A stretch of 64,000 nt of DNA from Brockia lithotrophica (GTDB lineage: Bacteria; Bacillota; Bacilli; Thermicanales; DSM-22653), in contig PEBW01000002.1 in NCBI GenBank assembly GCA_003050565.1, positions 124,001-188,000 on the forward strand. Reading direction: 5' to 3'. The notes under the pieces are model-generated. The model was not told the origin of the DNA. It did not search any database and worked only from the letters and a program-made list of their open reading frames with translations. This document shows positions 1 to 64,000 of the stretch, one piece after another (within the stretch, counting starts at the first letter, position 1; each line of letters begins with the position of its first letter). Made by a program: the position numbers and the translations under genes.

Positions 1-2665
1 TGTGACGGTCGGAAAGCTCCGCGGGAGCGGCTCCGACGTCCAGATCCTCGGCCTCCCTTTCTTCCTCCCCGGTTTCCCCGGGGGGAAAGTCGAGGGGAAG
101 GGTGAGCATCTCCACCGCAGCCCCCCTGCCGCCGTAGAGGCGGGCGAGGCGTTCTGCTCGCCGGATCACCTCTTCGGGAATTCCCGCGAGGCGGGCGACG
201 TAGATTCCGTACGAACGGGAAGCGGCACCGCGGCGAAGCCGGCGCGTAAAGACTACGCCGTCCGCCCGTTCCTTGACCTCCAGATGCACGTTTCGCAGGC
301 GCGGCAGGCGCCCTTCAAGCTCGGCGAGTTCGTGAAAGTGCGTGGAGATGAGGGCCTTAGCGCCGACACGGTCGTGGATGTACTCGATGGTCGCCTGGGC
401 GATCGCCAGGCCGTCTTCCGTGGAGGTGCCGCGCCCGAGCTCGTCCACTAGGAGGAGGCTCTTGGACGTGGCCTCGAGGAGCATCGTACGCACTTCCTTC
501 ATCTCCACCATGAACGTGCTGTCGCCCGCCGCGAGGTCGTCGCCGGCGCCGATGCGCGTAAAGATCCGGTCGACCACGGGAAGGCGCGCCGCCTCGGCGG
601 GGACGAAGGAGCCCATCTGAAAGAGGAGCTGGATGAGGGCCACCTGGCGCATGTAGGTGCTCTTTCCGGCCATGTTCGGGCCCGTGATGAGGAGGACGCG
701 CGCCTCATCGTCGAGGGAGGCGTCGTTGGGGACGAAGGCACCCGGAGGCATGAGCGCCTCGAGAACCGGGTGCCTCCCGGTGCGAACGAAGAGCGACCCG
801 TCGGGAGAGATCTCCGGTTCGACGTATCCGCGGCGGTCGGCGACGGTGGCGAGCGCCTGAAAGACGTCGAGCTCCGCAAGTAATCCCGCGAGTTCGCGAA
901 GGCGTGGCGCCGCTTCGAGAATCCGCCTCCGGACGTCCTCGAGGAGGACTGCCTCGCGGGCGCGGGCGCGCTCTTCGGCGGTGAGGATTTCTTCCTCCCA
1001 CCGCTTGAGTTCTTCCGTGTCGAACCTCTCGGCCCCGGCGAGCGTCTGCCGCCGGCGGTAGTGCGGGGGCACGAGGTGGAGGTTGGGGCGCGTGACCTCG
1101 ATGTAGTACCCAAAGACGCGGTTGTAGCCCACCTTGAGGGACCGAATCCCCGTCCGCCGGCGCTCTTCCTCTTCCAGGCGGGCGATGCGCGCCGTTCCCT
1201 CTTCCTGCAGGGCGCGCAGGCGGTCGAGCTCCGCGTCGTACCCTGCCCGGATCACGCCCCCATCGGAAAGGGAGAGGGGCGGATCGTCGACGAGGGCGCG
1301 TTCGAGGAGGGCGCGCAGGGCGTCCAAGAGGTCGAGGCGGCGCCAGGGGAGGAAGCGCTCGGGCAGGTCTTCCCCCGCCATGGATTCGAGGAGGAGGGCG
1401 CGGACGTGGGGGAGGGCGCGGAGGGTGTCGCGCAGGCGGGCGAGGTCCTTGCCCGTGGCCCCCCCGGCGTAGAGGCGCGCCAGGGGGCGTTCGATGTCGT
1501 ACGTGCGGGCGAGGAGCTCGCGCAGCCCCTCCCGCAAGAGGGGGAGGCGTTTCAAGGTGCGAACGGCCGCAAGCCGGGCCTTGATCTCCCCGGGATCGAC
1601 GAGAGGACGCTCGAGGAAGCGGCGCAGGAGGCGGCGCCCCATCGGCGTCCGCGTCTCGTCCAAGAGCCAGAGAAGGCTCCCCTCGTAAGAACGTCGGCGC
1701 TCGGTTTCAAAGAGCTCCAGACTCCGCCGCGTCGCCGCGTCGAGGACCATCGCGTCGCGGCGACGAAAGGCGACAAACGGGCGGAGGGGAAGGCGTGCGG
1801 CGCGGCTCACGCGCCGCACGTAGGCGACGAGATGACGCGCCGCTTCGAACCCGGGCGTACCCGGCGCGAGGGAGCGGAGGTAATCCTCTCCCGCTTCGGC
1901 AAGGCCCTCCCCTCCCGCCGCAGGTTCGACCGCCTTCTCCGCCCCGGTGACGTCCCCCTGCCAGAGGGTCGGAAAGGCGCCGAAGCGCCGAACCAAGGGC
2001 TCGAGGTCTTCCCAAATTTCCGGCGCGAGGAGCACCTCCCGAGGGGAAATCGCGGCGAGCTCGGCCTCGAGGCCGGACTCGCCGACGAGAGGGTCGACCA
2101 AGGCGTACCCCTCGCCCGTGGAGACGTCGAGAAAGGCGAAGCCGTACGCCTTCGCCCCGCCTTCCCCGCCCTTGCCCCGAGAGCGCCGACCGCTCCCCGG
2201 AGAACCCGCGTCGCGGGACGAGTCCCAAGGTACGATCGCCGCGAGAAACCGGTTATCCACCGTGAGGTACGGTTCCTCGAGGAGCGTTCCCGGGGTGAGG
2301 ATGCGCGTGATTTCCCGGCGCACGAGCCCCTTTGCCGTCTTGGGGTCCTCCACCTGCTCGCAGATCGCCACACGGTATCCCTTCTCGAGGAGCTGGCGCA
2401 GGTACTGATCCGCCGAATGGTACGGCACCCCACACATGGGGACGCGTTCCGACCCTCCGTCGCGTCCCGTGAGCGTAAGACCGAGCTCGCGCGAGACGAT
2501 TTCCGCGTCCTCGAAAAAGAGCTCGTAAAAATCCCCCAGGCGGAAGAAGAGAAGCATGTCCGGAACCTGGCGCTTGATCTCCAGGTACTGGCGGAACATG
2601 GGCGTGTACGCCTCGGGATCCGGAAGACGGTCAGAAGTACGGGCTTCGCGCGGCTCGGCGGCCAT
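1..2665 (-). CDS. mutS: DNA mismatch repair protein MutS (3' end outside window)
   Basis: MutS recognises base mismatches and small loops and recruits MutL through its ATPase. The frame is open from an ATG at 2665 to the window edge, giving 888 residues, close to full family length, so only the C-terminal tail is missing. The mismatch-intercalating Phe-X-Glu is visible as F46-Y47-E48 in the motif GDFYELF. The Walker A loop GPNMAGKST lies at residues 662-670, the Walker B DELGRGTST begins at D741, and an STHFHEL signature follows. The start is supported by a G-rich Shine-Dalgarno about 7 nt upstream (AAGGGGGG). It lies downstream of the amidoligase/cotE genes on the same strand, the position of mutS after cotE in Bacilli, but a hairpin terminator separates it from them. 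Confidence 0.97.
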   Translation of the reverse strand, partial: MAAEPREARTSDRLPDPEAYTPMFRQYLEIKRQVPDMLLFFRLGDFYELFFEDAEIVSRELGLTLTGRDGGSERVPMCGVPYHSADQYLRQLLEKGYRVAICEQVEDPKTAKGLVRREITRILTPGTLLEEPYLTVDNRFLAAIVPWDSSRDAGSPGSGRRSRGKGGEGGAKAYGFAFLDVSTGEGYALVDPLVGESGLEAELAAISPREVLLAPEIWEDLEPLVRRFGAFPTLWQGDVTGAEKAVEPAAGGEGLAEAGEDYLRSLAPGTPGFEAARHLVAYVRRVSRAARLPLRPFVAFRRRDAMVLDAATRRSLELFETERRRSYEGSLLWLLDETRTPMGRRLLRRFLERPLVDPGEIKARLAAVRTLKRLPLLREGLRELLARTYDIERPLARLYAGGATGKDLARLRDTLRALPHVRALLLESMAGEDLPERFLPWRRLDLLDALRALLERALVDDPPLSLSDGGVIRAGYDAELDRLRALQEEGTARIARLEEEERRRTGIRSLKVGYNRVFGYYIEVTRPNLHLVPPHYRRRQTLAGAERFDTEELKRWEEEILTAEERARAREAVLLEDVRRRILEAAPRLRELAGLLAELDVFQALATVADRRGYVEPEISPDGSLFVRTGRHPVLEALMPPGAFVPNDASLDDEARVLLITGPNMAGKSTYMRQVALIQLLFQMGSFVPAEAARLPVVDRIFTRIGAGDDLAAGDSTFMVEMKEVRTMLLEATSKSLLLVDELGRGTSTEDGLAIAQATIEYIHDRVGAKALISTHFHELAELEGRLPRLRNVHLEVKERADGVVFTRRLRRGAASRSYGIYVARLAGIPEEVIRRAERLARLYGGRGAAVEMLTLPLDFPPGETGEEEREAEDLDVGAAPAELSDRH

Positions 2666-2800
2666 CGGCGGACCCCCCTTCGCGCGCCGTTCTCGTCCTT
2701 TTCGTCTCTCTTGCTCTTGCGTCCCTCCAGCCGCGCACTCCCATCCCCGAGCCGAGGAACTTCCTCCGAGAAATCCCGGCATTTCGGGCGAAGCTCGGCA

Positions 2801-2829
2801 CAAGAAAGCGCTCCGAAAGTTCGGAGCGC
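2801..2829 (-). terminator. Hairpin terminator between the amidoligase gene and mutS
   Basis: A perfect 10-bp stem (GCGCTCCGAA / TTCGGAGCGC) with a 2-nt spacer occupies 2808-2829. On the minus strand it is followed by TTTCTTG, a short U-rich tract. It lies 29 bp after the stop of the amidoligase gene, so it probably limits read-through into mutS. Confidence 0.55.
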
Positions 2830-2858
2830 ATGCCGCCTTTTTCTTGTAGTATACCGCT

Positions 2859-4604
2859 TCACCCACCGCCGCGCCAGAGCTCACGAAGATCCTGCCGCGC
2901 TTCCCGCGTGCTCCACGCCGCACGCCGGTACAGGTCGTCTGCGGCGCGGATGCGGCTTACGGCTTCGGGCGTGCCGGCAAAAAGCCGGATGTACAGGGGA
3001 CGAAGTTCGCGCCAGGCGGCGAGGACCTCGGCCGCAAGCGCTCCCTCCTCCTCCGGCAAGAGGGCACACGTAAGCCAGGCGGTCTTGGCCCGCAGGGCGG
3101 GCAGGCGGTCGGTGCAGCGGGCGACGGCGTATGCGAGGATGAAGGCGGCGTAAGCCGTATCCGGCGAGGTGAGGAAGCTTGCAGGCGTGCGGTACTCAAA
3201 GCCGCCGTGACCCTTGGCGCGGGCATCGCCGGGGAAACCGTAACGCGGGCGCCGCGCGCCCCCTACGGGCTCGAGGAGGGCGAGGGGCAAAGCCACGTAG
3301 CGGTCGAACTGCCGGAGAAGGCGAAAGGTGAGGGGAACGCCGCTCACGTGGACATGGCCGCCCGTGGGAAGGCCGGGCCTTCCCGGCCCGGCGTAGACGC
3401 CAAGGGTCGGGACGCGGCGAAACACGTCGTGGAGCAGGCGGCGGACCTCGCCGACGAGTTCCTCGGGGGACGCCTTGGGAGAGGGTCGAAGTTCGAGCAC
3501 GGGGCGCTCGCGCCCGTCCCGACGGCGGACGGTCACGCGGTCGCAGCCGATCTCCCCGGCCTCGGGAAACCAGCGGGAAGCCGGGACGATGCGGCCGTCC
3601 GACCGTTCGAGGAGGAGTTCGAGGTCGGCGCCCAGGGTGGGCGGGGGGGCTTCCGGGTTCTCCCCTCGCCGACACGGATAACGACGGCGGAGAAAGCGGC
3701 CGAGGAGCCGCGCCTGAGAAAGGGCGAGTCCGGGAGGTGCCTCGACGGCGAGGAGGGAAAACCCCTCCTCCGTCTCCGCGAGGTCTACGAACCCGAGGTC
3801 GAGGCCCAAAGCGTACAGGGCGTGGAGGGCCGCTTCGGCGGCGCGGTAGAACCGCCGGCCGTACGGCGCGAGAAGCGGGTGCCTGGTGGACAAAAAGAGC
3901 TCCCACGAGGCGGGGGCCCCCCAGGCAGACTCGGGAGCCACGGCCGTCTCCACAAAGCCCGCGGGATCGTGCACCTCGCGCCAAAGGAGAGCGCCGTCGA
4001 CGAAGAACAGGCGGAAGATCCGGCGCAGGACCGGGAGGTGCGAAGGAGCGCGGGCTTGGTCCCCTTTGGCGGTACCGGATTCTCCCGGGCGAACCACCCC
4101 GCGGACGCGTTCCGATACCGAAACTCCCGCGACACCGCCACCCCTCCGCAGAACAAACGACGGAGCCATGGGGAACCCCCAGGCGCGAAGGCAGGAAACG
4201 AAGTCCGCCCTCCCCTGCCGCGAGCGGGGGCTTCCCCGCCCCGCCGTTCCCCGCCCGCCTCCGAATCCCGAAGCCCCCGGGTCGACGAGCGGTACGTAGG
4301 CCGCATTCAGAATGCGCGGACCTCCCTCGTCTTCCCCCGCATCCCCGAGAAGAGACCTTTCGCCGGACGGTCGGAAAGGTACGGGACGGACGTCCCCCGT
4401 TCCCGCGAGCCCGACGGGAGGCCATCCACCTTCGTCGGGAGGCGGTGCGTCCGACCACCAGAGGACGACCTCCGTGCCCGGGAGGGTGAGGACTCGCCGT
4501 CCTCCCGGCGCGCGGAGGAAAAGAAAGCCGGCCTCCGCAAACGGCGTGAGACCGGCTCCCCCCCGAAGCAAGTCATCCGGACGGGTTCGAGCCGTTGCGC
4601 GCAT
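2859..4604 (-). CDS. Putative amidoligase (phiEco32-like COOH-NH2 ligase type 2 family)
   Basis: This 581-residue protein looks like a two-part enzyme. The C-terminal half carries motifs of the COOH-NH2 ligase type-2 branch of the amidoligase superfamily (related to glutamine synthetase-like ligases): GADLEL at 325-330, GEIGCD at 350-355, GGHVHVSG at 415-422 and GGFEYRTP at 467-474. The N-terminal half (about 100-310) resembles an ATP-grasp-like fold without obvious catalytic motifs. Family members form amide bonds between carboxylates and amines; the substrate is unknown. The ATG at 4604 follows GGAGG by 7 nt. It lies 74 bp downstream of cotE and may share its transcript, which suggests, by inference only, a role in spore coat modification. 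No signal peptide or membrane segment is seen. Confidence 0.75.
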   Translation of the reverse strand: MRATARTRPDDLLRGGAGLTPFAEAGFLFLRAPGGRRVLTLPGTEVVLWWSDAPPPDEGGWPPVGLAGTGDVRPVPFRPSGERSLLGDAGEDEGGPRILNAAYVPLVDPGASGFGGGRGTAGRGSPRSRQGRADFVSCLRAWGFPMAPSFVLRRGGGVAGVSVSERVRGVVRPGESGTAKGDQARAPSHLPVLRRIFRLFFVDGALLWREVHDPAGFVETAVAPESAWGAPASWELFLSTRHPLLAPYGRRFYRAAEAALHALYALGLDLGFVDLAETEEGFSLLAVEAPPGLALSQARLLGRFLRRRYPCRRGENPEAPPPTLGADLELLLERSDGRIVPASRWFPEAGEIGCDRVTVRRRDGRERPVLELRPSPKASPEELVGEVRRLLHDVFRRVPTLGVYAGPGRPGLPTGGHVHVSGVPLTFRLLRQFDRYVALPLALLEPVGGARRPRYGFPGDARAKGHGGFEYRTPASFLTSPDTAYAAFILAYAVARCTDRLPALRAKTAWLTCALLPEEEGALAAEVLAAWRELRPLYIRLFAGTPEAVSRIRAADDLYRRAAWSTREARQDLRELWRGGG

Positions 4605-4678
4605 GGTCGACCTCCGGAAGAAGCGGCGGCGCGGAAGGAAACCCTTACCTCACCGGAAGGGCCCCACCCGCGCGCGGC

Positions 4679-5218
4679 TTAGTCCAGCTCGTCGGCGAAG
4701 AGGTCGTCCTCTACAGGGTCCTTTTTATCCTTCTCCCCGGGAAAAGCACAGGCGTCCGGGGCGACGACGACGCAGAGGCGCGTCTCCCCCACGAGCTCCG
4801 CTTCGAGTTCCATGGCCACGGTCATCGCGATGTCCCCGTCTACGACCCGCGCCTCCACGGCGTGCGGCGCTTCGAGCTGCGATACCCGGACCATGAGGAG
4901 GTCTTCGACGCGATCCGGATCGAGGTAGCCGAGAGGAATGCGCGTGCGGTACGCGAGGGTCGCCTTGGCAACGTCCGTCTTCGTGTTGCCGTCGTAGGCG
5001 TACCACGCGTTCACCTCGTAGCTCCCCTCTACCTCTACGGCGTCATCCACGCGACGGCCGGAAAAGACGTGGCCGATCACCCACAGACCGAGAACCCCCG
5101 TGGGCGCGTGCTCCGGCGTGATCCGGTGCGAGTTTTGTACGTACCTCCGCCCGCGGCCGACGACGGCCTTCGTGAGAATCTCACGGAAGAGGATCCGCTT
5201 CCCTTCAAGGCTCTCCAC
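4679..5218 (-). CDS. cotE: Outer spore coat morphogenetic protein CotE
   Basis: CotE forms the ring on which the outer spore coat assembles. The 179-residue product matches B. subtilis CotE (181 aa) in length and in conserved blocks: LTKAVVGRGRRYVQ near the N terminus, HRITPEHAP, GLWVIGH, and NAWYAYDGNTKT in the middle, ending in the acidic tail typical of the family (DDLFADELD). The start is a GTG at 5218, with GGGAGG about 7 nt upstream. A CATAGCAT sequence at 5252-5259 (minus strand) resembles the -10 element of mother-cell sigma factors E/K, which drive cotE in Bacillus, but no convincing -35 was found, so this is tentative. Neighbours ymcA and miaB upstream and mutS downstream match Bacillus synteny. 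Confidence 0.96.
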   Translation of the reverse strand: MESLEGKRILFREILTKAVVGRGRRYVQNSHRITPEHAPTGVLGLWVIGHVFSGRRVDDAVEVEGSYEVNAWYAYDGNTKTDVAKATLAYRTRIPLGYLDPDRVEDLLMVRVSQLEAPHAVEARVVDGDIAMTVAMELEAELVGETRLCVVVAPDACAFPGEKDKKDPVEDDLFADELD

Positions 5219-5381
5219 CTTCGTCCCTCCCTCTCTCCGCGTTCCGCCCCCATGCTATGCGGAGAGAAGAGGGCAGGTGCCTCGAGATCCGCACGGTCCG
5301 ATGCGACGACTTCGCAAGCGATGCAGATTCTTGGGTTTTCTCGGGTTCCGTGTTCGAGCTCCTCCTTCGAGGCGCATCGTT

Positions 5382-5756
5382 TCAAAAAGTGCCGGGGGCG
5401 TCTTGGGTTCTCTCCGCATCTTCCGAACCCGCTTCATCCAGCGCGCGGTTCAGCGCCCCTTCGAGGGCGGACAACACGAGGTCGCGCCGCGCGGCGAGCT
5501 CCTCCCGTAGGGCGAGGTACTCCGCCCCCGCCGGGTAGGCGGAGATTTCCCCCTCGAGGCGCTCCATTGCGGCGGCGTCCCCGCGGACGCGGGCGAGGTG
5601 CCAGGCGCGGACGAGGGGGGTGAGGCGGGGATGTTGGGCACAGCGCGCGGCGGCGGCGCGAAAGCGCCGTCCGACCTCGCTCGTCCGCAGAACTTCTACT
5701 ACGGCGCGCGCCCGAGCGCGGACGAGCTCTTCCTCGAACTGCCTTTCCGCGTTCAT
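5382..5756 (-). CDS. ymcA: YlbF/YmcA family regulator (RicA-like)
   Basis: YmcA (RicA) forms a complex with YlbF and YaaT that promotes RNase Y processing and affects competence, biofilm and sporulation through Spo0A. The 124-residue protein is almost entirely helical and charged, with the family pattern of an N-terminal helix, RFRAAAARCAQHPRL and a C-terminal helix. Only one cysteine (C39) is present. The ATG at 5756 overlaps the miaB stop in an ATGA, so translation is probably coupled. Identification rests on helical pattern, length and the miaB-ymcA-cotE context more than on strong motifs. RNase Y itself is encoded 8 kb upstream. Confidence 0.8.
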   Translation of the reverse strand: MNAERQFEEELVRARARAVVEVLRTSEVGRRFRAAAARCAQHPRLTPLVRAWHLARVRGDAAAMERLEGEISAYPAGAEYLALREELAARRDLVLSALEGALNRALDEAGSEDAERTQDAPGTF

Positions 5757-7369
5757 CCGCCTACCTCCACCTCCGCCGGAGCCGCCGCACCGACGTAGGT
5801 GCCGTAGAGGGTGTAGGGCTGCACGCGCTCGATGCGCACGCGGACGAATTCCCCGGCGAGTTGAGGCGGCCCCTCGAAGTGCACGAGCTTGTTCGTGCGC
5901 GTGCGCGCGGCGAGGATGCGGCCGTCGCGTTTGCTCGGACCTTCCACGAGGACGGTTACGCTTCGGCCGAGGAGCTCTTCGTTGTGCCTCAGGGCGTGCG
6001 CCCGGACGACCTCGTTCAGGCGTTCGAGGCGCGCCCGCTTCACCTCGTAGGGAGTCTCGTCGGGAAAGCGCGCCGCCGGCGTCCCTTCGCGCGGGGAGTA
6101 GATAAAGGTAAAGGCGCCGTCGAAGGAAACCTCTTCCACGAGGGACAAGGTCGCCTCGAAGTCCGCCTCCGTCTCCCCCGGAAAGCCTACGATGATGTCC
6201 GTCGTGAGGGCTACTCCCGGGATGTGCGCGCGGAGTTCCCGCACGAGCTCGAGGTACCATTCCCGCGTGTAGCGGCGGTTCATCCGCCGGAGCACGGCGT
6301 CGGAACCGGATTGGACGGGGAGGTGGACGTGCTCCACGAGGTTGCCGCCCCGGGCGAGGACCTCGATCGTCCGCCGGTCGAAGTCCCGCGGGTGGCTCGT
6401 CGTAAAGCGCACCCAGGGTATGGAAATTTCTTGGATGTCCGCGAGCAGGTCGGCGAAGGTGTACACGCGGTCGCGGAAGTCCTTGCCGTAGGCGTTTACG
6501 TTTTGCCCGAGAAGCGTAACCTCCCGGTAGCCTGCCTCCGCCAGCTCACGCACCTCTTGGAGGACATCCTCCGGCCGCCGGCTCCGCTCCCGCCCACGCG
6601 TGTAGGGGACGATGCAGTACGTGCAAAACTCGTCGCACCCGTAGGAGATGTTCACGTACGCCTTGATTCGGTCGCTCCGGTTGGCAGGTAGGGCCTCGAT
6701 GAGTTCCCCTTCGCGGTTCCACACGTCGAAGACGCGCACGTGGTCCAAGATCGCCTCCGCCAGGCGCGTGGGAAGTAGGTGGAGGTTGTGCGTGCCGAGG
6801 ACGAGGTCCACCTCCGGGTGCTCTTCGAGCAGGCGGCGCGCCACGCCTTCCTCCTGAGGCATGCAACCCATCACGCCGACGATGAGCTCGTGTCGCGTGC
6901 GCTTGAGTCCCTTGAGACGTCCGAGTTCGCCGAAGACGCGTTCCTCGGCGTTTTCGCGGATCGCGCAGGTGTTGAGGAGGACGACGTCCGCCTCCGCCGG
7001 GTCCGCCGCCGGGGAGAAGCCCATGGACTCGAGAAGTCCTGCCGCCGTTTCGGAGTCGCGGACGTTCATGAGGCAGCCGTACGTGAAGATGAAGTACCTC
7101 TTCCCCTCCCCCAGACGCCGAAGATCCTCGGAAAGAGGAGGGTAGGGAACTACGGGGATGTCCCGAAACACCCGCCGCCGCGTTTCCCGCACCGTAGGCA
7201 GGTTGTACACGCGTGCAGGCGTGAGCCGACGGGGGACGAAGGGGATTCCCCGGAAGGCGGGCGCTTCCGCGGTTTCGGATGCATCCTCCGACGAACTCGA
7301 GGTAAGCGGCGAATCCTGTATGGAAAACAGAGGCGCGAAGTCGCGTTCGGTTGTCTGCCTTTCGCTCAT
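5753..7369 (-). CDS. miaB: tRNA-2-methylthio-N6-dimethylallyladenosine synthase MiaB
   Basis: MiaB is a radical-SAM methylthiotransferase that converts i6A37 to ms2i6A37 in tRNA. The 538-residue frame shows the N-terminal UPF0004 domain with cluster cysteines C99, C135 and C169, the radical-SAM CxxxCxxC (C245, C249, C252 in YGCDEFCTYC) followed by VPYTRGRERSR, and a C-terminal TRAM domain. The first cysteine sits in TYGCLMN, whereas most MiaB proteins have GCQMN. About 85 poorly conserved residues precede the UPF0004 domain. The ATG at 7369 was chosen because GGAGGG lies 7 nt upstream; longer in-frame starts lack a ribosome binding site. Its stop overlaps the ymcA start. Confidence 0.96.
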   Translation of the reverse strand: MSERQTTERDFAPLFSIQDSPLTSSSSEDASETAEAPAFRGIPFVPRRLTPARVYNLPTVRETRRRVFRDIPVVPYPPLSEDLRRLGEGKRYFIFTYGCLMNVRDSETAAGLLESMGFSPAADPAEADVVLLNTCAIRENAEERVFGELGRLKGLKRTRHELIVGVMGCMPQEEGVARRLLEEHPEVDLVLGTHNLHLLPTRLAEAILDHVRVFDVWNREGELIEALPANRSDRIKAYVNISYGCDEFCTYCIVPYTRGRERSRRPEDVLQEVRELAEAGYREVTLLGQNVNAYGKDFRDRVYTFADLLADIQEISIPWVRFTTSHPRDFDRRTIEVLARGGNLVEHVHLPVQSGSDAVLRRMNRRYTREWYLELVRELRAHIPGVALTTDIIVGFPGETEADFEATLSLVEEVSFDGAFTFIYSPREGTPAARFPDETPYEVKRARLERLNEVVRAHALRHNEELLGRSVTVLVEGPSKRDGRILAARTRTNKLVHFEGPPQLAGEFVRVRIERVQPYTLYGTYVGAAAPAEVEVGG

Positions 7370-7389
7370 CCGTACATCCCTCCAGGGGG

Positions 7390-7395
7390 AGTATA
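7390..7395 (-). promoter_or_regulatory. Candidate -10 element for miaB
   Basis: TATACT on the minus strand, 21 nt upstream of the miaB start codon. No good -35 hexamer lies 16-18 bp further upstream, so only the -10 is proposed. Confidence 0.35.
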
Positions 7396-7454
7396 CCACG
7401 GAAACGCGCGAAAGGCCGAAGAAAAAACCGCGGCGATCTCCGCGCGTCGGGCGC

Positions 7455-7483
7455 TTGCGGCGGGGGTAAAAACCGAATACGAT
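7455..7483 (+). promoter_or_regulatory. Candidate sigma-A promoter of the purine permease
   Basis: TTGCGG (7455-7460), a 17-bp spacer and TACGAT (7478-7483). The leader to the GTG start would be about 75 nt. No guanine/adenine riboswitch signature was seen in it. Confidence 0.5.
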
Positions 7484-7565
7484 AGGCGTGCGGGACGAAA
7501 AATGTACGGAATGCGTAGCCGGCCCGCTGGACACCGAAAACCTACCCAGGAAAGGGGGAACGGCC

Positions 7566-8888
7566 GTGGATTTGGACCGCACGTTCGAACTATCCGCGCG
7601 GGGGACGAACCCCGGGCGCGAAGTCCTCGCCGGACTCACCACCTTCCTCACCATGGTCTACATCGTCGTCGTAAACCCGATCATCCTGGGACAGGCCCAC
7701 GTTCCCTTCGAACGCGCCTTCTTCGCCACCGTCGTGGCGACGATCCTCGGCACCTTGTGGATGGGGCTTCGGGCGAACTACCCGATCGCCGTCGCCCCCG
7801 GAATGGGCCTCAACGCCTTCTTCGCCTTCTCCGTCGTCGGCAGCGCGGCGGGCATCGACTACCGCGTCGCCTTCGGCGCCGTCTTCGTCGCCGGCGTCCT
7901 CTTTGTGATCCTCTCCGTGACCCGCTTCCGCGAAGACCTCCTCAACGCCATCCCCGCGAGCCTCAAGCACGCGGTCACCGCGGGTATCGGCCTCTTCATC
8001 GCCTTTATCGGTCTCAGGCTCTCCGGCATCGTCACGGCACACGAAACGAATCTCGTAGCCCTGGGAAACCTCAAGGCGCCCCAGACCCTCCTCTCCCTCT
8101 TCGGCCTCCTCGTGACTCTCGTGCTTTACGCCCGGCGCGTCCCCGGAGCGATCTTCCTCGGAATGCTCGTCACGGCGGTCGTCGCCGCGTCCGTGGGGAT
8201 GCTCTCCTTTGAGAACGGCTTCTTCTCCCTGCCCCGACTCCCCGCCGACGGCCTCTTCGTCATCGATCCCGTCACGCCCTTCGTCGACCTCTTCCGCTAC
8301 CACCTCTACACCGTCGTCCTCGCCTTTCTCATCATCACCCTCTTCGATACGACGGGGACGATGATCGGCATCGCCGAACAGGCGGGACTTCTCGTAAACG
8401 GCCGCTTCCCCCGGGCGCGCGAAGCGCTCCTCGCCGACTCCGTGGCCACGAGCGTGGGCGCCCTCCTCGGCACGAGCCCCACGAGCGCCTACATCGAATC
8501 CGGCGCCGGCGTGGCCGCCGGGGGGCGAACGGGGCTCACCGCCGTATCCGTTGCCGGATTTTTCCTCCTCACGCTCTTCTTCTTCCCCGCCGTTCAGGCG
8601 GTCGCCGGACTCCCCGCCATCACCGCCCCTGCCCTCATCCTCGTGGGAAGTCTCATGCTCCGTGCGCTCCGGGAAATCCCCTGGGACGAATTCGACGAGG
8701 CCTTCCCCGCCTTCCTCGTGATCCTCTCCATGCCCCTCACCTCGAGCATCGCCACGGGCATCGCCCTCGGCTTCTCCACCTACCCGATCCTCAAGCTCGT
8801 CCGCGGCCGCGGCCGCGAGGTGCACCCCCTCCTCTACTTCTTCGCCGTGGTCTTCCTCATCCAGCTCTTTTTCCTGCCGCACGTTTAA
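7566..8888 (+). CDS. pbuG: AzgA/PbuG-type guanine-hypoxanthine permease
   Basis: Predicted purine base:proton symporter of the AzgA branch of the NCS2-like permeases. The protein has about 12-14 hydrophobic helices and family signatures: GLTTFLTMVYIVVVNP near the N terminus, APGMGLNAFF, the substrate-site stretch FDTTGTMIGIAEQAG, and GTSPTSAYIESGAGVAAGGRTG. Starting at the GTG at 7566, preceded by AAAGGGGGAA, gives 440 residues, the same length as B. subtilis PbuG; the frame is open further upstream but without family similarity. It is read divergently from miaB and ends before a hairpin at 9015. Guanine versus hypoxanthine preference cannot be told from sequence. Insertion here interrupts the conserved spoVS-miaB neighbourhood. 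Confidence 0.93.
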   Translation: MDLDRTFELSARGTNPGREVLAGLTTFLTMVYIVVVNPIILGQAHVPFERAFFATVVATILGTLWMGLRANYPIAVAPGMGLNAFFAFSVVGSAAGIDYRVAFGAVFVAGVLFVILSVTRFREDLLNAIPASLKHAVTAGIGLFIAFIGLRLSGIVTAHETNLVALGNLKAPQTLLSLFGLLVTLVLYARRVPGAIFLGMLVTAVVAASVGMLSFENGFFSLPRLPADGLFVIDPVTPFVDLFRYHLYTVVLAFLIITLFDTTGTMIGIAEQAGLLVNGRFPRAREALLADSVATSVGALLGTSPTSAYIESGAGVAAGGRTGLTAVSVAGFFLLTLFFFPAVQAVAGLPAITAPALILVGSLMLRALREIPWDEFDEAFPAFLVILSMPLTSSIATGIALGFSTYPILKLVRGRGREVHPLLYFFAVVFLIQLFFLPHV

Positions 8889-9014
8889 CATCTCCGAAAG
8901 GAATTCCGGAGCTTTCGCCGGCCGGTTCCGTACTTTTTTCACCTAACGTTTTCGCCTAACTTGCGCCGAAGTCGGGAGACTTCCCAGACGGCCGACCCGA
9001 TGCAAACGCGCACG

Positions 9015-9045
9015 AAGCCCCCCGACCCGATGATCGGGGGGCTTT
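9015..9045 (+). terminator. Rho-independent terminator after the permease
   Basis: An 11-bp stem (AAGCCCCCCGA / TCGGGGGGCTT) with an 8-nt loop, ending in TTT. The trailing U tract is short, so termination may be partial. It separates the permease from the toxin-antitoxin genes. Confidence 0.6.
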
Positions 9046-9082
9046 GCGGAGATGGGACGGGGAGACCGGGGCTAGTAGATCA

Positions 9083-9125
9083 CACACCTTTCGTGTGACA
9101 CAACTGGATCACAATAGTGTACAAT
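9083..9125 (+). promoter_or_regulatory. Candidate promoter/operator of the toxin-antitoxin pair
   Basis: An inverted repeat CACAC-N5-GTGTG (9083-9097) lies just upstream of a TACAAT -10 element (9120-9125), about 36 nt before the antitoxin start. Toxin-antitoxin operons are usually autorepressed through such repeats near the promoter. No clear -35 hexamer is present. Confidence 0.35.
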
Positions 9126-9160
9126 ATACCTGGATGCCGTTCGGAAGGAGGAGAAGCGTA

Positions 9161-9448
9161 GTGCGCTATGTCACGGTGCGCGATCTGCGGTTGCGAGGAA
9201 AGAGTATTTGGGAAGCGCTCCGCGCCGGAGAGGAAGCGGTTCTCACGCACAACGGACGTCCGGTAGCGCTCTTGGTCGGCATAGAAGAAGGCCATCTGGA
9301 AGAAGTCGTTCGCCTGGTCCGAAGAGCTCGTGCTCAAGCAGCCGTTTCACGGATGCGCGAGCGTGCCAAGGAGCTCGGATTGGACACGTTGAGCGAGGCT
9401 GAAATCGATGCTGAAATCCACGAATCTAGACGTGGACGGCGAACGTGA
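9161..9448 (+). CDS. Phd/YefM-family antitoxin
   Basis: A 95-residue protein with the Phd/YefM N-terminal DNA-binding pattern: VRYVTVRDLR, then a WEALRAGEE helix, then VLTHNGRPVALLV. The C-terminal half is a charged helical tail suited to wrapping a toxin. The GTG at 9161 was selected because AAGGAGG lies about 9 nt upstream and because it matches the usual start of the family; the frame is open further upstream without a ribosome binding site. It overlaps the PIN toxin gene by 4 nt (GTGA), indicating translational coupling. It probably both neutralises the toxin and represses the operon. Confidence 0.85.
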   Translation: MRYVTVRDLRLRGKSIWEALRAGEEAVLTHNGRPVALLVGIEEGHLEEVVRLVRRARAQAAVSRMRERAKELGLDTLSEAEIDAEIHESRRGRRT

Positions 9449-9864
9449 GCATGAAGGTCGTCCTGGATACGAACGTGCTTGTTTCCGCACTTCTCACGCC
9501 TCACGGCCCTGCGGCACGCATTTTGGACGCGGTTCTTGCCGGGCGACTTTTTTTGCTGTTCGACGATCGTGTTTTTCGAGAATACGGCGAGGTGCTGAAC
9601 AGGGATCGATTCGGTTTTTCTCCGGAAGATGTGAGAGAGCTTCTGGAATTCATCCGTTCAGAGGGACAGAAGGTTTCTGCCGCGCCGCTTGCGATAGAGT
9701 TGCAGGATCCTGACGACTTGATGTTCGTGGAAGTCGCCGTAGCCGGAAAAGCCGAAGCCATTATCACAGGTAACCAGAAGCACTTTCCGGAGGGCAGTTA
9801 TTTCGGGATTCCGGTCATGTCGCCGGCAGAAATGCTGTCCAGACTTCAAACGACGGAATCATAA
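9445..9864 (+). CDS. PIN-domain ribonuclease toxin
   Basis: A 139-residue PIN-domain protein of the putative toxin family found with small antitoxins. Acidic active-site candidates are visible: D in VVLDTNVLVSALL at the N terminus, E in FREYGEVL, and the Asp pair in PDDLMFVEVA. The C-terminal signature is ITGNQKHFPE, where Asn occupies the place of the more common fourth Asp, as in many members of this subfamily. The GTG at 9445 overlaps the antitoxin stop; an ATG at 9451 is an alternative start. Expected action is Mg-dependent cleavage of RNA. Pairing of a Phd-type antitoxin with a PIN toxin is less common than VapB with PIN. Confidence 0.86.
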   Translation: MSMKVVLDTNVLVSALLTPHGPAARILDAVLAGRLFLLFDDRVFREYGEVLNRDRFGFSPEDVRELLEFIRSEGQKVSAAPLAIELQDPDDLMFVEVAVAGKAEAIITGNQKHFPEGSYFGIPVMSPAEMLSRLQTTES

Positions 9865-10096
9865 TTGCCACCCGTGGACACAACCTTGGACACCAATGTC
9901 AAAGGTGGACATCCAGAGGATCCGATAGGCGCGTTCGCGGGCCGCGGCGGTGCCGTCCGCGCCGCCGCCCCTTCGGGCTTTCTCCGTACGGTCGTCTTAA
10001 GGTTGGGTAAAGCTCGGAATCCGAAAGGGTCGGTCGGTGCACCGACGTCTTCCGTCCGTGGGGCGACCGTACCGTGAGGCCGACGTGTCCGGTCCG

Positions 10097-10810
10097 CTAC
10101 ACGGCCTCCCACACGAGGAGAAAGGGGGCTCGGGTCTTCGTTCCCAGGACTTCGCTCCGGACGACGCGGGCGCGGTGCGGAGGCGTCCGGCGGGCAAGGG
10201 CGAGAAGGGCTTCGGCCTCTTCGTCGCCTCCGGCGTGGCCGGGATAGGCGACGACGGTGAGTATTCCCCCGGGCACGAGGAGCCGGAGCGCCTCTTCCAC
10301 GGCCCGTAGGGTCGAAGGGGGACGTGTGGTCTTCGAACGATCGCCGCCGGGCAGGTACCCTAGGTTCATCATCGCCGCGTGGAGCGGTCCCCGCACGTGG
10401 CGGGCGAGCTCCGCGTGGTCCGCCCGGAGGAGCGTCACGCGCCCGAGGAGCCCGGCCTCGCGCAGCCGCGCCTCCGTGCGGCGGATCGCCTCTTCCTGGA
10501 GGTCGAAGGCCCACACGCGTCCTCCCTCACCCACCGCCCGGGCCAGGAAAAGGGTATCCCACCCGTTACCGGCGGTGAGGTCGGCGACGGCGAGGCCTTG
10601 GGACGTCGGGAGCTCTCCCTCGTGCCCCGTCGCGCGACCGCCATCGCGGCCGCCGCCTGCAGAGGTCCGCCCCTCCCGGAAAGCCGTTCCCTCTCCCGCC
10701 GCGCGGAAGCGCGAGAGCGCCGCGCACACGAAGAGCTGGGCGAGGTCGACCACCCTCGCGAAAGAAGAGGGGAGGTAACCGAATCCGAGGTCCCGCCCTT
10801 CACCGCCCAC
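10097..10810 (-). CDS. mnmM: tRNA 5-aminomethyl-2-thiouridine methyltransferase MnmM (YtqB family)
   Basis: Class I SAM-dependent methyltransferase of the YtqB family, members of which methylate wobble uridine 34 of tRNA. The SAM-binding loop is ADLTAGNGWDTLFLA at about residues 76-90, followed by the acidic ribose-binding residue in AFDLQEE; the family motif MNLGYLPGGD is followed by TRPPSTLRAV, and VPGGILTVVAYPGH near the C terminus is also typical. The GTG at 10810 follows GAGGAG by 7 nt and overlaps the upstream dipeptidase gene by 11 nt. The 237-residue product is about 40 residues longer at the N terminus than B. subtilis YtqB, with a low-complexity insert at residues 35-70. Confidence 0.85.
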   Translation of the reverse strand: MGGEGRDLGFGYLPSSFARVVDLAQLFVCAALSRFRAAGEGTAFREGRTSAGGGRDGGRATGHEGELPTSQGLAVADLTAGNGWDTLFLARAVGEGGRVWAFDLQEEAIRRTEARLREAGLLGRVTLLRADHAELARHVRGPLHAAMMNLGYLPGGDRSKTTRPPSTLRAVEEALRLLVPGGILTVVAYPGHAGGDEEAEALLALARRTPPHRARVVRSEVLGTKTRAPFLLVWEAV

Positions 10811-11879
10811 GGGAGATCTCCTCTCCGCCGGCGAGCGCCGCCTCGACGATCCGCGAGAGGTTGCCCCACGCGATTCGCTCCACGGTTTCCTGAGGGTAGC
10901 GGCGGTGAAGTTCTTCGAGGAGGCGGCCCCACCGACCGGCGTGCTCGAGCCCGCGCGGGGTGCGTTCGATCCCGTCGAAGTCGGAGCCGAAAAAGACGTG
11001 CGCGTCGCCGAGAAGGGCGAGGGCGTACTCCACGTGCCGGAGGACGTCCGTGAGGTCGGCCTCGGGACCGTCTGCGAGAAACGCCGGCACAAACGTGATC
11101 CCCACGCCGCCCCCGAGGCGTTTGAGGGCGAGGAGCTGTTCGTCGCGGAGGTTTCGCGGATGCGGACGCAGCGTCCACACGTTGGCGTGCGTGGCCACGA
11201 GCGGGACGCGCGCGCCGCGCTCTTCGAGGAACCGGACGACGTCCCAGAAGCCGCGCTCCGAAAGGTGGGCGACGTCCACGAGGACGCCGAAGCGGATGAG
11301 CTCTTCGAGGGCCGCCGCGCCAAAGCGCGTAAGCCCCCCACCCCGCGGTTCTCCCGCTCCGTCGGCGGCCAGGTTGGCGGGATTGTGCGTAAGACCCACC
11401 GAACGGACGCCGAGCCGAAGCAGGGTCCGGAGGTAGGTGAGGTTCCCCCCTACGGCGTCGAGCCCTTCGAGGGCCAGGAGGAAAACCGTTCCCCCTTCTC
11501 GCTTCACGCGGGCGAGGTCGGACGGGGAACGGAGGAGCACGCGCGGCCAAGCTTCTCCCGTCTTTTCGGATCTCGACACCCGATCCCCCGCGGAAGGAGC
11601 ATCCCGGCGCCCGTCCTCAGGGGGATCGCCGAGGACGGTGCGGTAGAAGAGGTCCACCTGCTCAAGGGCCGCCGCGAATCCGCCTTCGGCTACGGCAAAC
11701 GGGGGGAGGTAGATCGGCGTAAAGAGAAGGCGGACGTCCCCGTCCCGAAGGCGGGCGGGCGTCACGTGGAGTTCCTCGTCTTCCCACCGCACCTCACCGT
11801 CTTCCTCCCGAAGGAGGCGGTGTCGGCGCAACCGCCAGAGGCGGTACAAGACGTCGGCGTGGGCGTCGGCGATCGGCAT
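10800..11879 (-). CDS. Membrane-dipeptidase-type (M19) peptidase
   Basis: Predicted zinc dipeptidase of the renal dipeptidase family that hydrolyses a broad range of dipeptides. The 359-residue frame shows the M19 metal ligands in order: HxD in ADAHADVLYRL (H7, D9), the bridging Glu in LLALEG, His in DVAHLS, His in ATHAN, and Asp in GSDFDGIE. No signal peptide is present, so it acts in the cytoplasm. The ATG at 11879 is preferred over one two codons upstream because GGGAGG is then 7 nt away instead of 1 nt. It follows spoVS on the same strand, a pairing seen in several Bacilli. Confidence 0.92.
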   Translation of the reverse strand: MPIADAHADVLYRLWRLRRHRLLREEDGEVRWEDEELHVTPARLRDGDVRLLFTPIYLPPFAVAEGGFAAALEQVDLFYRTVLGDPPEDGRRDAPSAGDRVSRSEKTGEAWPRVLLRSPSDLARVKREGGTVFLLALEGLDAVGGNLTYLRTLLRLGVRSVGLTHNPANLAADGAGEPRGGGLTRFGAAALEELIRFGVLVDVAHLSERGFWDVVRFLEERGARVPLVATHANVWTLRPHPRNLRDEQLLALKRLGGGVGITFVPAFLADGPEADLTDVLRHVEYALALLGDAHVFFGSDFDGIERTPRGLEHAGRWGRLLEELHRRYPQETVERIAWGNLSRIVEAALAGGEEISRGR

Positions 11880-12144
11880 GTACATCCCTCCCGACGTGCA
11901 CCGAAAGTGGAAATCTCGAGGCCGCAACTTCTGCGCACGGGCACCGAGGGCAACACGCGCAATGCGCGGCGGTTTCGGTGGCGGGACGACGAGACGTGGT
12001 GCCATCCGCATTCCGTGACTCGGGCGTACAAAAAACCGCAGGCGCGCCGCGAGCGCGCCCACGGAAAGATCCTTCCCGAACCGAACGGACGGGGAACGCG
12101 GTCGAAAGCACCGCGAAGAGGCTCGCACGGACGGTCCGAGGGAT

Positions 12145-12405
12145 TTACCGCGGTTCCACGATGAGCTTGATCGCCGTCCGCTCCTGTCCGTCGATCGTCA
12201 CGTCCGTAAACGCGGGAATGCAGATGAGGTCGATCCCGCTGGGTGCCACGTAGCCGCGGGCGATGGCCACCGCCTTGACCGCCTGGTTTACCGCTCCTGC
12301 CCCGATGGCCTGAATCTCGGCGGCACCTTTCTCCCGAATCACGCCAGCCAGAGCTCCTGCTACGGCGTTGGGATTGGATTTGGCGGAAACCTTGAGGATC
12401 TCCAT
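12145..12405 (-). CDS. spoVS: Stage V sporulation protein S
   Basis: An 86-residue Alba-like nucleic-acid-binding protein needed for normal sporulation progression and coat assembly in Bacillus. The sequence is nearly invariant relative to known SpoVS proteins: MEILKVSAKS at the N terminus, GAAEIQAIGAGAVNQAVKA in the centre, SGIDLICIPAFTDV, and the C-terminal TAIKLIVEPR. The ATG at 12405 follows GAGGAGG by 8 nt and gives exactly the family length. A candidate sigma-H promoter lies about 70 bp upstream, and the gene sits in the spoVS-ymdB-rny-recA order of B. subtilis. Confidence 0.98.
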   Translation of the reverse strand: MEILKVSAKSNPNAVAGALAGVIREKGAAEIQAIGAGAVNQAVKAVAIARGYVAPSGIDLICIPAFTDVTIDGQERTAIKLIVEPR

Positions 12406-12471
12406 GAGGGAAACCTCCTCGGATGGATGCTGTTCCGGAGCAAGAGTACCTAGGTTGTATTCGTGGTATAT

Positions 12472-12499
12472 CTTTCTCCGGCTCTTCGAAAAATCCTGC
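12472..12499 (-). promoter_or_regulatory. Candidate sigma-H promoter of spoVS
   Basis: On the minus strand GCAGGATTT (12499-12491) fits the sigma-H -35 consensus RnAGGAwWW exactly. After a 12-bp spacer comes GAGAAAG (12478-12472), a fair match to the -10 consensus RnnGAAT. spoVS is sigma-H dependent in B. subtilis, so the site is plausible for this gene. Confidence 0.5.
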
Positions 12500-12594
12500 T
12501 TCCCTCCCTCGGAGAAACCTTCCCACAACAAAGGAAGCGGAGGAGGAGGGGTGCGGACGGGCGCCGTGGGCGCCAACGGCGTGTGAACGGACGT

Positions 12595-13470
12595 TCACCT
12601 TCCGCCTTCCTGCCTCGCCCTCCCGGGAACCTCGGCTGCGCTCTCACCCGAAGGAACGAGCTCCGTGGCGTTCTCCGCTTCCTCGAGGGAGTCCCACGTA
12701 AACCGCGCCGACTCGATCCTCACGGAGCGCCCGGCGGCGTCGATCTCCACGGCGCACACGCCGATCTCGACACCTCCTCGTTCTTCGACCTCGAAGCGCG
12801 CGGGGAGGTAGGTGAGGGTGCGCCGGAGGACGCCTTCCCGCTCCATCCCGAGGATCCCGTCCCGCGGTCCCGTCATCCCCACATCCGTAAGGTATGCCGT
12901 GCCCCCGGGTAAGATCCGAGCGTCGGCCGTGGGCACGTGGGTGTGCGTACCTACGACGGCGGAGACGCGCCCGTCGAGGTACCAGGCGAGGGCCTGTTTT
13001 TCCGCGGTCGCCTCGGCGTGCACGTCCACGAAGACGGCGTCGGCGCGTCCTACGAGTTCCCGGAGGAGTTCGTCGATCGCGCGAAACGGATCGCAGAGCG
13101 GCGGCATAAACGCCCGGCCCATGAGACTTACGACGGCGAGGCGAAAGCCCTCGCGCTCGACGATCCAAAAGGCGGGCCCGGGGGTTCCCGGCGGGTAGTT
13201 CGCCGGCCGCACGACGGGGAGCGTCCCCTCCGCAAAGAGCTCAAAGACGTCTCGGTTGTCCCACGTGTGGTTGCCGAGGGTGATCGCGTCGATCCCCGCA
13301 TCCACGAGCTGGCGGGCGATGTCGCGCGTGATCCCCTTGCCGTGGGCGGCATTTTCGCCGTTCGCCAGCACGATATCCGGGGCGTAGCGCGCCCGCAGGA
13401 GGGGAAGTACGGCGGCCACGAGTCGGCGGCCGGGTCGGCCTACGATGTCTCCCAAAAAGAGGACGCGCAT
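12595..13470 (-). CDS. ymdB: YmdB-type cyclic nucleotide phosphodiesterase
   Basis: Metallophosphoesterase of the YmdB family, which hydrolyses 2',3'-cyclic nucleotides and influences biofilm versus motility decisions in B. subtilis. Metal-binding motifs are visible in order: GDIVGRPGR at residues 7-15, NGENAAHGKG, GNHTWDN, VDVHAEATAEK, and GTHTHVPTAD. At 291 residues it is about 27 longer than the B. subtilis protein because of a C-terminal tail rich in Glu and Ala. The ATG at 13470 follows GGAAAGG. It lies downstream of rny but is separated from it by a strong terminator, so it likely depends on its own promoter or on read-through. Confidence 0.94.
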   Translation of the reverse strand: MRVLFLGDIVGRPGRRLVAAVLPLLRARYAPDIVLANGENAAHGKGITRDIARQLVDAGIDAITLGNHTWDNRDVFELFAEGTLPVVRPANYPPGTPGPAFWIVEREGFRLAVVSLMGRAFMPPLCDPFRAIDELLRELVGRADAVFVDVHAEATAEKQALAWYLDGRVSAVVGTHTHVPTADARILPGGTAYLTDVGMTGPRDGILGMEREGVLRRTLTYLPARFEVEERGGVEIGVCAVEIDAAGRSVRIESARFTWDSLEEAENATELVPSGESAAEVPGRARQEGGR

Positions 13471-13494
13471 TCCGTGCACCCTTTCCTTCTCTGG

Positions 13495-13529
13495 GAAAAA
13501 AGGCGCACGCGCGTCGAGCACGTGCGCCT
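13495..13529 (-). terminator. Rho-independent terminator after rny
   Basis: A 9-bp stem (AGGCGCACG / CGTGCGCCT) with an 11-nt loop followed on the minus strand by an uninterrupted run of Ts. It sits 17 bp past the rny stop and 25 bp before ymdB. Confidence 0.8.
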
Positions 13530-13545
13530 CTCGTCGCCCCGGCGT

Positions 13546-15177
13546 TCAGCGGGCGTACTCGACGGCCCGCGTTTCGCGGATCACCGTGACCTTGATCTGC
13601 CCGGGGTAGGAAAGTTCGTTTTGGATCTTTTCCGTGATCTCCCGCGCGAGGCGGTACACGCCCAGGTCGTCGACGCGCGAGGGTTGGACGATGATCCGGA
13701 GTTCGCGCCCCGCCTGAATGGCATACGACTTCTCCACGCCTTCAAAACTGTTGGCGATTCCTTCGAGGCGTTCGAGGCGCTTGAGGTACGCCTCCAGCGT
13801 CTCCCGCCGCGCCCCCGGCCGGGCGGCCGACAGGGCGTCGGCTACGCCTACGAGCGCGGACACGACGTGGGTGTATTCCGTATCCCCGTGGTGGGCGGCG
13901 ATCGCGTTCACCACGGCGGGGTGTTCTCCGTATTTCACCGCGAGTTCTACGCCGATTTCCACGTGCGAGCCTTCCATCTCGTGGTCGAGCGCCTTGCCGA
14001 TGTCGTGGAGGAGGCCGGCCCGCCGCGCGAGCTGGACGTCTTCGCCCAACTCCGCCGCGAGGAGCCCCGCGAGGTGGGCGACTTCTTTGGAATGGGCGAG
14101 CACGTTTTGCCCGTAGCTCGTACGAAAGTGGAGCTTTCCGAGGAGCACGATGAGGTCCGGGTGAAGCCCTAAGACGCCGACCTCCATCGCCGCCTGTTCG
14201 CCGTACTCGCGGATCCGCTCTTCCACTTCCGCCCGCGCCTTCTCCACCATTTCCTCGATTCGCGCGGGGTGGATCCGCCCGTCTGCGACGAGCTTCTCGA
14301 GGGCGACCTTGGCGATTTCGCGGCGAATGGGGTCAAAGCTGGAAAGGACGACCGCCTCGGGTGTGTCGTCGATGATCAGGTCTACACCGGTGAGCGTTTC
14401 CAACGTGCGGATATTGCGCCCCTCCCGTCCGATGATCCGCCCCTTCATCTCGTCGTTGGGAAGTTGCACGACGGAAACCGTGGCTTCCGTCACCACGTCG
14501 ACGGCAAGGCGCTGGATGGCCGTGAGGAGGATTTCCCGCGCCTTGCGCTCGGCTTCCCGTCGGGCCTCCGCCTCCGCATCGCGGAGGAGCTGCAGGACTT
14601 CCTGTTCCGCCTGCCGCTCTGCTTCCTCGAGCACCAGCCGACGGGCGGCCTCGGGGGTTAGACCGGAAATCTCCACGAGCTTCGCCTGCGCCTCCGCGTA
14701 CGCCCGCTCTGCATCTGCGAGAAGGCGCTCCAGCTCCTCCTTGCGGGCGTGCAGGCGTTCTTCTTCCCCGCGCAGGCGCCCATCCAGGTCGCGCAAGTTT
14801 CGCTCCCAACGCTTGAGCTCTGCAGCGCGTCGGCCCAGAGAATCACCTTGCGCACGAATCCGCTCTTCCTGTCGCCTGAGCTCTTCCCGAGCTCTTTCTA
14901 GGGCCTCTTCTTCGCGGCGAAGGCGCTCGCGTTCGTCCTTTAACTCGCGCTCTGCCGCCTCGCGCATTCGGTGGATTTCTTCTTTTCCTTCTAGGATGCG
15001 CTCCTTCTTCAGGGCTTCTGCTTCCCGTTCCGCCTCTTCGAGAATCCGCGCGGCGCGGTTTTCCGCGCTCTCGAGGTCGCGATCGGCGAGCGACTTCCGA
15101 AGGAAATATCCTCCAAGCCCGGCGAGGGCCGAAGACAACACAACCGCCAAAGCGCAGAGTGCTCCGTTTGCGGGCAC
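13546..15177 (-). CDS. rny: Ribonuclease Y
   Basis: RNase Y is the membrane-anchored endoribonuclease that initiates mRNA decay in many Firmicutes. The 543-residue product shows the full family layout: a transmembrane helix at about residues 6-24, a long Glu/Arg-rich coiled coil (about 25-215), a KH domain with [13 protein letters not shown], and an HD domain with [10 protein letters not shown] and AHHGD. The GTG at 15177 is used because GGAGGTG lies 7 nt upstream and the anchor begins immediately after it. Its likely promoter overlaps the recA terminator, and it ends in its own terminator. YmcA, a known modulator of RNase Y, is encoded in the same window. Confidence 0.97.
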
Positions 15178-15335
15178 GCTTCCACACCTCCGTTTGCGGA
15201 CGGGCCGAGTCGTAGTGCCGAGAAGCGGGAAAAGCCGCTGGTAGGGCGATCCGCAGTGACGGAGGGACACACCATCCACGCTTGGAAAACCGGCTAAACC
15301 GGTGCACGCGACACGATTCACCCGGACTCACTGCG

Positions 15336-15365
15336 ATTGTACCTCGTTCAAAAAAAGGGAGTCAA
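15336..15365 (-). promoter_or_regulatory. Sigma-A promoter of rny, overlapping the recA terminator
   Basis: On the minus strand TTGACT (15365-15360), an 18-bp spacer containing the terminator T-run, and TACAAT (15341-15336). The -35 hexamer overlaps the 3' arm of the recA terminator stem. Confidence 0.65.
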
Positions 15366-15391
15366 GGGAAACCCTCCGATCCCCGACTCCC
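15350..15391 (-). terminator. Rho-independent terminator after recA
   Basis: A 7-bp stem (GGGAGTC / GACTCCC) enclosing a 21-nt loop, followed on the minus strand by seven Ts. It begins 62 bp past the recA stop. Confidence 0.75.
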
Positions 15392-15453
15392 GTCGCAGAC
15401 GGCGGCCGCACGACGTCTCGCCCGCCTTCCCGGCTTCGTGCCGACGGGCCGTC

Positions 15454-16491
15454 TCAGGCCTCCCCCGACCCTTCGGGGATGTCCCCTTCCGCCCGCGCCG
15501 GCGGTTGGTGTAAGGCGTAGTGCTCGCGGATTTTCGCCTCGATTTCCCGGGCAATGGCGGGGTTCTCCCTGAGGAACTGCTTGGCGTTTTCTCGCCCCTG
15601 CCCGAGACGCGTGTCGCCGTACGCGAACCAAGAACCGCTCTTCACGACGACGCCGATTTCCGTGCCGAGGTCGAGTAGTTCGCCTTCCTTGGAAATCCCT
15701 TCCCCGAAGAGGATGTCCACGTCTGCCGTGCGGAAGGGAGGGGCGACCTTGTTTTTCACGACGCGGACGCGCGTCTTCGCGCCTACGACCTCCGTCCCCT
15801 GCTTGATCGCATCTACGCGGCGCACGTCGAGGCGGATGCTCGCGTAAAACTTGAGCGCCCGTCCGCCCGGAGTCGTCTCCGGGTTGCCGAACATCACCCC
15901 GACCTTTTCGCGCAGCTGGTTGATGAAGATGGCGATCGTCCTCGATTTGCTGATCGCCCCGGCGAGCTTGCGCAACGCCTGGGACATGAGCCGGGCCTGG
16001 AGACCCACGTGGGCGTCGCCCATTTCGCCCTCGAGCTCCGCCTTGGGCACGAGGGCGGCCACGGAGTCCACGACGACGATGTCCACCTCGCCGCTTCGGA
16101 CGAGCGCTTCGCAGATCTCCAGCGCCTGCTCGCCCGTGTCCGGCTGCGAGACGTAGAGCTCGTCGATGTTCACCCCGAGTTTCTCCGCGTACGTCGGATC
16201 GAGGGCATGCTCGGCGTCGATGAAGGCGGCAATGCCGCCCTGCTTCTGCACCTCCGCGATGGCGTGCAGGGCAAACGTCGTCTTCCCAGAGGATTCCGGT
16301 CCGAAGATCTCGACGATCCGTCCCCGGGGGTACCCCCCTACTCCCAGGGCGATGTCCAGGGCGAGCGACCCGGAAGATGCCACGGGAATGGGACCGACCT
16401 GCGCCTCCCCCAGGCGCATGATCGCCCCCTTTCCAAACTGACGTTCAATTTCCGCTATGGCGCGCTCCAACGCCGCTTTCCGTTCCGTCAC
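15454..16491 (-). CDS. recA: Recombinase RecA
   Basis: RecA forms filaments on single-stranded DNA, drives strand exchange and stimulates LexA cleavage. The 345-residue product has Walker [10 protein letters not shown], the MAW-type stretch, the L1 and L2 loop regions ([24 protein letters not shown]) and the conserved [14 protein letters not shown]. The start was set at the GTG at 16491, preceded by GGAGGGAG, because the product then aligns with the B. subtilis start; a TTG 17 codons upstream is open but lacks support. The C-terminal tail is acidic ([12 protein letters not shown]), as in most RecA proteins. It has its own promoter and terminator. Confidence 0.98.
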
Positions 16492-16653
16492 GGCGAACTC
16501 TCCCTCCGTGCGCCGCCCTCCCGCACCGACCGCGTCGACCAAGAACGCCGCCGGACGGAAAACCCCGTACGTCCGGTTCGGCTTCCCGATCGACCGCGTC
16601 GCCGAAAGGCCGGTGACGCGTGATCTCGGAAAAGAATCGCATTTCCCTCTCCC

Positions 16654-16682
16654 ATCATAGCTCTCCGCCCGGGAGAGAACAA
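16654..16682 (-). promoter_or_regulatory. recA promoter with an inverted repeat in the spacer
   Basis: On the minus strand TTGTTC (16682-16677), a 17-bp spacer and TATGAT (16659-16654). The spacer is filled by the inverted repeat CTCTCC-N5-GGAGAG (16661-16677), a possible operator. No canonical Firmicutes LexA box (GAAC-N4-GTTC) was found between recA and the upstream gene. Confidence 0.6.
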
Positions 16683-16803
16683 GTGTGCGAAGGGGTTGCC
16701 CCGGGCTCCGGTCCCTCCCTCCGTCTCCTCGAATGGAGGCTCACGGGGTCCGCCGCCTGCGCGCCGTCGGCAGCCCTCCTTCCCAACCTCCTCGCAGGAC
16801 CCT

Positions 16804-18390
16804 TCAGGAGCGCTGGCGTGGGCGCGCGGGCTCGACGTTGATGCGCAGGCCCATCAAACGGCCGCCCTGGAGTGCCTCGTATACGAAAGGTGCGACGGCT
16901 TCCGGCACCTCGACGAAGGAAAAGCGGTCGAAGATGTCGATGCGGCCGATCTCCGATTCGGAGATCCCCACGAGCTTGGCCAGCTCTTCGGCGAGGCGCT
17001 TCGGCGTGAGCTGGACGTTTTTGCCCACGTTCAGGAAGAAGCGGACCATGCCCTCCTGTGCGCCCGTCTCCCCGAAGTCGTAGCCGTGCCCGGCTTCTTC
17101 CTCCAAGCTCTCGCGCAGGGCGAGGTGCACGAGGGCGGGGACGAGCGCCTCGGCGGAGAAGCGTTCCTGAAGGTGCGCGGCGAGGTCGCGGGCCACGGGG
17201 TGGAACTCGCCCGCCGCGATCGCCTCCTCCACTTCGCTGAGAAAGGCGTCCGCACGGCGCAGGTTGATCTCCCCCGCGGAGGGGAGGTCACGCGGTTCGA
17301 TGTGCACGCGGGTGACCTCCTGGATCATGCGGAGCTGCTTCATCTCCCGCGGGGTGACGAGGGTGATCGCCACACCGCTCCGCCCCGCCCTCCCGGTGCG
17401 TCCGATGCGGTGGACGTAGCTCTCGGGGTCCTGGGGGATGTCGTAGTTGATCACGTGGCTCACGTTCGGGATGTCGAGGCCGCGGGCGGCCACGTCCGTG
17501 GCGATGAGGTGCTCGATCCGCCCGGCGCGGAAGTCGCGCATCACGCGTTCGCGCTGCGCCTGCGTGAGATCGCCGTGGATCCCGTCCGCCAAATACCCGC
17601 GCGCCTGCAAGGCTTCCGTAAGTTCGTCGACGCCCTTTTTCGTCCGGCAAAAGATGATCGACTGCTCGATCTCTTCCGCGTCGAGGATGCGGGCGAGCGC
17701 CTCGAGCTTGTTGCGCTCCAGAACCTTGTAGTACACCTGCGTGATCGAAGGAGCGGTGAGTTTGTCGTCGCGGGTCACGCGGATCGTAACGGGATCGCGC
17801 ATGTAGCGCCGCGTAAGGGCGAGAATCGGCGGCGGCATCGTCGCCGAAAAGAGGAGGTTCTGCCGCTCGCGGGGGAGCCGCTCGAGGATCCGTTCGATGT
17901 CTTCGATGAAGCCCATGTCCAACATCTCGTCCGCCTCGTCGAGCACGAGGATCTTTACGCGGCTCAAATCGAGCGTTCCACGTTCGAGATGGTCGAGGAG
18001 GCGGCCCGGCGTGCCGATGACCACGTGGACGCCCTGGCGAATCGCCCGAACTTGGTGCACGATGGACTGACCGCCGTACACGGGCAGAACCTTGAGCAGC
18101 TTGTACTTCGCGATGCGCCGAATCTCGCCCGAAACCTGGACGGCGAGCTCGCGCGTAGGGACGAGAATGAGGGCTTGCACGTGGGGTACGCGCGGGTCTA
18201 CCGTTTCCACGATGGGGATCCCGAAAGCCGCCGTCTTACCCGTGCCGGTCTGCGCCTGGCCGATGACGTCCTTTCCCCGCAAGATCACGGGAATTGCCTC
18301 GCGCTGGATCGGCGACGGTTCTTCAAACCCCATGTCCCGGAGCGCCCGAAGCGTCGCATCGGAAATCCCGAACTCCTGAAACGCCGACAT
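16804..18390 (-). CDS. cshA: DEAD-box ATP-dependent RNA helicase (CshA/DeaD type)
   Basis: RNA helicase involved in mRNA decay and ribosome assembly. The 528-residue frame shows the Q motif near FEEPSPIQREAIP, motif I AQTGTGKT, motif Ia PTRELAVQV, motif II DEAD within VLDEADEML, motif III SAT, motif V TDVAARGLDIP and motif VI HRIGRTGRAGR. The last 75 residues resemble a DbpA-type RRM RNA-binding domain. The ATG at 18390 is favoured since AAGGG lies 8-9 nt upstream; an ATG two codons earlier would be too close. In Bacilli CshA partners with RNase Y in a degradosome-like network; here it lies next to recA and close to rny, which is not the B. subtilis arrangement. Confidence 0.93.
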   Translation of the reverse strand: MSAFQEFGISDATLRALRDMGFEEPSPIQREAIPVILRGKDVIGQAQTGTGKTAAFGIPIVETVDPRVPHVQALILVPTRELAVQVSGEIRRIAKYKLLKVLPVYGGQSIVHQVRAIRQGVHVVIGTPGRLLDHLERGTLDLSRVKILVLDEADEMLDMGFIEDIERILERLPRERQNLLFSATMPPPILALTRRYMRDPVTIRVTRDDKLTAPSITQVYYKVLERNKLEALARILDAEEIEQSIIFCRTKKGVDELTEALQARGYLADGIHGDLTQAQRERVMRDFRAGRIEHLIATDVAARGLDIPNVSHVINYDIPQDPESYVHRIGRTGRAGRSGVAITLVTPREMKQLRMIQEVTRVHIEPRDLPSAGEINLRRADAFLSEVEEAIAAGEFHPVARDLAAHLQERFSAEALVPALVHLALRESLEEEAGHGYDFGETGAQEGMVRFFLNVGKNVQLTPKRLAEELAKLVGISESEIGRIDIFDRFSFVEVPEAVAPFVYEALQGGRLMGLRINVEPARPRQRS

Positions 18391-18524
18391 GTTCATCACC
18401 CTTGCCTGTGCGAATTCGAAAGTTGCCCCCTAGGCCGTCGCCTTCTCGGGGCTTTCCGCGACCGTCGAAGTGTCTCGTTTGCGCGCCCGGAGAACGGCCC
18501 TTCCCCTCGGCTTTCGCCGGCCGC

Positions 18525-19838
18525 CTAAGCGTCTCGTTCTCCGCCTGCCTCCTCGTCGGCACTTTGTCCACGGTCGGGTCCTCCGTCCGCCGGTGCGTCT
18601 TCTCCCCGCACCGCCCGCAGGAGAAAAAAGAGGGCGAGCTTTGCCAGCCGGACGCGAACATGGCCCCGGGAGCCGCAGAGTCGGAGGGCGTACGCCCGGT
18701 CCCCGTCGGGCGCGCTCAACCCGACAAACGCCGTGCCCACGGGCTTCCCGTCGGCAGGAGCGGGACCGGCGGCGCAGGTGGTGGAGAGCGCGTAGGTGCT
18801 TCCCCCGAGGCGGCGCGCTGCGCGGGCGAGTTCCACGGCAGTCCAGGCGCTCACCGCCCCCTCTTCTGCGAGCTTCCGCGGCGATAGCCCGAGCCACGCG
18901 GCCTTGCGATCGGTGGCGTAGGGGATGAAGCCGCCGAGGTACACCTTGGACGCCCCGGCTTCGGCGACGAAGCGGGAGGCGAGTTCGCCGCCCGTGCAGC
19001 TCTCGGCGGTGACGAGCGTTGCCCCGCGGGCTACGAGCTCGTCCAAAAGCACCCGGGCGACGGTGGTGTCCTTGCCCTCCCCGTAGAAGTACGGCCCAAG
19101 ACGCTCGAGCACGGCGCGCTCAAGGGGGGCGAGTTTTTCGCGGGCTTCTTCGGGTGTCGCGGCGCGGGTGGCGAGGCGAAGGATCACCTCGCCTTCCTCC
19201 GTGTACGGTGCGATCGTCGGGTCCCCCTGCTCGCGGATGAGGTCCTCGATTCGGGCGAAGAGCGCCCCTTCCTCAAGGCCGAGGAAGCGGAGGTAACGAC
19301 TCACGAGGGGACGGCCGCCGGGAAACGTCTCCCGCAGGTAGGGGGCCACGTGACGTTCGAACATCGGAACGAGCTCTCCGGGCGGCCCCGGGAGGAGGAC
19401 GTACGTGTGCCCGCGGGCCCTCACGGCCATCCCCAAGGCGAGCCCCACCTCGTTGGGAAAGGGCGTCGCCCCTTCGAGGAGGAGAGCCTGGCGGCCTTCC
19501 TGCGGGAGAGGAGTCTGACCGCGAGACTCTTTCCGCGATTCGATCTTGGCCAGCCACACCTCGTCCTCCTTGAGGCCGAGGCCGAGGTGCTCGGCAACGG
19601 CGTCGCGCGTGAGGTCATCGTCCGTAGGTCCCAACCCGCCGGTGAGGACGATGAGCTCCGCCCTCTCCTCGAGAAAGGAGAGCGCCTCGCGGATCCGCAC
19701 CCGGTTGTCCCCGACGACGAGCTGGAAGTAGACGTCGAAGCCGAGCTCGTTCAGCGCCGCCGTGAGAAACGTGGCGTTCGTGTTGACGACGTGGCCGACG
19801 AGGAGTTCCGTCCCGACGGTGAGGATTGCCGCCCTCAC
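18525..19838 (-). CDS. cinA: CinA: NMN deamidase / ADP-ribose pyrophosphatase-like protein
   Basis: CinA combines an N-terminal MoaB-like (COG1058) domain and a C-terminal nicotinamide mononucleotide amidohydrolase (PncC) domain; it acts in pyridine nucleotide salvage and is linked to competence in some bacteria. The N-terminal domain begins RAAILTVGTELLVGHVVNTN and carries LTGGLGPTDDDLT; the PncC part has VTAESCTGGELASR with the catalytic Ser, and YALSTTCAAGPA. The 437-residue length fits the family. The GTG at 19838 overlaps the pgsA stop (GTGA) and lies 7 nt after an A/G-rich GGGGAGGAAAA. A low-complexity acidic tail of about 25 residues ends the protein. Confidence 0.95.
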   Translation of the reverse strand: MRAAILTVGTELLVGHVVNTNATFLTAALNELGFDVYFQLVVGDNRVRIREALSFLEERAELIVLTGGLGPTDDDLTRDAVAEHLGLGLKEDEVWLAKIESRKESRGQTPLPQEGRQALLLEGATPFPNEVGLALGMAVRARGHTYVLLPGPPGELVPMFERHVAPYLRETFPGGRPLVSRYLRFLGLEEGALFARIEDLIREQGDPTIAPYTEEGEVILRLATRAATPEEAREKLAPLERAVLERLGPYFYGEGKDTTVARVLLDELVARGATLVTAESCTGGELASRFVAEAGASKVYLGGFIPYATDRKAAWLGLSPRKLAEEGAVSAWTAVELARAARRLGGSTYALSTTCAAGPAPADGKPVGTAFVGLSAPDGDRAYALRLCGSRGHVRVRLAKLALFFLLRAVRGEDAPADGGPDRGQSADEEAGGERDA

Positions 19839-20407
19839 GCCTTTTCCTCCCCTTCCCTCCACCACAGGTCCCGCGTGCGCCAAAAGTACCCGACGCCCGA
19901 AAGAAGGGCGACCCACACGGAGGCGTAGAGCACCCACCAGGCAAACGTGCCAACCCAATAGGCCGCTTCCGCCACGGCCGGTACGTCGGCGAGGAGAAGG
20001 GCGAAAAGCCCGACGAGCTGTAGGAGCGTCTTGAGCTTTCCTCCCGCGTCGGCGGCGAGGACGACGGCGTTTGCCGCGGCGACGGTGCGGAGGCCCGATA
20101 CGGCGAACTCGCGGAAGAGGACGGCGAGGAACCACCACGCGGGCAGGACCTGCCGGGAGATGTAGGCGAGGAAGACCGCGGAGACGAGCACCTTGTCCGC
20201 AAGCGGATCGAAGATCTTTCCGAAGGTCGTGATCGGGCCGTACCGGCGGGCGATGTAGCCGTCCAGCACATCCGTCACCGCCGCAAGGGAAAAGAGGAAA
20301 AGGGAAGCCCAACGCGCGACCGTCCCCGGAGTGACGAGGGCCCACCACAACACCGGAATGAGGCCGAGCCGGAGGAGGGTGAGTCGATTCGGCCACGCGA
20401 GGTTCAT
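19835..20407 (-). CDS. pgsA: CDP-diacylglycerol-glycerol-3-phosphate 3-phosphatidyltransferase
   Basis: Catalyses the committed step of phosphatidylglycerol synthesis in the membrane. The 190-residue protein contains the complete CDP-alcohol phosphatidyltransferase signature D-G-x2-A-R-x8-G-x3-D-x3-D as DGYIARRYGPITTFGKIFD followed by PLAD. About five hydrophobic helices are visible. The ATG at 20407 overlaps the rimO stop (ATGA) and the stop overlaps the cinA start, so rimO, pgsA and cinA form one translationally coupled unit. The pgsA-cinA-recA order is the same as in B. subtilis. Confidence 0.97.
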   Translation of the reverse strand: MNLAWPNRLTLLRLGLIPVLWWALVTPGTVARWASLFLFSLAAVTDVLDGYIARRYGPITTFGKIFDPLADKVLVSAVFLAYISRQVLPAWWFLAVLFREFAVSGLRTVAAANAVVLAADAGGKLKTLLQLVGLFALLLADVPAVAEAAYWVGTFAWWVLYASVWVALLSGVGYFWRTRDLWWREGEEKA

Positions 20408-21858
20408 CGGCGGGTCCCCCTTTCCTCGCCGCCCGCCGCAGGTTTTTCGGCGGCCGGTACTTCGGCCGCAAAACCTCGTGCTCCGGTGCGCCCGCGCGGC
20501 GTCGCGTGCGCGGCGAAACTCGAGAAGGGGTCGGCGGGGACGAAGGTCCCGAAGGTCTCCGTCTCCCACGCGTGTTCGAGGCGAACGGCGACGAATTCCC
20601 CCGCCGGACCTGCGTATCCGCGCACGGTCGTTCGCCCGTCGATCTCCGGGGCGTCGTAGGGCGTCCGTCCCACGGCCTCGCCATTCGGGAGGATGCGCTC
20701 GACGAGCACGGGAACTACGCGGCCGAGGCGCCGTCCGTTCCGGCGCTCGGCGACCTTTCGACCGACCTCCATGAGGAGCTCTGCCCGCCGCCGGCGCTCC
20801 CGAAGCGGCACCCGTCCCTCGCGCAAGGCGAAGGCGCGCGTTCCCTCCTCGGGCGAGTAAGGGAATGCCCCGACGTGCTCGATTTCCGCCCGCCGTACGA
20901 ACTCGAGAAGGGCGGCAAAGTCCTCCTCCGTCTCCCCGGGAAAGCCGACGATGAAGGAAGATCGCAGGGCAGCGTCGGGGAAGATCTCGCGGATGCGCTG
21001 CACGATCCCTTCGGCGTCCCAAGCCCGGGGATCGCGGCCCATTCGACGCAGAAGCTCGGGGACGACGTGCTGCAGGGAAAGATCGAAATAGGGGACGACG
21101 CTGGACGAACGGGCCATCGCCTCGAGGAGCTCCGCGGTGATGCCCGAAGGGTAGAGGTAGAGGAGCCGCAACCAGCGTCCCCGGAGGAGGGGGTCCAACG
21201 TCCGGATGAGGTCGGGCAAGAGGGAACGGCCGGCGAGGTCGAGGCCGTAGGCGCTGAGGTCCTGGGCTACGAGGACCACCTCGCGCACCCCCTCTTCGAG
21301 GAGGGCCTCCACCTCGGCGACCACGGAACGAATCGAGCGCGAACGTAGGCCGCCGCGAACGAGGGGAATCGCGCAAAAGCTGCAGCGGCGTCGGCACCCC
21401 TCCGCCACCTTGACGTAGGCTACGGGTCCGGGCGGGCGAAGGCGGCTGAGGTGTTCATACGAGGCGTTTTCGGGAACGCTTACAAAGAACGGGCGCTCCC
21501 CTCCGAGCGCCCGCCGCACCGCTTCGGAAATGTGCTCCAAGTCCCCCGTCCCGAGGAATCCGTCGACCTCCGGGAGCTCGTCCCGAAGGATTTCTCCGTA
21601 CCTCTGCACGAGGCAACCCGCGGCGACCACCGCCCGCAGGCGCCCGCGCTCCTTTTCCTGAGCCGCTTGAAAGAGCGATGCAAGGGACGTCTCCTTGGCT
21701 TCACGGATGAAGGCGCATGTGTTCACGACGCGGACGTCCGCTTCTTCCTCGGGAGGAACGACGGTGTAGCCCGCCTCCCGCAAGACGTGCGCGAGGATCT
21801 CCGTATCCACCGCGTTCTTGTCACACCCGAGCGTCTGGAAGGAAACCTTGATCGACAC
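20404..21858 (-). CDS. rimO: Ribosomal protein S12 methylthiotransferase RimO
   Basis: Radical-SAM enzyme that methylthiolates an Asp of ribosomal protein S12. The 484-residue product begins SIKVSFQTLGCDKN with cluster cysteines C12, C48 and C82, and has the radical-SAM CxxxCxxC at C155, C159 and C162 (EGCRRRCSFCAIP), the LVRGGLRSR stretch and a TRAM domain near the C terminus. GCDKN rather than GCxxN of MiaB/MtaB supports RimO. About 40 extra residues follow the TRAM domain. The GTG at 21858 is preceded by a modest GAGGGTG. A strong promoter lies about 120 nt upstream. B. subtilis has no rimO, so this gene marks a difference from that synteny block. Confidence 0.94.
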   Translation of the reverse strand: MSIKVSFQTLGCDKNAVDTEILAHVLREAGYTVVPPEEEADVRVVNTCAFIREAKETSLASLFQAAQEKERGRLRAVVAAGCLVQRYGEILRDELPEVDGFLGTGDLEHISEAVRRALGGERPFFVSVPENASYEHLSRLRPPGPVAYVKVAEGCRRRCSFCAIPLVRGGLRSRSIRSVVAEVEALLEEGVREVVLVAQDLSAYGLDLAGRSLLPDLIRTLDPLLRGRWLRLLYLYPSGITAELLEAMARSSSVVPYFDLSLQHVVPELLRRMGRDPRAWDAEGIVQRIREIFPDAALRSSFIVGFPGETEEDFAALLEFVRRAEIEHVGAFPYSPEEGTRAFALREGRVPLRERRRRAELLMEVGRKVAERRNGRRLGRVVPVLVERILPNGEAVGRTPYDAPEIDGRTTVRGYAGPAGEFVAVRLEHAWETETFGTFVPADPFSSFAAHATPRGRTGARGFAAEVPAAEKPAAGGEERGTRR

Positions 21859-21976
21859 GCACCCTCGCCCTCGATTCCGCGCGAAGTTCGCCTCCGGTCC
21901 CCCCGCAGGCCGACCCGCGTCGAGAGCCTTTGACACGCCAACGCGGAAGAGCGCCGACCGGCCAGGCTTGAAGAGG

Positions 21977-22005
21977 AGTTTAACACGGAGGCAACGGCCT
22001 GTCAA
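21977..22005 (-). promoter_or_regulatory. Sigma-A promoter of the rimO-pgsA-cinA operon
   Basis: On the minus strand a consensus TTGACA (22005-22000), a 17-bp spacer and TAAACT (21982-21977). Confidence 0.75.
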
Positions 22006-22119
22006 AACCGAAACGCGTCCCTCCCCCGCGCCCTAAGGGGGAAGCCCGCGCCGAAACCGGGTTCATCCCCCCCACCGAAGACGGCGGCCGGCTTCGGCAG
22101 GAGAGTTCGGTCTCTCAAA

Positions 22120-23013
22120 TCACGAAGAGGCCTTGGAACCCGAACTTCCGAGCTGGAGCCACACGTTGTACACGTTGGGCTTGTCTTTGAGGACGAGCTC
22201 CGCGCCGCTCACCTCGATGCGGGCGTTCGCCGTGGCGCCGAAGCGGATCCACAAACTCTTGGCGCCCTTGGTGTCCACGTCCACCTGCTCGCCCTTGCGC
22301 AGGGTGCGTTCGAAGAGGACCTCGCCCCCTTCGCCGTCCTTCTGCACGCGCACCCACACGTCACCCCCGGGCGCCGAGAGGCTCAACGTGAGGGCATCGG
22401 TTCCCCGGACTTCGTAGAGGGACGTCTTCCCCTCCTCACGCACGAACAAGAGCTCCGTCTTTTCCGGTGCGGGCGGCGGTTCTTCCTTGTCCGGAGCCGG
22501 GGCCGCTCCCGCATTTCCGGTGTCCGGGGCGGTCTCGGTAATGGGCCCCGGCGGGAGGTTGTCGCGCACCTTGGGGGCACTCGGCCACGCCGAGGAAGTC
22601 GAGGAACGAGGCCACCACGACCCGCTCTCCAGCACGAAGTGGTAAAAGATGTACCCGACGAGTGCGAGAAAGAGGAGGAGGACACCCCTTGCCAACCAAG
22701 GACCGAAGACGTCCCGCGACTTACGCCGCGGCTGCGCCTCCCCCAGCTTGAGGACGTAAGCATCGTCGGTATAGGGCTGTCGCGGCAGTTCCGATTCGTA
22801 GCGCGCCAGAAGTTCGTCGGCGTCGAGGTCGAGGACTTCCGCCACGGAGCGCACGAACGCCCGCGTATAAAACGGCCCGGGCAGCCGGGTGTACTGCCCT
22901 GCCTCGAGGGCCTCCAGGTACCGCCGCTGAATCTTGGTGATCGCCGCAAGCTCGTCGAGACCCATCCCCTTTTCTTCGCGCGCCCGACGAATAACCTCCC
23001 CGAGTTCTGGCAT
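22120..23013 (-). CDS. rodZ: RodZ-type cell shape protein (YmfM)
   Basis: RodZ links the MreB cytoskeleton to the wall elongation machinery. The 297-residue protein has an N-terminal helix-turn-helix of the HTH_25 type (about residues 5-65, including GLDELAAITKIQRRYLEALE), a single transmembrane helix at about 107-127, a Pro/Ser-rich periplasmic-side linker at about 130-200 and a C-terminal DUF4115 beta domain (WVRVQKDGE ... FERTLRKGEQ). The ATG at 23013 follows AAGGTG by 8 nt. Its position between ymfK and pgsA, with rimO added, matches Bacilli. Confidence 0.92.
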   Translation of the reverse strand: MPELGEVIRRAREEKGMGLDELAAITKIQRRYLEALEAGQYTRLPGPFYTRAFVRSVAEVLDLDADELLARYESELPRQPYTDDAYVLKLGEAQPRRKSRDVFGPWLARGVLLLFLALVGYIFYHFVLESGSWWPRSSTSSAWPSAPKVRDNLPPGPITETAPDTGNAGAAPAPDKEEPPPAPEKTELLFVREEGKTSLYEVRGTDALTLSLSAPGGDVWVRVQKDGEGGEVLFERTLRKGEQVDVDTKGAKSLWIRFGATANARIEVSGAELVLKDKPNVYNVWLQLGSSGSKASS

Positions 23014-23180
23014 CGACGCGCACCTTCTTCCTCCCCGTTCTTTCCCGCGCACAACCCCCACGCGTGCGGTCCGCCCCCGTACCCGCGCGTCCCGCGGAAC
23101 GTCGGACGCCTCGGGAAGCTCGCCCGCATTTCCCCTTATGCCCCGGATCGGGCAAAGGCGAAACCCTCACCTCGTCGCCC

Positions 23181-23960
23181 CTAGTCGCCCCCCCTGGCGT
23201 AGCGTTCCTGGAGGGCGGCGACGTCGTAGCGAATCTCTTCGTGCGGAGCATTCCGCAGCTCGAGGATGAGCTGAAAATCCTCCCACGCCGCGAAGCGTTC
23301 TTCGACGAAGACGTCGGGGTGCTCGACGACCACGGTGTGGGGGCTTTGAAGCACCTCGCGCACGAGCTCCCGGTGCGCCGGCGAGCCGCGGAAAACGGTG
23401 AGGATCGCGTCTACGAGGTACACGACGTCCGGAGCGCGTTCCGCCGCATCGAGCTCCGTCCGAAGGACGTCGCCGAAGAGAGAGGCCGAGAGGAGGACCC
23501 AGCGTTTCCCCGCGTAGACCGCCGCGGCGACGGCCGCCTCCGTCTTGCCCGTCCGCGGCACGCCCCTGAGGCCTATGAGGCGCCGCCCCTCACCCTTCAT
23601 GAGTTCTCCGAGGAAATTAACGAGAATTCCAAGCTCTTCCCGCGTAAAGCGAAACACCCGGCGGTCGACGGCGTCCTGCTCGATGTAGCGTCCGTGGCGA
23701 ATCGCCAAGATATCGATAAGTGTCGGACGACGCAGGGCCGTCACCCGGATCGTGGGCATTCGGTCCAAGACGTGGGCGAGGAGCTCGACGCGCGCTTCGT
23801 CGCCGCCTTCGAGGACGAGGCCGCGCCGGCGCGTATCCACCCCGCTGATCGTGAGGATGTTGAGCCCCAGGGCCCCTACGAGGGACGCGATGTCCCCCAG
23901 GAGACCGGGGCGGTCTACGGCGATGTGGTACTCCAGATACCAACGGTTGTCCCCCGCCAT
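23181..23960 (-). CDS. ymfK: YmfK-like protein (DUF3388, ACT domain plus P-loop-like region)
   Basis: Function unknown. The 259-residue protein begins with an ACT-type regulatory domain (WYLEYHIAVDRPGLLGDIASL, about residues 6-75) and continues into a region with a possible nucleotide-binding loop GVPRTGKTEAA and an ALLSAS-like strand, as in DUF3388 proteins of Bacilli. The ATG at 23960 was chosen because the ACT domain starts a few residues later and a GGAG is 9 nt upstream. The gene has a sigma-A-like promoter and lies between ymfJ and rodZ as in B. subtilis. The intact GxxxxGKT loop suggests ATP binding, but this is inference. Confidence 0.87.
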   Translation of the reverse strand: MAGDNRWYLEYHIAVDRPGLLGDIASLVGALGLNILTISGVDTRRRGLVLEGGDEARVELLAHVLDRMPTIRVTALRRPTLIDILAIRHGRYIEQDAVDRRVFRFTREELGILVNFLGELMKGEGRRLIGLRGVPRTGKTEAAVAAAVYAGKRWVLLSASLFGDVLRTELDAAERAPDVVYLVDAILTVFRGSPAHRELVREVLQSPHTVVVEHPDVFVEERFAAWEDFQLILELRNAPHEEIRYDVAALQERYARGGD

Positions 23961-24004
23961 GCCCCCACGCTCCGAAACCTCGAACTCACCTCGTGCGTAC
24001 CTTA

Positions 24005-24034
24005 ATTGTACCCCGAACGATTTCCCGAGAGCAA
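24005..24034 (-). promoter_or_regulatory. Candidate sigma-A promoter of ymfK
   Basis: On the minus strand TTGCTC (24034-24029), an 18-bp spacer and TACAAT (24010-24005), about 45 nt before the start codon. Confidence 0.6.
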
Positions 24035-24140
24035 AAGAAAAACCCCGCCTCTGACACGGAGCAACAAAATCGTAAGGTTTACTCCCGCGCGAAACCGCGA
24101 GGGGGACGGAACCCGCCGGACGCGCCCTCTCTTTCCCGAC

Positions 24141-24180
24141 GAAAATTCCCCCGGGCGGCCGATGGCCTGCCCGGGGGAAT
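24141..24180 (-). terminator. Rho-independent terminator after ymfJ
   Basis: A perfect 12-bp stem (ATTCCCCCGGGC / GCCCGGGGGAAT) with a 12-nt loop; on the minus strand it ends AATTTTCG. It separates ymfJ from ymfK; the rest of the 300-bp gap holds only the ymfK promoter. Confidence 0.8.
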
Positions 24181-24264
24181 GCGGTGCGGCGCCGTACCCG
24201 AAATCCGTACCGAAAGACCGCCGCCAAACTCGCCGCGCGCAAGGAACGGTCGGGGACGTTCCCT

Positions 24265-24513
24265 TCAACGTTTCTGTACGAGCTTGACGACCACGTTGGC
24301 GATGGCCTGCTGCTCCTGCTCGTTGGCCACCTGCCACATTTCCTTGAGGAGCTTCTGCTCCGGCGTCCGCGGCTCCACTTCGGCGGCGAGGTAGTCGCCG
24401 ATCTGGTGGGCGACCGCCTGGATCGTCTGCTGATCGAGGCCAGCGCCCTGCGCCTGCGAGACGCGGTCCTTGAGGAAGCCCATCCAGTCGCCGAAGTTGT
24501 TCAAAATGCCCAT
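24265..24513 (-). CDS. ymfJ: YmfJ-like protein (DUF3243)
   Basis: An 82-residue helical protein of unknown function, matching DUF3243/YmfJ (85 aa in B. subtilis). It begins MGILNNFGDWMGFLKDRVSQ and has the conserved LKEMWQVANEQEQ block before a basic C terminus. The frame is open for another 31 codons upstream, but the ATG at 24513 fits the family and follows a G-rich stretch. It lies downstream of ymfI, 250 bp away, and ends in a strong terminator. Confidence 0.88.
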   Translation of the reverse strand: MGILNNFGDWMGFLKDRVSQAQGAGLDQQTIQAVAHQIGDYLAAEVEPRTPEQKLLKEMWQVANEQEQQAIANVVVKLVQKR

Positions 24514-24764
24514 CTTCCCGGCCCCCCTACGCGGTCGTTTGCCCGAAACCACGGCACGCCCTTCGAGGAACTCGGACCGTTGGGTCCACGGAAACCGCGG
24601 CTCCACGGCGGCGGCGAAGTCTCCTCGGCCGACTGCCTGTGCCGCAGCTCCCGCCCGGATGACCCAACCCGACGACGGCGGTGGAACCTTCTCGGCCCCA
24701 CCCGCGAGTTAGATTGCGCGGTTTTTCGACGCGCATCCCCGGGAAAAGCGGGCAAAAGCAGCGG

Positions 24765-25493
24765 CTACCGCCACCCGCCGTGGACGGCGAGGATGTGCCC
24801 CGTGATGTGGCGACTTTCGGGGGCGAGGAGGAAGGCAACCGCGGCGGCGACTTCCTCGGGCTCGGCGGCCCGACCGACGGGAATTTCTGCCAGCGTCTGC
24901 CGGAGCCCTTCCTCTCCGAGGGGGGTGAGCATAGGGGTTTGGACTACGCCCGGCGCGACGCCGTTTACCGCGATGCCCGAGGGGGCGAGTTCGCGGGCGA
25001 GAGAGCGGACGAAGGCGTGCACGGCGCCCTTAGCCGCCGCGTAGGCGACCTCCCCGGCGGCGCCGCTTTCTCCCCACACGGAGGACAAAAAGACCATCCG
25101 CCCCTCGCGTCGCCGCACCATGGAGGGGATGAGGCGGCGGGCGATGAGGAAAATGCTCCGGACGTGCACGTGGAAGAGCGCGTCCCATTCCTCCTCCGTG
25201 GTGTCCGCAAGCAGGCGGTAGAGGGGCTGCCCCGCGGCGTGCACGTACGCCCGCACCCACGAAAATTCCGGACGCGCGGCGAGCTCCGCCGCGAGCCCTT
25301 CGGTCCGGGACAAATCGCGCACCCAGAGGATCGACCGCGCGCCCCGCGCTTCGAGTTCCTCGGCGAGGGCGGCGAGACGTCTTGCGTCGCGGCCGTGGAG
25401 GAGGAAGTCCCACCGGTCCGCCAAGCGACGGGCAACGGCAGATCCGATCGCCCCCGACGCTCCGGTGAGGAGGAGGAGCGGCCGCTCCGACAC
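24765..25493 (-). CDS. ymfI: Short-chain dehydrogenase/reductase (YmfI)
   Basis: NAD(P)-dependent oxidoreductase of the SDR family; the B. subtilis relative is YmfI, with substrate unknown. The 242-residue protein shows the cofactor loop TGASGAIGSAVA at residues 10-21, the HAAGQ stretch in place of NNAG, the catalytic Ser in LSSVWG and the YxxxK pair in YAAAKGA, and ends HGGWR. The GTG at 25493 lies 1 nt after the nupQ stop, with GGAGG 9 nt upstream, so it is probably cotranslated with the nucleoside importer. The zinc-peptidase genes ymfF-ymfG that flank ymfI in Bacillus are missing here. Confidence 0.88.
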   Translation of the reverse strand: MSERPLLLLTGASGAIGSAVARRLADRWDFLLHGRDARRLAALAEELEARGARSILWVRDLSRTEGLAAELAARPEFSWVRAYVHAAGQPLYRLLADTTEEEWDALFHVHVRSIFLIARRLIPSMVRRREGRMVFLSSVWGESGAAGEVAYAAAKGAVHAFVRSLARELAPSGIAVNGVAPGVVQTPMLTPLGEEGLRQTLAEIPVGRAAEPEEVAAAVAFLLAPESRHITGHILAVHGGWR

Positions 25494-25494
25494 G

Positions 25495-26454
25495 TCAGCG
25501 CACCTCCGGGTCGTACGCCTGCCCGAGAGCCCGCGGCGCCTCCGCGCGGCCGACGAATCCCGCGAGGACGAGGAGGGTGAGGACGTAGGGGAAGAAGAGG
25601 ATGGCATCCAGGGGGATGTCCCGCGCCCAAGGCGTGAGCTGGATGAGGTTCTTGAGGCCCGTGCCGATGCCGAAGAAGAGGCTCGCGAGGAAGGCGCCGA
25701 CGGGATGCCACTTGCCGAAGATCATCGCCGCGAGGGCGATAAACCCTTGGCCGGAAATCGTGGCGTGGGAAAAGTTCCCCGTCGTCGTGAGCACCACCGT
25801 CGCCCCCCCGAGGCCCGCGAGAAATCCGCTCACGAGCACGCCCACGTAGCGGATCCGCCGCACCGGGAGACCGGCGGTCGCCGCCGCACCTGCGTTCTCC
25901 CCCGCCGCCCGAAGGTGCAACCCGAAGGGCGTGTGCCAGAGGAGGAGGTAGGCGACGAGGACGGCGAGAAACGCGAGGTACGTGGACGGGTACGTGGTGA
26001 AGACGGAGGGGCCGAGGACGGGGATGCGCTCGAGGAGGGGGATCCCCCAGCGGCCGAAGACCGCCTGGCGCAGCGTATCCGTCTGGCCTGCCCCGTGGAA
26101 GAAAACCTTTACCAGGTATACGGACAGGCCGAAGGCCAGGAAGTTCACGACGAACCCGCTCACGACCTGATCGGCGCGGAGGGATACGGAGGCGTAGGCG
26201 TGGAGCAGGGCGAGGAGCATGCCGGCAACGCCGCCGAGGAAAAACGCGGGCCACGCGCCCCAGGCCCCCCACCCCGATGCTTCCAGGACGACGGCGGAGC
26301 TCGCGGCGGCAAAGGCGCCGAAGATCATGTACCCTTCGAGGGCGAGACCGACGACGCCCGAGCGCTCGGAAAACACACCGCCGAGGCTCGCCCAGATGAG
26401 CGGCGTGGCGTAGACGGTGGTGATCGCGAGAAATTGCCCGAGAGCTTCGAACAT
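25495..26454 (-). CDS. nupQ: Nucleoside ABC transporter permease NupQ
   Basis: Second membrane permease of a purine/pyrimidine nucleoside ABC importer. The 319-residue product, the same length as B. subtilis YufQ, has about 8-9 hydrophobic segments and family stretches TPLIWASLGGVFSERSGVVG, ADQVVSGFVVN, GLHLRAAGENAGAAATAG and GFIALAAMIFGKWHP. The ATG at 26454 follows AAGGGTG by 6 nt. It is the fourth gene of the nupN-nupO-nupP-nupQ cluster and is followed at once by ymfI. Confidence 0.93.
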   Translation of the reverse strand: MFEALGQFLAITTVYATPLIWASLGGVFSERSGVVGLALEGYMIFGAFAAASSAVVLEASGWGAWGAWPAFFLGGVAGMLLALLHAYASVSLRADQVVSGFVVNFLAFGLSVYLVKVFFHGAGQTDTLRQAVFGRWGIPLLERIPVLGPSVFTTYPSTYLAFLAVLVAYLLLWHTPFGLHLRAAGENAGAAATAGLPVRRIRYVGVLVSGFLAGLGGATVVLTTTGNFSHATISGQGFIALAAMIFGKWHPVGAFLASLFFGIGTGLKNLIQLTPWARDIPLDAILFFPYVLTLLVLAGFVGRAEAPRALGQAYDPEVR

Positions 26455-26503
26455 CCGCACCCTTCCCTTCCCAAACCCGTAGATGCGGCAAACCAATCGG
26501 GTC

Positions 26504-27538
26504 TCAGCCGGCCACCCGCCGCACGCCTACCCAACGCTCGAAGACGTGCCGCACGGCGACGAAGAAGAGGACGGCCGCGACGACGATGCGCACGGCCTCG
26601 AGGGGGACGCCGGCCACGAACTGCATGCTCCCGGCCCCGTAGTTCAAAAGGCCGAAGAAGAGCCCGGCGAGGAAGATGCCCGGTGCGGTATTTCCGCCGA
26701 GGAGCGCCACGGCGATCCCGTCAAACCCGGCATTGGGGAGGGCCGCGGCGATTCCCATGTAGTGGAACACCCCGAGCACTTCCGTCGCCCCCGCCACGCC
26801 CGCGAAGGCTCCGGCCAGCCCCATGGCGAGGACGACGCTCCGGCCGGGAGGAATCCCCGCGTAGCGGGCGGCACCGGGACTCAGACCCGAAGCGCGGAGG
26901 GCGAAGCCAAGCGTGTGCCGCTCGAGGAGGACGGCGTAGACGACGAGGGCGAGCAAGGCGAGGACAAAGCCGTACCCGAGGCGTGCCTGGCCGAAGAGGG
27001 AAGCAAGCGTCGGAGAGTCGAGCGTTGCCGAAGCGGCGACGATCTGGCTCCTCTGCCGCTGGCTGGGGTCGAGGAGGTACGCGCGGATGATCCCGTTCCC
27101 CAGATAGAGGGCTGTCCAGTTGAGCATGATCGTGGAAATCACCTCGTGCACCCCGCGCCACGCCTTGAGGTACCCGGCGAGCGCACCCCAGAGCGCCCCG
27201 GCAAGGGCGGCCGCCGTCACGGCGAGGCCGGCGTGGAGCACGGGCGGGAGCTCCCAGGCGATCCCGACCCAAGCGGCGGCGACTCCTCCGAGGTACATCT
27301 GTCCCGCCGCCCCGATGTTGAAGAGCCCCGCGCGGTACGCGAGGGCGACAGAAGTCCCCGTAAGCAGAAGGGGAGTGGATTCCCGAAGCATCTCCCCGAG
27401 CTGGTACGGACTCGTGAGCACCGACCAAAAGAGCGCCCGGTAGGCCTCGAGCGGGTTGTAACCTCCGAAGAGCATGACCGCCGCGCCGACGAGGAGGCCG
27501 AGGAAAAGAGCGATGAGCGAGACGAGGAACTCACGCAC
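26504..27538 (-). CDS. nupP: Nucleoside ABC transporter permease NupP
   Basis: First permease of the nucleoside importer, 344 residues (348 in B. subtilis). It carries about eight transmembrane segments and the family signatures ESTPLLLTGTSVALAYRAGLFNIG, GVHEVISTIMLNW and GFDGIAVALLGGNTAPG. The GTG at 27538 is the only in-frame start near the first membrane helix; it overlaps the nupO stop by 8 nt and uses a G-rich ribosome binding site inside the end of nupO (GAGGGGGTGG). Translation is therefore probably coupled to the ATPase gene. Confidence 0.92.
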   Translation of the reverse strand: MREFLVSLIALFLGLLVGAAVMLFGGYNPLEAYRALFWSVLTSPYQLGEMLRESTPLLLTGTSVALAYRAGLFNIGAAGQMYLGGVAAAWVGIAWELPPVLHAGLAVTAAALAGALWGALAGYLKAWRGVHEVISTIMLNWTALYLGNGIIRAYLLDPSQRQRSQIVAASATLDSPTLASLFGQARLGYGFVLALLALVVYAVLLERHTLGFALRASGLSPGAARYAGIPPGRSVVLAMGLAGAFAGVAGATEVLGVFHYMGIAAALPNAGFDGIAVALLGGNTAPGIFLAGLFFGLLNYGAGSMQFVAGVPLEAVRIVVAAVLFFVAVRHVFERWVGVRRVAG

Positions 27539-29162
27539 CCTCCACCACCCCCTCGGTCGTCGCGGTTTTTCGGCGACCGGCCATGAGCAGGCCGACGTCT
27601 TCTCGGTCCGCCGTCGCGGGCGTGAACTCCCCGACGATCCGCCCCTCGTAGAGCACTCCGAAGCGGTGGGCGAGGGCAAAGATCTCGTCCAGCTCGTAGG
27701 AGATGAGGAGCACGGCGACGCCCTGGGCGGAGAGTTCGCGCAGCCGCCGGTGGACGTAGGCGATCGCCCCGACGTCCAAGCCGCGCGTCGGCTGCGCCGC
27801 GACGAGCACCCGGAGGTGGCGGCCGAATTCCCGGGCAAGGATGAGCTTTTGCTGGTTTCCCCCGGAGAGGCTGCGCGCCCGGGCAAACGGATATTCGGGG
27901 ATCACTTCGTTTTTGGCGAGCGCCTCGCGGGCGTAGCGCACGGCTTCGCCCAGGCGGAGAAACCCGGCACGCTGAAACCGCTCCTCGTGGAAACGGTTCA
28001 AGATGAGGTTTTCCCAGAGGGTGAACTCGAGGACGAGCCCGTGGCGGTGGCGGTCTTCGGGGACGACCCCGAGCCCTCGGTCGAGGCGCGCCCGTGGAGG
28101 AAGGGAGGTGACGTCCTCGCCCGCGAGGCGAATCGACCCCGCCACACGCCGGAGGCCGAGAAGGGCCTCTACGAGAGCCTCCTGGCCGTTTCCCGCCACT
28201 CCGGCGATCCCGTAGATTTCTCCCGGACGCACCGCAAAGCTCAGCCCGGCGAGGGCTGACTTCCCACGCCGTACCTCCCGCACGTCGACCACCTCGAGTT
28301 CGGGCGTCCGTTCGAGCCCTTCCGTCCGCCCACGGGCGGCCTCCGGGAGACCCTCGGAAGCATGAGCCGCCGGGATCGATTCTCCCGCCGCCTCCGCCCG
28401 AAGGACGAACTCCGCCTCCGCCTTCTCCCCCACCATGGCGCGGGCGAGCTCTCGCTCCGTGACCTCTCCCCGCCGATACCGGCCGACCACGCGCCCGCGG
28501 CGGAGGACGACGATGCGGTCGGCCGCCGCAAGCACTTCCCGCAGCTTGTGCGTGATAAAGACGATCCCTTTCCCTTCCCGTACGAGGCGGGCAAAGACGT
28601 CGAGGAGCGCGTCCGCCTCCTGGGGGGTGAGCACCGCCGTCGGCTCGTCGAAGATGAGAACCTCCGCTCCGCGGTAGAGAACCTTGAGGATCTCCACGCG
28701 CTGGAGGAGACCTACGGGCAGATCGGCGGCACGGGCGTGGAGGTCGACGTAGAGGCCGTAGCGCTCCATGAGGGCTTCGAGCTCCTCTTCGGCCTTGCGC
28801 CGATCGAACCACCCGCGCGCGCTCGGCTCGCGGCCGAGGACGACGTTTTCCAACACGGTGAAGGCGTCCACGAGCTGAAAGTGCTGGTGGACCATGCCGA
28901 TGCCCAGGCGGATCGCCTCGTCCGGTCCTTCCAGGCGGACGACCCGCCCGCGCACGCGAATTTCTCCGGAATCGGGGCGATAGAGGCCGTAGAGGACGTT
29001 CATGAGCGTCGTCTTGCCGGCGCCGTTTTCTCCCAGGAGGGCGAGGACCTCTCCGGGGTAGAGGGTCAGATCCACGGCGTCGTTTGCCACGAGGTCACCA
29101 AAGCGCTTCGTAATCCGCCGAAGCTCCACGAGAGGTTCTCCCACCTTCTCGAAAGACCCCAC
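27531..29162 (-). CDS. nupO: Nucleoside ABC transporter, tandem ATP-binding protein NupO
   Basis: A fused double ABC ATPase energising nucleoside uptake. The 543-residue protein holds two ABC halves. The first has Walker A GENGAGKTT, Q loop MVHQHFQL, a PVGLLQRVEI signature and Walker B LIFDEPTAVL. The second has a degenerate Walker A (GVAGNGQEA) and the signature LSGGNQQK with VAAQPTRGLD, the usual asymmetry of sugar/nucleoside-type ATPases. A linker of about 40 residues joins them. The GTG at 29162 follows GGAGGAG by 6 nt; the frame is open a little further upstream without ribosome binding site support. Confidence 0.94.
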   Translation of the reverse strand: MGSFEKVGEPLVELRRITKRFGDLVANDAVDLTLYPGEVLALLGENGAGKTTLMNVLYGLYRPDSGEIRVRGRVVRLEGPDEAIRLGIGMVHQHFQLVDAFTVLENVVLGREPSARGWFDRRKAEEELEALMERYGLYVDLHARAADLPVGLLQRVEILKVLYRGAEVLIFDEPTAVLTPQEADALLDVFARLVREGKGIVFITHKLREVLAAADRIVVLRRGRVVGRYRRGEVTERELARAMVGEKAEAEFVLRAEAAGESIPAAHASEGLPEAARGRTEGLERTPELEVVDVREVRRGKSALAGLSFAVRPGEIYGIAGVAGNGQEALVEALLGLRRVAGSIRLAGEDVTSLPPRARLDRGLGVVPEDRHRHGLVLEFTLWENLILNRFHEERFQRAGFLRLGEAVRYAREALAKNEVIPEYPFARARSLSGGNQQKLILAREFGRHLRVLVAAQPTRGLDVGAIAYVHRRLRELSAQGVAVLLISYELDEIFALAHRFGVLYEGRIVGEFTPATADREDVGLLMAGRRKTATTEGVVEGA

Positions 29163-29216
29163 GACATCCTCCTCCCCGTCGCGGTTGGAGCGTACCACAA
29201 GGGCCCGCTAAAGGGC

Positions 29217-29252
29217 AGGAAAAGCGGGCGGGGCAGAGACGCCCCACCCGCC
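29217..29252 (-). terminator. Partial terminator between nupN and nupO
   Basis: An 11-bp GC-rich stem with one G-U pair (29225-29235 with 29242-29252) and a 6-nt loop, followed on the minus strand by TTTTCC. Its place after the solute-binding gene suggests attenuation that makes the lipoprotein more abundant than the transporter. Confidence 0.6.
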
Positions 29253-29262
29253 CTCCGCACGC

Positions 29263-30312
29263 TCAGGATTCCGGCGTCGTCGGGACGACGATCTCGCCCC
29301 TGACGATCTTTTCCTTGAACTCTTCTACCTTCTCAAGGACGTCCTGGGGAATATGCGGGTTGTCCTTGGGGAGTCCCACAGCGTCTTCCTTGAGACCCAG
29401 GGTGACGATCCCCGGCGTGAACTTCCCTTCCATCACGGCCTTGGAGACGTCGTAGATGGCCACGTCCACCCGCTTGAGCATGGACGTGAGCGTAACCTCC
29501 GGGCCGAGGTCGCGCTGGTCGCGGTCCACCCCGATCACCCAGACTTCCTTGCCCGCCTTGCGCCGTTCCTTCGCCTCGCTGAAGACGCCGTCGCCCGTCT
29601 GCCCGGCGGCGTGGAAGACGATGTCCGCCCCCGCGTCGTACAGGGAAGCCGCCGCGCTCTTCCCCTCGTCGGGGCGATTGAAGTTCCCCGTGTACGCCAC
29701 GAGCACCTGGGCGTTGGGGTTGGCCGCCCGCACGCCGGCCTTGAACCCGGCCTCAAAGCGCTTGATCACGGGGATGTCCATCCCGCCGACGAAACCTACC
29801 TTGCCCGTGTGGGTCATGAGCCCGGCGACGACGCCGACGAGGAAGGAGCCCTCCTGCTCGGCAAACGTGACGGACGTCACGTTGTCGAGCCCCTTCACCT
29901 CGCCGTCGATGATCCCGAACTTGATCGCCGGGTTCTTGGAAGCCACGTCGCGCACGGCATCCGCCATCATGTAGCCGATGCCCCAAATGAGCGAATACCC
30001 GCCCTGCGCGAACTGCTGCAAGTTGGGCACGTAGTCGGCGTCGCTCTTGGACTCCACGTACTTCACCGTAGCACCGGCGTCCTTGCCGAAGCGCTGAAGC
30101 CCCTCCCACGCCCCCTGGTTGAAGGAGTTGTCGTTCACGCCGCCTATGTCCGTGACCATACCCACGCGGAAGTCCTTGTGTTCCCCCGGCGCCGGCGCCG
30201 TACCCCTGGCGCACCCCGCCAGGATGCCGAAAACCAAGACGGCGGCCAGCGCAAACACCCCAACGCGGCGAAACGTCGACCTCCGGTGAACCTTCGAGCT
30301 CTCCACTGCCAT
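29263..30312 (-). CDS. nupN: BMP-family nucleoside-binding lipoprotein NupN
   Basis: Extracellular solute-binding lipoprotein that captures nucleosides for NupOPQ. The 349-residue precursor has an n-region of basic residues, a hydrophobic stretch and a lipobox GILAGC with Cys34 as the lipidated residue. The mature part shows BMP-family blocks: GMVTDIGGVNDNSFNQG, GYMMADAV, GKVGFVGGMDIPV and DIVFHAAGQTGDG. The ATG at 30312 gives a normal signal peptide. An in-frame ATG at the start of MIGMHG, 26 codons upstream, has an equally good AAGGGGGT and cannot be excluded. The gene is first in the importer cluster. Confidence 0.93.
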   Translation of the reverse strand: MAVESSKVHRRSTFRRVGVFALAAVLVFGILAGCARGTAPAPGEHKDFRVGMVTDIGGVNDNSFNQGAWEGLQRFGKDAGATVKYVESKSDADYVPNLQQFAQGGYSLIWGIGYMMADAVRDVASKNPAIKFGIIDGEVKGLDNVTSVTFAEQEGSFLVGVVAGLMTHTGKVGFVGGMDIPVIKRFEAGFKAGVRAANPNAQVLVAYTGNFNRPDEGKSAAASLYDAGADIVFHAAGQTGDGVFSEAKERRKAGKEVWVIGVDRDQRDLGPEVTLTSMLKRVDVAIYDVSKAVMEGKFTPGIVTLGLKEDAVGLPKDNPHIPQDVLEKVEEFKEKIVRGEIVVPTTPES

Positions 30313-30570
30313 TTCGCCACCCCCCGACGGATTCTCGACGCGGTCTTTCCCTTCGTTCGTTCCGTGCATCCCGATCATGTCGTGACCCCCTTGTGCGTGT
30401 GTACCAACGGCTTCCGCGGACGCGCCGCGCCAAACCTCGGCCCTCTGACACAATCGCAGCAAAAACGACCCAAACGCCCGGCGCCGGAACTCCCGTAACC
30501 GGTTTCCCCCCCACGGTACCCCGAACGCACCGCCCACCTCCCTTCGGACCGATTCCCCCGCAAAGGGGAG

Positions 30571-33348
30571 CTAGGGACCGAACGAGATCTCCTCCCCTTC
30601 CGTAGGCGCCTTTCCCCGCGAACTCCTCCGCCCGAAATCGTAGTCGTCGACAAGCACCTTGCGCGGCCGGCTCCCCTCGTAAGGTCCCACGATTCCCTTG
30701 CGCTCCATGATGTCGATGAGGCGTGCGGCGCGGGAGTAGCCGATGGCAAAACGCCGCTGAAGGAGCGACACGGAAGCCTGCTTCGTCTCGAGGACGAGGC
30801 GGACGGCGGGCTCGAAGAGTTCGTCCTCTACCTCCGGTTCGTCGGCGCCTTCCTCGACCGAGCGCAGGGATTCGTCGTACACGGGGGTGAGCTGGGCGCG
30901 CACGAAGCGGACCACCTCTTCTACCTCGCGGTCGGAGACGTAGCACCCCTGCAGGCGGAGCGGTTTGGACGCCCCGACGGGCAAAAAGAGCATGTCGCCG
31001 CGGCCGACGAGCTTTTCCGCCCCGCCCATGTCGAGGATCGTCCGCGAATCCACGTGCGAAGAGACGGCAAAGGCGATGCGCGAGGGGATGTTCGCCTTGA
31101 TGAGGCCCGTGATCACGTCCACCGAGGGCCTCTGGGTGGCGACGATGAGGTGAATCCCCGCCGCGCGCGCCTTCTGCGCGAGGCGGGCGATCGACGCCTC
31201 GACTTCCGCGGGGGCAACCATCATGAGGTCCGCGAGCTCGTCGATGACGACGACCACCTTGGGCTTAGGCTCTCCCCGAACCGCCCCGCGCATGACAAGG
31301 GCGTTGTAGCGGTCGAGGTCGCGGGCACCCACCTCCGCAAACGCCTCGTAGCGGCGCTCCATCTCCTCGACGACCCGCCGGAGGAGGAGAGAAGCCTTCT
31401 TGGCGTCCGTGACCACGGGAGCGAGGAGGTGAGGGATCCCGTTGTACACGGAGAGTTCGACCATCTTGGGGTCGACGAGGAGGAACTTCACCTCGTCCGG
31501 CCGCGCCTTGTAGAGGATGGAGAGGATCATGGCGTTGAGGCTCACGCTCTTCCCGCTCCCCGTCGCCCCGGCGATGAGGAGGTGGGGCATCGCGGCAAGG
31601 TCGGCCACGACGACCTCGCCGCTGATGCTCTTTCCGAGGGCGAGGGTGAGGGGAGAGGAGGAATCTTGGAAAATCCGGCTTTCCAAGACCTCCCGCAGGC
31701 TGACGACCTGTACCTCGTCGTTGGGCACCTCGACGCCGATCACGGGCTTCCCCGGAACCGGAGCTTCAATCCGGATATCGCGCGCGGCGAGGGCGAGGGC
31801 GATGTCGTCTGCAAGGCTCAAGACGCGGCTCACCTTCACCCCCGCCTCCGGTTGAAGTTCGAAGCGCGTGACCGTGGGGCCCTCTAAGATCCCCACGAGA
31901 CGGACCTGGACGCCGAAGCTCTCGAGCGTGCGGAGGAGCTTCTCCGCCTTTGCTTCGGGCCGCTCCTTCCGTCGCGAAGCGCGGGGGGCGGGGCGTTCGA
32001 GGAGGGAGAGGGGCGGAAGACGGTACCGAAGGGGTACGGGGTCTTCGGGGAACACGAGGGGAAGTTCGAGCTCTTCGCCCTCGACGAGGGAAGCGTCGGA
32101 GAAAGAAGCGGCGCGCTTCCCGCCTCGGGGGGCGGACGAGGAAAGGGAGGACTCTGCTCCTGCGGCGACGGACGCGCCTACACCTGCGCCGCCTTCCGGG
32201 AGAGGTTTCGGGGCCTGAGGGACGTCCCCCTCCTTGTCGGAAAGGCTCGGGAAACCTCGTACGCCATCCGCCGCAGCCCCGGAAGGCACGTCGGAAGGAG
32301 GGAGATCGCCCATGCGACGGGGCGACCAGGAAAATCCCTCCCGAATCCGCCGCAAAACTCCCGGCGCTGCCTCCCCTTTCTCCCTCGGCTCCCCACCCAA
32401 GCCTCCATCGGGCACGGATTTGCCGCCCGGGCTTCCTTTTCCCGGAGACGCCGGCCGAAGGGAGGGGGAGTCTTCGCCGCCGAAAGGCCCCGGCGAGGCC
32501 GCGGAGTGCGAACCCCCGCCCGGTTCCCCTTCGGGAGATCCCGGTACGAAGCTTTCGTCTCCCGCGCGGCCGAAGTAGACGCCTTCGGCTGCCGGGGGAA
32601 CGGTTCCCCGAAGCGGACGACGGCCGAAGGAGTCGGGCCCCTCCCCGAAAAGCTCCTCGTCCTCCGCTCCCGCAGAACCTTCGCGCGGCTCTCCTCCGCG
32701 CCGAAGCCCTGCGCGCAAAAGGCGGGCGGCTCCCCCGAGGCGAACCGAAACCCCTTGTCCGAGGCGCTTGAAGAAAGCGCCAGCGCGCGCCGCCCCGTCG
32801 CGCAGCGAACTCCAGATCTTGCGGAGGGAAGTGCCCAGGAGGAGAAGGAAACCCCCGAGAAAGAGGAGGCCGTTCATGAGGTAGGCTCCCACGCCGCCGA
32901 AGAGGTAGACGAACAGGGTGGCGAGCGCCGCGCCGACCATCCCGCCGCCGATCGCCACCGGAACTCCCTGGGCGTCGAGAAGAAGGCGCTTCCACGTCGT
33001 GGCGAGGATGGCCAGCTGCAGGCCGCCTTCCTCGCGCAGGTCGCGGAGGATTTCCAGGTGGGAAAAGAGGAGGAGGGCGAGAAAGAGGAGGAGCCCGCCG
33101 ACGAGCCGCGGGTGAAGGAGGTGCGGTCGCCGCCGGTAGACGAGGACGAAAAGGCCCGTCCCGATCAAAAAAAGCGGCAAGACAAAGCCCCAAGCCCCCG
33201 CCAGGGTCCGAAAGACAAAGCGAAGCGCGCGCCCTACGGCCCCCCAACTCCCGCTCAGGGCGACCACTCCGACGGCGATCGTAAAGAGCGCCAGAAGGTC
33301 CAAGCGCACTTCGCGTACCCAGGACGGGCGAGCTTTCTTGCGCGCCAT
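30571..33348 (-). CDS. spoIIIE: DNA translocase SpoIIIE/FtsK
   Basis: Septal ATP-driven DNA pump that moves chromosome into the forespore and clears DNA from division septa. The 925-residue product has four or five hydrophobic helices within the first 180 residues, a long Gly/Pro/Ser/Glu-rich linker (about 215-450), the alpha/beta RecA-like motor with Walker A GATGSGKS at 594-601 and Walker [11 protein letters not shown], and a C-terminal gamma winged-helix domain ([18 protein letters not shown]). B. subtilis SpoIIIE has 787 residues; the excess lies in the linker. The ATG at 33348 is preferred over a GTG 39 codons upstream that lacks a ribosome binding site. Confidence 0.96.
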
Positions 33349-33491
33349 GCCCTCGATTCCCTCCCTTCCGGGAACCTGCGACCTCCCACCCACCGCGCCG
33401 CTCCGCCGTCCGCCGAACGGACCCGACGGGTGCCTCTCCGGCGGTGCGGGCGGCGTTTCGCTCACGCGCTATGTCCGGTCCGTCCCCCACA

Positions 33492-33788
33492 TTATACCAT
33501 CGGAACATCCTCCGTCGAGGGCGATCCCCGACGAGTCGGGTGCGCATTCGGCACGCCCTCCCATACGGCACCCGGCGAGAAGACGGGGTGCATGTAATCC
33601 CCGGCCCAAGGACTGCGGAAGGAAACCACCTCCCACTTCCCCGCCCCCTTCGACCGCATGCGGAGAAAGCGCACGCCGTCCGTAAGTTCGACGTCGTCCG
33701 CCGCCGACATCTCGGCAAACCCCGCCCATACGACTTCCGGCGGAAAAAGCGACGAATGCAAGGTCCCGGGGAGCGTTTCCCGCCACAC
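33492..33788 (-). CDS. ylzJ: YlzJ-like protein
   Basis: A 98-residue protein of unknown function. The position between tepA and spoIIIE is that of ylzJ in Bacilli, and the pattern agrees: a short N-terminal hydrophobic patch with LHSSLFPPEVVW, a central VELTDGVRFLRMR strand pair, and the motif GDYMHPVFSPGAVWEG near the C terminus, comparable with the NHYLNP...PG ending of YlzJ. The GTG at 33788 follows AAAGGGGGGAG, better than any ATG upstream. Assignment rests mostly on context and this weak C-terminal motif. Confidence 0.7.
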   Translation of the reverse strand: MWRETLPGTLHSSLFPPEVVWAGFAEMSAADDVELTDGVRFLRMRSKGAGKWEVVSFRSPWAGDYMHPVFSPGAVWEGVPNAHPTRRGSPSTEDVPMV

Positions 33789-33832
33789 GGCTCTCCCCCC
33801 TTTCCGTCTTTTACGGGTCTTCCAAGCGCCCG

Positions 33833-34642
33833 TCACGCCTTTCGGCCGTCCCCGTCCGACCCGCCCGCTTCGCCTTCCCCGCCTTCGCCCCGTTTCTCCG
33901 GGCCGCCCTTGCGTTGGCGGATGAGATCGTCGAGCTTGGCGAGGGCGTCCTTGAGCCCCCCGACGGCATCGATGAGCCCGACCTCTACCGCCTCCGGCCC
34001 GGAGAGGTTCGTCCCCACGTCGGTCGTGAGTTCCCCCGTCTTGAACATGAGTTCCTTGAACTTCTCCGGCGAGATCCGCGAGTGGCGGGTGACGAAGCGC
34101 ACGATGCGCTCGTGCATCTTTTCGATGTACTCGAAGGTCTGGGGAACGCCGATGATGAGGCCGTTGAGCCGGATGGGGTGGATGGTCATCGTCGCCGTCT
34201 CCGCGATGAAGCTGTAGTCCGCGGCGACCGCAATCGGAACGCCGATGCTGTGCCCGCCGCCGAGCACGAGGGCGACGCTTGGCTTGCCGCAGGAGGCGAC
34301 CATCTCGGCGATGGCGAGGCCCGCCTCCACGTCGCCGCCCACCGTATTGAGGAGGATGAGAATCCCCTCGATTTGCGGGTTCTGCCCGGCGGCGACAAAC
34401 TGGGGAAGGAGGTGCTCGTACTTCGTCGTCTTGTTCTGCGGCGGAAGCTGAACGTGTCCTTCAATTTGCCCGATGATCGTCACGGTAAAGATCCTCCCGC
34501 GCGGCTCGGGAACGGAAGGGGTCCCGAACTGGCGAAGCGCTTCGATCACGCTCCGACCCAGTTCGTTCCCTCCCCCCTCGTCGCCGTCTTCCCCGGCTAC
34601 GAAGGGCTGTATCGCTCCTTTGGACCGCACTTCCTTAGCCAC
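33833..34642 (-). CDS. tepA: ClpP-like protease TepA
   Basis: Cytoplasmic serine peptidase of the ClpP/crotonase fold, described in B. subtilis as translocation-enhancing and affecting spore development. The 269-residue product carries [20 protein letters not shown], the nucleophile motif [16 protein letters not shown], the His-containing [15 protein letters not shown], and the downstream FVTRHSRIS block. The GTG at 34642 follows GGAGGT by 8 nt; the frame extends 47 codons further upstream without ribosome binding site or similarity. The C-terminal tail is Gly/Glu-rich. It is the last conserved gene before the accessory region. Confidence 0.93.
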
Positions 34643-34725
34643 CCGCCCTACCTCCCTCAGAGGGACGTTCGACGTTCGTCGAATTCCGGGAAAAACGCAA
34701 AAACCTCGATCCCCGCGGAGCGTCC

Positions 34726-34770
34726 GAAAAACGAAAGGCGCGGGGTCCCGTATCCAGTCTCCCCGCGCCT
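34726..34770 (-). terminator. Terminator upstream of tepA with no intact gene before it
   Basis: A 10-bp stem (AGGCGCGGGG / CCCCGCGCCT) with a 15-nt loop, followed on the minus strand by TTCGTTTTT. It faces away from tepA's start and would end a transcript coming from the right, where only decayed reading frames remain. Confidence 0.7.
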
Positions 34771-35045
34771 CCCGCAGGCCCATACGCGTGCGATCCTTCC
34801 GGCTTTCGCCCGCGCACGCGTTCCGGCCTTCGGAGCGTTTGAGAGTAGCCGATACGTTTGATGAGCATCGCTATGACGCCCCAAGGCAGCTACAAGATAC
34901 TTGTCCAGGTAAAATTCGTACCACCACCATACCGGCCTCAAGATTTACACGATATCCACGTGACATGCCTTGGCACAGACAGCATAGAATGTCTTCGGAT
35001 TTTTTAAAACTTGGTTCCTGAATAGCGCTATTTGGAGTACACGCT
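34771..35045 (-). other. Transition into AT-rich DNA with frame remnants
   Basis: Base composition falls abruptly at about 34,860. One minus-strand frame reads RPVWWWYEFYLDKYLVAALG at 34,840-34,935 and continues across a TAA as KTFYAVCAKACHVDIV, which looks protein-like, but no start, ribosome binding site or complete frame is present. I see no intact gene here. Confidence 0.4.
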
Positions 35046-35252
35046 CTAAGACCAGTACATGTTGAATTCTTTGGCACTGATACGCGGACTCGGAACCGCT
35101 GGCGACCAGGAATAATTTATCTCACTTATTGACCTTGGCGCCGGGTATTTTGGTGGTTTCTGCTTCAAATAGACATACCAGCCACTACCATTGTCCATGG
35201 GAAGGTTTCCTGCATTAAGATCATGATAAGCAAAAATAGTGAAATATTCTAG
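35046..35252 (-). pseudogene. Gene fragment, C-terminal part of an unknown protein
   Basis: An open stretch of 68 codons between an in-frame TAA and a TAG, without a supported start. It reads as ordinary protein (FAYHDLNAGNLPMDNGSGWY, then VYLKQKPPKYPAP and SEINYSWSPAVPSPR). The first ATG would give only 50 residues and has no clear ribosome binding site. It follows the disrupted gene at 35249 almost without a gap, so it may be the displaced end of the same or a neighbouring gene. No family recognised. Confidence 0.4.
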
Positions 35253-35583
35253 TTAGAATCCGAAAAACATTTGTTTAGAATCTTACACGCAATCTTTTCA
35301 TGCTGAATTTCTAGAGCAATTCGCTACTCGAAATCCCGTTCCAGTGTAGCTACGTCCAATTCATCCGCAGTAATCTTTGAGTTACGATATTTGAAATATT
35401 TCTCTTGATCACGGCCCATACCATCCGTCCCCCGATCCTCCAGGTTGACGAAACCGAAGTGCTCGAGGCGGTAGGTCTCAAAACATTCGTCATGCACCAG
35501 GTTGGCCAGATCACCTTTCCAAAAGTAGCAGTGTAGCAGTCATCTCGATGTCACCCATGTACGGACTTGTACCTTTCTAGCAT
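35249..35583 (-). pseudogene. Disrupted small gene (immunity-like), frameshifts plus in-frame TAG
   Basis: The ATG at 35583 directly abuts the stop of the upstream 97-residue gene, but its frame closes after 10 codons. Protein-like sequence continues in a second frame (TSPYMGDIEMTATLL) and then a third frame (CYFWKGDLANLVHDECFETY, RLEHFGFVNLEDRGTDGMG), running through a TAG at 35324 to a second TAG at 35249 (RIALEIQHEKIACKILNKCF). An 8-bp tandem duplication ACTGCTAC at 35524-35539 lies near one frame change. An original product of about 105-110 residues is inferred. No family recognised; size, acidity and operon position would suit an immunity protein. Confidence 0.5.
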
Positions 35584-35877
35584 TTACACAATTTCTTGAG
35601 TCATCTCGCGGAGAACCTCCAGGAATTCACCCGTTTCCTCCCTGGGGTTTGATTTCCGGCTACGGTATGGCTTCAAACCAGCTATGAAAGAGCTTCTCCA
35701 TAAACTCCTGGGAAAATGATCAGTCTCAATCCTATCATTGTAATCCGAAACTGACAGAAGCTTTTTCCAATCACTAAAGATTATAAAATCCCAAAGTCGC
35801 ATATCGTCGTTATCTATGCATCGCAAAAACAATGCCCTCGCTTCTGGTGACGTCTTGCCTTTTACAGCGATGCTCAT
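35584..35877 (-). CDS. Hypothetical 97-residue protein
   Basis: Appears intact and is probably the only unbroken member of a small minus-strand operon. The ATG at 35877 overlaps the stop of the preceding disrupted gene in an ATGA, implying that the upstream frame was once translated through to here. The product begins MSIAVKGKTSPEARALFLR and has a Trp/Asp-rich middle (LWDFIIFSDWKKLL). No signal peptide, membrane segment or known motif was seen. A longer start (GTG at 35892) is possible but not supported. Function unknown. Confidence 0.55.
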   Translation of the reverse strand: MSIAVKGKTSPEARALFLRCIDNDDMRLWDFIIFSDWKKLLSVSDYNDRIETDHFPRSLWRSSFIAGLKPYRSRKSNPREETGEFLEVLREMTQEIV

Positions 35878-36098
35878 TTCATCCCGTTCCACGATTCTAC
35901 TGTGATATTCGGAAGGTGGAGGAATTCATCTTTCCACTCACTCAGAGAAGGGTCGTCGGGAAAGAGAGATTCAAAATGAGAAGCCATGAGCACACCATAC
36001 TTAAGAGCATACTTCCATATGACGTCAATGCCCTTGATCCCGCTGGCGCTCTTATTCCTGTCTCAAATATAAAAATAATCTAGATATTCGGGCATCAT
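35874..36098 (-). pseudogene. Small gene with in-frame TGA at codon 12
   Basis: Starting at the ATG at 36098, the frame reads MMPEYLDYFYI, then TGA at 36065-36063, then DRNKSASGIKGIDVIWKYAL and on through SHFESLFPDDPSLSEWKDEF to a TGA at 35874. The protein character is even on both sides of the internal stop, so a single-base nonsense change in a gene of about 74 residues is the simplest reading. Alternatively, translation begins at a GTG or ATG after the stop. Its first codons overlap the end of the upstream secreted-protein frame and its stop overlaps the next start. Confidence 0.5.
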
Positions 36099-36342
36099 TA
36101 TCGCTTCTCATTGAATAGAGTCTAAAAATCGGAGAGTGGTATGTATTTCCTACCTTAGGTTCAGCATAGCCGTAATGAACGTTTGATACTTTGAACTGTA
36201 AGTTACCTACAGTAACGGGTCCCTAGGCATGACCCGCACTTGGTGATGCCATGGCTTTAGAAACACACAGGAATGATTGAACAACCAAAAAGCTGAATAT
36301 CAACGCCAGGGCAACGACCCGCCTGTACCAATATTGCACCAT
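36052..36342 (-). pseudogene. Secreted protein gene with in-frame TAG at codon 40
   Basis: The ATG at 36342 has an excellent ribosome binding site (GAGGAGGT, 7 nt) and starts a signal peptide: MVQYWYRR, a hydrophobic core ALIFSFLVVQSF, and a likely cleavage near KAMAS. At codon 40 a TAG (36225-36223) interrupts the frame, which then continues with GPVTVGNLQFKVSNVHYGYA and EPKVGNTYHSPIFRLYSM to a TAA at 36052. The continuation resembles small beta-strand extracellular proteins such as DUF4352, but that is a guess. Start signals are intact, so decay looks recent. Confidence 0.55.
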
Positions 36343-36390
36343 TAAGCCTACCTCCTCATTCTAGAATGAAACTAGTCAGGGTGCCAGTGC

Positions 36391-36552
36391 CCAAAGGCGG
36401 ATTGTCCGAGATGTGCTGACGTTGGAAAAGCAGCGGCAAACGGCCCCAAGCACCGACTGCCCCGGTAACGGCACCTCAACTCTTTCCACGACCACGCCGT
36501 CAAATCTCGCCGCCAGGCCGAGAAGGAGAAACAGAACCAGGCCGGGAATGGC
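36391..36552 (+). repeat. Direct repeat, copy 1
   Basis: About 160 bp that recur at 38134-38295 in the same orientation with only three substitutions and one indel seen over roughly 150 bp. Both copies contain, on the minus strand, a frame beginning with a hydrophobic segment (IPG-VLFLLLGLAARFDG) and ending shortly after a shared CRCFSNVSTSRTIR. Weaker similarity continues about 40 bp further right. More GC-rich than its surroundings. Confidence 0.85.
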
Positions 36553-36649
36553 CGGTTTCAACATGCAATGCTGTAGAAAAAGACAATGAATAACGTTTAC
36601 GAGTCATTAACTGGAGATCAACGGATTGTAATTTTCGCCGAATCCGTGT

Positions 36650-36921
36650 CTATAAGTTCTTTCTCAGTGCTCTTTCTTCTTCATCCTCATACCTTCTAAA
36701 CACAATTCGGGAAATATATTCATAATTGAAAAAGACGTTATAGGCAGATAATATGAAGCCTTCCGGATAGAAACATGCGACATAATCAAAGACGTTGTCC
36801 GTGCCCGATCGGGTTACTTTTCTGGCATATATCATCAGTTTTTGGGAAACTCGTTAACTTCAAAACCGTCAAGAAGCACCACCGAGCCTATTGGAAGTAA
36901 CTCTTTCCCGTCGCTCACCAT
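36650..36921 (-). pseudogene. DUF4176-like gene with a frameshift at an A5 run
   Basis: From the ATG at 36921 the frame reads VSDGKELLPIGSVVLLDGFE and stops at a TGA (36837-36835). In the -1 frame it continues MIYARKVTRSGTDNVFDYVA, then FYPEGFILSAYNVFFNYEYI, ending RYEDEEERALRKNL. The two parts joined match the DUF4176 pattern: LPIGSVVLL, an LMI strand, DYVACFYPEG, FFNYEYI and F-RYEDEEE. The break falls in five As (36843-36839); one extra A would restore the frame. DUF4176 genes usually sit with LXG/WXG toxins of type VII secretion systems. It lies 12 bp after the four-helix membrane protein gene. Sequencing error or slippage is possible. Confidence 0.65.
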
Positions 36922-36933
36922 AAACTCACACGC

Positions 36934-37395
36934 TTATTTATCGTCGATGCCCCATAATACCCTTAAAATGTACCTACTACCTTTATACACAACAAACGCC
37001 ATTGCTGGTCCGTACACACCATTAATAAGTGACAGAAGTGCCTTGTCAAACATTACTGGCTCTGTGGGGTCGAACCAAACTGCGAGAGCATATATCATGC
37101 CTAGCAAAGCTGTAGTGCCGAAGAAATATTTTACGAACTTAACTCGCCAATGTTCGGTTTTTTTCCTTTCCTCCTCTCTCCTTAGCTCTGATTTTACAGC
37201 CCTAGAAACGGCAAAAGCAACTACCGGCGTAAGCAACGCGAAAATCAGCGAAAAAACTACGTTATCGGTTTTGGTGCCTTCCAATATATTCTCACTAACA
37301 AGGTTGGCAACAGATACCACCAGAGAAAGAATTGCCACAAAAATAGGATAATAGTCCAGAAACTTAATAACTACTGGCTTAAATTTAGCTGACAA
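36934..37395 (-). CDS. Hypothetical four-helix membrane protein
   Basis: A 153-residue protein with four hydrophobic segments: PIFVAILSLVVSVANLV, VVFSLIFALLTPVVAFAV, YFFGTTALLGMIYALAVWF and LLSLINGVYGPAMAFVVY, with a highly charged cytoplasmic-type stretch (SELRREEERKKTEHW) between helices 2 and 3. The start is a TTG at 37395 preceded by GAGGAG at 9 nt, the best site in reach. It lies between a Gly/Ser-rich toxin-like gene and a DUF4176-like gene on the same strand. In such clusters small multi-helix proteins are often immunity proteins, but here that is inference only. Codon usage is AT-rich, unlike the flanking chromosome. Confidence 0.65.
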   Translation of the reverse strand: MSAKFKPVVIKFLDYYPIFVAILSLVVSVANLVSENILEGTKTDNVVFSLIFALLTPVVAFAVSRAVKSELRREEERKKTEHWRVKFVKYFFGTTALLGMIYALAVWFDPTEPVMFDKALLSLINGVYGPAMAFVVYKGSRYILRVLWGIDDK

Positions 37396-37475
37396 TAATC
37401 AACACTCCTCATTTAACAAAATATAGAAAGAGATACTGCTTAGTTCACAGGTTTATCGGGTTAGTCCTCAGTTCC

Positions 37476-37895
37476 CTACCTTCTGACATCTATCCACAAT
37501 CCCGCACCAATTCCATCATAGTAACTAAACCCGGTTCTGCGTCCTATCGATGCACTGGCGCCAAAGCCGATACCAATGGAACCGTCTACGGTAAACGTCC
37601 TTCCAAAAGCGTTGAAAGTATAGCTCCCACTATATTTCGTGAGAATAGCCTCCCCGCCGATGGCGACACCCCTCTTACTCAATGAGGCGCCCCCACTGGC
37701 ACTCAAAACACTGACCCCGGCGGTATAGTTTTTGCCTATGTATCCGGCTTCTACTGCTGAGGCAGAGAGTCCAGCGCCTATGCTGTATGCTGTCTTACCA
37801 CCACTATTCCCGGATGCCTTCGCAGACTTGCTTGCAGAGTAGCTTCCTGCAGTAACATACCATCCGTTTTGGGAGTGTGCAATAGCTGATGGCAT
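37476..37895 (-). CDS. Gly/Ser/Ala-rich repetitive protein resembling a polymorphic-toxin segment
   Basis: A 139-residue protein with strong translation signals (AAGGAGGGAGC, 7 nt before the ATG at 37895). It is made of alternating Gly/Ser/Ala and hydrophobic residues in beta-like repeats: YSIGAGLSASAVEAGYIG, AGVSVLSASGGASLSKRG, DGSIGIGFGASASIG, with aromatic spacing. No signal peptide or membrane helix. Comparable Gly-rich beta segments occur in large secreted toxins of Firmicutes, between the secretion domain and the toxic tip. Whether this is a complete small protein or a remnant of a larger toxin is unclear. No family assigned. It is first in a row of minus-strand genes. Confidence 0.6.
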   Translation of the reverse strand: MPSAIAHSQNGWYVTAGSYSASKSAKASGNSGGKTAYSIGAGLSASAVEAGYIGKNYTAGVSVLSASGGASLSKRGVAIGGEAILTKYSGSYTFNAFGRTFTVDGSIGIGFGASASIGRRTGFSYYDGIGAGLWIDVRR

Positions 37896-38133
37896 AAAAG
37901 CTCCCTCCTTCCCAAACTTAAGGCTAGCCTGTGAACCCAGCAGTCCCTGTCTCTATCACATTAACCAAGGGCAGAGCCGACTCTTCCCCTGCCCTACTTT
38001 GAATCCATACCACCCCTACCTTCCTTTCCTTCCGCTACCTGCCGATTCCTTATGTAAAGTAACATACAGCAAAAACGCAACGGGTATTTTTTGTAGTTTT
38101 TTGTCGAACTAATGACCGGTCGTGGAGTCACCG

Positions 38134-38295
38134 CCAGAAGCGGATTGTCCGAGATGTGCTGACGTTGGAAAAGCAGCGGCAAACGGCCCCAAGCACAGAC
38201 AGCCCCGGTAACGGCACCTCAACTCTTTCCACGACCACGCCGTCAAATCTCGCCGCCAGGCCGAGAAGGAGAAACAGAACCATGCCGGGAATTGG
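38134..38295 (+). repeat. Direct repeat, copy 2
   Basis: Second copy of the repeat at 36391-36552, same orientation, offset 1743 bp. The two copies bracket the DUF4176-like, membrane-protein and Gly-rich genes, so recombination between them could remove or duplicate that cassette. Confidence 0.85.
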
Positions 38296-38387
38296 CATTT
38301 TCAGCACGCGGCGCCGCGGTGAAAGACGGTAGATAACGTTCTTTCCGGTCGGGACACGCCAAACACCGCAAGGCCTACACGTTCCGC

Positions 38388-38500
38388 CGATCGTATCAAC
38401 CCACTGTAGGAGTTTCGAGGCTCACCGTTCCCAAACCAGGACGAACTACCAGAGAAGATCGATGCTCCGGCTCAAAGCTTTAAGGGCTCTGGTGGACAAT
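38388..38500 (+). repeat. Diverged direct repeat, copy 1
   Basis: About 110 bp similar to 40391-40498 (shared blocks include AGGCTCACCGT, GAGAAGATCGA, GCTCC and CAAAGC). Visual identity is about three quarters. No reading frame is evident in either copy. The rest of 38,300-38,620 contains nothing I recognise. Confidence 0.6.
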
Positions 38501-38624
38501 GTCACCGGACCCCGTAAACAGGGCGTGACGATAACCCCTCCGCTAAAATACGGTCACCACGCCTCAACGGTGGCCGAAGGTCCTGGAGGTTTGCGATCCT
38601 ACTCGAATAGCAAGGATTAGATAG

Positions 38625-38785
38625 AAAGGAAGCCCAACGGTGGCTCAGCCCCCAGGGGTAGCCCCTCCCTCCCTTGGGCTGTATCCTAAGGGCAGGGAAA
38701 AGAAAAAGGGGGATGCGTTGTGGGCTTTCGCTTCTTCCGTCGGATCAAGTTGGCCCCAGGGGTCCACGTAAACTTCAGCAAATCC
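38625..38785 (+). repeat. Duplication joint: 3' remnant of a ydbT-like gene plus 5' end of the DUF4236 gene
   Basis: Similar to 42904-43060. The first 35 bp match the last codons of the intact ydbT-like gene (encoding EAQRWLS) almost exactly; after a shared AGGGGTAGCCCCT and a spacer, the similarity runs into the first codons of the DUF4236 gene. Confidence 0.75.
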
Positions 38786-39754
38786 GGAGCTTCCCTTTCC
38801 CTTGGCTCTCGGGGCGGCAAAATCACCTTCGGTCCTCGAGGCACTCGCATCACCACCGGCATCCCCGGCACCGGCCTTTACCACACCACCGTCCTTCCCA
38901 AGAGAAGAGCGTCCGAAGAAAAAAAGGTTCTCGCCGCCTTTTCTCCCCCCTCATCCGCGGCTTCCGCCCCAACCCTTGGCTTTTTTCAGCGCCTCTTCAC
39001 CCCGCCCCAAGAAATCGCCTTTGTGGAGGGCATGCGAGAGCTGGTCCTCGGCCGCGAAGAAAAGGCCTTGGCCAAGCTGCAAGAGTCCCTCTCCCTCCCC
39101 GATGGAGCCCTCACGGCGGGGCTAGTGGCCCTGCGCCTGAAGGGGGCAAAGGAAGCCCTCCCCTATCTGGAGAGAGCCCTTCAGCTCCAAGAAGGCATCG
39201 GCAAAACCTTTGCGAAATACGGCATCCACCCGAACTTCACCTTGCTCTTCCCCTACGGCATCGCCCTCACCGCCCCTGCCGATCAAAAGGGCCTTCTCCT
39301 GGCCTTGGCGCAGGTCTACGAGGATCTGGGAAAGGTCGCCGAAGCCCTGACCTTCCTCGAACACCTAGCCAACAACCAGCCTCAGGATGAACTGGCAAGG
39401 CTTTGCCTCGTTCATGCGCTCATGCACGGAACACCCGGAGAGGAGGCGTACCGCAGGGTGCTCCAGCTCACGGCTTTCCTCCCGAATGAGACGCCGGTTC
39501 ACACCCTTCTCCTCCTCTACCGGGCCCGGGCTCTTAAAGGTCTCGGACTTCTAGAAGCTGCAAAGGAAACTCTGACCCAGGCTCTCCGGCGAAAGAAAGA
39601 TCGGCCTTCTGAACTGATGAAAGCTCTCCGATATGAAAGAGCCCTTCTTTACGAGGATATGGGAAATCCCCGGCAGGCCCGCAAGGAACTGGAAAAGATC
39701 TATGCGGAAGATCCCGCTTATGCGGACGTGGCTGCCCGCCTAGGGCTTTCGTAA
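38720..39754 (+). CDS. DUF4236 domain plus TPR-like repeat protein
   Basis: A 344-residue fusion. Residues 2-53 form a DUF4236 domain (GFRFFRRIKLAPGVHVNFS, SLSLGSRGGKITFGPRG, ITTGIPGTGLYH), a small beta module of unknown function. After a Pro/Ala linker, residues about 98-340 are helical TPR-like repeats with alternating Leu/Ala pairs (ALPYLERALQLQEG, LAQVYEDLGKVAEALTFLEH, ALRYERALLYEDMGNPRQA). No signal peptide or membrane helix, so it is likely a cytoplasmic scaffold. The GTG at 38720 follows AAAGGGGG by about 8 nt. A broken second copy of its 5' end lies after the PH-domain genes at 42.98 kb, linking it to that cassette. Confidence 0.8.
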   Translation: MGFRFFRRIKLAPGVHVNFSKSGASLSLGSRGGKITFGPRGTRITTGIPGTGLYHTTVLPKRRASEEKKVLAAFSPPSSAASAPTLGFFQRLFTPPQEIAFVEGMRELVLGREEKALAKLQESLSLPDGALTAGLVALRLKGAKEALPYLERALQLQEGIGKTFAKYGIHPNFTLLFPYGIALTAPADQKGLLLALAQVYEDLGKVAEALTFLEHLANNQPQDELARLCLVHALMHGTPGEEAYRRVLQLTAFLPNETPVHTLLLLYRARALKGLGLLEAAKETLTQALRRKKDRPSELMKALRYERALLYEDMGNPRQARKELEKIYAEDPAYADVAARLGLS

Positions 39755-39839
39755 CCCCATTCGTACCCGGTAAGCCATGTCAAGATTGGCCGACGGGAAT
39801 TTGCGCGGCGCTGTAGGCGCTCTCCTCATCCCCTTCCGG

Positions 39840-40150
39840 GATTTAAAAGTAGCGGTTAGCGACCGATGAGCAAAGTCTTTAGGACCTGTTCGGCAAAGGT
39901 TGACGATCTCCCTGCGGAAGAAGTTGCCAAGGTCGACGACAAAAGGAGATGAAGTCGACCGTTCGGAAGCCGACGTTCACCGCCGAAACGACGGTGCCGT
40001 TCATCCAGAGGTCGTAGCACTTCAGCCGCCCGAAGTCGTAAAGCAGCCGAGAGTAGACCGAGGATTGAGGGGCCGCCCTGGCCGAAGAGAGCGACAATCT
40101 CGAAATGCACGCGACGGGCCATCCCCGCCTCCGGGAACTCGACGGTGACC
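39840..40150 (-). pseudogene. Frameshifted remnant of an unknown gene
   Basis: Protein-like segments occur in three minus-strand frames in succession: VEFPEAGMARRVHFEIVALF (from about 40,140), YSRLLYDFGRLKCYDLWMNG then VVSAVNVGFRTVDFISF, and VDLGNFFRREIVNLCRTG. Read together they suggest one gene with two frameshifts. The ORF starting at the ATG at 40122 (88 codons) covers only the first segment and has a GGAGG site. The upstream end abuts the hairpin at 40155. No family recognised. Confidence 0.35.
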
Positions 40151-40154
40151 TCCT

Positions 40155-40173
40155 CCCACCCTTGAAGGGTGGG
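40155..40173 (+). repeat. Hairpin element, copy 1
   Basis: CCCACCC-TTGAA-GGGTGGG followed by GCTTTCCCG. The element with its asymmetric flank recurs in inverse orientation at 40520-40537, on the other side of the tRNA gene. Confidence 0.6.
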
Positions 40174-40201
40174 CTTTCCCGACGGCCTTTCGTAGACGAA
40201 T

Positions 40202-40225
40202 AACCCCGGGTTTTCGCCCGGGGTT
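40202..40225 (-). terminator. Hairpin after tRNA-Ala
   Basis: A 9-bp stem (AACCCCGGG / CCCGGGGTT) with a 6-nt loop, 11 bp beyond the tRNA 3' end on the minus strand. The following U tract is weak. Confidence 0.5.
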
Positions 40226-40236
40226 TGGGTCGATCT

Positions 40237-40311
40237 TGGTGGAGGCGATGGGATTCGAACCCACGACCTCTAGAGTGCGATTCTAGCGCTCTCCCTCTGA
40301 GCTACGCCCCC
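40237..40311 (-). tRNA. tRNA-Ala (anticodon CGC)
   Basis: A complete cloverleaf can be folded: acceptor GGGGGCG with CGCCTCC including the G3-U70 pair diagnostic for alanine, D stem GCTC/GAGC, anticodon stem CTAGA/TCTAG with loop ATCGCAC (anticodon CGC, codon GCG), T arm GTGGG-TTCGAAT-CCCAT, discriminator A and encoded CCA. A consensus promoter precedes it. The gene lies inside the accessory region, where tRNA genes often serve as integration sites, but no duplicate of its 3' end was found nearby. Confidence 0.93.
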
Positions 40312-40345
40312 ACGTCTTTCGTCCTGCGCGCCACGCGCAGAATGT

Positions 40346-40375
40346 AGCATACCATCTCGACGAGAGGATTGTCAA
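40346..40375 (-). promoter_or_regulatory. tRNA-Ala promoter
   Basis: On the minus strand TTGACA (40375-40370), an 18-bp spacer and TATGCT (40351-40346), about 35 bp upstream of the tRNA 5' end. Confidence 0.75.
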
Positions 40376-40390
40376 GGGCACCGGGCGGAA

Positions 40391-40498
40391 CGGATCGGAC
40401 CAACCTGCTGCAGGTCTTTCCAGGCTCACCGTCCCCAAAACAAGATGTACCCCCGGAGAAGATCGACGCTCCGACCCAAAGCATGAAGAGCCCTGGTT
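40391..40498 (+). repeat. Diverged direct repeat, copy 2
   Basis: Partner of 38388-38500. The remaining interval up to the PH-domain gene (40,540-40,780) has AAAGGAGGT at about 40,634 followed by an in-frame open stretch without ATG, perhaps a decayed start. Confidence 0.6.
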
Positions 40499-40519
40499 AC
40501 GCGAGGCTGCCAGGAAAGC

Positions 40520-40537
40520 CCACCCTTTCAAGGGTGG
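40520..40537 (-). repeat. Hairpin element, copy 2 (inverse orientation)
   Basis: CCACCCTT-TC-AAGGGTGG preceded by CAGGAAAGC, the reverse complement of the arrangement at 40155-40173. Confidence 0.6.
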
Positions 40538-40802
40538 AAGGAAGTCACCAAAGCCCCCGCACCCGTAAGTTAAGTAACGAATTGATACAGAAAAAAATGT
40601 CCATACCCCGGCGTCGTACACGGGGCTTCTGAAAGGAGGTCTGCGAAAAAAGATCCTGGACAGCTTGAACTACAGGGGCTACACTTTGGAAGTAGAAACC
40701 GAGTCGGCCGATTCGGTTCCATTAAAACTAAAACGGCAACCGGATCCGGTCAGGCGGTGTGCTCAACATCCATCAAGGAGGATGGGTATTGCAAATTTCG
40801 CC

Positions 40803-41372
40803 ATGAAAGAGACATGGGTGACCTTATTTCGTCCCTTCACCCCCACCCTACCGCGAGGCGTTGACCCACGGGCTTTACAGATGTGGCGGGTTTCCACAGT
40901 CCTGAAAGCGGCCATCGTGGCCCTGATGTTCCTCGGCCTGGACGGCTTGATCTGGGTACTTACACAACAAGATGGTGTCCAAGCACTTTTCTCCTTGAAG
41001 GGAGGATGGAACCTCCTCCCCTTCTGGTCGAAAGGCCTTTTGGTCGGCGAAGGCGTCCTCTTCGGGCTCTGGTTCACCTTCTCCTTTTTCGTCGCCCCGC
41101 CCCTGCGCCAGACCCGCTTCCGCTTCGACCTCCGGGAGAGGGAACTGGAGGTGGAATCGGGGATCTGGACCATGCAGCGACGCCTCATCCCCTATGCCCG
41201 TATCCAGCATGTGGATCTCCACCAAGGGCCTGTGGCCCGCCTCTACGGCCTTTCGGAAGTCGTCGTGGTCACCGCCGCCGGCCACACATCCATCCCCGCC
41301 CTCCCCACCGCCGAAGCGGAACGCCTGCGGGACTGGATTGCAGAAAAGGCAGGGATCAGCGATGTCCCGTGA
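40803..41372 (+). CDS. ydbS: YdbS-like membrane protein with bacterial PH domain
   Basis: A membrane protein of about 190 residues with two hydrophobic segments (AAIVALMFLGLDGLIWVL, and LVGEGVLFGLWFTFSFFVAP) followed by a bPH_2 domain (FRFDLRERELEVESGIWTM, LIPYARIQHVDLHQGPVARLYGL, VVVVTAAGHTSIPALP). This is the YdbS architecture. In B. subtilis the SigW-dependent ydbST genes protect against certain bacteriocins. The start is uncertain: the ATG at 40803 fits the family but its GGAGG is about 20 nt away, the ATG at 40782 touches the GGAGG, and the frame is open to 40665. The stop overlaps the next gene by 11 nt. Confidence 0.82.
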   Translation: MKETWVTLFRPFTPTLPRGVDPRALQMWRVSTVLKAAIVALMFLGLDGLIWVLTQQDGVQALFSLKGGWNLLPFWSKGLLVGEGVLFGLWFTFSFFVAPPLRQTRFRFDLRERELEVESGIWTMQRRLIPYARIQHVDLHQGPVARLYGLSEVVVVTAAGHTSIPALPTAEAERLRDWIAEKAGISDVP

Positions 41373-42939
41373 GGCATCCCCCTCCCCCGTGCAGCTCCCC
41401 ACCCGCGCCCATCCTTCCTACATCGTCATCGCGGCCCTCCGCACCGCGAAGGAAAACTGGGAAACAGCCCTCCCTTTCGTCTTCCTGGCCCTTGTCCTTT
41501 TGAAAAAATACTTTTCCGCCGGCTTGGTAAACACCCTTTTTGGCCTCCTCCTCCTCTTCGGGATCCCCCTAGCCAGCCTGATTCTTCTTGGCTTTGCCCA
41601 CTGGCGAACCCATACTTTCTGGTTGGACGGGACGACCCTGCACGTGCAGTACGGCATCCTTCATCGAGTTCAACAAAAGATCCCCATCCGTCGCATCCAG
41701 TCGGCGGCTACGGAAGCCGATTTTCTCGAAAGGTTGTTTGGAGTAGTACGCCTCCGGTTCTTCCTCGCGGAAAGCGCCGGGCTAGAAGAGGGAGAGATCC
41801 TCATCCGGGCCCTCCCCAAAAAGGAAGCCCAGCGGTGGATGCAGGAGGTCCTTGCCACCCCTTTGGGTCCGCCTGCCCCTCCTTCAAAGGAAGAAGGAAA
41901 GGAAGAAGGCGAGTCAGCCCAGATCCCACCTTCGGTTGAGATTTTTCGCTACAGCATAGACCAAGCCTTTCGGGGGGCCTTACTCTCGCCCCCGATCATT
42001 CAAAGCTTCCTCATCGTGGCTGTGCTCCACGGGAGACTGGCCTCTTTTGAAAACGGGGCTCTTCTCGAATTCCTCCTTCGCCGGATACCCCCGGCCTTGT
42101 CCGACCTCTTCGGCCAACCGCTCATCCGGCTGGTGGTACTCTTCTTTGTCAGTTGGGTAATTGCCGTAGCGGGAAAATGGATCTACCTCTTACGCTTTCG
42201 TTTTTACCGCACACCCGAGGCCCTCGTCTTAGAAGAAGGGTGGATTTCTCTGCGGACTAAAGCATTCTCCCTTGAGCGGATTCAGGCCGTAGAACTGCGC
42301 CAATCTCCCCTGGAAAAGCTGGCGGGGATGGCCTCCTTACGGCTTTACGTGGCGGGCAAAGGCGAAACCCACCAGGGGACCATCCCTTTCTTGCTCGTGG
42401 ATCGCCTTCCCGCCCTCATGAAGGAACTTTTGCCCCAAGTCCCCGACATCCTCATGGAGGTGCACCCGCTTCCCGCCAGCGCTCGCCGTCGTTACTGGAC
42501 CCGCTTTCTCCGCCTCACTTTTCTCTTGGTTTTCGCCATCCCGGCAATAGTGGCTTTAGTAGCGTTTTCCTACCACCTTCCCTTGCCCGTCCATCCCTTT
42601 GACACCAACTCTTACCCCATTGGCTTTTTGTGGCGGCCGGCCCCCCTTGGGGGCACTCTTTTGTTTCTCATCCTCCTGGGCATCATCTGGGGAGAATGGG
42701 CCTACCGTCACGGCGGATACCTACAGAGCCCCCAGGGCTATGTTTTGAGTGTTTGCCTTTTCACTCATCGAAAGGTCTTCGTGCCTCGTCGCCGATTGCA
42801 AGAAATGCACCTGTACCAAACCCCCTGGCAAAGGCTGGCCGGTCTCGCCAACATCGAACTCCTTTGGTTAGGAGATTCGATCCGCCTTTTCCACCTTCCC
42901 TTGGAGGAAGCCCAACGGTGGCTCAGCTCCCAGGGGTAG
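41362..42939 (+). CDS. ydbT: YdbT-like membrane protein with repeated bacterial PH domains
   Basis: A 525-residue protein (YdbT is 493) with three bPH_2 domains, each following a pair of hydrophobic helices: about 20-170 (THTFWLDGTTLHVQYGILH, IPIRRIQSAATEADFLERL), 215-380 (RTPEALVLEEGWISLRTKAF, LERIQAVELRQSPLEKL) and 405-520 (YLQSPQGYVLSVCLFTHRK, VPRRRLQEMHLYQTPWQRL). An insert rich in Glu/Pro/Ser separates the first two. The ATG at 41362 lies inside the end of the ydbS-like gene, preceded by CAGGGA, so the two are cotranslated. Its 3' end is duplicated at 38625. Confidence 0.86.
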   Translation: MSREASPSPVQLPTRAHPSYIVIAALRTAKENWETALPFVFLALVLLKKYFSAGLVNTLFGLLLLFGIPLASLILLGFAHWRTHTFWLDGTTLHVQYGILHRVQQKIPIRRIQSAATEADFLERLFGVVRLRFFLAESAGLEEGEILIRALPKKEAQRWMQEVLATPLGPPAPPSKEEGKEEGESAQIPPSVEIFRYSIDQAFRGALLSPPIIQSFLIVAVLHGRLASFENGALLEFLLRRIPPALSDLFGQPLIRLVVLFFVSWVIAVAGKWIYLLRFRFYRTPEALVLEEGWISLRTKAFSLERIQAVELRQSPLEKLAGMASLRLYVAGKGETHQGTIPFLLVDRLPALMKELLPQVPDILMEVHPLPASARRRYWTRFLRLTFLLVFAIPAIVALVAFSYHLPLPVHPFDTNSYPIGFLWRPAPLGGTLLFLILLGIIWGEWAYRHGGYLQSPQGYVLSVCLFTHRKVFVPRRRLQEMHLYQTPWQRLAGLANIELLWLGDSIRLFHLPLEEAQRWLSSQG

Positions 42940-43060
42940 CCCCTCTCTCCTCGGTGCCGTATTCCTAAAAGGCAGGAAAAAAAGGCGATGCGTCGTAAGC
43001 TTTCGCTTCTTCCGTCGTGTGAAGTCGGCAGCTGAGGTCCACGTAAACGTCCAAAAAACA
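42904..43060 (+). repeat. Duplication joint: 3' end of ydbT plus degraded start of a DUF4236 gene
   Basis: Partner of 38625-38785. After the ydbT stop comes the same AGGGGTAGCCCCT block and then a decayed version of the DUF4236 start (TTTCGCTTCTTCCGTCG shared) that quickly runs into stops. From here to 43,160 I see nothing else. Confidence 0.75.
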
Positions 43061-43161
43061 AAAGGCCAAGGAGAAGGCTTCCAGGCTTTAGTAAGAGTTT
43101 AACCCAGGCAGCGCAGGTGGCCAGTACAGGAAGCATGTGCGGCACCGGATCGTTTGGGCCT

Positions 43162-43254
43162 TTAATTTCCTTCGGCCACGGCGAGCATCATATCCGTGTC
43201 GTCCGTCCACTCTCCGGCCTTAAGCCACCCGTCCACCATCTCTCGGTTGATATT
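43162..43254 (-). pseudogene. Fragment of an ADP-ribosylglycohydrolase-like gene
   Basis: A 30-codon segment ending in TAA reads NREMVDGWLKAGEWTDDTD then MMLAVAEGN. The GEWTDDT-M-LA pattern is the metal-binding signature of DraG/ADP-ribosylglycohydrolase proteins. No start or remaining domain is present. Confidence 0.4.
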
Positions 43255-43490
43255 TTTTGCGCAGCTCTTTGAGGTACGAGTTGGAACTGTAAATCTGTGA
43301 TGCGGGATATTGGTATTTGCTTAGTGACTATCTTTTTATGAAATTTACTCCGGTATGTTACCCGCGACCCGTCCTTAATGAGCTTGGCAACTGTATCTTT
43401 TATTCGAGTTTCGTGTATCGTTTTGTCAAAGATACATATGGCTACATAGTTTTCGAACTCAAGAAAACGTTGGATTCTTTCAAGCGCGTA
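43188..43490 (-). other. Open frame continuing past the stop of the 43491 gene
   Basis: In the same frame as the upstream gene, sequence after its TAA stays open for 100 codons and looks protein-like (LERIQRFLEFENYVAICIFD, KTIHETRIKDTVAKLIKDG, YRSKFHKKIVTKQIP) but has no start codon. It overlaps the ADP-ribosylglycohydrolase-like fragment in another frame. It may be the second half of a gene split by a nonsense mutation, or chance. Confidence 0.35.
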
Positions 43491-43955
43491 TTACATAGCT
43501 AATCTTTCTGGATCTTCAGGATTGGCATATTTTTCAAAATGAAGATGCTTATCTATAACCACGATGAACGAGACGCCTGAGTGTTTATAAGGTATGCTTA
43601 GAAACAGCTCACGGACTTGTTGACGTTGCCTTTCGTGTTTTCTCCAATAGCCTTTCCCTCCATCGAGTTCTTTCGCTTTTATTTCCTCTCCCCAGCCCAG
43701 CATTTGCGAAATCAACCCAGTAATTTGTAAATTTTCTAAATATCGACGAATTTCTTCGTAGACAAGGTGTAGAGAGATGTGCTCAGTCTCTTCTTCTTTT
43801 CCGGGCCCTCGGTCGATATAGAGCTCTACCGTAGCACGGTTTTTGGTTATTCTGTGACCTTCTCCCACTCTCTTGAAAGGGGGAGCTTCCCCGGCGGCTC
43901 CTCGTAATCCTTCTTCGTCTTTACAAGGCACGTCCAAGGGAACCTTGATATCCAC
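43491..43955 (-). CDS. Hypothetical 154-residue protein
   Basis: Soluble protein rich in Glu, Lys and Arg with no signal peptide or membrane helix. It begins MDIKVPLDVPCKDEEG and contains VELYIDRGPGKEEETEHISL and LQITGLISQMLGWGEEIKAK. No family recognised. The GTG at 43955 follows AGGAGAG by about 8 nt and lies 12 bp after the stop of the YdcF-family gene, so the two are probably cotranscribed. A TAA ends it, but the frame continues to look coding for another 100 codons, so it could be the front part of a longer gene. Confidence 0.55.
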   Translation of the reverse strand: MDIKVPLDVPCKDEEGLRGAAGEAPPFKRVGEGHRITKNRATVELYIDRGPGKEEETEHISLHLVYEEIRRYLENLQITGLISQMLGWGEEIKAKELDGGKGYWRKHERQRQQVRELFLSIPYKHSGVSFIVVIDKHLHFEKYANPEDPERLAM

Positions 43956-43967
43956 GGCCTTACTCTC

Positions 43968-44582
43968 CTACTCAAGCTTTTCCCACCAGCACCTGATTAT
44001 GCTGATCCCGTTGGCCACCGCTTCCCTCAGCACCAAGGGAGGCCTTACTAAGACCGTCTCCTTGACACCCGCTCCGGTGGCCTCTATACCCATACAGCGG
44101 GCTTCCCGCAGGGCCCTCCAGAGATGGAAGTCGTGGGTGACGATGATGGCCGAATTCCAGCCGTGTTCTTCCATAATAGCCTTGGCCCCCCTCAAATTCT
44201 CCCGGGTATTCCTAGAAGTAGTTTCCGCATGCACGGCCTCTGCAGGAATGCCCCAAGCAAGGAGCAACTCCTTTGCCGCCGTGCCTTCAGGAAGGGGACT
44301 GAATTCGCCCACACCTCCGGTAGTTATGATGGCTTTGGCATAGCCTTCTTCGTAAAGCCTTGCAGCTAGAAAAAGGCGCTCCCGCAGAGCTGGACTGGGT
44401 CCTTGGGGCCAGACAGCCGCACCCAGTACAACAATTACATCTGCCGGCTGAGGTTCTGCCCTCCTACCAACCCATTCCGTGCAAGCATAGAGGCTCAGCA
44501 GGAGCGGGACGACAGCCATCCCAGAAAAAAAGATCCAAAACAGGGACTTTTTGGCTCTAGATCTAAATCTGTTGCTAAACAT
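43968..44582 (-). CDS. YdcF/SanA-family (DUF218) membrane-anchored protein
   Basis: DUF218 protein of 204 residues with one N-terminal transmembrane anchor (LFWIFFSGMAVVPLLLSLYA) and an extracytoplasmic alpha/beta domain. Family motifs are clear: ADVIVVLGAAVWPQGPSPAL, ERLFLAARLYEEGYA, IITTGGVGE, AETTSRNTRENL, and IIVTHDFHLWRAL. Relatives (SanA, ElyC, YdcF) act at the cell envelope, but the reaction is not established. The ATG at 44582 overlaps the end of a small upstream membrane frame by 8 nt, with AAGGAG directly before it. Confidence 0.85.
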   Translation of the reverse strand: MFSNRFRSRAKKSLFWIFFSGMAVVPLLLSLYACTEWVGRRAEPQPADVIVVLGAAVWPQGPSPALRERLFLAARLYEEGYAKAIITTGGVGEFSPLPEGTAAKELLLAWGIPAEAVHAETTSRNTRENLRGAKAIMEEHGWNSAIIVTHDFHLWRALREARCMGIEATGAGVKETVLVRPPLVLREAVANGISIIRCWWEKLE

Positions 44583-44739
44583 CTCCTTCTTCCCCCGAGA
44601 AGTACCCCTCTGGCAGGGGATACCTCTTTATTCTCCCGTATGCATAACCCCAAAAGAGCAGGAAAAGGGATTCCGCCACCACCGATAGGCCCAAAATCAA
44701 GGAGGACTTGACGATATCCTTTAGGAGCAGAAAGCTCAA
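44575..44739 (-). CDS. Small membrane protein or 3' fragment
   Basis: A 54-codon frame from a TTG encodes one hydrophobic helix (SSLILGLSVVAESLFLLFWG) and a basic C-terminal tail, and its stop overlaps the YdcF-family start, which suggests it is or was translated. No ribosome binding site is evident and the frame is open upstream into the disrupted MFS gene in a different frame, so it is probably the 3' end of a truncated gene at the island border. Confidence 0.35.
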   Translation of the reverse strand: MSFLLLKDIVKSSLILGLSVVAESLFLLFWGYAYGRIKRYPLPEGYFSGEEGDV

Positions 44740-44747
44740 CCGGCGCG

Positions 44748-45248
44748 CTAAACGAACAAAACGCTTTTTAGGGTAAGTCCGCAGCTTGGTGCTCCTCCAA
44801 CGTCCGCACGCGATCGTCCACGCGAAACGCCCGCGTGGACCCGAGGGGCGACGACCATCCCCACGGCCTGCGCGGCGATCGTCGCCACCATCACCCGCGC
44901 GCGATTCCGAAGGGGCATGCATTCGGCGATGTAGCTGCTGCTCGTGGGAAAGTCCATCCCGATCGCCGACCCGAGGAGGCCGATTTCCGTCGCCGCAAGC
45001 GCCAGGTCTTGACGAACGAGGGGGATCGCCATCCCCAGCATGAAGACGGAAAATCCGTCCAAAAACGTGCCGCCGGAAGCGAGGTCCCAGGCGATCAGGT
45101 GCGCCCGGCGAAAAAGAGCCCGATCGAGGAGGGAGAGGAGGGTTGCGTGATCCGGGTGGACGTGCACGCCCGGGGCGAGTGCCGTCCACAAAGGGGGAGA
45201 AATCCCGTCCGAAACGTCCGCGGAAGAAGAAAGCTTTTCGTCGCGCAT
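44748..45248 (-). pseudogene. MFS transporter gene with internal deletion and truncated 3' end
   Basis: The ATG at 45248 has AGGAG at 6 nt. The frame encodes an N-terminal region and first helix of a sugar-type MFS carrier (LASGGTFLDGFSVFMLGMAI, LALAATEIGLLGSAIG) and then jumps directly to GMDFPTSSSYIAECMPLRNR, a motif normally found after helix 4. About 60-80 residues (helices 2-4) are missing without loss of frame. After VATIAAQAVGMVVA the similarity stops and the frame runs out, so helices beyond 5-6 are absent. It cannot encode a working transporter. Confidence 0.7.
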
Positions 45249-45326
45249 GTCGCACTCCTGCACGCGCCGCTTCGCATCCGTAATCCGGTACCTGCGGACA
45301 ATCAGAAAACCAATTTCCCGAAAAGA

Positions 45327-46016
45327 TCATCCGAGCCAAAGCGAGAGGCGGCCAAACTGACCGGTCATGAGGAGAAGCCCCGTGAGGACGAGGAGGGCAC
45401 CCCCGATGCGCGCGACGAGGGGCGTGTACGCGGCGAGCTTTGTGACAAAGGAGAGGAAGAAGCCGAAGAGGACGAACGGTCCGGCAAAGCCGAGGCTAAA
45501 GGCGAGCATGAGGGCGGTGGCCTGCGCCGGCTGCGTAGCCGCAAGGGCAAAGATCCCCCCGAGGATCGGGCTCACGCACGGCGTCCACCCCGCTCCGAAG
45601 AGGAGCCCCACGAGGTAGCTCCGGACGTACGCGCCCAAGGTCGAACCGCTCTTGCCCAGGCGGAATTGGAACGTACGCTCGAGAAATTCGACGTGGACGA
45701 CGCCCATGACGACGAGCCCCATGAGGAGGATGAGCGCTCCGCCGATGCGTGCTATGAGATCCTGGTAGGCGAAAAACAGTTGCCCGAGGAAGGACGCCCC
45801 AAAGCCCAAGAGAAAGTAGATCGTAGAAAGGCCCAAGGCAAAGAGCAAAGAATGGAGGACGACGCGGGCGCGCAGGCGAGCCCCCCTCGCGTTGTGCACC
45901 TCCCGCGCAGAGACGCCGGTCACGTAGGCGAGAAAGGAAGGGTACAGGGGGAAGACGCACGGCGAGAAAAACGCCACCAAACCCGACACAAAGGCAATCC
46001 CCAACGAGATGTTCAC
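45327..46016 (-). CDS. ccdA: Cytochrome c biogenesis protein CcdA
   Basis: Six-helix membrane protein that carries reducing equivalents from cytoplasmic thioredoxin to extracytoplasmic thiol-disulfide proteins for cytochrome c maturation and, in Bacillus, spore cortex synthesis. The two redox cysteines are in FFSPCVFPLYPSF (C20) and GWTPCVSPILG (about C142), the DsbD/CcdA signature. The 229-residue length is near the 235 of B. subtilis. The GTG at 46016 is placed directly before the first helix; its ribosome binding site is only a G-rich run about 10 nt upstream. No partner resA/resB genes are seen here. Confidence 0.92.
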   Translation of the reverse strand: MNISLGIAFVSGLVAFFSPCVFPLYPSFLAYVTGVSAREVHNARGARLRARVVLHSLLFALGLSTIYFLLGFGASFLGQLFFAYQDLIARIGGALILLMGLVVMGVVHVEFLERTFQFRLGKSGSTLGAYVRSYLVGLLFGAGWTPCVSPILGGIFALAATQPAQATALMLAFSLGFAGPFVLFGFFLSFVTKLAAYTPLVARIGGALLVLTGLLLMTGQFGRLSLWLG

Positions 46017-46221
46017 CGTCTTGTGCCCCCCACAGCGCTCCGGTGGTATCCCGAAAACTCGTGCTCCGCAAGGTCGGAAAGCGGTACACCTGCCGCGCCC
46101 CCGCGACTCGGGTCCAGGTAGTACGGCCCGTCTTACCCAGAGGAGGCGGGGAACTCCCGATCCGTTGGGCGAATCGTGGTCGGGTGCGTCTACGAGGGCG
46201 GAGGCGACCTGGTCGCGGTAT

Positions 46222-46259
46222 AAAAAAAGCCGCACGGCGGCAACCGGTACTCGTGCGGC
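46222..46259 (-). terminator. Rho-independent terminator
   Basis: An 8-bp stem (GCCGCACG / CGTGCGGC) followed on the minus strand by seven Ts, 13 bp after the stop of the holin-like gene. The 205 bp from here to the ccdA start contain no gene I can support. Confidence 0.8.
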
Positions 46260-46272
46260 GTGCCGAAGTCCC

Positions 46273-46533
46273 TCACTTCCGCTTCGCGAGCACGAAGAAA
46301 AAGAGTGCGAGGTTCACGGCGACCAACGCGGCGAGAAAGGCGGCGAGATACGGCGGGAGATACGTCTCCAAAAGGAGATAGGCCGCTAAAAGGAGGAACA
46401 CGACCCCGGTGAGCCCCGCGAAGAGGGCGAGTCCGAGGAAGAGGATGGTCTCCGCGAGGCGGACGAGCTCCCGCCGTCCGACGTCCGACGCGGACGTGAG
46501 GAAGAGCGTGAAGAGCGCCCGGAGGATGTTCAT
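46273..46533 (-). CDS. Phage-holin-III/YqjE-like membrane protein
   Basis: An 86-residue protein with two transmembrane helices (ETILFLGLALFAGLTGVVFLL and YLAAFLAALVAVNLALFFFVL) after an N-terminal amphipathic segment, and a basic C-terminal KRK. This is the layout of the holin superfamily III / YqjE family. The ATG at 46533 follows GGGAAAGG closely. It lies 24 bp after a YqjD-like gene, the same pairing as yqjD-yqjE of enterobacteria, and ends in a strong terminator. Despite the family name, lysis function is not implied. Confidence 0.7.
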   Translation of the reverse strand: MNILRALFTLFLTSASDVGRRELVRLAETILFLGLALFAGLTGVVFLLLAAYLLLETYLPPYLAAFLAALVAVNLALFFFVLAKRK

Positions 46534-46557
46534 GCCTTTCCCTCGTCTCTTTGCCGT

Positions 46558-46914
46558 CTAGTTTCCGCGCTTCCACATCTTCCCGAAGAGACATCCGAGG
46601 AGGAAAACGGCGAGGAATCCTCCCAGGGCGTACAGGTACGTCCGAACCGTCCGTTCCTCGCCTCCTCCCTCGCCCGCCAAAGACTTCCCCTTGTCCTGCC
46701 ACCACGAGACGAGGTCTTCCCGCCGCCGGCGAAACTCCTCGCCGAGCCTTTCCCCCAGGGAGCGCAAGAAGCTGCGGACTTCTTCTTCCGCCCGCTCCGC
46801 TTGCGCCTGACCCATGCCCTTGAGCGCGCCGGTGAGCGCCTGCACATCCTGCCGGAGGAGCTCCAGTTGCCCGCGGAGCTCGTCCATCTCCGCCCCAAGG
46901 TCGCGTTCCCCCAT
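46558..46914 (-). CDS. Coiled-coil membrane-anchored protein (YqjD/DUF883-like)
   Basis: A 118-residue protein with a long N-terminal coiled coil (about residues 5-70, LRGQLELLRQDVQALTGAL), a DLVSWWQDKGKS hinge, and one C-terminal transmembrane helix (YLYALGGFLAVFLLGCLFG) followed by KMWKRGN. This topology, with a soluble helical body and a C-terminal anchor, resembles ElaB/YqjD proteins, which bind ribosomes at the membrane in stationary-phase E. coli; similarity is in architecture rather than in motifs. The ATG at 46914 follows GGAGGGGAAGG. Confidence 0.65.
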   Translation of the reverse strand: MGERDLGAEMDELRGQLELLRQDVQALTGALKGMGQAQAERAEEEVRSFLRSLGERLGEEFRRRREDLVSWWQDKGKSLAGEGGGEERTVRTYLYALGGFLAVFLLGCLFGKMWKRGN

Positions 46915-47049
46915 GTCCTTCCCCTCCCTTTGGGAAACTCTCTCCCGATCCGCAAGGCGCCGGCACGGGCGACTAAGCCCCGCTCCGCCTTCAGCCTACC
47001 ACACCGGAGGTTCGGCTTCTACCGCCCACGTGCGCCGACGACACGAATT

Positions 47050-47598
47050 TCAGAGGACGCGCATAAACTCGCGCATGAACCCCGGGAGGTCGCGCCACGA
47101 CTGAGCGGTGACGAGGTTGCGATTGACGACGACGCGCTCCGAAAGGTACCTCGCCCCGAGGCGCTCCAGCTCCGGTCGGATTCCCCGCGTCGCCGTGAGC
47201 GTGCGACCCGTGAGGTCGATCCCGGCGGCGACGAAGAAGAGCCCGCCGTGGCAGATGGCCCCTACGGGCTTGCCGGATTCCCAAAAGGCGCGCACGATGC
47301 GCGGCGCATGCTCGTCCAGGCGCGCGTACTCCGGTGCGCGCCCGCCGGAGAGAATTAGCGCGTCGAACTCTTCGGGGCGAACGTCTGCGTAGGCGGCATC
47401 CGCCTCGATGCGGTAACCGGGCTTCTCCGTGGAGATATCCCAGTCGGGCTCGCGGTCGTGGATGACCGTGTGGACGGTTTTCTTGCGGGGGGCGGCGAGG
47501 ACGACGGTGTGCCCCGCCTCCTGGACGCGGTAGTAGGGATAAAACACCTCGAGGGCCTCGCCTCCGTCCCCCGTCATGAGGAGAACGCGTTTCGACAC
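47050..47598 (-). CDS. DJ-1/PfpI family protein
   Basis: A 182-residue member of the DJ-1/PfpI superfamily, which includes glyoxalases/deglycases and stress chaperones. The nucleophile elbow Cys-His is visible as GAICHGG at about 115, the acidic partner lies in the N-terminal TGDGGEALE, and GRAPEYARLDE is typical of the PfpI branch. The GTG at 47598 follows GAGGGG by 7 nt; the frame extends 14 codons upstream without support. An extended -10 promoter lies about 195 bp upstream. Confidence 0.88.
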   Translation of the reverse strand: MSKRVLLMTGDGGEALEVFYPYYRVQEAGHTVVLAAPRKKTVHTVIHDREPDWDISTEKPGYRIEADAAYADVRPEEFDALILSGGRAPEYARLDEHAPRIVRAFWESGKPVGAICHGGLFFVAAGIDLTGRTLTATRGIRPELERLGARYLSERVVVNRNLVTAQSWRDLPGFMREFMRVL

Positions 47599-47792
47599 GG
47601 TGGATCCCCTCCTCGCTGGCGTACGTCCCCTGCGGTCCAAAAAAGTCCGGCGGAATCCAGGGGCGGCCGTTCCGAGACGAGCCGCCGATCGATGCCCACG
47701 AGACCGAAGGCGGAATGGGACAGGGGAGCGAGAGCTACGCAGGCGTTCCCACCCGTACGGCCAAAATTCTGAACCTCACGGCGTACGAGAAC

Positions 47793-47801
47793 ATTGTACC
47801 A
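47793..47801 (-). promoter_or_regulatory. Extended -10 promoter of the PfpI-family gene
   Basis: TGG-TACAAT on the minus strand. No -35 consensus is present. The 5' leader would be about 185 nt. Confidence 0.45.
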
Positions 47802-48081
47802 CATCTTAAAAGAATCGATCCCCTTCGGGAGCGGACGGCTGCCCGTAGAGACGACGGCACGAAAACACCTGGGCCTCGACCTCACCGACGGAGGCGTCTG
47901 GCGCCGAGGCGGCGCGGCACGCCGTCCGCCACGTGGAGGCCTTCCTCGAAGAAGCACGGTAAAACATTTTTCCCGTGAGGACCGTGTTTTCTAAGGAAAC
48001 CCTAAGCTTCCTCGGGGTACGATGGGGACGGACGGGGGGAAGCCCCTACCAACTTCAAAAGCTACCCCAGGAGGTACACCC
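47802..48081. other. Intergenic region before the ferritin-like gene
   Basis: Divergent spacer of about 280 bp. One plus-strand frame (TTARKHLGLDLTDGGVW) looks vaguely coding and stops early. A GGAAAC ... TACGAT pair (48,000-48,027, 17-bp spacing) could be a promoter with an ECF-like -35, at low confidence. No gene supported. Confidence 0.3.
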
Positions 48082-48813
48082 ATGAACAAGGCAAAGAAGG
48101 CATTCGTTGCCGGTCTGTTCGTCCTTGGAGTCGGAGCTCTCGGCGGAACGGCCTACGCCCTCTGCGGACAGTCGGGAGAAGCCGAACCCAAAGGGGCGCC
48201 CTACGCCGTCGAAAGCGCGGCGCAAGGTGCCGCGACTTCCCCAAACGCTCACCAGTACCGCGCGCAAACCCGCGCGACGGACCTGAGTCGGCAACCGACG
48301 ACCGGCACAGGGCAAGGGACGGAAGCACCCGCCGCCCCCGCGAACAACACGCCCGCGACCTCCCAAGAGGGAGATGCCCCCATGGTCGCCCACTTCGGCG
48401 CACTCGACGACCCGGACCTCACCCTCGCCAAGATGCTCACCTACGCGATCCAGGACGAGTACATCGCCCATGCCGAGTACACCAAGATCCTCGACACCTA
48501 CGGCAACGTGAACCCCTTCGCCAACATCCGCGAAGCCGAGGCGCAGCACATCGCGCTCCTCACGCCGCTTCTCGAAAAGTACGGCGTCCCGGTGCCGGAT
48601 CAGGCGAGCATCGCCGCCTACGTGACCGTACCCCCGTCTCTCCGGGATGCGGCCCTCACCGGCGTGCAAGCCGAGATCGACAACATCGCCATGTACGACC
48701 GCTTCTTGAGCGACCCGACGCTTCCCGCCGACGTGCGGGACGCCTTCCTCAAGCTCAAGAGCGCCTCGACGAACCACCTCGCGTCCTTCGAACGCGAGGC
48801 GGCGCGGTACTAA
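48082..48813 (+). CDS. Secreted ferritin-like DUF2202 protein
   Basis: A 243-residue exported protein: signal peptide at residues 1-26 (MNKAKKAFVAGLFVLGVGAL, cleavage near TAYA), a Thr/Ala/Pro-rich linker (about 30-110), and a four-helix ferritin-like DUF2202 domain. Candidate metal ligands are in IQDEYIAHAEYTKILDTYG, REAEAQHIALLTPLLEKYG and VQAEIDNIAMYDRFLS. An AGGAGG lies 7 nt before the ATG at 48082. A single gene with its own strong terminator. Such proteins are widespread in thermophiles; iron storage or oxidative-stress roles are plausible but unproven. Confidence 0.85.
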   Translation: MNKAKKAFVAGLFVLGVGALGGTAYALCGQSGEAEPKGAPYAVESAAQGAATSPNAHQYRAQTRATDLSRQPTTGTGQGTEAPAAPANNTPATSQEGDAPMVAHFGALDDPDLTLAKMLTYAIQDEYIAHAEYTKILDTYGNVNPFANIREAEAQHIALLTPLLEKYGVPVPDQASIAAYVTVPPSLRDAALTGVQAEIDNIAMYDRFLSDPTLPADVRDAFLKLKSASTNHLASFEREAARY

Positions 48814-48859
48814 GAAGCGCACGGCTACGCCAAGATCGAGGGTTGCGAGGGAAGAACAG

Positions 48860-48892
48860 GGCCACCGGCTCCGCGGAGCCGGTGGCCTTTTT
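48860..48892 (+). terminator. Rho-independent terminator of the DUF2202 gene
   Basis: A perfect 28-nt palindrome (48860-48887, GGCCACCGGCTCCG and its complement) followed by TTTTT. Confidence 0.9.
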
Positions 48893-48998
48893 GCGTAGGG
48901 GCGCTTTAGAGCTATGCAGGGGGAGCCGAAGGTTTCGGACCGCAAACCCGGATTAGACGCAGAAGAAGTCATCTCTTCCCTTTTGCCGGACGAACGGG

Positions 48999-49033
48999 TA
49001 CACTAGAGGTCAGATATGTGAATGTGATCACAA
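48999..49033 (+). promoter_or_regulatory. ndh promoter -10 with Rex-type operator
   Basis: TACACT (48999-49004) is a plausible -10; no strong -35. Just downstream, 49016-49033 reads ATGTGAA-TGTG-ATCACAA, which matches 12 of the 14 specified bases of the Rex box TTGTGAA-N4-TTCACAA and also contains TGTGA-N6-TCACA (Crp/Fnr type). The operator would overlap the first transcribed bases, a position suited to repression. Two small hairpins follow in the leader at about 49050-49066 and 49069-49089. Confidence 0.6.
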
Positions 49034-49139
49034 TAACTTATCCGGGAAACCGCACCCTGAGTGCGGGAACGCCGGAGACCTCGGCGTTCGGAAAGAAACC
49101 TTACGCCGAAGCGAGAACCAGTGCAAGGGGGAGACGGCC

Positions 49140-50327
49140 GTGGCGCAAGAATTCGACGTCCTCGTCCTCGGAGGAGGATACGGGGGGCTCCTCGCCGCCC
49201 TACGCCTGGGAAGGCGCCTTGCGGGAAAGCCCTTCCGCATCGGTCTCGTGGACCGCAACGCGTACCACACGCTCGTGACCGAACTTCACCGCGTGGCGGC
49301 GGGCACCGCTCCGCCGACCGCCGTGCGGATCCCCTTTGCCAAAATCCTCGGGGGAAAGCCCGTTTCCTTCGTCCAGGCGGAAGTTCGCGAACTCGACCCC
49401 CACGGGCGTCGCGTGGACACCTCGGCGGGAGCCTTGCGCTACAAAGTCCTCATCGTCGCCCTGGGGGGAGAAGCGGAAACGTACGGGATCCCCGGGGTGG
49501 CGGAGCACGCCCTTTCGGCCACCGCGCTCACCCCGGCAAGGCTTTTTCGCCACCGCCTGGAGCACAACCTCGCGCGCTACGCGTACACGCGGGACGACGC
49601 CTACCGTACGGTCGTCATCGGAGGGGCGGGGTTTACGGGTATAGAGCTCGCGGGGGAGCTGGCGTCCCGCGCTCCCACCCTCCGCGAAGCCTTCGACCTC
49701 CCGGCGGCGGAGGGCGGGCTCAGGATCGTCGTCGCCGAGGCGACGGAGCGGGTCCTACCGCCCTTTCCCGAAGAGCTCGGGCGCTACGCCGTGCGCCGTT
49801 TGGAGGAACGCGGCGTGCGCTTCTTCTTCGGCAGCCCCTTCCGCGAAGTTTGCGAGGAAGGTGTGCTCCTGGACGACGGAACCTTCCTCCCCGCACGGAC
49901 GGTCGCCTGGTGCGGAGGCGTTCGCGCTCCGGAAGTCCTCCGCCGGGCGGGATTTCCCGTGCACAACGGCCGCATCCCCGTCGGCAACGACCTCAGAGTT
50001 CCCGGGTTTGAAGACGTCTTTGCCGTGGGGGACGTCGCCTACTTCGTCGACGAGGACCTCGGCCCCCTTCCCCCCACGGCGCAGACGGCGATCCAAATGG
50101 GGCCGCAGGCCGCGGAAAACGCCGCCGCGCTCCTCACCCGTGGGAGCGTCCGCCCCCTGCGCGCGAAAAACCGCGGAGCGGTGGCGACCCTGGGGCCCAA
50201 GGATGCCGTGGGCAGTCTCTACGGACGCTTCCGGATCTACGGTTCTCTGGCCTCTTGGACGAAAAGGGCGATCGAAATGCGCTACCTCGCCATCCTCCGG
50301 TGGGAGGCAGGCTGGTACACGCCGTGA
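49140..50327 (+). CDS. ndh: Type II NADH dehydrogenase
   Basis: Membrane-associated flavoprotein that oxidises NADH and reduces quinone without proton pumping. The 395-residue product has the FAD loop VLGGGYGGLLAALRLG near residues 8-23, RNAYHTLVTELHRVAAG (quinone/FAD region of NDH-2), the second dinucleotide loop VVIGGAGFTGIELAGEL, and FAVGDVAYF near the C terminus, followed by a C-terminal membrane-binding region (LASWTKRAIEMRYLAILRW). The GTG at 49140 follows AAGGGGGAG. The Rex-like operator upstream agrees with Rex control of ndh in B. subtilis. Confidence 0.93.
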   Translation: MAQEFDVLVLGGGYGGLLAALRLGRRLAGKPFRIGLVDRNAYHTLVTELHRVAAGTAPPTAVRIPFAKILGGKPVSFVQAEVRELDPHGRRVDTSAGALRYKVLIVALGGEAETYGIPGVAEHALSATALTPARLFRHRLEHNLARYAYTRDDAYRTVVIGGAGFTGIELAGELASRAPTLREAFDLPAAEGGLRIVVAEATERVLPPFPEELGRYAVRRLEERGVRFFFGSPFREVCEEGVLLDDGTFLPARTVAWCGGVRAPEVLRRAGFPVHNGRIPVGNDLRVPGFEDVFAVGDVAYFVDEDLGPLPPTAQTAIQMGPQAAENAAALLTRGSVRPLRAKNRGAVATLGPKDAVGSLYGRFRIYGSLASWTKRAIEMRYLAILRWEAGWYTP

Positions 50328-50449
50328 GGCAAGACGTACGCCCGACCGGTTTCGAGAGATCCGCAAGATCGCCGCGAACGCATCGGAGCGGTTTCCCCTT
50401 TTTTCGGGAAATCCGCTACAATAGAGGGCGTACGTGGGAGGGAAGGCTC

Positions 50450-51217
50450 GTGTGGCCGAGGCTCATCATCTTCGACGTCGACGGAACGCTCGCCGAAACC
50501 GAACGACTGGGCCACCGCGTGGCCTTTACCCGCGCCTTTCGCGAGGCGGGGCTCCCCTACGAATGGGACGAGACACTCTACGGAGAACTCCTCCGGGTGA
50601 GCGGCGGCCGCGAACGCATTCGCCACTTTCTCGAAGTCTACCGGCCCGAAGACCGCATCGCCGCCGAACTCCTCGCAGACCCCGCGAAGATCGTCGCCCT
50701 CCACCGCCGCAAAAACGAACTCTACGCGGAGATCGTACGGCGGGGCGAGCTCCCTCTACGCCCCGGAGTTCGTCGGTTGATCGAAGAAGCGCGCGCCGCG
50801 GGAATCCGCCTCGCCGTCGCCACGACGACGAGTCGTGAAAACGTCGAGGCCCTCCTCGCCTACTACGGTCTTGCGGAGGCGTTTGAGCTCCTCGCCACGG
50901 CGCAGGAGGTGCCCGTCAAGAAACCCGATCCGGCCGTCTATCGCTACGTCCTCGAAGTCCTCGGAGAATCCCCGGAAGCCGCCCTCGCCGTCGAAGACTC
51001 CCGGAACGGACTCCTCGCCGCAATCGGCGCGGGGATCCCCACGCTCGTCACGCCGAGTACCTACACCCGAGGCGAAGACTTCGCGGAGGCGTGGGTCGTC
51101 CTCTCCGACCTCGGCGAACCCGGCGCTCCCGCCCGCGACCTCAGGACCGGCGAGGCGGTCGTCGTCACCCCCCAATGGCTCGAAAGCCGCAATCCCAACC
51201 GGCGCCGCGATGCTTAG
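50450..51217 (+). CDS. HAD-superfamily phosphatase, CbbY-like
   Basis: A 255-residue haloacid dehalogenase phosphatase. Motif I IIFDVDGTLAE (nucleophile D9, general acid D11), motif II Thr in AVATTTS, Lys in PVKKPDP and motif IV in VEDSRNG are all present. The cap region AFTRAFREAGLPYEWDETLY with LLRVSGGRERI resembles CbbY, a xylulose-1,5-bisphosphate phosphatase of Calvin-cycle organisms, rather than phosphoglycolate phosphatase. That reading is tentative. The GTG at 50450 follows GGGAGG, and a TACAAT lies about 30 nt upstream of it. It precedes gltX by 114 bp on the same strand. Confidence 0.85.
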   Translation: MWPRLIIFDVDGTLAETERLGHRVAFTRAFREAGLPYEWDETLYGELLRVSGGRERIRHFLEVYRPEDRIAAELLADPAKIVALHRRKNELYAEIVRRGELPLRPGVRRLIEEARAAGIRLAVATTTSRENVEALLAYYGLAEAFELLATAQEVPVKKPDPAVYRYVLEVLGESPEAALAVEDSRNGLLAAIGAGIPTLVTPSTYTRGEDFAEAWVVLSDLGEPGAPARDLRTGEAVVVTPQWLESRNPNRRRDA

Positions 51218-51331
51218 CGCCCCGCCGGATGCCCTTGAGGAACTACGCGGTTGCGCCGGTGAGTCGGTACGCCCCGACGGGTCGTCTTCCCGCGCCTTTT
51301 CGGGAACCACACGAGCAAGGAGGCTTTGCGC

Positions 51332-52918
51332 ATGCCCGCCCCTTCCGAGCACGCTACCAACTCCGAGGTCCGCGTACGCTTTGCTCCCTCCCCTACCGGA
51401 CCTCTGCACATCGGCGGCGTGCGTACCGCGCTCTTCAACTGGCTCTTCGCCCGCCGGCACGGCGGCAAGGTGATCCTCCGCATCGACGACACGGACCGCG
51501 AACGCTCCCGCGAGGAGCACCTGGACAACATCCTCGCCTCCTTCCGCTGGTTGGGCGTCGACTTCGACGAGGGCCCCCACGTGGGCGGCCCCCACGCGCC
51601 CTATCGACAGTCCGAACGCCTCGACCTCTACCGCAAGGCCCTCGACACCCTCGTCGAGCGAGGTCTGGCCTACCCTTGCTACTGCACGGACGAAGAGCTC
51701 GAAGCGGAGCGCCGAGAGCAGCTCGCTCAGGGGAAAGCGCCCCGGTACTCGGGCCGATGCCGCCACCTCACCCCCGAACAGAGGGAAGCGTACGAGCGGG
51801 AAGGGCGAAGGCCCGCCTGGCGGCTCAAGGTCGACCTGGACGGTCCCGTGGTCGTCCCCGACCTCATCCGGGGAAACGTAACCTTCGACCCGGACCAGAT
51901 CGACGACTTCATCCTCGTAAAACGCGACAGCATGCCCACGTACCACTTCGCCAGCGTGGTCGACGACATCGCCATGGGAATCACGCACATCATCCGCGGC
52001 GAGGAGCACCTCTCGAATACCCCCCGGCACGTCGTGCTCTTTCGGGCCCTGGACGCTCCCCTCCCCAAGTTCGCCCACGTGCCCATGATCCTCGCCCCGG
52101 ACCGCACCAAGCTCTCCAAGCGCCACGGTGCGACGAGCATCGACGATTTCCGCGCGCTGGGGTTCCTCCCGGAGGCCCTCGTAAACTACAGCCTCCTCCT
52201 CGGGTACTACCCGGGAGAAGGGCGGGAGATCTTTTCCCCCGCCGAGATCGCCTCCGAGTTCTCCCTGGAGCGCATCAACAAGGCGCCGGCCGTCTTCGAC
52301 ATGGAGAAGCTCCGCTGGGTCAACGCCCACTACCTCCGGAGCCTCCCCATCGACACCGTCTACGGCCACGCCCTGCCGTTTCTCCAAAGCGCGGGCTACC
52401 TCCCGGAACGACCCGCCCCGCAGGAGGTGGAGCTCGCAAGACGCCGCCTCGACGCCGTCCGCTCGCGCGTGAGCACCCTCGTGGAGGTCGTCGACTGGCT
52501 GAGCTACTTCTACCGGCCGGTGGAAGCGTACGACCCCAAAGGAGTCGGCAAGCACTTCGCCCTGCCGCCGGATTCCGAGAAGGTTGCGGAAAACCTCACC
52601 AAAGCCCTCGAGGTCGCAGCAAGGCTCGAGCAGGCGGCGCAGGCTCTCGCTTCGGTGGAAATCTGGTCGGCGCCCTACCTCGAGCCCGCATACCGCGCGC
52701 TCATCGAGAAGTTGGGGATCAAGAGCGGCGAGCTCATCCACCCCACGCGCCTCGCCCTCACCGGCCGTACGGTGGGCCCGGGGCTCTTCGACGTGATGGA
52801 ACTCCTCGGGAAGGAGACGACGATCGAACGCCTCCGCCGGGCTGCGCGGTGGATTCGGGAACGGGTGGCCCAAATCGAAACCGAACGTCGCGAAAGCCGG
52901 GACGGCTTGGGGTTGTAG
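51332..52918 (+). CDS. gltX: Glutamyl-tRNA synthetase
   Basis: Class I aminoacyl-tRNA synthetase charging tRNA-Glu (and possibly tRNA-Gln in an organism using amidotransferase). The 528-residue product has the HIGH-type motif PSPTGPLHIGGVR, the CYCTDEELEAER zinc-region stretch, and the KMSKS-type TKLSKRHG. The C-terminal anticodon-binding domain contains LTGRTVGPGLFDVMELLGKE. The ATG at 51332 has AAGGAGG at 8 nt; an in-frame TTG two codons earlier is too close. Discriminating versus non-discriminating specificity cannot be decided here. A hairpin terminator follows. Confidence 0.96.
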   Translation: MPAPSEHATNSEVRVRFAPSPTGPLHIGGVRTALFNWLFARRHGGKVILRIDDTDRERSREEHLDNILASFRWLGVDFDEGPHVGGPHAPYRQSERLDLYRKALDTLVERGLAYPCYCTDEELEAERREQLAQGKAPRYSGRCRHLTPEQREAYEREGRRPAWRLKVDLDGPVVVPDLIRGNVTFDPDQIDDFILVKRDSMPTYHFASVVDDIAMGITHIIRGEEHLSNTPRHVVLFRALDAPLPKFAHVPMILAPDRTKLSKRHGATSIDDFRALGFLPEALVNYSLLLGYYPGEGREIFSPAEIASEFSLERINKAPAVFDMEKLRWVNAHYLRSLPIDTVYGHALPFLQSAGYLPERPAPQEVELARRRLDAVRSRVSTLVEVVDWLSYFYRPVEAYDPKGVGKHFALPPDSEKVAENLTKALEVAARLEQAAQALASVEIWSAPYLEPAYRALIEKLGIKSGELIHPTRLALTGRTVGPGLFDVMELLGKETTIERLRRAARWIRERVAQIETERRESRDGLGL

Positions 52919-52949
52919 GGAAAACGAAAGGCTCCGAACACGTCGAAAC

Positions 52950-52982
52950 GCCCCGCCCGCACAAGACGAGTACGGGCGGGGC
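52950..52982. terminator. Bidirectional hairpin between gltX and the ABC permease gene
   Basis: A 10-bp stem (GCCCCGCCCG / CGGGCGGGGC) with a 13-nt loop between convergent genes. Downstream T-rich sequence is short on the plus strand (ATCTTTC) and absent on the minus strand. Confidence 0.6.
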
Positions 52983-53025
52983 ATCTTTCGTCTGCGGTGC
53001 GGAGGTGCTCCGCGTTTTTCCTCCC

Positions 53026-55557
53026 CTACCTCCGACGGTGCACGACGCGCCGCCAGAGTTCCTGCCCGTACGTGTTCCCCGCGAGGAGCGCGTAGAGTAC
53101 GAAGAGCAGCAAGCTCCCCGCGACCAACCCGACGAGGTCGTACACGACTCTCGGGGGGATCATGCGCAGGCTTTCCGCGAGGGAGGGGGGACGCACGCCT
53201 TCGAGGACGGCGAGGGCAGAGGCGAACCACCCGCTCGCCCGGGGCAGAATCCCGCCGGCATCGACGGCGGCAAACGCGAGGTGAAGAGAGGCAAAGACCA
53301 ACGGCAGGAGGTACAACGCCAGGGCTTCTCTGCGCCAAATTTGCCGAACTTCCCCGGCGCGAAAGCCCAAGGAGCGAAGGGTACTTGCCTCCCTGAGGTC
53401 CTTTGCCTCGCTTTCTCGCAGGCGCAGGTACAACGCCAGCGCGCCAAAGGTAAAGAGGAGGAGCCCGAGAAACGTGAGCGTGTACATGTAAGAGAGGCGC
53501 CTAAGAAGCGCGTTTTCTACGGCATCCGACTGAACCGTAAACCACACGTTTCGAACGGAGGTTTCCACTCCTGCTCCCCCGTGGGAAGCGAAGCCTCGAG
53601 ATCCTCCGAATCCCGAAAGTCCTCCGTCCGCTGCGAGCCGGTGAAGCCGGGGGAGGGAGGATTCCGCGACCCACATCGCCTCCCCGACGGCAAGTTCCCC
53701 GTGGGCGAAAAGGGCTTCGCGTGGGAGGCGGGCCCAGAGCTCGTCCGCGACCACGAGGGTGGCGTCGGGATGCATCTGCACCGTGAAGGCCGGGTTGAGG
53801 ATGTGACCGCGCGTCCCCGTCGCCCCGACGAGGTCGATGGCTACGGATTCCTCGAGCCCTTCCCGTTTCCGGCTTTCCGGTTCCCGTACGGGGTCTGAGA
53901 ACGGAGGCGGCGGCGCGGAGGAGCTTCCCCAACCCGGAAGCAACTCGTACTCCCCCGGTTCAAAGGGAAAGCCGAGACCTCCCGCACTTCGGGCGAAGCG
54001 CGAAAACGTGGACGCGTCCATCCCGTGGGCCAAGAAAAACGCCTGCCTACCCGCGAGAGGCGGTACCTCCGGGAGCGGCTCCACCCCGGAGGACACGGCC
54101 GCGCGGTGGGCGACCTGGGCGTCCCGGAGCGCTACGTAGGTGCTCCGGGAGAGGACTTCCACCGAACGGAGATTTTCCCGGACGTGGTGGAGGACGGCCT
54201 CCCTTCGATCTTCCGGGACTTCGCCCGGCGGCGTAGAAGCCGAAGACCTGGGAACCATCTCCAGACGCGCCACCTGGAAGGGAATCCTTTGGGCCACAAC
54301 GATCCCCTCCTCGGCGAGGCGGGAGGCGACCCGCGTGGCTTCCCCTTCGACGATCTTCGCCCCCTCCGAGAGGCCGGGAAAACCCGCGGGCGTTTTCGCA
54401 TCTTCGTAGGAAAAGACCCCGCCCGTCTCGTCTGCGGCGGGAGTCTCCGCGGGCGCGGGTGACCCGGGGTTTAGCTCCCCCGACGCGCGGGAAAGAGGCG
54501 AATCTAAGACGAACGCCGCCTGCACGGGTACGGGATACAGCTCCACCGCGCGAAGGCGATCGAATTCGTTTATAAACGATATGGCCGCCACCGTCGTGAA
54601 AAAAGCGGCGAAGACGCCGGCGAACACCGCGCTCACCCCGGCAAACCGCCGGAGCTCGGCGCCCAGACGTGCCAAGAGGAAGAGCGACGCCGACGAGACC
54701 CCTCCCCTCCCTTCCGTCATGCGCCTGCGACGCCCTTCCACCCACAGGCGCAAGGTGTCGCGGAGGACGAGGTAGGTGCCCCCGAGGACGAGGGCGACGA
54801 TGATCAACGCGAGAAATACCCAGAGGAGGAACCACTTCATCGCCGCATCCGCATACACGGCGTAAGCATACTCGGTGTAGGCCATCACCCACGGGTGGAC
54901 ATAGACGGCAAGGCCGTAGCCGCCGAAAAGCGACAGAAGCCCCAGAAGCCCCCACTTCGCGGAAGGTTTGGGCACCGCCTCCACCTGCCAGACCGCGGAA
55001 AAAAACTCCCGCGGCCAGCGGCGGGCCGCCCACCGGGAGGTGTAGAGGGCTTCGACGAGAAATACCGCGCCGAAAAACGCCCCCGTTTCCGCAAGCGCTC
55101 TCGGAGGTACCCGAAACGCGAAGTCCACACCGAAGTCGAAGAGGACCGCGGTGAAGCGCGCGAACAAAGGCCCCAAAAGGTAGGCGGCGGCGGTGCCCAG
55201 CGCGAGAGAAGCCGCCCCCAGCGCGGCGCTCTCGAGGCGGATGAGGTTGCGCCGATCCCGGGGAGAAAGGCCGAATGTGGCGAGAAGGCCCAAAGCCTGC
55301 GACTCCCCCCGCACGTACAGACGGTGAAAGTAGACGACGAAGAAACCCGAGAAGAAGGCCACCAGGTAGGAGGTAAACGCAAAGGCGGCATCTATCACAC
55401 TTTCAGGGCGAAACGGAGAGGCTTCGATTCCCGCCGTCCCGACGAGCGAACGAAAGAGGAGGAAAAGCATCACCGCCAAGGCGGTGGGGACGACAAAGGC
55501 GACCGTGCGCCGAAGGTCGCGCCCCATCATCCGCAGCCAAAGATGCCGCCAGCTCAT
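53026..55557 (-). CDS. BceB-like ABC transporter permease (FtsX family)
   Basis: Membrane half of a peptide-antibiotic detoxification transporter. The 843-residue protein has about ten transmembrane helices: one near the N terminus, a block of three to 260, a pair near 240-320, then a very large extracytoplasmic region (about 330-660), and three C-terminal helices (YMYTLTFLGLLLFTFGALAL onward). This is the BceB/FtsX layout, though BceB of B. subtilis has 646 residues, so the extracellular domain is enlarged. The ATG at 55557 follows GAGGTGGGG. It lies 49 bp after the matching ATPase gene and downstream of a two-component system on the same strand. Confidence 0.85.
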   Translation of the reverse strand: MSWRHLWLRMMGRDLRRTVAFVVPTALAVMLFLLFRSLVGTAGIEASPFRPESVIDAAFAFTSYLVAFFSGFFVVYFHRLYVRGESQALGLLATFGLSPRDRRNLIRLESAALGAASLALGTAAAYLLGPLFARFTAVLFDFGVDFAFRVPPRALAETGAFFGAVFLVEALYTSRWAARRWPREFFSAVWQVEAVPKPSAKWGLLGLLSLFGGYGLAVYVHPWVMAYTEYAYAVYADAAMKWFLLWVFLALIIVALVLGGTYLVLRDTLRLWVEGRRRRMTEGRGGVSSASLFLLARLGAELRRFAGVSAVFAGVFAAFFTTVAAISFINEFDRLRAVELYPVPVQAAFVLDSPLSRASGELNPGSPAPAETPAADETGGVFSYEDAKTPAGFPGLSEGAKIVEGEATRVASRLAEEGIVVAQRIPFQVARLEMVPRSSASTPPGEVPEDRREAVLHHVRENLRSVEVLSRSTYVALRDAQVAHRAAVSSGVEPLPEVPPLAGRQAFFLAHGMDASTFSRFARSAGGLGFPFEPGEYELLPGWGSSSAPPPPFSDPVREPESRKREGLEESVAIDLVGATGTRGHILNPAFTVQMHPDATLVVADELWARLPREALFAHGELAVGEAMWVAESSLPRLHRLAADGGLSGFGGSRGFASHGGAGVETSVRNVWFTVQSDAVENALLRRLSYMYTLTFLGLLLFTFGALALYLRLRESEAKDLREASTLRSLGFRAGEVRQIWRREALALYLLPLVFASLHLAFAAVDAGGILPRASGWFASALAVLEGVRPPSLAESLRMIPPRVVYDLVGLVAGSLLLFVLYALLAGNTYGQELWRRVVHRRR

Positions 55558-55606
55558 TCGGATCCCCACCTCACGTGCTGGAAGTAGCGGCCGTAACGAC
55601 GCCGCA

Positions 55607-56389
55607 CTATTCCCCGGCCAGTTTGCCGACCGTCGCTTCTTCCATGGCGGAGAGCGTGTCGAGGATGCGCTGGGTGTACACACCCCGGTCTTCTCCGCGG
55701 CGAAGTTCCGCGTAGAGACGGCCGTCCCGGAGGAAGAGGACGCGGCCGCCATAGCCTGCCGCAAAGGGATCGTGCGTCACGAGGAGCAGCGTAATCCCCA
55801 GCTCGCGGTTGAGCTCGGCGAAAAGTTCGAGGATGGCGCGGCTCGTTCCCGTGTCGAGGTTTCCCGTCGGCTCGTCGGCGAGGACGAGAGCCGGGCGGTG
55901 GACGAGGGCACGGGCGATGGACACGCGCTGCTGCTCGCCGCCGGAAAGTTGGTAGGGAAAACGATCTTCCTTGCCTTTGAGACCTACGCGCCGAAGAACT
56001 TCCAGGGCTTGCCGCCGCTCTTCGGGACCGACCCGTCCGCGCAAGGTGAGGGGGAGGAGGACGTTCTCCAGAACGGTGAGTTTGTAAAGAAGGTTGAAAT
56101 CCTGAAAGACGAAACCAAGCGTCTCCCGGCGGTAGCGAGAAAGCTCGTCTTCCCCGAGGCTCTCGATGTGGCGCCCCTGCACGACGATCTCCCCCGCCGT
56201 AGGGCGCTCGAGGCCGGCGATGAGGTTGAGAAGCGTCGTCTTACCGCTCCCCGAAGGACCCATCACCGCGGTGAAGCCCCCGGGCTCTACGGCGAACGTG
56301 AGCCCCGCCAGCGCGCGATGGGGAATTCCGCCCCGCGGCGTGTACACCTTTTCCAGTCTCTCGACGCGAAGAAGCGGCTCTCCGAGCAT
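55607..56389 (-). CDS. BceA-like ABC transporter ATP-binding protein
   Basis: ATPase of the MacB/BceA type, 260 residues. Walker A GPSGSGKTT at 44-52, Q loop FVFQDFNLL, signature LSGGEQQRVSIARAL, Walker B LVLADEPTGNLD and switch His in LLVTHDP. LSGGEQQR with DEPTGNLD is typical of lipoprotein/antimicrobial-peptide exporters. The ATG at 56389 has a G-rich run about 9 nt upstream; a GTG two codons earlier is possible. A terminator between it and the sensor kinase gene suggests separate transcription of the transporter. Confidence 0.92.
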   Translation of the reverse strand: MLGEPLLRVERLEKVYTPRGGIPHRALAGLTFAVEPGGFTAVMGPSGSGKTTLLNLIAGLERPTAGEIVVQGRHIESLGEDELSRYRRETLGFVFQDFNLLYKLTVLENVLLPLTLRGRVGPEERRQALEVLRRVGLKGKEDRFPYQLSGGEQQRVSIARALVHRPALVLADEPTGNLDTGTSRAILELFAELNRELGITLLLVTHDPFAAGYGGRVLFLRDGRLYAELRRGEDRGVYTQRILDTLSAMEEATVGKLAGE

Positions 56390-56465
56390 CGCCACGTTCC
56401 CCCCGTTCTGCACGCGGAATTCGACGCACTCGGCCACACGGGACGACCGGGAACCGGGCGAACCC

Positions 56466-56496
56466 GATAAAGAAAGGGCCGTCCGCTTGGACGGCC
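56466..56496 (-). terminator. Terminator between sensor kinase and transporter genes
   Basis: An 8-bp stem (GGCCGTCC / GGACGGCC) with a 4-nt loop at 56477-56496, followed on the minus strand by CTTTCTTTAT. Confidence 0.65.
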
Positions 56497-56588
56497 GCGC
56501 CCCGGCCTGCAGGTTTACCGTATCTGATCCTACCGGGCATCTGCCTCGATCTTGCGTGACAACCTTTGGGGCAAAGCTTACGAACCCG

Positions 56589-57746
56589 TCATTGTTGCCG
56601 TCCCTTTTCGGACCCAAAGCGCCGTGGCCCGAAGTACGTCGCCTCCGGGAGTTCGAACACCAGCGTCGTCCCCTGCCCCCACGTGGAGTGGACCTCGAGG
56701 TGTGCACCCATGCGAAGGGCCGCCTCCCGCGCGAGGTAGAGTCCGATCCCCGTCGCCTGGGGGTTTTTCCGTCCTTGGGTACCCGTGAAGAAGGGTTCGA
56801 ACACCCGCGGTACGTCTTCCGGCGGGATTCCCGGCCCTTCGTCCACAAAGCTGAGGCGAATTCTGCCTTCGTGGTTCTCAACGCGTACGGTAAAGGTGGC
56901 GGCGTCGGCGCCATCTTTTTTGCCGTAGCGGAGGGCGTTGCGGAGAATTTGCTCGAGGAGGAGGCGGAGCCACTTCCGGTCGGCAAAGACCACGAGTTCC
57001 CCGGCCGAATCTCCCTCCTCTATCCGGGGATAGATCCGGCGGAGGATCCACTCTTCCCGCCGCGCGTCGATGAGCTCGCGTACGAAGGGTACGACGGGGA
57101 CGGCCTCGGGGGCGTAGTCCTGCGCCGGGTCTTCGAGGCGAACCGAACCGAGGAGGAGGTCGACGAGGTCCTCGGCACGCCGAATTTCCGCGGCAAAGGA
57201 CCGGCGGAGATCCCGCCAGCGCGAGAGGTCCTCCACGGGCCGTTCGCGGAGAAGGCGTTCCGTTTCCTCGACGAGCAGGCGGAGGGAAAAGAGCGGCGTC
57301 TTCATCTCGTGGGCAAACCGTGTGGAAAAGGCAAGGGTGAAGAGAAAACGCTCACGCGTCTGCGCCACCTCCTGCCGCCACGCTGCGTCGCAGGCGACCA
57401 ACGCCGCAAACAGTTCTTTGCCGAACGGCGAACGGGCGATCCAGGGGTCGGGAGGAGCTTGCTCCCCCACGGAACCCGATTTAAGCGAGGAGAGGTAGCG
57501 GGAAAGCTCTTCACGGTCGCGGGCGCGAGGGTACGCGTCCCAACCGGCTCCGAACGCCCAGGCCAGGACGGCGAGGAGAAAGGCGTAGGCGATCTCCCGC
57601 AGGGGAACGGGGTTCCCGGATGCGAGATCGTAGAGGACGAACTCCGAAAGCGCCAGCACGAGGCCCAAAAAACTCATCCCGTACAGCGGGGCGTGGCGGA
57701 GAAACGTAATCCCCATTGCGCGGGCAAGTCCACTAGTCCCCTGCAT
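56589..57746 (-). CDS. BceS-like intramembrane-sensing histidine kinase
   Basis: A 385-residue sensor kinase with two N-terminal transmembrane helices separated by a very short loop (LYGMSFLGLVLALSEFVLYD and IAYAFLLAVLAWAFGAGW), i.e. without an extracellular sensor domain. The H box is FAHEMKTPLFSL; N, G1 and G2 boxes are LRNALRYG, VDEGPGIP and GIGLYLAREA. Kinases of this type detect peptide antibiotics through the partner ABC transporter. The ATG at 57746 follows GGAGG by 7 nt and overlaps the response regulator gene by 14 nt. Confidence 0.9.
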   Translation of the reverse strand: MQGTSGLARAMGITFLRHAPLYGMSFLGLVLALSEFVLYDLASGNPVPLREIAYAFLLAVLAWAFGAGWDAYPRARDREELSRYLSSLKSGSVGEQAPPDPWIARSPFGKELFAALVACDAAWRQEVAQTRERFLFTLAFSTRFAHEMKTPLFSLRLLVEETERLLRERPVEDLSRWRDLRRSFAAEIRRAEDLVDLLLGSVRLEDPAQDYAPEAVPVVPFVRELIDARREEWILRRIYPRIEEGDSAGELVVFADRKWLRLLLEQILRNALRYGKKDGADAATFTVRVENHEGRIRLSFVDEGPGIPPEDVPRVFEPFFTGTQGRKNPQATGIGLYLAREAALRMGAHLEVHSTWGQGTTLVFELPEATYFGPRRFGSEKGRQQ

Positions 57747-58530
57747 CCGCCTTCCTCCCCTCCCCGGCAACCGCTCCTCCGCCCGCCTTTCTCCCGGCAC
57801 TTCCCCTGAATTTCCCCCGACCGGCATTCGCGTCCTCCTCGCCGGAAAGCGCGATCCGGTAGCCGAACCCCCGCACGGTGCGGAGCGCCCCCTCGAGCCC
57901 GAGCTCCGCAAGCTTGAGGCGGAGGCGGGCGACGTTGACCGTGAGCGTGTTGTCCTCGAGGAATTCCGCGTTGTCCCAGGCGGCGAACATGAGTTCGTCC
58001 CGACTCACCGGCGCGCCCCGAGCCATGAGGAGGGCGGCGAGCAGCCGGGTTTCCGTGGGGGTGAGAGACACCCGGCGATCGCCATACAGGGCTTCCTGGC
58101 GGTCGACCCGCACGGTAAGCCCGCCGTACGACGGCATGGAGTGCTGCACACCTGCGAGCTCTCCGTACGCCCGCCGAAGGAGGGCTTCCACTTTGGCGAG
58201 GAGCACGTCGAGGTGAAAGGGCTTTACGAGGTAGTCGTCGCCGCCGTTTTCCAACGCGCGGACCGTGTCCATCGGATCCCCGCGGACGGAAAGGAAGAGA
58301 ATGGGCGCCCGGGTGAACAGGCGAAAGCGCCGCGCCCAAAAGAATCCGTCGTAGAAGGGGAGGTTGATGTCGAGGAGGATGAGGTGCGGGTCGAACTCCC
58401 TTACGACACGATCCAGCGCGGGAAAGTCCTCGTCGCGCGACGTCTGCACCTCGTATCCATAGCGCACCAAGTTTTCGGCCAAGAGCGCCCGGAGGGACGC
58501 GTCGTCTTCGACCACGTAGAGGCGGTACAT
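57733..58530 (-). CDS. OmpR-family response regulator (BceR-like)
   Basis: A 265-residue regulator: receiver domain with acidic pocket in VVEDD (D9, D10), phospho-acceptor D54 in ILLDINLPFYDG and Lys in YLVKPF, followed by an OmpR winged-helix domain (VSLTPTETRLLAALLMARG, and VNVARLRLKL with RGFGYRIAL). A basic Gly/Ala-rich tail of about 35 residues follows. The ATG at 58530 has GGGGGGTG at about 5-6 nt. It overlaps the kinase gene. Expected to activate the downstream ABC transporter genes. Confidence 0.92.
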   Translation of the reverse strand: MYRLYVVEDDASLRALLAENLVRYGYEVQTSRDEDFPALDRVVREFDPHLILLDINLPFYDGFFWARRFRLFTRAPILFLSVRGDPMDTVRALENGGDDYLVKPFHLDVLLAKVEALLRRAYGELAGVQHSMPSYGGLTVRVDRQEALYGDRRVSLTPTETRLLAALLMARGAPVSRDELMFAAWDNAEFLEDNTLTVNVARLRLKLAELGLEGALRTVRGFGYRIALSGEEDANAGRGKFRGSAGRKAGGGAVAGEGRKADAGD

Positions 58531-58580
58531 CGTACACCCCCCCTTACACCGTACCGTAGGAGCGAAGTGCGGTAAAGGGG

Positions 58581-58604
58581 GGACGAGAGGTTCCCCTCTC
58601 GTCC
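58581..58604. repeat. Perfect inverted repeat in the divergent promoter region
   Basis: GGACGAGAGG-TTCC-CCTCTCGTCC, 50 bp upstream of the response regulator start and 150 bp upstream of addB. It lies between divergent genes, so it is not a terminator for either; an operator or an mRNA leader structure is possible. On the plus strand a weak promoter TTGTCA-N17-TAGCTT at about 58,672-58,700 could serve addB. Confidence 0.5.
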
Positions 58605-58756
58605 GCGTCTCGGCCGCACAGCAGGGAGAGCCGGGGAGAAGAGAAAGCGGGAAGTTTCTCGTCCCCTCCCTTGTCAACGACCCCGAGACCTGCTAGCTTA
58701 GATTTTAGAAGACGCGAACACATGTTTCCGGTAGCCCCGAGAGGGAGTTGGGTGCG

Positions 58757-61700
58757 ATGGGGCTTACGTTTTTGTTGGGACCGGCGGGCAGCGGGAAGAC
58801 GGCCTGGATCCTCGAACGACTCAGGCAGCGCGAACGGGAGGACCCGCTGGGGCCTCCCCTTCTCTACATCGTCCCGGAACACATGACGCACGACGCCGAG
58901 CGGGCGCTCCTCGCTTTTGGCCTGAACGGCGTGATCCGCACGCAGGTGGTCGGCCTCGGCCGCCTCTTTTGGTGGCTGGAAGGCGAAGGCGACGACGAAC
59001 CCCTTCGCCCCGTGAGCACCGCGGCGGTGCAGGCGCTCCTCGCCCTCTCCGTCGCCCGCAACAGCTGCCGGAAAGACGAAGGGCACTTTTCCGGACTCGG
59101 ACCCGACGCTCCGCGTATCCTGCGCGAGGCGATCGACGAATTCCGGCACAACCGGCTCACGGCGGGAGAGCTCCAAGCGCTCTTGGCGCGGCTCGGCGGA
59201 GATGACCGAGGAACAGACACCCCCGGACGGGAGGCGGCGAGCCCCGCGGAGCGCCGCCGCCTGCGCGAAAAGCTGGAAGCCTTCCTCTGTCTCTGGCAGG
59301 AGCGCGACCGCGTTCTGGGCGAGAAATTCGGCGACTACCCCGAGCGCCTCGCCCGGCTCGTGCGGCGCCTGGAGCGTTCCCACGAGCTCCTGAGAGAGAG
59401 TGAAGTGTACGTCGACGGCTTCGAACGCCTCTCCCCGCTCGAGCAGGAGGTGCTCCTCTCCCTCGTCCGCATGAGCCGAGAGGCGTACGTCGCCCTGACC
59501 CTCGACCCCGACGCGCTGCCCCGAGAACTCGACCCTCCGCCGGATGCCCGGGAAACCGCCGAAAGACTCGGCGACCCCGAGGATCCCCGTCCCCTCTGGA
59601 CGGACGCCGCCGTTCTATACGAACGCCTCCGCCGAGGGGCCGAAACCCGGGGGATCGAAGTGAGTGTACGTCCATTCCGAGATCGTCCGCGCTTCCTCCA
59701 CCCCGCCCTTCGCGGGGCGGTCGAGCGCGTGGAGGACTTTTTCGGCGGCGGCTCGAAGGAGGGCGCACGGCGCGATCCGGATTTCGGCGCGGCAACCGCC
59801 GATCCCGGACTTCGGGTTTCCGCGCACGCGCGGCCGAGCGAAGAAGTCGAGGCCGTGGCGCAGGAGATCCTCCGCCTCGTGGGCACGGGTGCGTACCGCT
59901 TCCGGGACATCGCCGTCTACTTCCGCGATGAGGCGTACGGTCCGCTCTTGGAGGCGGCTTTGACGCGCCACCGCATCCCCTTTTTCCAGGTGACGCGGGC
60001 GGGCGTTTCCGCCCATCCCTTTTTCTTCTTCCTCGGGCGCCTCGCGAAACTCTCCCGCCGCCGTGCGGACCGCGAGACGCTCCTCGCCTGCCTGCGCACG
60101 GAGCTCCTCCTTCCGCAGGGGATGGAGCCCGCGCGTTTCCGCGAGGCCGTCGACCGCCTGGAACTCCTCGCGCGCACGTACGGAGTCCGCACCCTCGGAG
60201 CGGGAGGCGAACTCTCCCGCCGTCTCAAACAGGTGCTCGCCCGCGACGGACGGGTGACGCCGGACGTAAACCGCGTCGTCTCCGAGAGCCTCCTCCCGAT
60301 CCTGCGCCTGCGGCGCGCGTTCCGCGGGCGTTTCCGCGTGGCCGACGGGATTCGCCTCCTCGACGCCTTCGGCAAAGAACACGGACTCCCCGAACGCCTC
60401 CGAACTTGGGAAGAAGAGGCGCGAGAACGCGGCGAACTCGACCGGGCGCAGGTCCACCGCCAGATCTGGCGCCTCTGGCGCTCCTACGCCGAAGAGCTCA
60501 CCCTCCTCCTCGGGGACGAAGAAGTCCCGGCGGATACGTTCTTCCAAATCCTCCTCGCCGGCGTCGAAGACCTCTCCGTGGGGCTCATCCCCCCGACGCT
60601 CGACCAGGTGCACCTCGTGCTCGCGGACCGCGGCGAGTTTGCGGACGTGCGCGTGGCCTTCGTCCTCGGGATGGCGGACGGGTCCTTCCCCCGACCCCGT
60701 TCTCTGGGATCCCTCTTCGACGCGCGGGAACGCGAGGCGCTGCGCGCCTCCGGTATCGAGCTCGCGGACGACGACGAGGAGCAGCGGCGGGAGGTGTGGA
60801 TCGCCTACCGCACGCTCAGCCGCGCCCGCGAACGCCTCTACCTCTCCTACGCCCTCACCGACGGGCTTGAGGCGCGAAACCCCTCCCCCTTTCTCTACGT
60901 GCTCGGGGAAACCGCCGACGCGTACGAAAAATCCGCAAAATCCGCCGCGCCGAACTCCGGAGAGACCGGGGAAGCTCCGATCCTCCCCCCGGGCCGCGGC
61001 AGTCCGCCCGGCGCCCTCGCCCCGCGCCACGAAATCCTCCTCCGCAGGCTCACTCCTCCACCGCCAAGGCTCTCTCCTTCCCTCGCCCGGCACCTCTTCC
61101 TCAAGCGGGAAGAGGGAGACGACCTGCGCTTCTCCGTGAGCGCATCCCGGGCGGAAACTTTCTACACCTGCCCTTATCGACACTTCCTCGGCTACGGGCT
61201 GCGGCTGGAAGAGGACCGCGGCCCCCTCGACGCCGCGGACCTGGGAACGCTTTTCCACGACCTTTTGCGCCGTCTCCTCCAAGACCTCGCCCAAGAAACG
61301 TCGGGCGGAAGCGCCGAGGCGACGAGAGAGGGAAAACCGCAGGCGCACGAGGCCGAGCACGAACGTCTCCTCGCGGACCTTCTCGACGGCTCGCCGGAGC
61401 GCTACGCGCGCCTGCGCCCGCTGCTACGAACCGGAGTCGGACGGGCGGTCCTCGCCCCCGTCGTCCGGCGCATCGCCGCGCACATTCGGGAAGAAAGGCG
61501 GCGCAGCGACTTCGCGGCCGTACGCACCGAACTTCCGGTTTCCCTCGAAATCGGCTTTCTCGAAGACATCCCCGCCCGCCTCGTCCTCGAAGGGCGGATC
61601 GACCGCCTCGACATCTGGCAACCCGATACGGGACGTGCCCCCGAGGAGTTCGTGCGCGTGATCGACTACAAGACGTCGTGGCACCCCTTTGCCCTCCCCC

Positions 61701-62320
61701 ACCTCGCCTACGGGATCGACCTCCAGCTGCCCGCGTACCTCCTCGCCGCCCTGCGCGGCGACGAGCCCGACGGTTTCCCTCGCCGAGTCCGCAAACCCGC
61801 CGGAATGTTCTACGCCCCGATCCACCGCCGCCCCAAAAGGCTCGACCTTCCCCCCGAACCGACCCAGGCGGCCGCGGGAGGCGACGACCCCATCTGGGAA
61901 GAACACCTCAGGCACTTCCGCTGGGAAGGGGGCGTCCTGCGCGACCCGGAAGTCCTCAAGGCTATGGACCGAAAGCTTGCGGGCGGCCCTGCGAAAGCGC
62001 GCCGGTCCCCCTTCTTCTCCGCCGCCCTGAACCAATCCGGCGAAGTCGACGAGCGGTCGTCCGCCTTCACCGCGGAAGAATTCGATATGCTCGTAGAGCT
62101 CGCGAAGCGCCTCCTCGTCGACGCCGCGCGCCGCTCCCTCTCCGGAGACATCGCCCCCCGTCCCCTCCGCCGCCAGGGCGAAGACGCCTGCGCAACCTGT
62201 CCCTTTCGGACGATCTGTCCGTACCGCAAGGAGGCGCACCGCCGCAACGTGCCCAAGCTCAAGCGGGAAGCGATCTTCGCGGCCTTCTCCGCCGCCTCGG
62301 GGAAGGGGGAGGAAGCATGA
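58757..62320 (+). CDS. addB: ATP-dependent helicase/nuclease subunit B
   Basis: AddB forms with AddA the helicase-nuclease that processes double-strand breaks for RecA. The 1187-residue product has an N-terminal Walker A LLGPAGSGKT (residues 7-15), an inactive-helicase middle, and a C-terminal RecB-type nuclease domain with GTLFHDLL, LVLEGRIDRLD and VIDYKTS. The four iron-sulfur cysteines of AddB are C805 (FYTCPYRHF) and C1145, C1148, C1154 (ACATCPFRTIC). The ATG at 58757 follows GAGGGAG by 9 nt. The stop overlaps the addA start (ATGA). Confidence 0.96.
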   Translation: MGLTFLLGPAGSGKTAWILERLRQREREDPLGPPLLYIVPEHMTHDAERALLAFGLNGVIRTQVVGLGRLFWWLEGEGDDEPLRPVSTAAVQALLALSVARNSCRKDEGHFSGLGPDAPRILREAIDEFRHNRLTAGELQALLARLGGDDRGTDTPGREAASPAERRRLREKLEAFLCLWQERDRVLGEKFGDYPERLARLVRRLERSHELLRESEVYVDGFERLSPLEQEVLLSLVRMSREAYVALTLDPDALPRELDPPPDARETAERLGDPEDPRPLWTDAAVLYERLRRGAETRGIEVSVRPFRDRPRFLHPALRGAVERVEDFFGGGSKEGARRDPDFGAATADPGLRVSAHARPSEEVEAVAQEILRLVGTGAYRFRDIAVYFRDEAYGPLLEAALTRHRIPFFQVTRAGVSAHPFFFFLGRLAKLSRRRADRETLLACLRTELLLPQGMEPARFREAVDRLELLARTYGVRTLGAGGELSRRLKQVLARDGRVTPDVNRVVSESLLPILRLRRAFRGRFRVADGIRLLDAFGKEHGLPERLRTWEEEARERGELDRAQVHRQIWRLWRSYAEELTLLLGDEEVPADTFFQILLAGVEDLSVGLIPPTLDQVHLVLADRGEFADVRVAFVLGMADGSFPRPRSLGSLFDAREREALRASGIELADDDEEQRREVWIAYRTLSRARERLYLSYALTDGLEARNPSPFLYVLGETADAYEKSAKSAAPNSGETGEAPILPPGRGSPPGALAPRHEILLRRLTPPPPRLSPSLARHLFLKREEGDDLRFSVSASRAETFYTCPYRHFLGYGLRLEEDRGPLDAADLGTLFHDLLRRLLQDLAQETSGGSAEATREGKPQAHEAEHERLLADLLDGSPERYARLRPLLRTGVGRAVLAPVVRRIAAHIREERRRSDFAAVRTELPVSLEIGFLEDIPARLVLEGRIDRLDIWQPDTGRAPEEFVRVIDYKTSWHPFALPHLAYGIDLQLPAYLLAALRGDEPDGFPRRVRKPAGMFYAPIHRRPKRLDLPPEPTQAAAGGDDPIWEEHLRHFRWEGGVLRDPEVLKAMDRKLAGGPAKARRSPFFSAALNQSGEVDERSSAFTAEEFDMLVELAKRLLVDAARRSLSGDIAPRPLRRQGEDACATCPFRTICPYRKEAHRRNVPKLKREAIFAAFSAASGKGEEA

Positions 62321-64000
62321 ACTGGACGCCGGAACAAGAACTCGCCATCTCCTGGCGGCGCGGACCCCTCCTCGTCTCGGCTTCGGCGGGGAGCGGCAAG
62401 ACGGCGGTGCTCGTGGCCCGCGTCATGCGCCTCGTCCTCGAGGAGGGGGTCGATATCGACCGCCTCCTCATCGTCACCTTCACGCGTGCGGCGGCCGAGG
62501 AGATGAAGGCGAGGATCCGCCGCGCCCTCGAAGAACGCCTGCGGGAAGCTTCGGGCGGAAAAAGCCGCGAGGCGCAGCGCCTGCGCCGCCAGATCTTCCT
62601 CCTGGGGCGAGCCCCCATCCAGACGCTCCACGCCTACCTCGCCGACCTCCTCCGGCGCCACGGACAGAAGATCGGCCTTAGCCCGCGCTTCTCCTTGCTC
62701 GACGACGCCGAGGCGCAGCTCCTCCAAGAAGACGTGCTCCGCACCTACCTCCACGAAACCGTGGAACGCTTCCTCCGGGAGGACCCGGAGGCCGCGCGGG
62801 CATTTCTGTCGCGCTACGGGCACCCCGTGCACCACCTCGGCGACCTCGAGAAGGTGATCCTCACCCTCGTACGCTTCGCCCGCGTAACCCCCGACCCGCA
62901 GAAGTGGTTCGAGGACGTCCTCCTCCCCTACCGCGCCGCCCGCTCACCCTCGACCCCTTCGCAAGGCGTCGAGGAAGCGCTCGGGCGCTGGCAGGAGGGC
63001 GCCCTCCTCGAAGCGCGGGCGATGGTCGCCAACGCGGTGCGCGACCTCGAGGAAGCCATCGCCCTGGCCCAAGAACCGGGAGGGCCGCGGGCATACCTCG
63101 AACAACTCCAAGCCGAAAGGGACGCCCTCGCCTCCCTCGCCGAGGAAAGGGAATGGGAACCCTTTGCCCGGGGGCTGCGGGAACTTTCCTTCGGGCGTCT
63201 TCCGGCAATCCGCAGGGGGAAAACCGGCGACGAGGTCGACGAGGAACTTCAAGAAGCCGTCAAGAAGCGCAGGGAGAGGGTCAAGAAGATCGTCAGGGAT
63301 GGCCTTCAGAAGAGCTACTTCGCCCGGCCGTACGCGGAAGTGCGCGATGCCGTGGTCCGCGTCGCTCCCGACGTCGAGCGCCTCGTGGAGTGGGCCCGGA
63401 GCTTTCTCGAGGCGTACGAAAAGCGCAAGCGCGCGCTCGGCGTACTGGACTTCGAAGACTTGGAGCAGCTGTCCTTGGAGCTTCTCGGGCGGGACGGCGG
63501 CCAGTTGGTGCGGGAACTGCAGTCCACCCTCGAGGGAGTGCTCGTCGACGAGGCACAGGACCTCAACCCCGTACAAATGGCGCTCTTGGAAAAGATCGCC
63601 CCCCCGGAGAAGCTCTTCTTCGTAGGCGACGTAAAGCAGAGCATCTACGGCTTCCGACTCGCCGAACCGCGCCTCTTCCTCGAGCTCTACGAGAGCTACA
63701 CCCCCCTGAAGATTCCGGAGGCGAAGGATTCCCCGTCGCCCCTCCCCCTCGATCCCGAAAGAGGGGGAACTCCCGAGAGCCCGGACGCGGCGCCGACCGG
63801 CTTATCGGGGTGGGAAACGACTCCCGGGGGATCGGAGAAAGCCCGCGGGGGATTCCGCGTCGACCTCCCCCACAACTTCCGAAGCACTCCCGAACTCCTG
63901 GACGGCGTGAACCGCCTCATGGGCGCCCTCATGGAAAGGGAGATCGGGGGCATCGACTACCACGAGGGGCACCGCCTGAAGCCCGCGCCCCACGCCGTAT
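62317..64000 (+). CDS. addA: ATP-dependent helicase/nuclease subunit A (3' end outside window)
   Basis: UvrD-family helicase with C-terminal nuclease, partner of AddB. 561 codons are visible with no stop. Motifs: Q-motif WTPEQELAI, Walker A SASAGSGKTAVL (about residues 21-32), motif Ia TFTRAAAEEMKARI, DFEDLE stretch, Walker B VLVDEAQDLNPVQ, motif III FFVGDVKQSIYGFR, and LPHNFRS. A low-complexity insert rich in Pro/Ser/Gly (63,700-63,840) interrupts the region between motif III and LPHNFRS. The ATG at 62317 has AAGGGGGAGG and overlaps the addB stop. Nuclease motifs lie beyond the window. Confidence 0.96.
   Translation, partial: MNWTPEQELAISWRRGPLLVSASAGSGKTAVLVARVMRLVLEEGVDIDRLLIVTFTRAAAEEMKARIRRALEERLREASGGKSREAQRLRRQIFLLGRAPIQTLHAYLADLLRRHGQKIGLSPRFSLLDDAEAQLLQEDVLRTYLHETVERFLREDPEAARAFLSRYGHPVHHLGDLEKVILTLVRFARVTPDPQKWFEDVLLPYRAARSPSTPSQGVEEALGRWQEGALLEARAMVANAVRDLEEAIALAQEPGGPRAYLEQLQAERDALASLAEEREWEPFARGLRELSFGRLPAIRRGKTGDEVDEELQEAVKKRRERVKKIVRDGLQKSYFARPYAEVRDAVVRVAPDVERLVEWARSFLEAYEKRKRALGVLDFEDLEQLSLELLGRDGGQLVRELQSTLEGVLVDEAQDLNPVQMALLEKIAPPEKLFFVGDVKQSIYGFRLAEPRLFLELYESYTPLKIPEAKDSPSPLPLDPERGGTPESPDAAPTGLSGWETTPGGSEKARGGFRVDLPHNFRSTPELLDGVNRLMGALMEREIGGIDYHEGHRLKPAPHAV

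Follow-up and report, generated by a model that had tools for sequence, protein, structure and literature searches.

How did the end of a ydbT-like gene come to be joined to the start of a DUF4236/TPR gene at two places in one bacterial locus, with a different partner intact at each? The window that we analysed is a stretch of 64,000 nucleotides of Brockia lithotrophica DNA. According to the original prediction, which was made from the letters alone, an ancestral unit ydbS-ydbT-DUF4236/TPR had been duplicated in tandem, after which each copy lost different genes. Here, D denotes the DUF4236/TPR gene, S and T denote ydbS and ydbT, and U1 and U2 are the two copies of a repeat 5' of ydbS. In a search within 13 kb, positions 38627-38776 aligned with 42905-43051 (152 columns, 80%, E 1.6e-32). 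The similarity has abrupt limits at 38627/42905 and 38776/43051, and a gapped alignment can stretch it to about 43088. The repeat contains the final 35 bp of ydbT, TAG stop included, a spacer of 55-60 bp and the first ~57 bp of D. Both junctions were found where they had been placed: at 38,625, a 35-bp ydbT tail stands before an intact D (D1, an ORF of 344 aa), and at 42,904, an intact ydbT stands before a D remnant (D2) that is unrecognisable past 43051. The parts of the two copies and their anchors are as follows, with G001 being the one same-genus genome compared:

33908-34825, minus strand: ClpP-like serine protease, the left anchor; an open frame, 86% amino-acid identity to the protein on G001 contig C10
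38389-38493, plus strand: U1, the copy-1 version of the sequence 5' of ydbS; 78% to 40393-40497, no third genomic copy
38494-38626, plus strand: scar lacking ydbS and most of ydbT; 133 bp, compared with 2.4 kb in copy 2
38627-38661, plus strand: remnant of the last ydbT codons with the TAG stop; 1 mismatch in 35 to 42905-42939
38662-38719, plus strand: ydbT-D spacer of copy 1, holding the D ribosome-binding region; aligned with 42940-42994
38720-39754, plus strand: D1, intact DUF4236/TPR gene, 344 aa; PF14020 (E 3.4e-20), plus TPR
40237-40311, minus strand: tRNA-Ala (CGC), anchor upstream of ydbS; found by ARAGORN and Rfam, conserved in G001
40393-40497, plus strand: U2, the copy-2 version of the sequence 5' of ydbS; similar to U1
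40782-41372, plus strand: ydbS-like gene, intact, bPH_2; PF03703 (E 4.7e-20), 89% to G001
41362-42939, plus strand: ydbT-like gene, intact, three bPH_2 stretches; PF03703 (E 1.1e-34), 84% to G001
42940-42994, plus strand: ydbT-D spacer of copy 2; aligned with the copy-1 spacer
42995-43051, plus strand: D2, 5' remnant of D; the GTG start is now GTA and the remaining gene is gone
44771-45296, minus strand: MFS transporter remnant, the right anchor; residues 10-119 and 509-533 of the G001 protein match, the middle is missing

The DUF4236 match of D1 scored 72.7 bits against a Pfam gathering score of 27. Upstream of the junctions lies a second pair of repeats, U1 and U2, which match in direct orientation over 105 bp (78%, E 2e-18), U2 being part of the tRNA-ydbS interval. 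The repeat had been noticed before (at 38388/40391) and proposed to mark the upstream ends of the duplicated unit; it is real, but it is internal to the unit and has not proved to be its end. The U pair and the junction pair are collinear and in the same orientation at one locus. U1 precedes the ydbT tail by 133 bp, with the order and strand of U2-ydbS-ydbT and ~2.3 kb absent between. Shuffled local alignment and tblastn gave no significant traces of ydbS or ydbT in 38494-38626, and no significant D remnants past 43051 beyond the blocks described above. When all 12 contigs of the genome (1.69 Mb) were searched with 38380-39800, nothing but this locus matched, with hits to the intact copy, U2 and the remnant of D, and a search with 34000-47000 found no third copy of U or of the junction block. 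Among known RNA families, Rfam identified nothing in the U block besides tRNA. Positions 38341-38388 had no match to the tRNA region, and 39755-40201 had no native match and none to the ancestral flanks. From these comparisons, the outer endpoints of the duplicated unit appear to be erased and unrecognisable, and the join point between the copies may be erased as well.

The ancestral order can be read from relatives. On a MAG contig, JAHHQG010000032.1 (Clostridiales bacterium isolate RBS10-35; L023), intact ydbS, ydbT and D are adjacent on one strand, and the encoded proteins share 64%, 48% and 75-77% amino-acid identity, respectively, with those of the window. An intact three-gene operon is thus present in a relative, and its order, together with the single-copy layout of G001, supports the proposal that ydbS-ydbT-DUF4236/TPR was the ancestral unit. 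On G001 C10, read in window orientation, a ClpP-like gene is followed by tRNA-Ala, ydbS, ydbT and an IS607-type tnpA, and contig C8 starts inside a tnpB-like gene that is followed by a broken D (matching window 39029-39081 and 39395-39747) and an MFS transporter, the neighbour expected for D in copy 2. Both contigs end in IS607-type elements, an assignment made by eye from the proteins (serine recombinase tnpA, tnpB), and from gene order and element ends we infer that C10 and C8 join across an IS607-type gap. In the window, the ClpP-like gene and the MFS remnant bracket the whole region; the transporter is intact (533 aa) in G001, with only its two ends left in the window. The order on C10 and C8, combined with these anchors on either side in the window, gives ClpP-tRNA-S-T-D-MFS as the shared ancestral order. 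Nine homologues of D were taken from other families of the phylum, and none has ydbST in the 6.4-10 kb examined around it; among the clades sampled, the S-T-D linkage is therefore confined to this one. IS607-type elements lie at both ends of L022 (G001 C10) and at 1-1000 of L019, and one of the tnpA copies has been shortened internally. The G001 D, broken beside an IS607-type element, has an additional internal deletion.

The danger named for the original prediction was that the three genes would be adjacent in no genome and that the similarity would be limited to a short mobile repeat. The junction block is indeed short, about 150 bp. However, it spans the boundary between two genes, coding for the last codons of one and the first of the other, its E value is 1.6e-32, it is present at two genomic places only, and its junction is a real gene order in L023. 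The whole-genome search and the intact L023 operon refute a mobile-repeat origin of the block, and we assign next to no probability to a mobile repeat or a chance resemblance.

The distance between the ClpP-like gene and the tRNA, about 160 bp in G001 compared with about 5.4 kb in the window, bears on which copy is new. The extra DNA holds copy 1, which is thus the gained copy, acquired in the lineage of the window. The copy-1 ydbT tail has 1 mismatch to the window's own ydbT, compared with about 5 for the G001 ydbT, and neither U1 nor U2, which are 78% alike, aligns significantly with the corresponding G001 interval. A tail closer to the resident ydbT, and U copies that resemble each other but not G001, place the duplication after the split from G001. 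In the simplest mechanism, a local direct (tandem) duplication within ClpP-tRNA-ydbS-ydbT-D-MFS would have spanned at least the region from 5' of ydbS through D. ydbS and ydbT would have been removed from copy 1 by a ~2.3 kb deletion ending within the last ydbT codons, and copy 2 would have lost all of D save the first ~57 bases, changing the gene order from S-T-D to D-S-T. One duplication and two deletions would explain the whole layout, and because different genes survive in each copy, recombination could not collapse the duplication without gene loss. We consider it likely that the S-T-D unit was duplicated in tandem and then underwent complementary loss. The part of the original prediction in which the two copies lost different genes is borne out by the ydbT tail in copy 1 and the D start in copy 2. 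As for the duplication itself, the direct duplicate blocks stand, as two collinear pairs, whereas the tandem arrangement is the simplest reading; like the single event and the order in which genes were lost, it is inferred. Weighing against this reading, no genome with two complete S-T-D copies turned up in a comparison that covered one congener, the outer endpoints cannot be recognised, and the C10-C8 order in G001 spans an IS607-type gap.

It is also conceivable, though unlikely, that the ydbT tail and D alone were copied upstream, ectopically or with the assistance of a transposon, with the original D lost later and U1 and U2 produced by a separate small duplication. Such a history would fit with the local repeat just upstream of copy 1 (36391-36597/38134-38340, 89%) and with the short IS-like inverted ends that flank the tRNA, but no mobile-element ends were seen bordering copy 1 itself. 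Moreover, a copy of D only should lack sequence 5' of ydbS, so the presence of U1 in copy 1 indicates that more than D was copied; its position 133 bp before the ydbT remnant, its order and its strand are exactly those expected of a tandem copy that suffered a deletion. Copying of the tail and D alone also requires two duplication events instead of one.

More improbable still is that copy 1 is a xenologous segment transferred from another strain or species and not the resident locus, an explanation that draws on the synonymous distances of D. Between the window and L023, dS was 0.50 (0.40-0.61) for D (window 38720-39754 against L023:2453-3475), a half to a third of the values for ydbS (0.98, 0.73-1.43) and ydbT (1.67, 1.25-2.23) in the same genome pair. 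Relative to G001, the 3' third of D was further away (0.36) than ydbS (0.20) and ydbT (0.26), but the confidence intervals for D overlap in the shared 3' part. The synonymous divergence of D therefore follows a different pattern from that of S and T, and we counted this against duplication and loss. The pattern could come from slow synonymous change in D or from exchange of D between lineages. By contrast, the copy-1 ydbT tail is of the resident type: it differs at one position from the window's ydbT and at about five from that of G001, and L023 is unalignable there. The anomaly in D distances thus leaves standing the derivation of copy 1 from the resident locus.

The surviving genes look constrained, whereas the D2 remnant does not. 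Over 57 ungapped bases of the D start, with the L023 D as outgroup, D2 has nine private changes compared with one in D1. The dN/dS ratio of D1 against the L023 D is 0.30, and S and T give 0.32-0.33 when compared with G001. We give even odds to a fuller reading, in which the locus is a natural example, at nucleotide level, of duplication with complementary loss re-ordering a bacterial operon, D survives in this species only through the duplication, and the congener lost its original D beside an IS607-type insertion.

Tandem duplication-random loss (TDRL) is the standard model of gene-order change for mitochondrial genomes. Bacterial gene order is also thought to change partly through duplication followed by complementary loss, although such events usually leave no lasting fossils. 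At this locus, both scars are preserved and a relative retains the ancestral arrangement, which makes the duplication-loss model checkable base by base. Like TDRL, the locus has an apparent tandem copy, complementary loss, remnants of the lost genes at the predicted places and a new order; unlike the mitochondrial cases, it lies on a bacterial chromosome, the unit is roughly 3-4 kb and the duplication intermediate is deduced. For bacteria, the SNAP hypothesis holds that after a duplication different genes are inactivated in each copy, which locks the duplication in and rearranges gene order (PMC7055797). Complementary inactivation after duplication, lock-in and a rearranged order are likewise seen at this locus. 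SNAP, however, concerns selected duplications of many genes, whereas three genes are involved here, nothing indicates that the duplication was selected, and not one of the three is known to be essential (G001 has no intact D). Direct copies, the ancestral order in relatives without the duplication, and complementary losses with remnants are all present, and the locus is a small, well-preserved instance of an event type that is already known as TDRL and, in bacteria, SNAP.

What the re-ordered genes do can be approached through their homologues. In B. subtilis, YdbST is part of the SigW regulon and confers protection from amylocyclicin (PMC8144471), and YdbS/YdbT-like proteins go with leaderless bacteriocins (PMC10311245). 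The pair in the window has the domain make-up of YdbST, with one bPH_2 domain in YdbS and several in YdbT, and, as in B. subtilis and the bacteriocin clusters, the PH-domain genes are adjacent, the short one preceding the long one. By this analogy, the products are probably a YdbST-type membrane pair that protects against bacteriocins or envelope stress. The window differs from those systems in that no bacteriocin gene was recognised adjacent and in the linkage of ydbST with DUF4236/TPR within this clade. The open literature has next to nothing on DUF4236, and its link with ydbST in one clade is a lead on the function of an uncharacterised gene family. The AlphaFold2 model of D (built from two sequences, mean pLDDT 73.7) has a confident helical TPR part and a low-confidence, beta-rich DUF4236 N-terminus; D may serve as a scaffold for protein binding. 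That D and ydbST are no longer neighbours suggests that D can do without co-transcription with them.

Several smaller features were seen around the two copies. Among the short ORFs between the ClpP-like gene and the tRNA is one at 36650-36835 (minus strand) with a DUF4176 match (E 2.4e-15), and 34915-35406 resembles a second genome site, C5:128752-129554, at about 80%. The repeat 36391-36597/38134-38340, which ends shortly before copy 1, is direct and 207 bp long, and this region may readily undergo local duplication. An inverted pair of ~50 bp (40144-40194/40498-40549, 85%) flanks tRNA-Ala, has similar copies elsewhere in the genome (C1, C5 and C8), and resembles solo ends of IS200/IS605-like elements.
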